DNA of 33,365 bases, from positions 1-33,365 of the forward strand of contig JAKEFC010000128.1 of the NCBI GenBank assembly GCA_022616235.1, given 5' to 3'. Below are positions 1 through 33,365 of this stretch, piece by piece. The notes beneath the pieces are model-generated. The model was given only the letters and a program-made list of their open reading frames with translations, searched no databases and was not told where the DNA came from. The translations under genes and the position numbers were made by a program. Source of the DNA: Planctomycetota bacterium (GTDB lineage Bacteria; Planctomycetota; UBA8108; UBA1146; JAKEFC01). The number at the start of each line of letters is the position of its first letter. Position 1 is the stretch's first letter.

Positions 1-79
1 CACGCTGGTGCCTCGACACCAGGGGGAACACGCCACCGCCGCGCTGATTGCGGAGCACGACGGTGCCCCGACAACAGGG
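1..79. repeat. Two imperfect direct repeats, 24 nt each, spaced 55 bp apart; the first copy forms a hairpin
   Basis: 1-24 cacgctggtgcctcgacaccaggg versus 56-79 cacgacggtgccccgacaacaggg, 20/24 identical. CTGGTG/CACCAG stem at 5-10/17-22. Lies just 3' of the LysM gene and runs into the window edge. Confidence 0.5.
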
Positions 80-81
80 CT

Positions 82-1125
82 CTAGCGCGCCGGCACGTGG
101 ATCTGCTTCCCGATCGACAACCGATCCGGATCGAGGCCCGGATTCGCGGCGCGAATCTCGGTCCAGCGCGCGCCATCGGAGAGCAAGCGCTCCGCGATGG
201 CGTAGAGGGAATCCCCCTCCGCGATCGTGTACAGGCGATAGCCGGCCATTTCGGCTGGCTTTTCGGCCGTCTTGCCCGCGCTCATCGATGCTTCCCGGAG
301 CGCCGGGGCGGCCACGGCCGCGCTCGCTTCCGGCGGCGCAGGAATCGTGATGGTATTTCCGACGCGTAGTTCGTTCCCCTCGCCGAGCGTGGGGTTCGCT
401 TTCCGAATCTCCTCGAAGAGCGCGCCGTTTCCGTAGTACTGCTTCGCGATCTTCCAGAGGCTGTCGCCAGGCTCGATCTTGTGCTTCTTGGGATAACTGG
501 CCGCATCCCCTCGCGGCTCGAGCGACGCGCTCCCCGGCGCCGCGGTCGAATCGACCGCCGGCTTCATTCCCGTCCCGGACGGCAGCGGGCCCAAGGCGCT
601 CGTAGCCGCCGAGTCCGTGCTGGCGGAACTGCCTTGCGCCGCATGCGGCGTCCTCGCGTCGAAGTTGCTCGCGATCGGAACGCCGCTCGAGGCAGCCGGC
701 GAAGCGCCGGCCTCGCGCGCAGCGCTACTAGGCAAATCGAGCGCCCCGCCTGCGCCTGCGGCACCTGGGTGTCCTGCGCCGGCGAGGTTCGAATCGGCGC
801 CCACCGGATCTTGGAGGCGCGGCCGCGAAAACGTGGTGTCCCTGCCATCCACGTACGGCGAATTGGTGCTCGCACCGCCCGCAAGAGACGCCGCCCCGTC
901 GCCGAGCGTGCCTCGCTGCGCGGAATCCAGGCGCCCTGTAGTTTGGGACCCTGCGCTCGGGGACCCCATTCCCGGCTGCCTGTAGCGCTTCGCTTCGCGC
1001 GCGGATTCGCGGGTTTGATCTTCCTTCGAGCGGCCCCTCGTGCCATCGCTATCGAGGAATTTCGCGGCGAGGATGACGCCGAGAATTAGTAGAACGACCA
1101 GACCGATCTTCGTGCCGTTGCCCAT
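82..1125 (-). CDS. Membrane-anchored protein with two C-terminal LysM domains
   Basis: Start chosen at MGNGTKIGLVVLLILGVILAAKFL (TM anchor) behind the SD GGAGGGGTAAG. LysM repeats: KHKIEPGDSLWKIAKQYYGNGALFEEIRKANP... and YTIAEGDSLYAIAERLLSDGARWTEIRAANPGL... Confidence 0.85.
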   Translation of the reverse strand: MGNGTKIGLVVLLILGVILAAKFLDSDGTRGRSKEDQTRESAREAKRYRQPGMGSPSAGSQTTGRLDSAQRGTLGDGAASLAGGASTNSPYVDGRDTTFSRPRLQDPVGADSNLAGAGHPGAAGAGGALDLPSSAAREAGASPAASSGVPIASNFDARTPHAAQGSSASTDSAATSALGPLPSGTGMKPAVDSTAAPGSASLEPRGDAASYPKKHKIEPGDSLWKIAKQYYGNGALFEEIRKANPTLGEGNELRVGNTITIPAPPEASAAVAAPALREASMSAGKTAEKPAEMAGYRLYTIAEGDSLYAIAERLLSDGARWTEIRAANPGLDPDRLSIGKQIHVPAR

Positions 1126-1352
1126 CTTACCCCTCCACTTACCCCTCGACGGGAGTGGACTCGGCGTGCGGGCGGGCGTGGACCCGCTCGGCGTCCGCTC
1201 CATCATTGGGCCACCGCCTAACCGAGGACGCTCCCTTGCGAAGCGGCCTCACAAAACGGGTAAAACGCCGGATTTCCCGGCGACGCGTGCGCTCCGGAGA
1301 TCGAAGCAGCAGGGAAGCGTGCGCCCTTTCCCCCGAAGATTTCCCCGGGCGT

Positions 1353-4130
1353 TTACCCGGACGCGGCAAGCCTTCTGGCGCGGCGCTTCTCGGCGCGGTC
1401 ATTGAAATAGATGACGAGCGGGCTGGCAATATATATCGAGGAATAGGTTCCAGCGATTACGCCCACCAGGAACGTGAAGGAGAACCCATGGAGCGAGTCT
1501 CCGCCCCAGATCAAGAGGGCCAGCGTGGTCAAGAACACCATCCCCGCGGTGAGCAGCGTGCGCCCCAAGGTCTGGTTCACCGAATCGTTGACGATCTTGA
1601 TGAAGTCGAGGTCCCGCTTCTTCTCGCCGATGTTCTCCCGAATGCGGTCGAAGATCACGATCGTGTCGTTGATGGAGAAACCGACGGTCGTGAGCAGCGC
1701 GGCCATCACCGGCAGGTTGACTTTGAGATTGAGGTGCTCGCCCAGGAAGATGTCCGCCACGGCGACCGCACCGAGCGAGAACAAGACGTCGTGTACGAGT
1801 GGGACGACCGCGGCGAGTCCGAACTTCAACTGAAAGCGCAGCGCGACGTAGAAGATGATCGCCAGGAACGACATCATCATCGCGACGAAGACCGCTTGCT
1901 GGAGGTCCGCGGCAACCTTGCCGCTGATCGTCTCCACCGCTCCGAACGGCGCCGCGGTCGGAAAGCTCGCCTTCTGCGCATCGAAGATGGCCTTTACGTC
2001 CGCTTCGAAACTCTGCGCCTCTTTCGCCGCCGTGTTCAGGAGCTTGTTGATCCGAAACGTCGCATAGCGAGGGTTCGGTGCCTCTTGGTTGATCTCCGCG
2101 ACCTCGTAGCCGGTCAACGGTGCGATCTTCGCGCTTCCGCTCTCGAGCAGCGCTCGCACGTCGGACGCGGTGGGACCGAGCCCCCCGTCGCGCCGAACCA
2201 GGTTCACGGTGACCTCGAAGTATTTCTCCGCCGGCGTCGGCCCCTCGCGCGCGATGAGCGGGCCGAACGGCTCCGGCGCGAGGATCTGCCCCTTGCCGAG
2301 CGCGTCCCGCACCAGCTCCACGAACTTCAACTCGTGGGCGCCGAGCTTTCCATCGCCGGTGTCCGCCTGCGCTTGGCTCACGGTATCCGGCGTGACCTGC
2401 GTGCGGACCGCGAAGGTGTAGGCTCTCTCGCCGGCGGTGGCGTTGATCGCCTGCACTTGCACGTCGCTGTAGGGGCGCTCCCCGTTCACGACGATCGTCG
2501 AAAGCGCGTCTTGCACTTCGGAGGCCGAGTGCTCCCCGTTCAAGTTCACGACGAGGAGTGTTCCCCCCGTAAAGTCGATGCCGAGAGCGGAGGTGCCGCG
2601 CGCGAAGAAGACTCCGAGCCCGAGCACGATCAGGATCACGGAAACGGTGGCGCAAAGCTTGCGAGGCTTCATGAAGTCGATGCTCGTCAGCTTGAAGAAC
2701 TGGAGCATGTTGAATTGCTGCACGAGGTTGTACTTGAGCAGAATCGAGATCAGGAGGCGGCTCACGTAGACCGCGGTGAAGAAGGAGCAGATGATCCCGA
2801 TCCCGAGCACGATCGCGAATCCCTTCACCGGGCCGGTGCCGAACTGAAACAAGATGAAGGACGTGATCAACGTCGTCAGGTTGGAGTCGAAGATCGTCGA
2901 GAATGCACGGTCGAATCCCCCCGTCACCGACTGATTCAGCGAGCGCCCGCGCGCGCGCTCCTCCCGAATGCGCTCGAAGATCAATATGTTCGCATCGATC
3001 GACATGCCGACGCTGAGCAAGAGGCCCGCGAGCCCCGGAAACGTGAGGGTGTTGCGGAAGACTACGAGCGCCGCGACGCTCAGGAGCACGTTGAGGAGCA
3101 AAGCGAGATCCGCGACGACGCCGAGCGTCATGTAGTAGATCGCCAGGAACAAGACGACTGCGGCGAGTCCGAAGCACATCGCCTGCACGCCGCGGACGAT
3201 GCTCTCGCGCCCAATTACGGAACCGACGGTTTGCTCGTTCTCGAGCTGCGGCTTCCCCGTCGGCTGCCCCGACTTGAGCACGGTGATCAGCCCGCGGACC
3301 TCGCTCTCGCCGACTCCCTCGATGATGCCGCTCCCCCAGATCGCGTTGTTGATGACGGGGGCCGAGATCAATTGGTGATCGAGGACGATGCCGAGTCGCT
3401 TCCCCTTGTTCTCGGTCGTGAGCGCTCCGAATTGGTTGACCGACTTCCCTTTGAATTCGAACGCGATCGCCGGAAGCTGCCTGTCGTCCAAAGTCGCCGC
3501 CACGTTGCGTAGGCCGCGCCCGGAGATCTTCTTCGCGTCCGTGTTCTCGACGAGCATTTCCTTGTCGACGACGGGCTTGCCGTTGGAATCCCGGAGCACC
3601 TCGAAGGTCTTCGCGTTCCGCTTGTACTCTTCGACTACGATCCGCTTCGGAGGCAGCGGCTGCGGGCCGCGCTCCGGTTCGGGCTTCTCGCTCCAGGCTC
3701 TCACTTCCGCGCGATAGCGCTCCATCTCCGCGCGCGCGAGCTGCTTTGCCGCATCGGATTGGTCCTGGTCATCGCAGACGATATGGAATACGAGTTGCCC
3801 GGATTTCTCGATGACGTCCTTGATCCGCCGTACCTCGTCCTCGCCGGCGCCGGGCACTTGCACGATGATGCCGTTGACGCCGGCACGCGTGACGCCGATC
3901 TCGCGCAGGCCGTACATGTCGAGCCGCTGCGCGAGGATGTCGCGGACTTGATCCGCCACCTGCCGCAGCGAATCCTTGGCGACCGGGTCCTTCTCGACGA
4001 GGTAACGAAGCTCGGTCCCTCCCGCGAGGTCGATACCGAGCGGAATGTTCTTCGGGTCGCTCACCGCCCAAACGGCAAGCGCGGCCACGATGACCACGAG
4101 GGCGATGCCGCTCCCAATATTCTTCACCAT
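1353..4130 (-). CDS. secDF: Fused protein translocase subunit SecD/SecF
   Basis: SecD half: GIDLAGGTELRYLVEKD...GLLLSVGMSIDANILIFERIREE. SecF half: GIDFTGGTLLVVNL...LLTTVGFSINDTIVIFDRIREN. Located next to yajC and tgt. Confidence 0.97.
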   Translation of the reverse strand: MVKNIGSGIALVVIVAALAVWAVSDPKNIPLGIDLAGGTELRYLVEKDPVAKDSLRQVADQVRDILAQRLDMYGLREIGVTRAGVNGIIVQVPGAGEDEVRRIKDVIEKSGQLVFHIVCDDQDQSDAAKQLARAEMERYRAEVRAWSEKPEPERGPQPLPPKRIVVEEYKRNAKTFEVLRDSNGKPVVDKEMLVENTDAKKISGRGLRNVAATLDDRQLPAIAFEFKGKSVNQFGALTTENKGKRLGIVLDHQLISAPVINNAIWGSGIIEGVGESEVRGLITVLKSGQPTGKPQLENEQTVGSVIGRESIVRGVQAMCFGLAAVVLFLAIYYMTLGVVADLALLLNVLLSVAALVVFRNTLTFPGLAGLLLSVGMSIDANILIFERIREERARGRSLNQSVTGGFDRAFSTIFDSNLTTLITSFILFQFGTGPVKGFAIVLGIGIICSFFTAVYVSRLLISILLKYNLVQQFNMLQFFKLTSIDFMKPRKLCATVSVILIVLGLGVFFARGTSALGIDFTGGTLLVVNLNGEHSASEVQDALSTIVVNGERPYSDVQVQAINATAGERAYTFAVRTQVTPDTVSQAQADTGDGKLGAHELKFVELVRDALGKGQILAPEPFGPLIAREGPTPAEKYFEVTVNLVRRDGGLGPTASDVRALLESGSAKIAPLTGYEVAEINQEAPNPRYATFRINKLLNTAAKEAQSFEADVKAIFDAQKASFPTAAPFGAVETISGKVAADLQQAVFVAMMMSFLAIIFYVALRFQLKFGLAAVVPLVHDVLFSLGAVAVADIFLGEHLNLKVNLPVMAALLTTVGFSINDTIVIFDRIRENIGEKKRDLDFIKIVNDSVNQTLGRTLLTAGMVFLTTLALLIWGGDSLHGFSFTFLVGVIAGTYSSIYIASPLVIYFNDRAEKRRARRLAASG

Positions 4131-4170
4131 TGCGGAGGTCCTCAGCTTTCTCGCGCCCGCGGCACGTCGT

Positions 4171-4617
4171 TCACTTCGTCGGGACCGCGCTCGCGGCGGC
4201 GGCGTGCGGCGCCGCCTCTTTCTCGCTCGCGGGTTTTTCCTCTTGGATGACGCCCTCGATGGCCGAGCGCAAGACGCGCATGCGCACGTTCTGCTGCTCG
4301 TCGATCTTGAGCACTACGATGTTGCGTTCCTTCTCGATCGCCGCGACCTTGCCGAGGATGCCCCCAGTCGTGCGCACCGTGTCGTTCTTCTTCAGCGCGT
4401 CGAGCATCGCGGCGTGCTGCTGCTGCTGGCGCCGCTGCGGGCGGATGATGAGGAGATAGAACACCAGGAAGCACAGCCCCCCCATCGTGAGCATCGGGAG
4501 CAACTGTTGGGCGAAGTTCTGCTGCGCGGGGTCCGCCGCCGGCGCGGCCGGCACGGAGGCGGGAGGCGCACCGGTTTGCAGGATCAAGCACAGGAAGGTC
4601 GTAAGCGAATGGGTCAT
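4171..4617 (-). CDS. yajC: Preprotein translocase subunit YajC
   Basis: Single TM plus LLIIRPQRRQQQQHAAMLDALKKNDTVRTTGGILGKV; conserved order tgt-yajC-secDF. Confidence 0.95.
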   Translation of the reverse strand: MTHSLTTFLCLILQTGAPPASVPAAPAADPAQQNFAQQLLPMLTMGGLCFLVFYLLIIRPQRRQQQQHAAMLDALKKNDTVRTTGGILGKVAAIEKERNIVVLKIDEQQNVRMRVLRSAIEGVIQEEKPASEKEAAPHAAAASAVPTK

Positions 4618-4636
4618 CGATGCTAACTCTTGTCCC

Positions 4637-4667
4637 GTCCGTAATTTGTCGCTGCCCGCAATTTGCC
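4637..4667. repeat. Imperfect direct repeat in the yajC leader
   Basis: gtccgtaatttgtc (4637-4650) and gcccgcaatttgcc (4654-4667), 11/14 identical, 17-bp period, AT-rich core. Confidence 0.4.
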
Positions 4668-4678
4668 AAAAAGGGCGG

Positions 4679-4706
4679 ATTATAGATGCGGGCGTCGCGC
4701 GCGCAA
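4679..4706 (-). promoter_or_regulatory. Predicted sigma70-type promoter for yajC-secDF
   Basis: Minus strand TTGCGC (4706-4701), 16-nt spacer, consensus TATAAT (4684-4679), upstream of the yajC ATG at 4617. Confidence 0.5.
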
Positions 4707-4761
4707 GGGAGCGCAGAGCCGAATCGCGCCGTCATGCGCGCGTTCGACGGTGCGCGCCTGC

Positions 4762-5877
4762 CTAAATTCCGGCTCGGCGCGCGAACTCCGGCCAGCGCGC
4801 GGAGCGAATCGCGGCGCGCGCCTCTTCGAGGATCCGGTGGAATACCCGGAGGTTGTGGATGCTGGCCAGGGTGTAGCCGAGCAGCTCGCGGCGCTGAAAG
4901 AGATGATGGAGGAAACCGCGCGAAAAGCGCGCGCAGGCGTCGCAATCGCATCCCTCTTCCAACGCACCCGCGTCCTCGCGATAGCGGCTGTTCTTGATCC
5001 GCACTGGATCCCCGGCGAATTGCAGTAGTTGACCGTTCCGCGCGTTGCGCGTGGGCAGCACGCAGTCGAAGAGATCGACGCCGCACTCGATCGCGCGCGT
5101 GAATTCGGCGCGACCGCCGACGCCCATGAGATAGCGCGGCCGATCCGCGGGCAACCCGGCCGTGCCCAGCGGAATCGTCGCGAGCAACAGCTCGCGATCC
5201 TCGCCGACGCTGACCCCGCCCACCGCGAAGCCGTCGAAGGGGAGCGCGGACAGCGTCTCCGCCGATTCGGCGCGCAAGTCCTCGAACGGCCCGCCCTGGC
5301 TGATTCCGAAGACGGCCATCGGCGAGTCGCGGCGCAGGCGCGATCGGCACTCCGCAGAACGGCGCGCCCAGCGCACGGTACGCGCGAGCGCCGCCGCCGC
5401 GGCGTCTCGTCCGGCGCCGGCGGGGATGCAGTCGTCGAGCACCATCGCGATGTCGGAGCCGAGCTGCCGCTGGATCTCGAGCACGCTCTCCGGCGTCAAT
5501 TCCACGCGCGCGCCATCGATCGGCGAGCGAAACACGACTGCGTCATCGGTGACGGTGCGCAGATCCGCGAGGGACATCACTTGGAAGCCGCCGCTGTCCG
5601 TAAGGATCGGACCGCTCCAGCCCATGAAGCGATGGAGCCCGCCCAGCGCCCGCACGGCCTCCGCGCCGGGGCGCAAGCACAAGTGGAAAGCGTTGGCGAG
5701 GACGATCTCGGCGCCCCCTGCGCGCACCGCGCGGGGATCGACGCCCTTCACGCTGCCGCGCGTTGCGACCGGCATGAATGCGGGGGTCTCGACGATCCCG
5801 TGCGGCGTGGTCAGCTTGCCGAGCCGCGGCCCGTGCGGATCGCCGCCGATCACTTCGAAGGAGAAACCATCGATCAT
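4762..5877 (-). CDS. tgt: tRNA-guanine transglycosylase
   Basis: ILTDSGGFQVMSL, GISQGGPFEDLR, YLMGVG, DLFDCVLPTRNARNG, zinc motif CDCDACARFSRGFLHHL. Internal start at MIDGFSFEV. Confidence 0.97.
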   Translation of the reverse strand: MIDGFSFEVIGGDPHGPRLGKLTTPHGIVETPAFMPVATRGSVKGVDPRAVRAGGAEIVLANAFHLCLRPGAEAVRALGGLHRFMGWSGPILTDSGGFQVMSLADLRTVTDDAVVFRSPIDGARVELTPESVLEIQRQLGSDIAMVLDDCIPAGAGRDAAAAALARTVRWARRSAECRSRLRRDSPMAVFGISQGGPFEDLRAESAETLSALPFDGFAVGGVSVGEDRELLLATIPLGTAGLPADRPRYLMGVGGRAEFTRAIECGVDLFDCVLPTRNARNGQLLQFAGDPVRIKNSRYREDAGALEEGCDCDACARFSRGFLHHLFQRRELLGYTLASIHNLRVFHRILEEARAAIRSARWPEFARRAGI

Positions 5878-5893
5878 TGGCTGTGACGCGCGC

Positions 5894-7240
5894 TCACCAG
5901 AGCGCCGCGATCTGGCTCCGCGGATAATAGCGGCCGAGGATCTCCTCCGCCGCGGCGCCCGCCTCCGCCATTCCGCGCGCGCCGTTCTGACAGAGACCCA
6001 CTCCGTGCCCGTAGCCGCGCCCTTCGAAGTGCAGATCGGCACCGGCGCGCCAGCACTCGAAGGCGGTCGAGCGCACGCCTCTCACGTCGTGCTCGGCGAG
6101 ATTGCCGCGGAACACCGCGCCATCCACCTCGAACGAGCCATCGCGGTGCACCACGCGCAAGTAGGAAGCGTGGCCGCCGGGTCCTCGTTCCACGCCTTCG
6201 ATGGCGAGGATCTCGCCGAGCGCGGCGCGGTGGCGCGCGGCGAGCGGCGCGAGCGCGCGCCGCACGTCGGACTCCGCGAGCGTGCACGACCATCGATAGT
6301 GGCTCGCGTGCGCGCAGTCGCCGCAGCGCGCGGGGGTCAGGGCGGGATTCGCGGGAACGCCGAACACCGCCGCGCCGTCCGCGGTGCAGCCGCCGCAGGT
6401 CGAGTGGAAGAACGTCTCGAAGGCTTGCCCCGCGTGCAGCAGAACTTCGCCGCGGGTCTCGGCGACGGCGGCGCGGATCGCCGGCTCGGCGGAGAAGCCG
6501 CCGTACACCTGCGAACTGGTGTCGGCGCGCAGATGGTAGAAAGCGCCGGGCCCCTCCCGCAGCAGATGGAAGAGCGCATAGCTCCGCGCCGCGACCGCCT
6601 GCGCTCTGAGGGCGGCGGCGGGAAAGCTCGCGTTCATCTCGCGCGGCAAGACGCCGAGCAGATAGCGCTCGAGCGGCAGCCGATTGACGAGGAGCCATGC
6701 CCCCGATCCATCCGGCGCGGGGAGGAACTCGAGGGCCCCTTCGTAGCGCACGGCGCCGATCTGGATCACGGCCGGCGCCCCCCGCGCCTCCGGCCCCGCA
6801 AGCGCTCCCGGCCCCGCGCGCAGCCGGAAGCGATCGCGACGCGGCGCGCCGCCGTCGATCCGGAGCGAGGCGCGCGCGCACGCGATCTCCGCGGGCGCCG
6901 CCGCGAGCGCCGTCCCCGCTCGATCTTCGATGATGAGATCGTGTCCCGGCGCGCAACCCACGGAGATCCGCGCCGGCACCTCGCCGAGGAGCACCGCGAT
7001 CTCGGGCCCCTCTCGCCCCGCGAACGGAAAAGCCGCCATCTCCGGATGATCTGGATCCGCGAACGGAAGAGCCGCCATCACCGAGCGATCGGGTGCCGCA
7101 AGCGGCAACGCCGCCGCGGCCACGCCTGCCGCGTTCGCGCGCGCGGGCGCAGGTAGGATGGCGAGGAGCAACGCTATGAAGGGCGAGCGCCTCGCCGCCG
7201 ACCGGCGCCGGGCGAATATTCGAAATCGGTCGTCGGCCAC
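5894..7240 (-). CDS. SpoIID/LytB domain protein, probably exported
   Basis: YLLGVLPREMNASFPAAALRAQAVAARSYAL, TSSQVYGG, FFHSTCGGCTADG, GRGYGHGVGLCQNGARGMAEAG. Start placed at GTG 7240 with a signal peptide (FIALLLAILPAPARANA); alternative start at 7300. Confidence 0.9.
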   Translation of the reverse strand: MADDRFRIFARRRSAARRSPFIALLLAILPAPARANAAGVAAAALPLAAPDRSVMAALPFADPDHPEMAAFPFAGREGPEIAVLLGEVPARISVGCAPGHDLIIEDRAGTALAAAPAEIACARASLRIDGGAPRRDRFRLRAGPGALAGPEARGAPAVIQIGAVRYEGALEFLPAPDGSGAWLLVNRLPLERYLLGVLPREMNASFPAAALRAQAVAARSYALFHLLREGPGAFYHLRADTSSQVYGGFSAEPAIRAAVAETRGEVLLHAGQAFETFFHSTCGGCTADGAAVFGVPANPALTPARCGDCAHASHYRWSCTLAESDVRRALAPLAARHRAALGEILAIEGVERGPGGHASYLRVVHRDGSFEVDGAVFRGNLAEHDVRGVRSTAFECWRAGADLHFEGRGYGHGVGLCQNGARGMAEAGAAAEEILGRYYPRSQIAALW

Positions 7241-7254
7241 CTTGGAAGTCGCTC

Positions 7255-8310
7255 CTACGCCGGTTCGCCCTGCTCGAGCCCGTCGAACAGGTTGGCGCAC
7301 TCCGCGGGAACTTCGACCCCCGCGACTTCGGCGGCGCGCCGCCCGAGGATGCGCCCGCGCGGCGTCTTCACCAGGAATCCCTCGCGGAGCAGATAAGGCT
7401 CGTAGACATCTTCGATGGTCCGCTCCTCCTCGCCGACGGATACGGCGATCGTCTTCACGCCGACCGGAACGCCGCGATTCTTCGCGACGACGTCGAGGAT
7501 GCGGCGATCGGTCAAGTCGAGCCCGAAGCCGTCGACGCCGAGCCGTTTGAGAGCGCGCGCGACGGCATCCGCGTCGATGCGCGACAAGCCTTCGACGTCG
7601 GCGAAGTCGCGGATGCGCCGGAGGTAGCGATTCGCGATCCGTGGCGTGCCGCGGCAGCGACTCGCGAGCATCTCGGCGCCCTCCTTGGCGAGCGAGATCC
7701 CGAAGATGCGAGCGGTCCGATTCAAGATGGTCGTCATCTCGCCGGGCGGGTAGGGATCCAGCTTCTCTTGGATGCCGAAGCGGGCTCGAAACGGCGCGGA
7801 CAAATTGCCTTCGCGCGTCGTGGCGCCGACGAGCGTGAATCGCGGAACGGTGAGCTTCACCGAGCGCGCGTTGGGGCCTTGATCGAGCACGATGTCGAGC
7901 ACGTAGTCCTCCATCGCGGAGTAGAGATACTCCTCCACGATGGGCTGCAAGCGGTGCACTTCATCGACGAAGAGGATGTCCCGGTCCTCGAGACAGGTGA
8001 GCACGCCCGCGAGGTCGCCCGAGCGGACGAGGACCGGACCCGAAGTGGCGCGAAATCCCACGCCAAGCTCCGTCGCCAGGAGGTGCGCGAGGGTGGTCTT
8101 CCCGAGACCCGGCATGCCGGAGAAGAGCACGTGATCGAGAGGCTCGCGGCGCTTGCGTGCGGCGGCGAGATACACGCGGAGGTTGGCGACGATCGATTCT
8201 TGGCCGATGAATTGGTCGAGGCGCCGCGGCCGCAGGGTTTCATCCTGCGCCCGGTCATCGTCTCTTCCCCCGCCGTCGACGAAGCGCTGCTCTTTGACGC
8301 GGGCAACCAT
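7255..8310 (-). CDS. ruvB: Holliday junction DNA helicase RuvB
   Basis: LRPRRLDQFIGQESIVANL, Walker A GMPGLGKTT, DILFVDEVHRL, FTLVGATTREGNLSAPFRARFGI. ATG 8310 has an upstream AAGGGA; alternative start at 8343. Confidence 0.95.
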   Translation of the reverse strand: MVARVKEQRFVDGGGRDDDRAQDETLRPRRLDQFIGQESIVANLRVYLAAARKRREPLDHVLFSGMPGLGKTTLAHLLATELGVGFRATSGPVLVRSGDLAGVLTCLEDRDILFVDEVHRLQPIVEEYLYSAMEDYVLDIVLDQGPNARSVKLTVPRFTLVGATTREGNLSAPFRARFGIQEKLDPYPPGEMTTILNRTARIFGISLAKEGAEMLASRCRGTPRIANRYLRRIRDFADVEGLSRIDADAVARALKRLGVDGFGLDLTDRRILDVVAKNRGVPVGVKTIAVSVGEEERTIEDVYEPYLLREGFLVKTPRGRILGRRAAEVAGVEVPAECANLFDGLEQGEPA

Positions 8311-8451
8311 CGAACGGATTCCCTTCGCCGGCGACACCGGCATTCCCCAATCGCGCGCGTTTGTGCTCGTGCCGCGCCGGGTGGAGCGGGCGGCGCCCGC
8401 GGCGCGCGCGGTGCGCGGCCCAATGTAGATGAATCCGCCGCTCCTGTCACG

Positions 8452-9435
8452 TCACTCGAGGACGATCCAAGCCGCGGCCTTGCGAAATCCGGTGCGCTCG
8501 TAGAGTTCTAGCGCGCGCGGAGACTCGGCGGGGATCACGAGCACCTCGACCTCCGCGACGCCGCGCCGCTCGCACCAGCCGAGTGCGACGCCGAGGAGCA
8601 TCGCGCCGAGCCCGCGGCCGCGCATTCCCGCCTCGACTTCCAAGGAATAGATCCCCCAGCGCGTGTCGCTGTCCGAATCCGGGTGCATCGGATAGGCGAT
8701 CAAAGTTGCGACTTGGGAGTCATCGAGCGCGAGGACCCACGTGTGCGACGGATTCGGGAACGCGAACGCGCGGCCGCCGCTCGTGCCCAGCTCGGGCAAG
8801 TAGTCATCATCTTCTACGACTTCCGGCGCGGGGTCGACGAGCGGCGCGCGCTCGGCCAGCGCGGGATCGATGACGAGGCTCCACGCTTCCGCGGCTTCGC
8901 GGAAACCTGCGTCCGCGAAGAATGCGCGTGCGCCGGCATCGCCGGCAGGGAGCGCCATCCCTTCGGGCGTGCCCCAGAATGGCGGCAGCGGCGCCAGGAA
9001 ATTGCCATATACCGGGTTGTACATGCGCCCATCCGCATAGAGCGGAGTGCCTTCGCCGCACTCTTCCTCCAGCTCGGCGCGGAGCAGAGCGAGGAGAGCA
9101 CGCCCGATGCCGCGCCGCCTCGCCGCCGGGTGGACCGCGATCGCGGCGAGGTACCCCGCCTGCTCCCGCGGCGACTCCGGGTGTAGGCGCTCGAGCACCG
9201 CGCGCGGCCAGAGCCCGCCGTGCGCGAAACCGATCACGCGCCCGCCCTCGAGCGCGACCGGCATGAACTGCGGATAGAAATCGTCGCGAGCGCGGGCGTG
9301 ATCGAGGCGCAAGTCCCAAAGCGCGCGGTGAAGAGGCCGGAAGTGGCGGTACTCCGAGAAACACTCGTTCCAGAGTTCGATGACGCCGGCGCGGAGTGCG
9401 GAGCGATAGGGGACGATCTCGATCGCGGCAGCCAC
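8452..9435 (-). CDS. Tandem GNAT-family N-acetyltransferase
   Basis: Two acetyl-CoA-binding motifs: AIAVHPAARRRGIGRALLALL and LEVEAGMRGRGLGAMLLGVAL...ELYERTGF. Confidence 0.85.
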   Translation of the reverse strand: MAAAIEIVPYRSALRAGVIELWNECFSEYRHFRPLHRALWDLRLDHARARDDFYPQFMPVALEGGRVIGFAHGGLWPRAVLERLHPESPREQAGYLAAIAVHPAARRRGIGRALLALLRAELEEECGEGTPLYADGRMYNPVYGNFLAPLPPFWGTPEGMALPAGDAGARAFFADAGFREAAEAWSLVIDPALAERAPLVDPAPEVVEDDDYLPELGTSGGRAFAFPNPSHTWVLALDDSQVATLIAYPMHPDSDSDTRWGIYSLEVEAGMRGRGLGAMLLGVALGWCERRGVAEVEVLVIPAESPRALELYERTGFRKAAAWIVLE

Positions 9436-9470
9436 CTCCTACCATCCCTCCGATCTGCTCGCGCCGCTAG

Positions 9471-9497
9471 CACCGTGCGCACCGTGCGCACCGTGCG
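9471..9497. repeat. Three exact tandem copies of caccgtgcg
   Basis: caccgtgcg caccgtgcg caccgtgcg in the gap between the GNAT gene and the spiro-SPASM-like gene. Confidence 0.9.
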
Positions 9498-9512
9498 CGC
9501 GAAAACGTCGAT

Positions 9513-11186
9513 TCAATCCAGCCGGCACCACGAATTGCAAGCCCCGCAGTGCCCGAACTGACTCCAGGCGCCCGCCGCGTGCGCCGCGCGGGCCGCGCGG
9601 AAGCGCTCCCCCTGCCAGATCGCGGCGACCCCTCCTTGCCGGAGATCGCCGCAATAGACGTCGGGTTCCGGGTCGCGGTTGCAGAGCGGCACGCGGCCAT
9701 CGTGCTCGACTCGCATCTGCGCGCCGAGGCGCACGCAGGGGCGCCGTCTGGGCGGCGTGAAGATGCCGAAAGTCTGCGGCAAGCGCTCTCCGCGCGCGCC
9801 TTCCGGAGAGCGGAGCACGATGCGGCTCACGCGCGCGAAGTACTCTTCGTACGCCGCTTCCCAGTGCGGGGCCGCGCTCTCGTCGAAAGCGAGGACGAGC
9901 GCGACGAACGGCGCGTCCGGCGCGCGTTCCGCCGCGGCGAGCAGCTCCTCCAGTCCGCGCTTCCGCGCTTCGTAGGGCGGCGTCCCCGCCGGCACGGTCC
10001 CGCGGCCCGCGCCCGCGGGAACCCCCAGATCGACCGTGATCGCGTCGACGCCGGCGATCGCGAGCTTCTCCGCGGCGGCCGCATCGATCGCGGCGCCGCA
10101 GGTGTCCACGTGCACGCCGAATACGCCCGCGTTCCGCGCGAGCGCGATGCGACGCCAGAGAGCCGCATCGAGGAGAGGATCGTGGCGGCCGCCCCCGAGC
10201 GTGAGGAGCGCATCGTCGCGCGCGCCGAACGATGCGGCGATCGCGGCGAACGCGTCATCGCCGAGGATCTCCGCGTCCGCCGCGCGGGCGTCCAGTCCCG
10301 CGTGCGGCGCGCGGCGTCCCCGCGCCGGATGCGCTCCGCCGCGATCCGCTCCCAGCTCCACGATGATCTCTTCGGGGTAAACCCCCGCCGCGATCTCCGG
10401 CGCGCAAAGGAGCGCGCTCCTCCGCCGCGCCGCCGCCCCCGCGCGCGCGGCGGCGGCGCCGGCGGGAAACACCGCGGGCCAAAGCGCGCGCGCGCGTTCG
10501 AGGGAGGTGTGCGAATCGACCGTGAATCGCCCGCGCAGATCCATCACGCGCTCGTCGAACGGATGGAAGAGCCCGTGATCCTCGTAATTGGTCGCAGCGT
10601 CATCGATTCGGAGCGGCAGCAGGCGCTCCGCGCCCGCGCCGCGGGCGTGGAGATGCTGGATCACCTCTCTGTGGAATACGTCGCCCGCGAGCCCGGGCGG
10701 AGCGGTCGAGAGATAGAGGCGCTGCTCCGCGTCGCGCAGGTAGCCTTCGGCGACTTGGTCGAGGAGCGCGGGATCCACGAACGCCGCCTCGGCCGGCACC
10801 ACGAGCGCGGCCTGCCAACCGCGCGCGCAAAAAAGCGCGGAGAGCGCGGCGGGATTCCCCGCCTCGCTCACGAAGAGGGTGCGCTCGAAGCCGCCCCGCC
10901 ACCCCTCGCTCCCCCACAGGCGCGCACGCCGCAGGCGGGGGCGGCACGCGACATCGGGCAGCTCGTGGAGGAATAGATCCGGGGCCGCGGCGCCGGCGAG
11001 GCGCCGCACTTCGCTCTCATCCCTCTTCTCGGCGAGGAGCACCGGCGGCGCCACGCGCGTCGCCGCGCGCACGCCTTCGATCGTGCGCGCGAGCACGCTC
11101 TCCCCGGCGAGATCCTCGGCGAGCCGCGACGCGAGGCCGCGACGCGAGGTCCGAAGATCGACTTCGATCACGCAAGGAAGGCGCAT
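9513..11186 (-). CDS. Spiro-SPASM-like protein: nucleotidyltransferase-like N-terminus, radical-SAM-like region lacking CxxxCxxC, C-terminal SPASM domain
   Basis: N-term SRLAEDLAGESVLARTIEGVRAA; middle ALLTLGGGRHDPLLDAALWRRIALARNAGVFGVHVDTCGAAID; C-term PCVRLGAQMRVEHDGRVPLCNRDPEPDVYCGDLRQGGVAAIWQGERFRAARAAHAAGAWSQFGHCGACNSWC. Confidence 0.75.
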   Translation of the reverse strand: MRLPCVIEVDLRTSRRGLASRLAEDLAGESVLARTIEGVRAATRVAPPVLLAEKRDESEVRRLAGAAAPDLFLHELPDVACRPRLRRARLWGSEGWRGGFERTLFVSEAGNPAALSALFCARGWQAALVVPAEAAFVDPALLDQVAEGYLRDAEQRLYLSTAPPGLAGDVFHREVIQHLHARGAGAERLLPLRIDDAATNYEDHGLFHPFDERVMDLRGRFTVDSHTSLERARALWPAVFPAGAAAARAGAAARRRSALLCAPEIAAGVYPEEIIVELGADRGGAHPARGRRAPHAGLDARAADAEILGDDAFAAIAASFGARDDALLTLGGGRHDPLLDAALWRRIALARNAGVFGVHVDTCGAAIDAAAAEKLAIAGVDAITVDLGVPAGAGRGTVPAGTPPYEARKRGLEELLAAAERAPDAPFVALVLAFDESAAPHWEAAYEEYFARVSRIVLRSPEGARGERLPQTFGIFTPPRRRPCVRLGAQMRVEHDGRVPLCNRDPEPDVYCGDLRQGGVAAIWQGERFRAARAAHAAGAWSQFGHCGACNSWCRLD

Positions 11187-11213
11187 GTTGGAGCGCGAAG
11201 ACCGCGGGCGCGA

Positions 11214-11504
11214 CTACTTCTCCACGATGGTCGTCTGGCAGCAGAACGTGAAGGGGACCGTGAAGAGATTGAGGAAGAAGTCCCAGCCCCCGACGCGCGT
11301 CGTCACGCGGTAGTGGTCGGCCGGGCCGACGACGTGACGCGAGTCGAAGCCGTCCACCGAGATGATTCCCCAGAGCGCGTACCACGTGCGGTGAGTGCGC
11401 ACTTCGCCTCCGCGCGGGCCATCGCCGATCGTGTGGACGTGTGCAAGGCAGCCGCTCGCCGAAGCGACTGCGGCGGCGAGCAGGATCGAGCGCAGCGTTC
11501 GCAT
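11214..11504 (-). CDS. Small predicted lipoprotein (Bor-like appearance)
   Basis: Signal and lipobox MRTLRSILLAAAVASASGC; then HVHTIGDGPRGGEVRTHRTWYALWGIISVDGFDS; SD AAGGGAG before ATG 11504. Confidence 0.7.
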   Translation of the reverse strand: MRTLRSILLAAAVASASGCLAHVHTIGDGPRGGEVRTHRTWYALWGIISVDGFDSRHVVGPADHYRVTTRVGGWDFFLNLFTVPFTFCCQTTIVEK

Positions 11505-11681
11505 GGACACTCCCTTCGCGGGGAATGTAACGCGCCGCCGCGAGCGCGAGGAGCGATTCCGGCGCCGATGCGATCGGTTCTCACGGATTCCGGCCATCGT
11601 TATCATGCAGTTTTGCGCGGCAGCGCTCCGCGGCGGTCGCGCCGCGGCGGTGCCGGATCGAATTGCGAGGTGCGGCTCGGC

Positions 11682-14078
11682 ATGAGAATTCTAGGAATCA
11701 TCGGCATCCCGGAGGCGCGGGCTGCCGCTTGCTTGCGCTTGCTCGCGGCGGCGGGACTGCTCGCGCTGGGCGCGGAGGCACGCGCCGGCGGGATCCCGGA
11801 GCTGGAAGCGATCATGCGCGACCCGGTCTGGATCGGCGCGCAACCGCGAGAGCCGCAATGGTCGCTCGATGGGAGCCGCCTCTTCTTCCGCATGCGCGAT
11901 CTCGCCTCTACCGATGAAGAGCCCGTGCTCTTCGAGGCGGACCTGGAAGGAGGAGCGGCGCGGCGCGTCTCCAGCTCCGAAGCGATCTTGCTCCCCACCG
12001 CCGACGGCGCGTGGGATCGCGCGCGAGCGCGCTACGTATTCTCGAGTCGGGGCGATCTGTTTCTCGCCGATCTCGCCGCCAAGACGACGCTCCAGCTCAC
12101 GCGCACCACGGCCGTGGAGGAGCATCCTTGCTTCGAGCGCGATGAGATCCGCATCGTGTACGTGTGCGAGGGGAACATCTTCGTGCGGGAGATCGCGGGG
12201 GGCGCCGTGCGCCAGATCACGGACTTGCGCCCCGGCAAGAAACCGCCGGAGGAGGGCGCCGCCCCCGCCGGCACCGATGAGAACTCGCAGCACGAATGGC
12301 TGCGGAAGGAAGAAGAGGAGTTGATCGTCACGCTGAGGCGGCGCCGCGAGCAGAAAGACGTGTCCGAGGACCGCGAGCAGGAGTTGGACGCGCAGCGCAT
12401 CCCGGCTCCCATCTTTCTCGGCGAAGAAGGGGAGATCACGGACCTCACGCTCGCGCCGGATGGGCGCTACGTGACCCTCACCCTCCGCTCAGGCACGGAC
12501 GGCGACCCGACCCTGATCCCCCATTACATCGATGAGTCCGCCTACGTGCGGACCGAGGACGCGCGCCCCAAGGTCGGCGACCGCGCGAAGAAGCACCGCT
12601 TCGGGGTCGTGGAGCTGGCGACTGAGAAGGTGCGCTGGCTGGAGCCGGACCAGGTCCCCGGCGCCCAGAAGGACATCGACTTGCGCGTCCACGCGCCGCA
12701 GTTCAACCGCGCGGGCGAGCGCGCGTTCGTGCAAGTGTACGCAGCGAACCACAAGGATCGCTGGCTGCTCGCGATCGATCTCGCGGAGCTGCGCCTGACT
12801 CCGATCGATCACCAGCACGATGATGCGTGGGTCGGCTGGACGCCCGGGATCGGGCGCTACCGGCACGCCGGAGAAGCGGGCTGGATGCCCGACGACGAGC
12901 GCGTGTGGTTCCTCTCGGAAAGATCCGGGTGGGTCCATCTCTACGCGGCGCGTCCCGGCGAGGTAGCGCAGGCGCTCACGAGCGGCGAGTTCGAGGTGTA
13001 CTCGCCGCTCCTCGGCCCCGCCGGCAACTGCTGGTACCTGCACACGAATCGCACCCACCCGGGAGAGCGCCACTTCTATCGGATGGCGCTCGACGGCGGA
13101 GAGATGACGGCGCTCACGGAGGGGCCGCACTGGTACGAAGCGACCCTCGCGCCCACCGAGTTGCGCATGGCGGTCCTCCGCTCCGAGCCCCATCGCCCCC
13201 CCGAGCTGTACTTGAGCGATCTCGGAGCAACGCCAGGAACGCGCCGGCTGTTCCCGAGCATCTCGGAGGAGTTTCGGAGCTGCGAGTGGATCGTCCCCGA
13301 CTTCGTACAGTTTCCCGCGCGCGACGGCACGATGCTCCACGCCCGCCTCTTCCTCCCCGTGACCGGCAGCGAGGAGCACCATTCCGCCGTGATCTTCGTG
13401 CACGGCGCGGGCTACTTGCAGGAGGTGACGAAGGGGTGGTCCGGCTATTTCCGCGAGTACATGTTCCACAACCTGCTCGCGAGCCGCGGCTTCACGGTCC
13501 TCGACATCGATTACCGCGGCTCGAAGGGGTACGGCCGCGCGTTCCGCACGGCGATCTATCAGGACATGGGGGGACGCGACTTGAGCGACCAAGTGGACGG
13601 CGCGCTGTGGCTGATCGCGAATCACGGCATCAGCCAGGATCGCGTCGGGATCTACGGCGGCTCCTACGGCGGATTCCTCACGCTGCTCGCGCTCTTTCGC
13701 CACGGCGAAGTCTTCGCCGCGGGCGCGGCGCTCCGGCCGGTCACCGATTGGGCGCACTACAACAGCGACTACGCCGCGCCGATCCTCGGCGGCTCCCCGG
13801 TGCAATTTCCCGACGTCTACCGGCGCTGCTCCCCGATCTACTACGCGGATGGCCTGCGCGGGTCGCTCCTGATCGCGCACGGCATGATCGATGACAACGT
13901 GCAGTTCCAGGACAGCGTGCGCCTCGTCCAGCGCCTGATCGAGCTGAAGAAGGAGGACTGGGAGCTGGCGGTCTATCCCCTCGAGCGCCACGCGTTCCGC
14001 GAGCCGGAGAGTTGGCTCGACGAGTATCGGCGCACCCTCAAGCTGTTCGAAGAGATGCGCTCCCGCCGGAGCTTCTAG
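11682..14078 (+). CDS. S9-family serine peptidase (prolyl oligopeptidase/DPP-IV-like)
   Basis: N-terminal WD/beta-propeller-like repeats; catalytic GIYGGSYGGFLTLLALF, AHGMIDDNVQFQDSVRL, PLERHAFREPESW. Confidence 0.93.
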   Translation: MRILGIIGIPEARAAACLRLLAAAGLLALGAEARAGGIPELEAIMRDPVWIGAQPREPQWSLDGSRLFFRMRDLASTDEEPVLFEADLEGGAARRVSSSEAILLPTADGAWDRARARYVFSSRGDLFLADLAAKTTLQLTRTTAVEEHPCFERDEIRIVYVCEGNIFVREIAGGAVRQITDLRPGKKPPEEGAAPAGTDENSQHEWLRKEEEELIVTLRRRREQKDVSEDREQELDAQRIPAPIFLGEEGEITDLTLAPDGRYVTLTLRSGTDGDPTLIPHYIDESAYVRTEDARPKVGDRAKKHRFGVVELATEKVRWLEPDQVPGAQKDIDLRVHAPQFNRAGERAFVQVYAANHKDRWLLAIDLAELRLTPIDHQHDDAWVGWTPGIGRYRHAGEAGWMPDDERVWFLSERSGWVHLYAARPGEVAQALTSGEFEVYSPLLGPAGNCWYLHTNRTHPGERHFYRMALDGGEMTALTEGPHWYEATLAPTELRMAVLRSEPHRPPELYLSDLGATPGTRRLFPSISEEFRSCEWIVPDFVQFPARDGTMLHARLFLPVTGSEEHHSAVIFVHGAGYLQEVTKGWSGYFREYMFHNLLASRGFTVLDIDYRGSKGYGRAFRTAIYQDMGGRDLSDQVDGALWLIANHGISQDRVGIYGGSYGGFLTLLALFRHGEVFAAGAALRPVTDWAHYNSDYAAPILGGSPVQFPDVYRRCSPIYYADGLRGSLLIAHGMIDDNVQFQDSVRLVQRLIELKKEDWELAVYPLERHAFREPESWLDEYRRTLKLFEEMRSRRSF

Positions 14079-14111
14079 GCGTTCTTGCGCGCTGGCAAAG
14101 GAGCGCCTGCG

Positions 14112-15470
14112 ATGATCATGGAGCCGACCGTACCGAAAACCCAGCCGCAGCCGCGGCCGCAGCTAGGCGCGCTCTTCCTCACGCTCTTCATCGACCTCGT
14201 CGGCTTCTCGATCATCTTTCCGCTCTTGCCCGCGATGCTCGACTACTATTTCGCGCGCGAGGGTGCGGAGAGCATCTTCGGGAAGCTGCTCGCGTGGCTC
14301 GCGGCCGCCGCCGCGGCTCCCGGCCAGGATCCCAATGGGCTCTACACCGACTGGCGCGTGCAGACGCTCTTCGGGGGCGTCCTCGGGTCCATCTACTCGC
14401 TCTTGCAGTTCATCTGCAGTCCGGTCTGGGGAAGCCTCTCCGATCGCCACGGGCGCCGCCCGATCCTCCTCATCACGATCGCGGGGCTCCTCGTCTCGTA
14501 CTTGCTCTGGGCGTTCAGCGGCAGCTTTCTCCTCTTCGTGCTCTCGCGCATGCTCGGCGGCGTGATGAGCGGGAACATCTCCGCCGCCACGGCGGCGATC
14601 GCCGACACGACCTCGCGCGCCGAACGCGCGAAAGGGATGGCGGTGATCGGCATCGCGTTCGGGCTCGGCTTCATCGTGGGGCCCGCGATCGGCGGCGCGC
14701 TGTCGCTCGTGGACTTGACCGCGCTCATCCCCGGCGCAGCGGCGTGGGGCGTGAGCCCCTTCTCGGCGGCGGCGCTCGGTGCGGCGCTCCTCGCCCTCGC
14801 CAACTTGGCGTGGGTGGCGGCGCGATTCCGCGAAACGCACCCCCCGGAGCGGCGCGGCCCCCCCGCGGAGCTGCGCACCGCGAATCCGCTCCGCCTCTTC
14901 GGCGCGCGCGATGGCCGGGAGATCCAGCGCACGCAGATCGCCTATTTCGTATTCCTGGTTGCTTTCAGCGGCATGGAATTCACGCTCACGTTCCTCGTGC
15001 GCGAGCGCTTCCGGTGGGATCCCGTCGCGATCCTGTGGATGTTCGTCTTCATCGGCGCGGTGCTGGTCCTCGTGCAGGGGGGGCTCGTGCGGCGTCTCGC
15101 GCCGCGCTTCGGCGAGAAGAGGGTCGCGTTCGCGGGGCTCGCGCTCATCATCCCCGGCCTCGTGCTCGTCGCGCTCGCCGCAGGCACCGGCGTCCTCTAC
15201 GCGGGCCTCGGCCTCATGGCGGCGGGGAGCGCGCTCGCGATCCCGACGCTCACTTCGATGGTCTCGCTCTTCGCGCCCGCGGAGCGGCAAGGCGCGGTGC
15301 TCGGCGTCTTCCGCTCGCTCGGCGCCCTCGCGCGCGCGGTCGGCCCCTTCGCCGCGGCGGCCGCGTTCTGGAGCTTCGGAGCGGCGGCACCCTATCTGAG
15401 CGGCGCCGCGCTCCTCGCGATCCCGCTCCTCCTGCTCGCCGCGGTGCCGCAGCCCGCGCGCGACGGGTGA
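14112..15470 (+). CDS. MFS transporter (TCR/Tet-like)
   Basis: LFLTLFIDLVGFSIIFPLLPAML; SPVWGSLSDRHGRRPILLITIAG; multiple TM segments; SD AAAGGAG before ATG 14112. Confidence 0.93.
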   Translation: MIMEPTVPKTQPQPRPQLGALFLTLFIDLVGFSIIFPLLPAMLDYYFAREGAESIFGKLLAWLAAAAAAPGQDPNGLYTDWRVQTLFGGVLGSIYSLLQFICSPVWGSLSDRHGRRPILLITIAGLLVSYLLWAFSGSFLLFVLSRMLGGVMSGNISAATAAIADTTSRAERAKGMAVIGIAFGLGFIVGPAIGGALSLVDLTALIPGAAAWGVSPFSAAALGAALLALANLAWVAARFRETHPPERRGPPAELRTANPLRLFGARDGREIQRTQIAYFVFLVAFSGMEFTLTFLVRERFRWDPVAILWMFVFIGAVLVLVQGGLVRRLAPRFGEKRVAFAGLALIIPGLVLVALAAGTGVLYAGLGLMAAGSALAIPTLTSMVSLFAPAERQGAVLGVFRSLGALARAVGPFAAAAAFWSFGAAAPYLSGAALLAIPLLLLAAVPQPARDG

Positions 15471-15495
15471 CCGCCGCGGGCCTTTGCGCGCGCGG

Positions 15496-16491
15496 TCAGC
15501 TCCACGCCCCGCACTCCGCGCGGACGAGCGCCGCGAGCGCCGCGACCCAGCGCGGCGAATCGTTGACGCAGGGCACGAGGTGGAGCGCCTTGCCGCCCGC
15601 GGCGCGAAACGCGCGCGCCCCTTCGTGGCCGATCTCGTCGATCGTCTCGAGGCAGTCGGCGGCGAAGCCCGGGCAGATCACCGCGACCTCTCCGCGCTCC
15701 TCCGCCGCCAAGCGCTCGAGCTCTTCCTTCAGATAGGGGCGGAGCCAGACCGTGCTGCCGAAGCGCGACTGGTAGGCGATGCTCCAGCGACGATCGCGAA
15801 GGCCGAGAGCGCGCGCGGCGGCAGCCGCCGTGCGCTCGCAGTGGCCGGGATAAGGATCGCCCTCGTCGGCGTGGCGCTCTGGCACGCCGTGAAAGGAGAA
15901 GATCACCCGCAGCGAGCCGAGGCGATCGCCGAGGTGCTCGCGCGCGCGGGCGGCGACGGCATCGATGTAGCCGCCGTCCTCGGGAAAGGGCGCCAAGAAG
16001 CGGAGCGCGGGCCAGACACGCCGCTTCGCGAAGTGCGCGAACACGGCGTCGTGGATCGAGGCGGTCGTGGCGGAGGCGTACTGCGGAAAGAGCGGCGCGA
16101 TGAGGACGCGCGCGCAGCCGCGCGCCGCCAAATCATCGAGCGCGGCGCCGAGGCGCGGCTCTCCGTAGCGCATGCCGAGCAGCACGTGGAATTCCGCGCC
16201 GAGCGCGGCGCCGAGCCGCTCCGCGAGGGAGCGCGAGAAGACGGCGAGCGGCGAGCCGGCGTCGGTCCAGATCCGCCGGTACATGCGCGCGGAGCGGGCG
16301 GGGCGAAAGGGCAGGATCACCGCTTCGAGGAGCAGGCGGCGCGCGAGCGAGCCCATCTCGAGGACGCGCGGGTCGCCGAGGAATTCGCGGAGGAACGGGC
16401 GCAGCGCGCGCGCGGTCGGCGCGTCCGGCGTGCCCAATTGGACCAGGACGACGCCGATCCCGCGTGACTCCCTCCCCGCGCCATCCACCAT
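15496..16491 (-). CDS. hemH: Ferrochelatase
   Basis: GVVLVQLGTPDAPT, LLGMRYGEPRL, APLFPQYASATTAS, IFSFHGVPERHADEGDPYPGHC, YQSRFG, CPGFAADCLETIDEIG. Confidence 0.96.
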   Translation of the reverse strand: MVDGAGRESRGIGVVLVQLGTPDAPTARALRPFLREFLGDPRVLEMGSLARRLLLEAVILPFRPARSARMYRRIWTDAGSPLAVFSRSLAERLGAALGAEFHVLLGMRYGEPRLGAALDDLAARGCARVLIAPLFPQYASATTASIHDAVFAHFAKRRVWPALRFLAPFPEDGGYIDAVAARAREHLGDRLGSLRVIFSFHGVPERHADEGDPYPGHCERTAAAAARALGLRDRRWSIAYQSRFGSTVWLRPYLKEELERLAAEERGEVAVICPGFAADCLETIDEIGHEGARAFRAAGGKALHLVPCVNDSPRWVAALAALVRAECGAWS

Positions 16492-17919
16492 CTATTTCAG
16501 GGACAGCTTCATCGTATAGCTCTTCCACGCATACTCGAACGCCGTCATGTCGATCTTCGCCCAGGTGGCCGCATACGCTTCGTCGATCGACCTCCCCTTG
16601 CGGATCTCCTTGAAGTAATTGCAGAAGGTCTCGCGATAGGTGGAGAAACCGCTCTCGAAGCAGAAGTAGACGATGGACCAAGCCATCGCGTAGTTGATCC
16701 CGGCGGTCTCGGGACCGTACATCTCGCGCTGCGACATGCGCATGAGATCGCTCGGCTTCGGGCAGACTCCGGCCTGGATCGCCTTCTTGATGTACTCCAC
16801 GCGCCAGGCGCTCGGCCGCATCTGCATCGTGTCGCGCCCGCCGCTCCGCTCGTAGTGCGCGCCGCTGAAGTAGTCGCCGAGCCCCTCGTTGAACCACTGC
16901 GGCGCCTTGCCCGTGACCTCGTCGAGGTACTGGTGTAGCCCCTCGTGGTAGAGGACGAGGATCGTGTCCTCCATCTTGTCGTATTGGAAGAGATTCAACG
17001 TGCGCAGCATCGGCGAGTAGTGGCCCCCCGCGGACTGCGGCCCGCCCGCGGCCTGGTAGGCTGCCCTGCTCTCGTGCACCAGGATCACGAACTTGCGCGC
17101 GGTGTCCGCGATGTCCGGAAACGCCTTGTCGTAGAGGCGCCGGATCAATTCCGCGTGCCTGCCGATCTCGTCGGCGAACTCTTGCGACACCGGCGTCTTG
17201 ACGATGTAATTCTCCGTCTCGCTCGTGTAGGTCTTTTCCCAGGCGGGGCCCTTGCGGACCTGCTGCAGCTCTTTCAAGAAGCGCTCCGCGTAGCGGTTGT
17301 CGCACTGTTGCGCTCGTTCGAGATCCTTTGCCGACTCATCGTACCGATCGAGCCGCATCAGGGCCGCGCCGCGCGAAAACAGCGCATCTCCGTACTCGGG
17401 GTAGATCGCCAGCGCTTTCTCGCTGTTCGCGACAGCGCTCGCGTAGTCGTTCGCGAGCCAAAGATCGACTTCCGCGGCCAATCCATGCGCCTCGTAGAAC
17501 TTCGGGTTCAGCGCGATTGCGTTCCCGAGCGCCTTACGCGCCTTCTTTTCGTCGCCGAATGTGTAGTAAAGGCGCGCGAGGTGATAGTCCGGGAGCGCGC
17601 TCTCCTTGACCTTCGTACGCGCCTTTTTCAGGCGGCTCTCGACACGCAAGATCTCTTCCGCGTCCGCGCCGCTGCTGAGGATTTTCTCCAATGGACGGAT
17701 CGCATCCCGCAAGGCATCGCGCTTCTTGTCGTCGAGCGACTGCGGAATCGTGAGATTGTCGACCGGCGGCTTCTTCTCAGCTTCACCGTCCTCTTCGGCG
17801 GCTACGACGGTAGCGATGAACAACGGCCGCGCGAGCGCGGCGGCCGCCGCGACGAAGCACGCGATCACCATGAGCACGACCCAATTTACCTTCATGGCTG
17901 CCTTCATATTCGCCCTCAT
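16492..17919 (-). CDS. TPR protein with peptidase-MA/DUF1570-like gluzincin domain, exported
   Basis: Signal anchor, TPR-like repeats, then LVLYHEGLHQYLDEVTGKAPQWFNEGLGDYFSG (HExxH plus downstream NEG). Stop abuts the hemH start (TAGATG). Confidence 0.85.
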   Translation of the reverse strand: MRANMKAAMKVNWVVLMVIACFVAAAAALARPLFIATVVAAEEDGEAEKKPPVDNLTIPQSLDDKKRDALRDAIRPLEKILSSGADAEEILRVESRLKKARTKVKESALPDYHLARLYYTFGDEKKARKALGNAIALNPKFYEAHGLAAEVDLWLANDYASAVANSEKALAIYPEYGDALFSRGAALMRLDRYDESAKDLERAQQCDNRYAERFLKELQQVRKGPAWEKTYTSETENYIVKTPVSQEFADEIGRHAELIRRLYDKAFPDIADTARKFVILVHESRAAYQAAGGPQSAGGHYSPMLRTLNLFQYDKMEDTILVLYHEGLHQYLDEVTGKAPQWFNEGLGDYFSGAHYERSGGRDTMQMRPSAWRVEYIKKAIQAGVCPKPSDLMRMSQREMYGPETAGINYAMAWSIVYFCFESGFSTYRETFCNYFKEIRKGRSIDEAYAATWAKIDMTAFEYAWKSYTMKLSLK

Positions 17920-17999
17920 ATTTGCCTCTCCCTTTCGCGCGTCAAGTTAACCGCCGCCGAGTTCTTCCGCCACCGTTCACCCCTCCCCGCCGACCGGGC

Positions 18000-19415
18000 C
18001 TATTTGCCCGCGGCCGTCAGCTTCGGAAGCTCATCGGCGAGGTATTTCTTCCAGTCGTTCACGAAGCGCGCCGCGTCGAGCTTGCCGAAGCTCGCTTGGT
18101 GGGCGGCGTCCACCGACTTCCCCTTCTTCAGCGCCCCGTAGTAGCCCTCGAGCGCCTTCTTGTACTTCGCGTGGCCCCCCTGCTGGCAGAAGAACACGAT
18201 CGACCAGCTCTCGGAGCTGGAGAGCACGGGGTCCGTATCCAAGTCGCGCTGATTCATCTTCATCAGCGTCTCGAAGTCGATGAAGTTCGCGTTGCGAATC
18301 GCCTGCACGATCGACGCGGGCGCTCCGCGCACCGGTTGGACCCAGAGGTCCTTGTCATCGATCAGCTCGAGGAAGGCGGGCTCCATGAATCGCTGTACGC
18401 CGAGGAGCAGCCACGGCGGATGGCCTTCTCCGAAGTGACGGTGAAAGACGAATGCGGCGACCGCGCCCTTCAAGGACGGCACTAGCCTCTCGAAGAGGTC
18501 CGTGTTCGCGATCTTCACGCGGTCGAACACGGGGGAGTAATGGCCGCCTCCTCGCATCGCGCCCCCCGCGATGACGTATTCCTTCGAACTCGTGTAGACG
18601 TAGATGTCGCACTTCGCACCCTCGACCGCCGCATCGGGAAAGATCCGCCTGAGGAGGCGGAGACATCGCTCCGCCGCGTCGCCGACCTTCGCGGCGATCT
18701 CCGCCGATACCCCGGTGCGAACGGTGAAATGCTCCGTTTCCGCGACGTGCGTCGCCGCCCAACTGGCGCCGTGCTCGTAATCATCCAGCTCCTCGAGCAG
18801 CGCCGCCCTGAATTCGGTCGCTTCCAACTCGTGCGCGTGCTCGAGCAGTTTGCGCGCTTCGGGAATACGGCGCGCCTCGAGCAAGTGCAGGATCTGCCCA
18901 TCGAGCGCGGGCGGATAATCCGCGGCGAGCGCGAGCGCCTTCTCGAAGTGCGCGAGCGCCGACTTCCCATCGCCGAGCCGCTTGCACACCTCTCCAAGCT
19001 TCGCGAACGCCTCGTGAAACTCGGGGAGGAGCTGGACCGCCTCCTCCAATTCCTTGCGAGCCTTCGCCAATTCGCGCAAATGCGCATACGCGAGCCCGAG
19101 GTAGTAGTTCGTGAGGGGCACGGCGGCCTTCGGTTTGACCGAGGCGAGGACGGCCGCCGCGGCTTCCATCTCCTTCCCCGCGCTGTTCGCCTCTTCGGCA
19201 CGGCGAAACTGATCGATCGCGTCGCGGAGCAGGTCCGCTTTGGAGTCCTCCAAGTCCGCCGGTATCTTGAGATGGTCCGGCCACGAGTTTCCTTTGGGCG
19301 GCGCGGGGCTCTCTTCCGCTCCCCACGCCCCCCAAAGGAACATCGTGGCCGCTCCTCCGGCGAGGCACGCCCAGATGACGACGAGGCGCGCGCTCTTCGT
19401 ACTGCTTCGCTCCAT
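18000..19415 (-). CDS. TPR protein paralogous to 16492..17919, with degenerate peptidase-MA-like domain
   Basis: Same layout and C-terminus (SWSIVFFCQQGGHAKYKKALEGYYGALKKGKSVDAAHQASFGKLDAARFVNDWKKYL). Motif region reads FVFHRHFGEGHPPWLLLGVQRFM. SD GGGAGGGG before ATG 19415. Confidence 0.85.
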   Translation of the reverse strand: MERSSTKSARLVVIWACLAGGAATMFLWGAWGAEESPAPPKGNSWPDHLKIPADLEDSKADLLRDAIDQFRRAEEANSAGKEMEAAAAVLASVKPKAAVPLTNYYLGLAYAHLRELAKARKELEEAVQLLPEFHEAFAKLGEVCKRLGDGKSALAHFEKALALAADYPPALDGQILHLLEARRIPEARKLLEHAHELEATEFRAALLEELDDYEHGASWAATHVAETEHFTVRTGVSAEIAAKVGDAAERCLRLLRRIFPDAAVEGAKCDIYVYTSSKEYVIAGGAMRGGGHYSPVFDRVKIANTDLFERLVPSLKGAVAAFVFHRHFGEGHPPWLLLGVQRFMEPAFLELIDDKDLWVQPVRGAPASIVQAIRNANFIDFETLMKMNQRDLDTDPVLSSSESWSIVFFCQQGGHAKYKKALEGYYGALKKGKSVDAAHQASFGKLDAARFVNDWKKYLADELPKLTAAGK

Positions 19416-19642
19416 TGCCCCTCCCTGAACGAATACCGCGGGAAAGGGAGCGAGAATAACCCCGCCGAGTCGCACCTCCAACCAGCAGTTTTCGCGCGGC
19501 GAACCGCGGTCTTGACCCCCGTAGCGCACCTACCTACGATTCGACGCGCGGCGCGCGCTCGGGCGCCGCGATGCGCGCGCCGGCTCCGCCGGATGCAGCG
19601 CCTCGTGCATACGCCGGCATCCTCCGATCGAAAGGTGACGAG

Positions 19643-20743
19643 ATGTCTCTCCTGCTCGATTCCGCCCGCTTCGAGGAGATGTTCCATTTTGAGGCACGCA
19701 GGGTGATTCGCGCGGCGCGGCGCATCGCGCACGGTATTGGAGGCGCGGCGCTGTTGCTGTTCGCGGCGGCGGCGCTTGCAACCGGTTGCGCGGGGATCGA
19801 AGAGCGGACCGCCGCGGCCGCATCCGGCGGCGACCCCGGGAGCGGCGTGGGCGCGGGCGCGGCTTCGCCGGTGGACGGCGCATCGACGTCACAGGCGCCG
19901 GAGACGATCGAGGACACCGTGGGTCCGGGCAAGGTCGTCGGCTGGATGACCGGGAGCTGGGCCACGCGCACGCGCGATCGCAAGGGGCTCCGCCTCGTCG
20001 GCGGCGCGCTCGCCTACGACATGCTCGACGTCGAGCGCGTCGGGGGACAGCCGGCGGCGGCCTCCCTGACGAGCCACGGCCTCCTCGGCATCGTCGGCCG
20101 CCACGAGAAACAGGCGCTCGACGGGAGCGGCGGCCACTGCAAGAGCCACTGGGTGTTCCCGTTCTACCGCTATCACAACTTCAACGGCGAGCGCACGGTC
20201 TATCCGCTCTTCGTCTTCCCGGTGAGCCTGCAGCCGGAAGAGTCCGTGCTCCTCGATCCCGCGCCTTGGGACTTGAGCCTGGCCGGGGGCGCGGGCGCGG
20301 CCGAGGAGCGGCTGAGCGCCGCGCCCTCCAAGGAGCGCCGCATCCAACTCCGCGAGCCGCCCGCAGCCGCGAGCGCGGCGGGGACCTCCCTCGCTAATAT
20401 CTCGGAAACGTTGCGCGCGGAGCGCGAGGCGCGTAATTCGCTTCGCGCGACCTACGAGAAGGAGCCGCTCGATGCGGACGGCGAGCCGGTCGCGGCGGCG
20501 GCGCCTTCATCCACGCGCGGCGCGCCGGCGCGAGCACCGGCGAAAGCTGCGGCCGCGGCGAGCGCGGCGACCGCGGCGAAGAGCGGATCGAGCCACAAGG
20601 TGACGCGCGGCGACACTCTGACGAGCATCGCGAAGAAGTACTACGGCTCCGGCAAGGACTGGAAGCGGATCTACGAGGCGAACCGAGGGAAGCTTCCCCA
20701 TCCGGATCGCATCAAGATCGGGATGATCCTCGCGATTCCGTAG
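19643..20743 (+). CDS. Predicted lipoprotein with C-terminal LysM domain
   Basis: Lipobox AAAALATGC; LysM HKVTRGDTLTSIAKKYYGSGKDWKRIYEANRGKLPHPDRIKIGMILAIP; SD AAAGGTGA. Alternative start at 19571. Confidence 0.85.
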   Translation: MSLLLDSARFEEMFHFEARRVIRAARRIAHGIGGAALLLFAAAALATGCAGIEERTAAAASGGDPGSGVGAGAASPVDGASTSQAPETIEDTVGPGKVVGWMTGSWATRTRDRKGLRLVGGALAYDMLDVERVGGQPAAASLTSHGLLGIVGRHEKQALDGSGGHCKSHWVFPFYRYHNFNGERTVYPLFVFPVSLQPEESVLLDPAPWDLSLAGGAGAAEERLSAAPSKERRIQLREPPAAASAAGTSLANISETLRAEREARNSLRATYEKEPLDADGEPVAAAAPSSTRGAPARAPAKAAAAASAATAAKSGSSHKVTRGDTLTSIAKKYYGSGKDWKRIYEANRGKLPHPDRIKIGMILAIP

Positions 20744-20757
20744 CTGCCGTCAGGGGT

Positions 20758-22017
20758 TTACACGGCATCGAAGAAGTGGCCGAGCTTCCCCTTCTTCGTC
20801 TTCAGGTAGGCGTGATTCACGGGGCCCGGCCCCGGCTCCACGGGCACTCTCTCGGTCACCGTGATCCCGGACTGCGCGATGCCGTCGATCTTGGACGGGT
20901 TGTTCGTGAGCATCCGCACTTGGTCGATGCCGAACCAGCGCAGGACCGCCGCGGCATCGCCGTAGCTGCGCAGGTCCGGCGGGAAGCCTAGGCGCGCGTT
21001 CGCTTCCACCGTGTCGAGCCCCTCTTCTTGCAGGCGATAGGCTTCGATCTTCTTCGCGAGCCCGATCCCGCGCCCCTCTTGTGGCAGATAGATCAGCATG
21101 CCGGTTCCGGCGTCGCCGATCGCTTTCATCGCCATTTGCAGTTGGCCGCCGCAGTCGCAGCGCAGCGAGCCGAGGATGTCTCCAGTGAAGCAGGCGGAGT
21201 GGATGCGCACGAGGAGCGCTTCGGCATCCTTCTTGCGTTTTTGGTTGGAGAGTTTGTGGTTGGCGAGATTGCCGATGGTGAGGACCACCAGCTCTTCGCG
21301 GCTCGCGTTCTCGAACACATGGATGCGGAAAACCCCCATCGGCGTGGGAAGATCCGACGAAGAGAGATGCTTCAGCTCGGCGCCTGCCGCGAGCCTGGGC
21401 GGCGGCGAGCCCGCGCTCCTTCGATACTCGATCACGCGCGCGATGCTGCCGAGCAGGATCTCCGAGCGCCGTGCCACCTCCAAGAGATCGGGGAGGCGCG
21501 CCATGGTGCCGTCGTCCTTCATGATCTCGCAGATCACGCCGGCAGGAGCGAGCCCCGCCAGGCGCGCGAGATCCACCGCCGCCTCCGTGTGCCCGGGCCT
21601 CTCGAGGACACCGCCCTGGCGCGCGCGCAGCGGGAATACGTGGCCCGGCCGCTTGAGCTGATCCGGCCGCGTCGCGGGCGATGCGAGCAGGTTCAACGTG
21701 AGCGCGCGATCGTGCGCGGAGATCCCCGTGGAGATCCCATCGCGCGCGTCGACGGACACCGTGAACGCACAGTCGCGCGGGTCCGGCGTGGACCCGGTCA
21801 TCATCGGCAGCCCGAGGCGGTCGGCGATCTCGGCGGCGACGGGTGCGCAGATGAGCCCGCGGCCGTAGGTCGCCATGAAGCTGATCGCTTCGGGCGTCGC
21901 TTTCTCGGCCGCCATGACGAGGTCCCCCTCGTTCTCGCGGTCCTCGCTGTCGACGAGAATCACCATCTGCCCGCGCGCCAGTGCCGCGATCAGATCTTCG
22001 ACCGGAGCGATGCTCAT
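20758..22017 (-). CDS. ribBA: Bifunctional 3,4-dihydroxy-2-butanone-4-phosphate synthase/GTP cyclohydrolase II
   Basis: RibB: VDSEDRENEGDLVMAAE, YGRGLICAP, RPGHTEAAVDLARLAGL. RibA: SACFTGDILGSLRCDCGGQL, YLPQEGRGIGLAKKIEAY, LTNNPSKIDGI. Confidence 0.97.
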   Translation of the reverse strand: MSIAPVEDLIAALARGQMVILVDSEDRENEGDLVMAAEKATPEAISFMATYGRGLICAPVAAEIADRLGLPMMTGSTPDPRDCAFTVSVDARDGISTGISAHDRALTLNLLASPATRPDQLKRPGHVFPLRARQGGVLERPGHTEAAVDLARLAGLAPAGVICEIMKDDGTMARLPDLLEVARRSEILLGSIARVIEYRRSAGSPPPRLAAGAELKHLSSSDLPTPMGVFRIHVFENASREELVVLTIGNLANHKLSNQKRKKDAEALLVRIHSACFTGDILGSLRCDCGGQLQMAMKAIGDAGTGMLIYLPQEGRGIGLAKKIEAYRLQEEGLDTVEANARLGFPPDLRSYGDAAAVLRWFGIDQVRMLTNNPSKIDGIAQSGITVTERVPVEPGPGPVNHAYLKTKKGKLGHFFDAV

Positions 22018-22221
22018 GCGGAGGAGCTTTCCCAGGGAAGAGGAGCGAAGTCTCGTTGGGGCCGGAGGTTCGATGCCGCGGCCGCGTCCACGTTGCACGG
22101 AAAGAATAGCGGTCGAGATCGCCGCCGAGAAGGGGCGGAGGGCGGAAAAGTCGCGGCGGGCGGCCGTTGCTCCGCTGCCGCGGCTGCCCCGGCGAGCGAC
22201 CTCCCGGCGTATACTGCGACC

Positions 22222-22652
22222 ATGACAAAAATCGGCGCCGGCAGCGGCCCTCCCGGCGATCGGTCGATCCGGCCGTACTACCTCGCGGGGCGCGCCGTCC
22301 ACGGCGCCGACTCGATTCCCGTCACGAACAAGTACGCCGGGAGGCGTTCGGGCCCGTCGCCGTGCTCTCTTCCTTCGCGGACTTCCGCGCGGCGGTGGCG
22401 GAAGCGAACGATTCCGAATACGGCCTCCAAGCGGGGGTATTCACCGCCGATCTCTCCCGCGTGCGCTACGCGTTCGATGAGATCGAGGCCGGGGCGATCG
22501 TCGTGAACGACGTGCCGAGCGTGCGCGCCGACAGTATGCCGTACGGCGGAGTGAAAGCTTCCGGTACGGGCCGGGAAGGCGTGCGCTGGGCGATGGAGGA
22601 GATGTCCGAGATCCGATTGCTGCTCCTCGCAGGCGCGCCGCCCGTGGAGTAA
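22222..22652 (+). pseudogene. Aldehyde dehydrogenase remnant with large out-of-frame internal deletion
   Basis: Frame 1 from ATG 22222: RPYYLAGRAVHGADSIPVTNKYAG (ALDH N-terminus-like). From about 22341 a different frame reads REAFGPVAVLSSFADFRAAVAEANDSEYGLQAGVFTADLSRVRYAFDEIEAGAIVVNDVPSVRADSMPYGGVKASGTGREGVRWAMEEMSEIRLLLL, the ALDH C-terminus. The catalytic middle is absent. Confidence 0.85.
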
Positions 22653-22697
22653 ACACCCGGAGGATCCGTGGCTTCGGGGCGCTCGGCTGCGGAGCCG

Positions 22698-22711
22698 GCG
22701 CCGTACGGCGC
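22698..22711. repeat. Perfect 14-bp palindrome GCGCCGTACGGCGC
   Basis: Direct reading; lies between the ALDH remnant and the 79-aa ORF. Confidence 0.8.
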
Positions 22712-22720
22712 GCCGCCATC

Positions 22721-22732
22721 GGATAATTATCC
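22721..22732. promoter_or_regulatory. Perfect 12-bp AT-rich palindrome GGATAATTATCC abutting an ATG
   Basis: Palindrome ends one base before ATG 22733; contains a -10-like GATAAT. Confidence 0.5.
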
Positions 22733-22972
22733 ATGCACCTCTTCCTGAATCCGGCTACCGGACAATATCTCGTCGAGCTGCACGGGCGTTGGTTCGCCCT
22801 CGAGTACTTCGAGAGCGAAACCGATGCGGGTTATCGGCTCGAATCCAGCGCCGAGCCGAGTCCGCTCGCCGTCGCGCCCGCCACGATGCGCCTCATCTGG
22901 GAGGACACGGGCTGGAGCGAAGCGCGCCTCGCTGGCGCGATCGCGAGCTGCCCGCTCGAAGCGCACGCCTGA
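22733..22972 (+). CDS. Hypothetical 79-aa protein
   Basis: MHLFLNPATGQYLVELHGRWFALEYFESETDAGYRLESSAEPSPLAVAPATMRLIWEDTGWSEARLAGAIASCPLEAHA; plausible acidic composition, flanking palindrome and hairpin; no clear SD. Confidence 0.5.
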   Translation: MHLFLNPATGQYLVELHGRWFALEYFESETDAGYRLESSAEPSPLAVAPATMRLIWEDTGWSEARLAGAIASCPLEAHA

Positions 22973-23002
22973 TCGCGGCGTTGCTTTCCTCTTTCCGCGA
23001 TC
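22971..23002 (+). terminator. Possible hairpin terminator of the 79-aa ORF (no U-tract)
   Basis: Perfect inverted repeat GATCGCGG (22971-22978)/CCGCGATC (22995-23002), overlapping the stop codon. Confidence 0.3.
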
Positions 23003-23110
23003 ACTCCGATCGGTTGAAATGCCGCGCCCCTGGACGGGCCGCCGCCCGCCAGGACATCGAATTGCTTCGCACGAGCGCGCCGAGTACACGCAACCGAGAG
23101 GAGCCGATCG

Positions 23111-23719
23111 ATGCGATCCGCCGCCAACGCCGTGATCTACGCCGCCGCACTCTTGACGCTGTCCGTGTCGAGCGGGTGCGCGCAGACGGGGGCCAAGGCT
23201 CCTCCCGCGAACGCGGGCAGCTACACGATCGACCACGTCCACTCCACCGTGACCTTCGAGATCGAGCACCTGGGAGCGTCGCGCTTCGTCGGCCGCTTCA
23301 ATCAAGTGGCCGGAGAATTCGCGATCGATTCCGTGAGCCCCGCGAACTGCCGGGCTCGCGTCGAGATCGATTCGGGGAGCGTCGATACGAACCATCAAGG
23401 CCGCGACGAGCACCTGCGGAAGCCGGAATTCTTCGACAGCGCCGCCCATCCCAAGATCGTGTTCACGAGCGAACGCTTCGAGCCTCGAGGCGGCGGAGAC
23501 TATCGGGTTTCCGGCAACTTCACCTTCCTCGGGAAGACGATCCCGCTCATCGCCGACCTCGATTACATCGGCGTCGCCGAGAATCCGAAGTTCGGCTTTC
23601 GCACGGGGTACAAGACCGTGTTCCATCTCAAGCTGGCGGACATTGGCTTGGGGGCGCACGTCGGCGGGCTCGGAAACGATGTCATGGTGACCGTGAACAT
23701 CGAGGGCATTCGCAAGTAG
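23111..23719 (+). CDS. YceI-family lipoprotein
   Basis: Lipobox SVSSGC; SYTIDHVHSTVTFEIEHLGASRFVGRFNQVAGEF, VDTNHQGRDEHLRKPEFFDSAAHPKIVFTS, GNFTFLGKTIPL; SD GAGAGGAG. Confidence 0.95.
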   Translation: MRSAANAVIYAAALLTLSVSSGCAQTGAKAPPANAGSYTIDHVHSTVTFEIEHLGASRFVGRFNQVAGEFAIDSVSPANCRARVEIDSGSVDTNHQGRDEHLRKPEFFDSAAHPKIVFTSERFEPRGGGDYRVSGNFTFLGKTIPLIADLDYIGVAENPKFGFRTGYKTVFHLKLADIGLGAHVGGLGNDVMVTVNIEGIRK

Positions 23720-23724
23720 GAAAG

Positions 23725-25026
23725 CTATGCGCCGTCCAAGAAGTAATCCCGCGTGCCGAGCGCTTCGACCGCGTTCGCGATGCGACGGAGGCCGTTCCGA
23801 TAGGCGGCGGCGCGCAGCGTGATCCGCTCCCGCTGGGCGAGCTGCCACATCTCCGCGAAGGCGGCGGTGATCTTGTCCTTGAGGCGCGCTCGCACCTCGT
23901 CGAGGGTCCACGAGTAGCCTTGCAGGTTCTGGACCCACTCGAAATAGCTCACGGTGACGCCCCCCGCGTTGCAGAGCACGTCCGGGAGCACGGGAATTCC
24001 GCGGCGGTTCAGCACTTCGTCGCCGCTCGACGTCACCGGTCCATTCGCCACTTCGACGATGTGCCGCGCCCGGATCGACCCCGCGTTCTGCGCGGTGATC
24101 ACTGCTTCGAGCGCCGCCGGGATGAGAATGTCCACGTCGAGCGCGAGCAGTTCCTCGTTGGAGATCTGGCGCACGACGGTGCCCTTCGCGCCCGCGCGCG
24201 GCGGCGCCCCCTCGAGGCAGCCGCTCTCCTGCTTCACGGTGTTCGCGCTCTCCACGTCGAGCCCCGCTTCCGCGTAGACTCCGCCGTTCGAATCGCTGAG
24301 CGCGACGATTCGATAACCTTGCTCTTCGAGGAATTTCGCGACGAAGTACCCCGCGTTGCCGAAACCCTGCACCGCGACGCTGGTCTTCGCGCGGTCGAGT
24401 CCCTTGCGGGTCGCCAACTCCTCGATGCAGAGGAACGCCCCGCGCCCCGTCGCTTCCGCGCGCCCGAGGCTGCCGCCGAGGCTGATCGGCTTCCCCGTGA
24501 TGACGCCGGGCTTCTTCGCTTTCAGGATCGAAGAATACTCGTCCATCATCCAGCCCATGATGCGCTCGTTCGTGTACACGTCCGGCGCCGGGATGTCCAC
24601 GTCGGGACCGATGAACTCCGACATCGCGCGAATATAGGCGCGGGAGAGGCGCTCCAGCTCGAGGCGCGAGAGCTTCTTCGGGTCGACCGTCACTCCCCCT
24701 TTCGCGCCCCCGTAGGGGATCCCGACCACCGCGCACTTGATCGTCATCCAGAGCGCGAGCGCCTGCACTTCTTCGAGAGTCACTCCTGGATGGAAACGGA
24801 TGCCGCCCTTGGTCGGCCCGAGCGCATCGTTGTAGCGACAGCGATAGCCGACGAAGTATTGCGTCGATCCATCATCCATGCGCACGCGCAAGGACGCGGT
24901 CAACGTCTCCATCGGATGCGCGAGCGCTCCCATCACCTCCGAGCCGATGCCGGCGTCGTTCGCGATCTGCGAAAGGCGCGCCAGCGCATCCTGGAACACG
25001 TCCTGTTCCCCCGCCTTCACCGTCAC
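23725..25026 (-). CDS. gdhA: Glu/Leu/Phe/Val dehydrogenase (glutamate dehydrogenase)
   Basis: RYNDALGPTKGGIRFHPGVTLEEVQALALWMTIKCAVVGIPYGGAKGGV; VQGFGNAGYFVAKFL; ANGPVTSSGDEVLNRRGIPVLPDVLCNAGGVTVSYFEWVQN. GTG start with SD GGAGG. Confidence 0.95.
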   Translation of the reverse strand: MTVKAGEQDVFQDALARLSQIANDAGIGSEVMGALAHPMETLTASLRVRMDDGSTQYFVGYRCRYNDALGPTKGGIRFHPGVTLEEVQALALWMTIKCAVVGIPYGGAKGGVTVDPKKLSRLELERLSRAYIRAMSEFIGPDVDIPAPDVYTNERIMGWMMDEYSSILKAKKPGVITGKPISLGGSLGRAEATGRGAFLCIEELATRKGLDRAKTSVAVQGFGNAGYFVAKFLEEQGYRIVALSDSNGGVYAEAGLDVESANTVKQESGCLEGAPPRAGAKGTVVRQISNEELLALDVDILIPAALEAVITAQNAGSIRARHIVEVANGPVTSSGDEVLNRRGIPVLPDVLCNAGGVTVSYFEWVQNLQGYSWTLDEVRARLKDKITAAFAEMWQLAQRERITLRAAAYRNGLRRIANAVEALGTRDYFLDGA

Positions 25027-25205
25027 GCTGCCTCCTCGTTCGCTGGTTCGATCGCGTCGTTCGCTCGGATGGCTCGCCCACGCGGCGGCGTCAAGTTACT
25101 CATGGATCAGAGATGCGGCAACCGTTATACTGTCAGGGCCGCGATCGCGCCCCCTCGGAGACGCAAATCGGTCGACACCTCTCAGATTTCGGAAGGCGAT
25201 ACGAT

Positions 25206-26393
25206 TTGACAATCGACCGTGCCGCCATACTCTCGGCGCCTGCCGACGCCGAGACGCCGCGCGACGACATCGTCTACCCTTCCACGATCCCATTCTTGCT
25301 CGAACACCTCGCCTGCTTCGCAGTGTTCTGGACGGGCGCCACGCTCCGCGACTGGATCATCTGCGCGGCGCTCTACGTGCTCCGCATGTTCGCGGTTACC
25401 GCGGGACACCACCGCTACTTCTCGCACCGCACGTTTCGGACGAGCCGCGTCGGGCAGTTCTTGCTCGCGGTTTGCTGCCAGACCTCCGTGCAGCGGGGCA
25501 TTCTCTGGTGGGCCGCGAAGCATCGCGCGCACCACAAGTACTCCGACACCGTGCTCGACGTCCATTCGCCGCGTCTCCGCGGCTTCTGGTACGCGCACTT
25601 CGGTTGGATCTTCGCCGAGCGCGAAGGGCAAGCGGACTACAGCTTGGTCGCCGACTTCGCGCGCTTTCCCGAGATCGTCTGGATCGACCGGCAGCGCTAT
25701 CTCCCCGGAATCCTGCTCGGATTCGCAGTCTGGCTCTACGCCGGCTGGTCCGGGGTCGTCGTCGGATTCTTGCTCAGCACCGTGCTCGTGCAGCACTGCA
25801 CCTTCATGATCAACTCGCTCGCGCACGTGCGCGGCTCCCAGCGCTACGTGACCGGCGACGACTCGCGCAACAACTGGCTGCTCGCCTTGCTCACGGGGGG
25901 CGAAGGTTGGCACAACAACCACCACCACTATCAGACTTCTACGCGCCAAGGCTTCTACTGGTGGGAGATCGACCTCACCTACTACGCGCTTCGCCTGCTC
26001 GCCATCTGCGGCCTCGTATGGGACCTGCGCTCGCCGCCCGCGGAAGTCGTCGCGGGCGAGCGGCCGCTCGGAGCGCCGGTCGTCGACAAGAGCGCGCGCC
26101 GCCTCGTCGCGAGCCTCCCGATCGAGAGCATCGCGCGCCAGATCCGCGAGGCGTGGAATCACACCCCGAGCCTCGCCGACTTGCGGAAGCTCACCGCCAC
26201 CAAGTGGAGCGACGCCCACGCGATCCTCGCCAAGGTTTCCATGCCCGCGCTCCCGAGCCTCGAGGAGTTGCGCGCGCGCGCGCGCGAGCTGTTCGCGCAC
26301 ACGCGCTGCCTCGATCGCATTGCGGAGCGCGCCCGCGAGCTGCTCGTGGAAGCGGTCTCTGCACACCTGCTCGCGGAGCCGCTCACCGCGTGA
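25206..26393 (+). CDS. Membrane fatty-acid (acyl-CoA delta-9-like) desaturase
   Basis: Three His boxes: HHRYFSH, HRAHHKYSD, GGEGWHNNHHHYQ. Start uncertain: TTG 25206 with GGAAGG upstream, or ATG 25113. Confidence 0.9.
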   Translation: MTIDRAAILSAPADAETPRDDIVYPSTIPFLLEHLACFAVFWTGATLRDWIICAALYVLRMFAVTAGHHRYFSHRTFRTSRVGQFLLAVCCQTSVQRGILWWAAKHRAHHKYSDTVLDVHSPRLRGFWYAHFGWIFAEREGQADYSLVADFARFPEIVWIDRQRYLPGILLGFAVWLYAGWSGVVVGFLLSTVLVQHCTFMINSLAHVRGSQRYVTGDDSRNNWLLALLTGGEGWHNNHHHYQTSTRQGFYWWEIDLTYYALRLLAICGLVWDLRSPPAEVVAGERPLGAPVVDKSARRLVASLPIESIARQIREAWNHTPSLADLRKLTATKWSDAHAILAKVSMPALPSLEELRARARELFAHTRCLDRIAERARELLVEAVSAHLLAEPLTA

Positions 26394-27636
26394 GCCAACA
26401 GAGGGTGAGCTGCGGCGCGTAGGTGATCGCGAAGAGGGCGAGGACCATCACCGCGCAAAACGGCAGCGCCGCGCGGTAGAGCATCAGCACCGGCTTGTCG
26501 AATCGCACGCTCGCGATGAAGAGGTTGAGCCCCACCGGCGGCGTCGCGTAGCCGATCGCCATGTTGATCAGGAAGACCACGCCGAGGTGGATCGGATCGA
26601 CCTCGTAGCGCTCGGCGAGGGGCAAGAGCATGGGCACGATGAGGATGATCGCAGAGAAGATGTCGAGCACGCAGCCGAGTCCGAGCAGGAAGAGGTTCAG
26701 CGCCAAGAGGAACGCCGCCTTGCTCGTCATCAGGTCGCGCACCTGCTCGAAGAGCCGCTGCGGCAATTCGGCGTCGATCACGTAGCTCGTGACCGCCAAC
26801 GTCATCCCGAGGATGATCAAGACGCCGCCGACCGTGACCGCGCACTCGCGCGCGATCGAAGGCACGCGCGAGATCTTCACTTCCCGGTAGATCGCGATCT
26901 CGACGACCGTCACGTAGAGAGCTGCTACGACCGCGGCTTCGCTCACCGAGATCATGCCGGTGTAGATCCCGCCGATCACGAGGAACGGGAGCGGCACCTC
27001 CCAAATCGCCTCGCGCAGCGCTCCGCCGATCTCCGCGATGGAGAAGCGGTCCCCGCGCATGCCGAGCCGGTAGCTCCGAAAGAGCGCGTAGCCGCTCAGC
27101 GCCGCGAGGACGAGGACGCCGGGCAGAGCGCCGCCGCGAAAGAGGTCTTCGATGGGCGCTTCCGACACCACGCCGTACAGGATGACCGGCAGCCCCGGGG
27201 GAAAGACCAGCCCCACCGTGCCGCCCGCAGTCACGATGCCGAGCGCGAACTTCTCCGAGTAGCCGTGGGCGACGAGCGCGGGGACTAGGAGCCCGCCGGC
27301 GGCGACGATCGTCACGCCGGAAGCCCCGGTCATCGCGGTGACGACCGCGCAGGTCCAGATCGCGACGACGGAGAGCCCGCCGGGAAGCCAGCCCAAGAAC
27401 GCGTTCGAGACGCGGAGCAGGCGCCGCGGCGCGGCGCTGTCGGCGAGCAGGTAGCCGGCGAACGCGAAGAGCGGGAGCGTCGTGAGGAGCGGAGTCTCCG
27501 CGATCTGATAGAAGGAGATCACGATTCCTTGGAGGTCGCCCCCTTGCGGCGCCTGCGCGAAGATCGCGCTGAGCGCCATGACTGCGAAGAGCGGCACTCC
27601 GGCGAGGGTGAGCGCCAGGACGATGATCCAGCTCAT
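26383..27636 (-). CDS. dctM: TRAP transporter large permease (DctM-like)
   Basis: MSWIIVLALTLAGVPLFAVMAL...TGASGVTIVAAGGLLVPALVAHGYSEKFALGIVTAGGTVGLVFPPGLPVILYG...INMAIGYATPPVGLNLFIAS. Confidence 0.93.
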   Translation of the reverse strand: MSWIIVLALTLAGVPLFAVMALSAIFAQAPQGGDLQGIVISFYQIAETPLLTTLPLFAFAGYLLADSAAPRRLLRVSNAFLGWLPGGLSVVAIWTCAVVTAMTGASGVTIVAAGGLLVPALVAHGYSEKFALGIVTAGGTVGLVFPPGLPVILYGVVSEAPIEDLFRGGALPGVLVLAALSGYALFRSYRLGMRGDRFSIAEIGGALREAIWEVPLPFLVIGGIYTGMISVSEAAVVAALYVTVVEIAIYREVKISRVPSIARECAVTVGGVLIILGMTLAVTSYVIDAELPQRLFEQVRDLMTSKAAFLLALNLFLLGLGCVLDIFSAIILIVPMLLPLAERYEVDPIHLGVVFLINMAIGYATPPVGLNLFIASVRFDKPVLMLYRAALPFCAVMVLALFAITYAPQLTLCWLTR

Positions 27637-28160
27637 GCGGCGCCGTCCCCGCGCGGGCGGCGAAACGCCGCGCCGCCTTCGACGGCCGCCGCGGCGAAGA
27701 GCCGGAGCGCGACGAGCGCGATCCCCACGGGGATGACCATCATGAAGCAATACCTGGGGATCGCAAACGCCAGCGGCGCCTGGCCGGAGGCGAAGGCGGC
27801 CTCCGCGACCACGAAGCGGTAGCTCGCGGGGAGGAGGCAGGCGGTGACGAAGCCCGCGACCAGCTCGCCCGCTGCGCGGAGCGCGAGGCGCTTTCGCTCC
27901 GACAACGCGTGTCCGACCGCATCGATGGAGATGTGCTTCCGGTCCCGCGTCGCCGCTCCCGCGCCGAACAGCGCGAGCCACAACACGATCTGCTGCGACA
28001 GCTCGCTCCCGCCGGGGAGCGCGAGAGCGGGCAGCCAGCGTCCGGCGATGGGGAGGAGCCCGAGCGCGAGGAGCAGGAAGAGCAACACGGCGAACAGGCA
28101 CTCTTCCGCGCGGAGCAGGATCGCGAGCACGCGGGACGCCCGGAAGCTCGCGCCGGTCAT
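27633..28160 (-). CDS. dctQ: TRAP transporter small permease (DctQ-like)
   Basis: Four-TM protein, ELSQQIVLWLALFGAGAATRDRKHISIDAVGHAL; ATGA overlaps with both neighbours. Confidence 0.9.
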   Translation of the reverse strand: MTGASFRASRVLAILLRAEECLFAVLLFLLLALGLLPIAGRWLPALALPGGSELSQQIVLWLALFGAGAATRDRKHISIDAVGHALSERKRLALRAAGELVAGFVTACLLPASYRFVVAEAAFASGQAPLAFAIPRYCFMMVIPVGIALVALRLFAAAAVEGGAAFRRPRGDGAA

Positions 28161-29194
28161 GGGCGCGACTTTTCCTTTCGATAGGCTTCGATCAACCGAT
28201 ACACCTCCGCGCGCGCGGCCTCCGAGAAATCCTTGCCGGCCATCTTTTTGCCGACTTCGAGCGCCGCCCGCTGGAATTCGGCGTGGCTCGCGGCTTCGGG
28301 AGGCAGGGTCTTCACGCCGCCCTTCGCGAGCACTGAGAGCGCTTCCGCATTCTGCGCGCGCACCGCGCCGTTCAGCTCGGCGATCGAGCGCGCGAAGATC
28401 TCGCGCACGTTTTTCTGGAGTGCCGCCGGGATCCTCTCCCACTCCTTGCGGGAGATCACGACCATGCCGAAGCTGTACATGATGTTCAGATCGAGGCGGT
28501 ACTTCACGGCGCCGTGCCACTGCAGCGCCACGAGTCCCATGGGTGGGGAGAACACGGTCTCCACGAGCCCGGTCTCGAGCGCCGGGAGCACGTCGGCGAC
28601 GCCGATCGTGACGGGGGTCACTCTCAGCGTTTCGTAGAGATGGCGCGTCAGCAGGTCGTGCTGGATGAGCCAGGGCTTCGCCATGCGCAGCGCCTCGACG
28701 GAGGCGACTTCCTTCTTGGAGAAGAGATAAGCGAATCCGAGCCGCGGCCAGCCGACGACTTCGTAGCCGTTGTCCCGCGCTTGCTGCTCGAGGCGCGGGC
28801 ACACCTGCTCGAGCACGCGCTCCACTTCATCCTCGTTGTCGAACAAGAACGGGATGTGCAAGACGAGGCTGTCCGGACAGATCTCGGAGACGCCGGTGCC
28901 GATGAAGACGGCGCCGTGCAGTTGTCCGATGCGCATGCGGCGAAGGACCGTGCTGTCATCCCCTTGCACGCCTCCCGGATAGACCTTCAGCTCGACCTGT
29001 CCGGCGGTCTCCTTCACGAGGGCCGCGGCGATATCCTTGAGCGCTTTCCCCCAGACGCTGCGCTCCGGCGCTTGCGACGCCATCTTGATCTGGACCTTCG
29101 CGCCGCCGCTCTCCGCGCCCGTGAGCAGCAGCAAAAGGCCCAAGAACAAGAACGGCGGCTTCCCGCACGGCCGCAACGCTTGCCACTTCCGCAA
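28157..29194 (-). CDS. dctP: TRAP transporter substrate-binding protein (DctP-like)
   Basis: Signal peptide; IKMASQAPERSVWGKALKDIAAALVKETAGQVELKVYPGGVQGDDSTVLRRMRIGQLHGAVFIGTGVSEICPDSLVLHIPFLF; TTG start. Confidence 0.92.
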   Translation of the reverse strand: MRKWQALRPCGKPPFLFLGLLLLLTGAESGGAKVQIKMASQAPERSVWGKALKDIAAALVKETAGQVELKVYPGGVQGDDSTVLRRMRIGQLHGAVFIGTGVSEICPDSLVLHIPFLFDNEDEVERVLEQVCPRLEQQARDNGYEVVGWPRLGFAYLFSKKEVASVEALRMAKPWLIQHDLLTRHLYETLRVTPVTIGVADVLPALETGLVETVFSPPMGLVALQWHGAVKYRLDLNIMYSFGMVVISRKEWERIPAALQKNVREIFARSIAELNGAVRAQNAEALSVLAKGGVKTLPPEAASHAEFQRAALEVGKKMAGKDFSEAARAEVYRLIEAYRKEKSRP

Positions 29195-29223
29195 CAGTCT
29201 CTCGCTTTCGAGTCGCCAGCAGA

Positions 29224-30093
29224 TCAGAACAGCTCGTCGCAGTGCGCCATCAACCAGAGAGCGCGCTCCCGCGCAAGCTCGTTCGAGAGGCGGTGCTCGG
29301 GATATCGCGCGATATCGACCGCGAGCGCTCCTTCGAGCGTCTCTACGAAGAATTCGCGATCGAGCGTCGCGCGCCCGTAGTACTCCGCGTAGAGTACCCT
29401 AGGAAATACGTTGCCGGAGCCCGCAAGTTCGATCGCGCGCAGGAAGTGCTCGCGGCTCAGCGGCAAGTCTTGGCCCGCTCCCTGCGGCTGGACCGCATAA
29501 TAGAGCCCGAACACGACGTGTCCGGCGCCGGCGCCGTAGGACTCGTCCAGGTCGAGGGCGCGCCGCATCACGGCGAGCGCGCGCGGCATCTCGGCGAGAG
29601 CGGCCATCGATTCCGAGTCCGCGATGATCCAGCCGAGCCACGCGGCCCCCGCCGCGTGCAGCGCGGGAACGTCCTCTTGCGAGAAGCGCTCCAAGGCCGC
29701 GCGAAACGCTTCCATGTCCGCGGCGAGCGCTTCGGCGAAGAACGCGCGCTTCGAGAGGGCGCGCAGCCCGTAGTCGCGCGCGCGCGCGTAGAGCTTCACG
29801 GCGCGCTCCGCATCCCGCTCGTCCGCGAGGAACGCCTGGCAGTAGCGGACGTAGGCGAGCGTCGCCGCGCACAGGAGACGCTCATCTTCGGGGTCGCTCT
29901 CGACCAGCGAATCGAGGAGCAGGAGATAGGCGGGGAGCGCCTCCCGCACGAGCGTGGGATCGGGGTGGCGGCGCAAACTCGCATCGAGCGCCTCGAACGC
30001 AGAAGTCGCCGAGCCCGCGATCGAGCATCCGCCCGCGCAGCAAACGGCGGCGCAGCCGAGGACGCAGGAGAGCAGGATCGTTCCCTTGCTCAT
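29224..30093 (-). CDS. TatT-like TPR lipoprotein associated with a TRAP transporter
   Basis: Lipobox AAVCCAGGC; AFEALDASLRRHPDPTLVREALPAYLLLLDSLVESDPEDERLLCAATLAYVRYCQAFL...; directly upstream of dctPQM. Alternative start at ATG 30153. Confidence 0.85.
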   Translation of the reverse strand: MSKGTILLSCVLGCAAVCCAGGCSIAGSATSAFEALDASLRRHPDPTLVREALPAYLLLLDSLVESDPEDERLLCAATLAYVRYCQAFLADERDAERAVKLYARARDYGLRALSKRAFFAEALAADMEAFRAALERFSQEDVPALHAAGAAWLGWIIADSESMAALAEMPRALAVMRRALDLDESYGAGAGHVVFGLYYAVQPQGAGQDLPLSREHFLRAIELAGSGNVFPRVLYAEYYGRATLDREFFVETLEGALAVDIARYPEHRLSNELARERALWLMAHCDELF

Positions 30094-30135
30094 CGCTTGC
30101 ACTTGTGTTTGCGTCTGCGTCTGCGTTTGCGCTTG
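30094..30135 (-). repeat. Seven degenerate hexanucleotide tandem repeats abutting the tatT start codon
   Basis: Plus strand cgcttg cacttg tgtttg cgtctg cgtctg cgtttg cgcttg; on the minus strand (CARRYR)n encoding QAQTQTQTQTQVQA if translated from ATG 30153. Confidence 0.85.
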
Positions 30136-30206
30136 CCGCTTCCCATCCCGCATTGCGCCACGATACGTGACGATGCGATCCTTGTCGATCCCGGCGGAAA
30201 GGCGCC

Positions 30207-30998
30207 ATGGCGACGTACGCGATCGGAGACATCCACGGCTGCATGCGCACGCTCGAGCGACTGCTCGAGCGGATACGCTTCGACGACGCGCGCGATCGAC
30301 TGTGGTTGACCGGCGACCTCGTGAATCGCGGCCCCGCTTCTCTCGCCGTCGTGCGCTGGGCGCGCGAGCGCGAGCGAAGCGTAACGTCGGTGCTCGGCAA
30401 CCACGACGTGCACCTCCTCGCCTGCGCGGAGGGATTGCGCGCGCTCCGCGCACAGGACACGCTCGCGGAGTTCCTTGCCGCGCCCGATCGGGCGGAGCTG
30501 CTCGCGTGGCTCCGCCGCCGGCCGCTCCTCCTCGCGGCGGAAAAACACAGCCTCGTACACGCCGGATTGCTCGCGGAGTGGGATCTCGATGCCGCGTGCG
30601 CGGCGGCGCGGCGCCTCGAAGAAGCGCTCGCCGGCGCGCGCTACGCGAGCGTGCTCGCGGAGTACTTCCGGCGGGACGGCGAGCCGTCGCCGCTCCGCAT
30701 GATGCTCAGGGTTTTTATCGCGCTTCGCACGGTGGACGCGCGCGGCGCTCCACGCGCGGGCTTCACCGGGCCGCTCGCGTCGCTCCCGCCGAACGAGCAC
30801 CCTTGGTTCTCGCTTCCCCATCGCCGCGACCCGGATTGGACGGTAATCTTCGGCCATTGGGCCGCGCTCGATCTGTATCGCGCCCCCGGTTATTGGGGGC
30901 TCGACACGGGTTGTGCGTGGGGCCGGTCGCTGACCGCGCTCGACGTCGAGCGGGGCGGCGTGATCCAGGAGCCATACGCCGACGGAGCCGGTCGTTGA
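30207..30998 (+). CDS. apaH: Symmetrical bis(5'-nucleosyl)-tetraphosphatase
   Basis: YAIGDIHGCMRTLERLLERIRFDDARDRLWLTGDLVNRGPASLAVVRW, SVLGNHDVHLLA, LVHAGLL, GHWAALDLYRAPGYWGLDTGCAWG. Confidence 0.93.
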   Translation: MATYAIGDIHGCMRTLERLLERIRFDDARDRLWLTGDLVNRGPASLAVVRWARERERSVTSVLGNHDVHLLACAEGLRALRAQDTLAEFLAAPDRAELLAWLRRRPLLLAAEKHSLVHAGLLAEWDLDAACAAARRLEEALAGARYASVLAEYFRRDGEPSPLRMMLRVFIALRTVDARGAPRAGFTGPLASLPPNEHPWFSLPHRRDPDWTVIFGHWAALDLYRAPGYWGLDTGCAWGRSLTALDVERGGVIQEPYADGAGR

Positions 30999-31876
30999 AA
31001 CACGCGCCGCGCGAGGAGAGCTGGGAGCGCTACTTGCGCGCCGCGCTGACCGCGTGCCGCCGCGCCGGCGAGATCGAGCGTCGCTATTTTCGCGCGCACG
31101 ACCTCGAGGTGAGCCACAAGCGCGATTCCTCTCCCGTGACTCCCGCCGATCGCGCCGCGGAGGAGGCGATTCGCGAGACGCTGAGAGCGGCGACGCCGGA
31201 GTTCGGGCTCGTCGGAGAGGAATTCGGCGAAGAAGGGGATCGGCGCGATCGCTGGATCATCGACCCGCTCGACGGCACGAAGAACTTCGTCGCGGGCCTC
31301 CCCTACTTCGCGGTCCTGATCGCGCTGGAGCTAGATGGCGAAGTGTTCCTCGGGGTCGTTCACGCTCCTCTGCTCGGCCCGGGGCACGGCGCGATCGCGG
31401 TCCCCGCCGCGGCGGACGGCGCGCTCGCCGGAGAAACTTGGTGGGGCGTGCGCGGACAGGGCGCGTTCGGCGGCACGGGGACGGTGCGCCCGAATTGCGA
31501 GGCGCGGCGCCTGCGCGTGAGCGCGGTGGACGGCATCGAGCGGGCGTTCATCGCGCACGGCGGCTTGAAGATCTTCCATTCGCGCGGCTACTGGCCTGCG
31601 TTCACGGAGCTGGTCGCGAGAGCGAGCCGCACGCGCGGCTTCGGCGATTGGTGGGGACACATCCTCGTCGCGGAAGGGATCTGCGATGCGATGGTCGACC
31701 CGCGCGTCGCGCTGCACGACATCGCCGCCATCAAGCCGATCGTGGAGGAAGCGGGGGGCGCCGTCTCGGTGCCGGCGCGCTCGCCGTTCGTGCCCGGCTT
31801 CCACGACGCGGCGATCACGTCGAACTTGCTCCTCCACGATGCGCTCCGCAGGCACTTCGGCTTCGACGCGCCTTAG
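30995..31876 (+). CDS. hisN: Inositol monophosphatase family protein, probable histidinol-phosphatase (HisN-type)
   Basis: SSPVTPADRAAEEAIRE, GLVGEEFGEEG, WIIDPLDGTKNFVAGLPYFAVLIAL, GDWWGHILVAEGICDAMVDPRVALHDIAAIKPIVEEAGG. TTG start in a TTGA overlap with apaH. Confidence 0.85.
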   Translation: MKHAPREESWERYLRAALTACRRAGEIERRYFRAHDLEVSHKRDSSPVTPADRAAEEAIRETLRAATPEFGLVGEEFGEEGDRRDRWIIDPLDGTKNFVAGLPYFAVLIALELDGEVFLGVVHAPLLGPGHGAIAVPAAADGALAGETWWGVRGQGAFGGTGTVRPNCEARRLRVSAVDGIERAFIAHGGLKIFHSRGYWPAFTELVARASRTRGFGDWWGHILVAEGICDAMVDPRVALHDIAAIKPIVEEAGGAVSVPARSPFVPGFHDAAITSNLLLHDALRRHFGFDAP

Positions 31877-31880
31877 AGGC

Positions 31881-33365
31881 TTACGCCCAGGCGACGGAGT
31901 TGAGGAGCGCGAGGTCCCACGCGGCGGCGGCGCGCGGGCGCACGCGGATGCCGTAGCCGTAGGTGCCGGAGCTGGGAATCGTGTAGGTGCCTTCGTATTC
32001 GAACGCGCCCCCGGCGGGAGCCGCGCGCGGCGCGAGCGGCACTACCGCCATCCCCTGCAACGCCTCCGGTGCACCTTCCAACGTGCCCACTACGAATTCC
32101 ACGCGCAGATCCTCCGGCGCGAGTTCCAGGTGCTCGACCTCGGCCTTCACCTCGAGCACGTCTCCCGCCTTGAGCGCCGAAGGATCCACCATGCGCACGC
32201 CGAGGATCTTCACCTGCGCGAAGCCGCGCCGCAGGCGCTCGTGCTCGCGCGCGAGTTCCCGCGCGCCGCGCGCGCCGCCGGCGCCGAGCGCGGCGAAGTT
32301 GCGCGCCGCCGGCAAGTACGCAACGTCGCGGTAGGCGGCGAGCATCCGCTCCGTGTTGAATTCCGCGGGAATCGTCGCCAGGCTACGCCGCACGCGCTCG
32401 AGCCAGCGCCGCGGCAGACCCGCGGCATCCTGCTCGTAGAAGAGCGGCACGACGACCTCCTCCAGGAGATGGAGGAGATGCGCGCTGTCGAATTGGTCTT
32501 CGTGCTCCTGATCCGCGGATGACTCCTCTCGCCCGATCGCCCAGCCGTTCTGGCCGTCGTAGCCCTCCAGCCACCAGCCGTCGAGGATCGAGAGGTTGAG
32601 CCCTCCGTTCGCGGCGGCCTTCATCCCGGAAGTGCCGCTCGCTTCGAGCGGCCGGATCGGATTGTTGAGCCACACGTCGACGCCCTGGATGAGCTGGCGC
32701 GCGAGCGCGAGGTCGTAGTTCTCGATGAAGACGACCTTGCCGATATACGGCTCCGTCCGGCTCAATTCGAAGATCTGCTTCAGGATGTCGCGCCCCGCGC
32801 GGTCATCGGGGTGCGCCTTCCCCGCGAACAAGAGCCGCACCGGACGCTCCTCGTCCGCGAAGATGCGCGCCGCGCGCTCCTTGTCCTTGAAGAGGAGCGC
32901 CGCGCGCTTGTACGGCGCGAAGCGGCGCGCAAACCCGATGAGGAGCGCCGGGCGCTCCATCTCTTCGCGGATTTGGGCCAAGAGGCGCGGCGAGTCGTGG
33001 CGCGCGAGGTAGCTTCGCTCCGTGCGCCCGATTAGCTCGCGCATGAGGCGGCGCTTCGCATCGGCGCGCGCCTTCCAGAGCGCTCCTAGGTCGATCTCCG
33101 CGGCGCGGGTCCGAAAGTCCTCGCCGCGCACCGGACGCCCTTCCGCGCCGAGGAGCCGCGCGATCTGCGGCGCGGTCCACGTCGGCAAGTGCACGCCGTT
33201 CGTGATGTGAGCGACGGGCACCTCGTTCTCGAGGAGGTGCCGCCAAAACGGCCTGAGGAGCGCGCGCGACACCTCGCCGTGGCGCTGGCTCACGGCATTC
33301 GCGAAGAACGCGAGGCTCATGGCGAGGTAGGTCATATTGAAGTGCCCGTTCGCCTCCCCCTCCTC
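31881..33365 (-). CDS. glgP: Alpha-glucan phosphorylase, partial (5' end off the window)
   Basis: EEGEANGHFNMTYLAMSLAFFANAVSQRHGEVSR, VPVAHITNGVHLPTWTAPQIARLLG, FARRFAPYKRAALLF, VWLNNPIRPLEASGTSGMKAAANGGLNLSILDGWW. Confidence 0.95.
   Translation of the reverse strand, partial: EEGEANGHFNMTYLAMSLAFFANAVSQRHGEVSRALLRPFWRHLLENEVPVAHITNGVHLPTWTAPQIARLLGAEGRPVRGEDFRTRAAEIDLGALWKARADAKRRLMRELIGRTERSYLARHDSPRLLAQIREEMERPALLIGFARRFAPYKRAALLFKDKERAARIFADEERPVRLLFAGKAHPDDRAGRDILKQIFELSRTEPYIGKVVFIENYDLALARQLIQGVDVWLNNPIRPLEASGTSGMKAAANGGLNLSILDGWWLEGYDGQNGWAIGREESSADQEHEDQFDSAHLLHLLEEVVVPLFYEQDAAGLPRRWLERVRRSLATIPAEFNTERMLAAYRDVAYLPAARNFAALGAGGARGARELAREHERLRRGFAQVKILGVRMVDPSALKAGDVLEVKAEVEHLELAPEDLRVEFVVGTLEGAPEALQGMAVVPLAPRAAPAGGAFEYEGTYTIPSSGTYGYGIRVRPRAAAAWDLALLNSVAWA

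Follow-up and report, generated by a model that had tools for sequence, protein, structure and literature searches.

Peptidase pairs composed of a homologous active and inactive partner are known from the M16B family, where they include the alpha and beta subunits of the mitochondrial processing peptidase and the bacterial proteins SPH2681/SPH2682, TTHA1264/TTHA1265 and AlbF/AlbE (PMC12731061, PMC11266112). For TTHA1264/1265 the partner is encoded by the adjoining gene, and active/inactive pairs specified by neighbouring genes are an established arrangement in bacterial M16B (PMC12731061). Pseudoenzymes may account for up to 10% of an enzyme family, and in the pseudopeptidases CPXM1, CPXM2 and AEBP1 the fold is kept and binding functions are retained after loss of catalytic or substrate-binding residues (PMC11266112).

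The two genes analyzed here, P0001 and P0002, resemble the M16B pairs in being neighbours that encode homologous proteins, one with and one without an active site. M16B enzymes, in contrast, have an inverted HxxEH motif and a clamshell fold, and show no sequence relation to P0001 or P0002; the HxxEH motif is absent from P0001, which carries HExxH, and the present pair is known from its genes, any dimer being putative. P0002 is likewise similar to CPXM1/2 and AEBP1 in what it has kept and lost, but those are animal proteins, whereas P0002-type copies are bacterial, TPR-linked, and appear to have lost the site several times independently. Among known groups, the TPR-containing DUF1570 (PF07607) subfamily of Planctomycetota includes P0001, which scores above the family cut-off, while P0002 falls outside the Pfam model. 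To our knowledge, DUF1570 has no assigned function. Among the open papers searched, PMC3101246 alone mentions the domain, and our literature search found no description of a DUF1570-type family in a pseudopeptidase role. Since neighbouring-gene pairs are known in M16B and pseudopeptidases may make up to about a tenth of a family, P0001 and P0002 are of a known kind, in a family not found described in that role.

Two adjoining TPR paralogues upstream of hemH

The window, by which we mean the whole 33,365-nucleotide stretch analyzed (contig JAKEFC010000128.1), comes from an incomplete Planctomycetota metagenome-assembled genome of 3.1 Mb in 290 contigs, estimated to be 79.9% complete. On its minus strand the transcriptional order is P0002 (18000–19415; 471 aa), P0001 (16492–17919; 475 aa) and hemH, encoding ferrochelatase (15496–16491; PF00762, 319.8 bits; TIGR00109, 238.5 bits). 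P0002 and P0001 are separated by 80 bp (17920–17999), and the P0001 stop and hemH start abut directly. Both paralogues are intact genes with a purine-rich, ribosome-binding-like sequence ahead of the ATG, that of P0001 (GGGAGAGG) lying in the 80-bp gap, and the GC3 of P0002 (0.85) is the same as that of neighbouring genes. A scan for promoters and terminators gave nothing useful. The window also encodes two proteins that look exported and have LysM as their C-terminal domain, one divergent from P0002 (19571–20743, plus strand; domain found by Pfam) and one at 82–1206 (minus strand; domain recognized by eye).

A preliminary description had presented the two genes as exported TPR paralogues with a homologous C-terminal domain, and BLASTP bears out the paralogy with an end-to-end alignment in which 143 of 466 positions (31%) are identical (E 3e-56). 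The proteins have a common architecture, consisting of an N-terminal hydrophobic, signal-like segment, TPR repeats and a DUF1570-like gluzincin domain. P0001 passes the Pfam thresholds for DUF1570 (31.6 bits against a cut-off of 22) and TPR_2, and P0002 passes that for TPR_2 only, with no PF07607 match at the gathering cut-off. The peptidase-MA assignment made in the preliminary description differs in one detail: for Peptidase_MA_2 (PF13485) P0001 scores 13.6 bits against a cut-off of 32.4, and P0002 is likewise below threshold. Even with P0002 left out of the profile for the P0001-type domain, the P0002 domain scores 142.9 bits against it, and 21 of 23 aligned members have a DUF1570 match at E 0.01. 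Judged by pairwise and profile comparison, P0002 is a homologue that lies outside the Pfam model.

The AlphaFold comparison suggested in the preliminary description gave a concordant result. With pLDDT values of 87.7 (P0001) and 84.4 (P0002), the two models agree in the order of secondary-structure elements within the C-terminal domain, including the long helix that bears HExxH in P0001; the models were built from one common alignment, and their agreement is supportive and not independent. Foldseek searches with both full-length models matched TPR structures only and are therefore uninformative on the catalytic domain, and no solved structure was matched when the P0001 domain served as a sequence query.

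Loss of the zinc site in P0002

Site residues were compared in a 23-sequence alignment that includes 21 relatives. P0001 carries HEGLH (residues 325–329; 16933–16947, minus strand), the zinc and catalytic motif, followed by WFNEG (residues 342–346; 16882–16896), in which E345 is the likely third ligand; this combination of HExxH and a downstream Glu, as in gluzincins, is invariant in the 21 relatives. In the same columns P0002 has GAVAA (residues 317–321; 18453–18467) and WLLLG (residues 335–339; 18399–18413), in line with the preliminary description, which saw a zinc site only in the downstream copy. All nine of H325, E326, H329, N344, E345, D349, R373, Y401 and Y410 of P0001 are gone from P0002, among them N344, D349, R373, Y401 and Y410, which are present in 21/21 relatives. 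Retained in P0002 (P0001 numbering) are L114, A127, E143, E257, G299, W342, G346, W414, Y435, the Phe of the F453 column and W465. The segment FHRHFGEGHPPW, originally proposed as the P0002 counterpart of the motif, sits in this alignment 7 residues beyond GAVAA (G317–A321). An alternative alignment pairs its H-R with the H-E of HExxH, and under either alignment the catalytic Glu and third ligand are missing, so the claim of site loss stands.

The loss is confined to one part of the protein. Among 65 columns near-invariant in the 21 relatives, P0002 keeps 5/25 within residues 323–411, a region picked after viewing the alignment, compared with 30/40 elsewhere (Fisher p 2.6e-5). Mean identities to the 21 relatives tell the same story: P0002 and P0001 are comparable in the TPR part (0.26 and 0.25) and the C-terminus (0.33 and 0.35), and diverge in the strand-rich part (0.28 and 0.42) and above all in the catalytic segment (0.15 and 0.43). 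Usually conservation is highest in the catalytic part; P0002 shows the reverse, as a pseudoenzyme should. A homologous predicted fold, lost catalytic residues and an intact gene, all attributes of a pseudopeptidase, are found in P0002. The catalytic/pseudo-catalytic duplication put forward in the preliminary description is accordingly well supported, with one fold, one intact site, one site wholly lost, and a loss limited to the catalytic segment of a gene that has its own ribosome-binding-like sequence. Our preferred reading, to which we assign a probability of roughly 0.6, is that P0002 is a maintained pseudopeptidase, predicted to act by binding, encoded beside an exported zinc peptidase of DUF1570 type, P0001.

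Recurrent site loss and the arrangement of degenerate copies

HExxH is kept in 96 of 100 family members sampled from relatives. The four copies that lack it all have long open frames, and their site remnants differ (HQLTLKW/WMSQG, YEGVYLY/WLLVG, RSIACQG/WFGSG and YYGAFLQ/WFSAG). A further two degenerate copies, C217 and C77, come from the window's own genome; they share 60% identity, and their closest relatives in other genomes have retained HExxH. C217 (L114 810–2024, plus strand) has FQGFMQF in place of HExxH; C77 (L115 10170–10661, minus strand) is truncated, has WFRLG, and lacks HExxH. Together they represent at least one more independent site loss in this genome. Another candidate pair, C251 (L116 3119–4273) and C276 (L117, near its end), was rejected as a degenerate copy: the two have terminal sequence in common, the C251 half ends right after HEYLDNIPT, and they look like contig-end halves of a single intact-type P0001 paralogue.

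Further degenerate copies were found in G066, where the first His is lost (RECCH), in G036, and in G078, whose copy is the partner, at 46% identity, of the degenerate copy in G054, which belongs to another genus of the same family. A tree of 150 rows was computed with the catalytic columns left out, by a quick method and with no bootstrap; on it the 10 rows lacking HExxH imply no fewer than 7 state changes, and well-supported branches force 6 of these. The G054 and G078 copies group together, as do those of G066 and G036 (SH-aLRT 91 and 98), and two HExxH-lacking lineages thus extend across genera or families. By NG86, and near saturation, omega is 0.32 (0.19–0.51) for C217/C77 and 0.60 (0.48–0.73) for the degenerate G054/G078 pair, compared with 0.38 for the active pair from the same two genomes; selection on the degenerate G054/G078 copies appears relaxed, though omega is below 1. 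As a copy present in two genera of one family, this one (L272, G054:C107; L290, G078:C12) is the best candidate in the family for a conserved pseudopeptidase. Zinc-site loss recurs in the family, and P0002 is a real pseudoenzyme, though not one without precedent.

How degenerate copies are arranged bears on whether P0002 has anything to do with P0001. It could be a maintained pseudopeptidase that acts independently, serving for example simply as a TPR scaffold or as a protein that binds at the surface, its position being a consequence of tandem duplication only. The AU test neither demonstrates nor rejects a sister relationship between P0002 and P0001 (p-AU 0.305), among degenerate copies in other genomes for which the flanking genes were read only one adjoins an intact copy, and about 5 kb around the G054 degenerate copy is free of other family members, all of which is compatible with independence. 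On the other hand, P0002 and P0001 are adjacent on one strand, 80 bp apart, and the same arrangement occurs in G039, where three consecutive genes of the same strand belong to the family (L268 1901–7780, G039:C98), two with HExxH and the third degenerate (YEGVYLY, WLLVG). The G039 genes are of an unrelated subfamily and provide an independent case of adjoining intact and degenerate copies. We regard an independent role for P0002 as a credible alternative that falls short of an even chance.

Maintenance or decay of P0002

A different possibility is that P0002 is a relaxed duplicate heading for loss, its frame open only through recent decay or through co-transcription with a needed gene. P0002 was seen in one metagenome-assembled genome only. 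No orthologue was found in 28 other genomes of the class, all from outside its own taxonomic family, among 392 genomes of the phylum, or in a scan of genome contigs with a search pattern made to include P0002 residues; P0002 queries match the very loci that P0001 queries match every time, at lower identity. In trees P0002 clusters with P0001, its orthologues in the class and the C251 paralogue (support 96/97), on a branch that measures 2.2–3.3 changes per column where the median is near 0.7, which makes it 3–4 times faster than its relatives. The pairwise omega of P0001 and P0002 is 0.61 with dS near-saturated, and leaves room for near-neutral evolution of part of P0002.

Against decay, P0002 retains 471 codons without a stop, and a neutral gene at 31% identity should hold several: when neutral decay of the P0001 gene was simulated to 60% or 50% identity, none of 200 runs remained stop-free under either base composition. 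In the TPR and C-terminal parts its conservation equals that of the active copy, and the loss is restricted to the catalytic segment. Because these parts match relatives as well as those of P0001 do, and only the catalytic segment has collapsed, P0002 looks, in its sequence, like a maintained pseudopeptidase and not a decaying gene. The persistence of degenerate copies elsewhere, including C217/C77 and G054/G078 with the omegas given above and the two lineages that span genera or families, also argues for maintenance, and we consider the relaxed-duplicate explanation unlikely.

The histidine cluster FHRHFGEGH (residues 324–332; 18420–18446, minus strand), cited in the preliminary description, lies where the former zinc helix ends and could be due to chance or be a different metal site. 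If the latter, P0002 would not be a pseudoenzyme, having re-modelled a metal or other active site from, for example, HRHFGEGH (residues 325–332), in which H325, H327, E330 and H332 fall in or just past the helix that bears HExxH in the active copy. However, D349, R373, Y401 and Y410, further conserved polar residues in this segment, are missing too, no aligned relative and no other degenerate copy has the cluster, and those other copies lost the site in unrelated ways. A re-modelled site therefore seems improbable, more so than decay.

The hemH junction

Translational coupling of the active copy to hemH had also been suggested. The TAGATG junction exists, and hemH has no evident ribosome-binding sequence ahead of it, an arrangement that fits coupling and is no proof of it. 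The wider link is weaker: a family member (P0001-, P0002- or C217-like) lies within about 1.5 kb of hemH in 0/20 class genomes that have hemH, and no other gene of the window, hemH included, occurs at the loci of P0001 relatives. The junction is best read as a local operon arrangement. That P0002, P0001 and hemH work together as one unit of haem metabolism, as the junction might suggest, is very improbable given this lack of association, and exported proteins need not share a pathway with a cytoplasmic or inner-membrane ferrochelatase.

Discussion

Under the preferred reading of P0002 as a maintained, binding pseudopeptidase, P0001 would be an exported TPR-gluzincin of DUF1570 type with a single predicted zinc, bound by H325, H329 and E345, and E326 would act as the base. 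P0002 would have been born by duplication within the P0001 clade and would then have lost the whole catalytic apparatus, keeping the fold, TPR array and C-terminal helices. Presumably made from the same transcript as P0001, it may work as a binding protein, either with its TPRs engaging substrate or partner proteins or by associating with P0001 itself as a non-catalytic subunit. A putative active/pseudo complex of the two proteins is plausible. A far broader generalization would be that in Planctomycetota exported TPR-gluzincins have repeatedly given rise to copies that serve as dedicated partners without catalysis, encoded next to an active copy, producing putative cell-surface heteromers across the phylum in which the pseudopeptidase selects substrates or restrains the protease; we offer this as speculation that is probably too sweeping.

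The recurrence of zinc-site loss in the family is what is new here, the coupling to hemH being local only. Pseudopeptidases are best studied in animals, and a bacterial family with at least six or seven separate zinc-site changes, some of them apparently conserved across genera, would supply natural replicates. P0001 and P0002 are both small enough to express and test, and the family opens the question of why a protease domain is kept once catalysis is gone.
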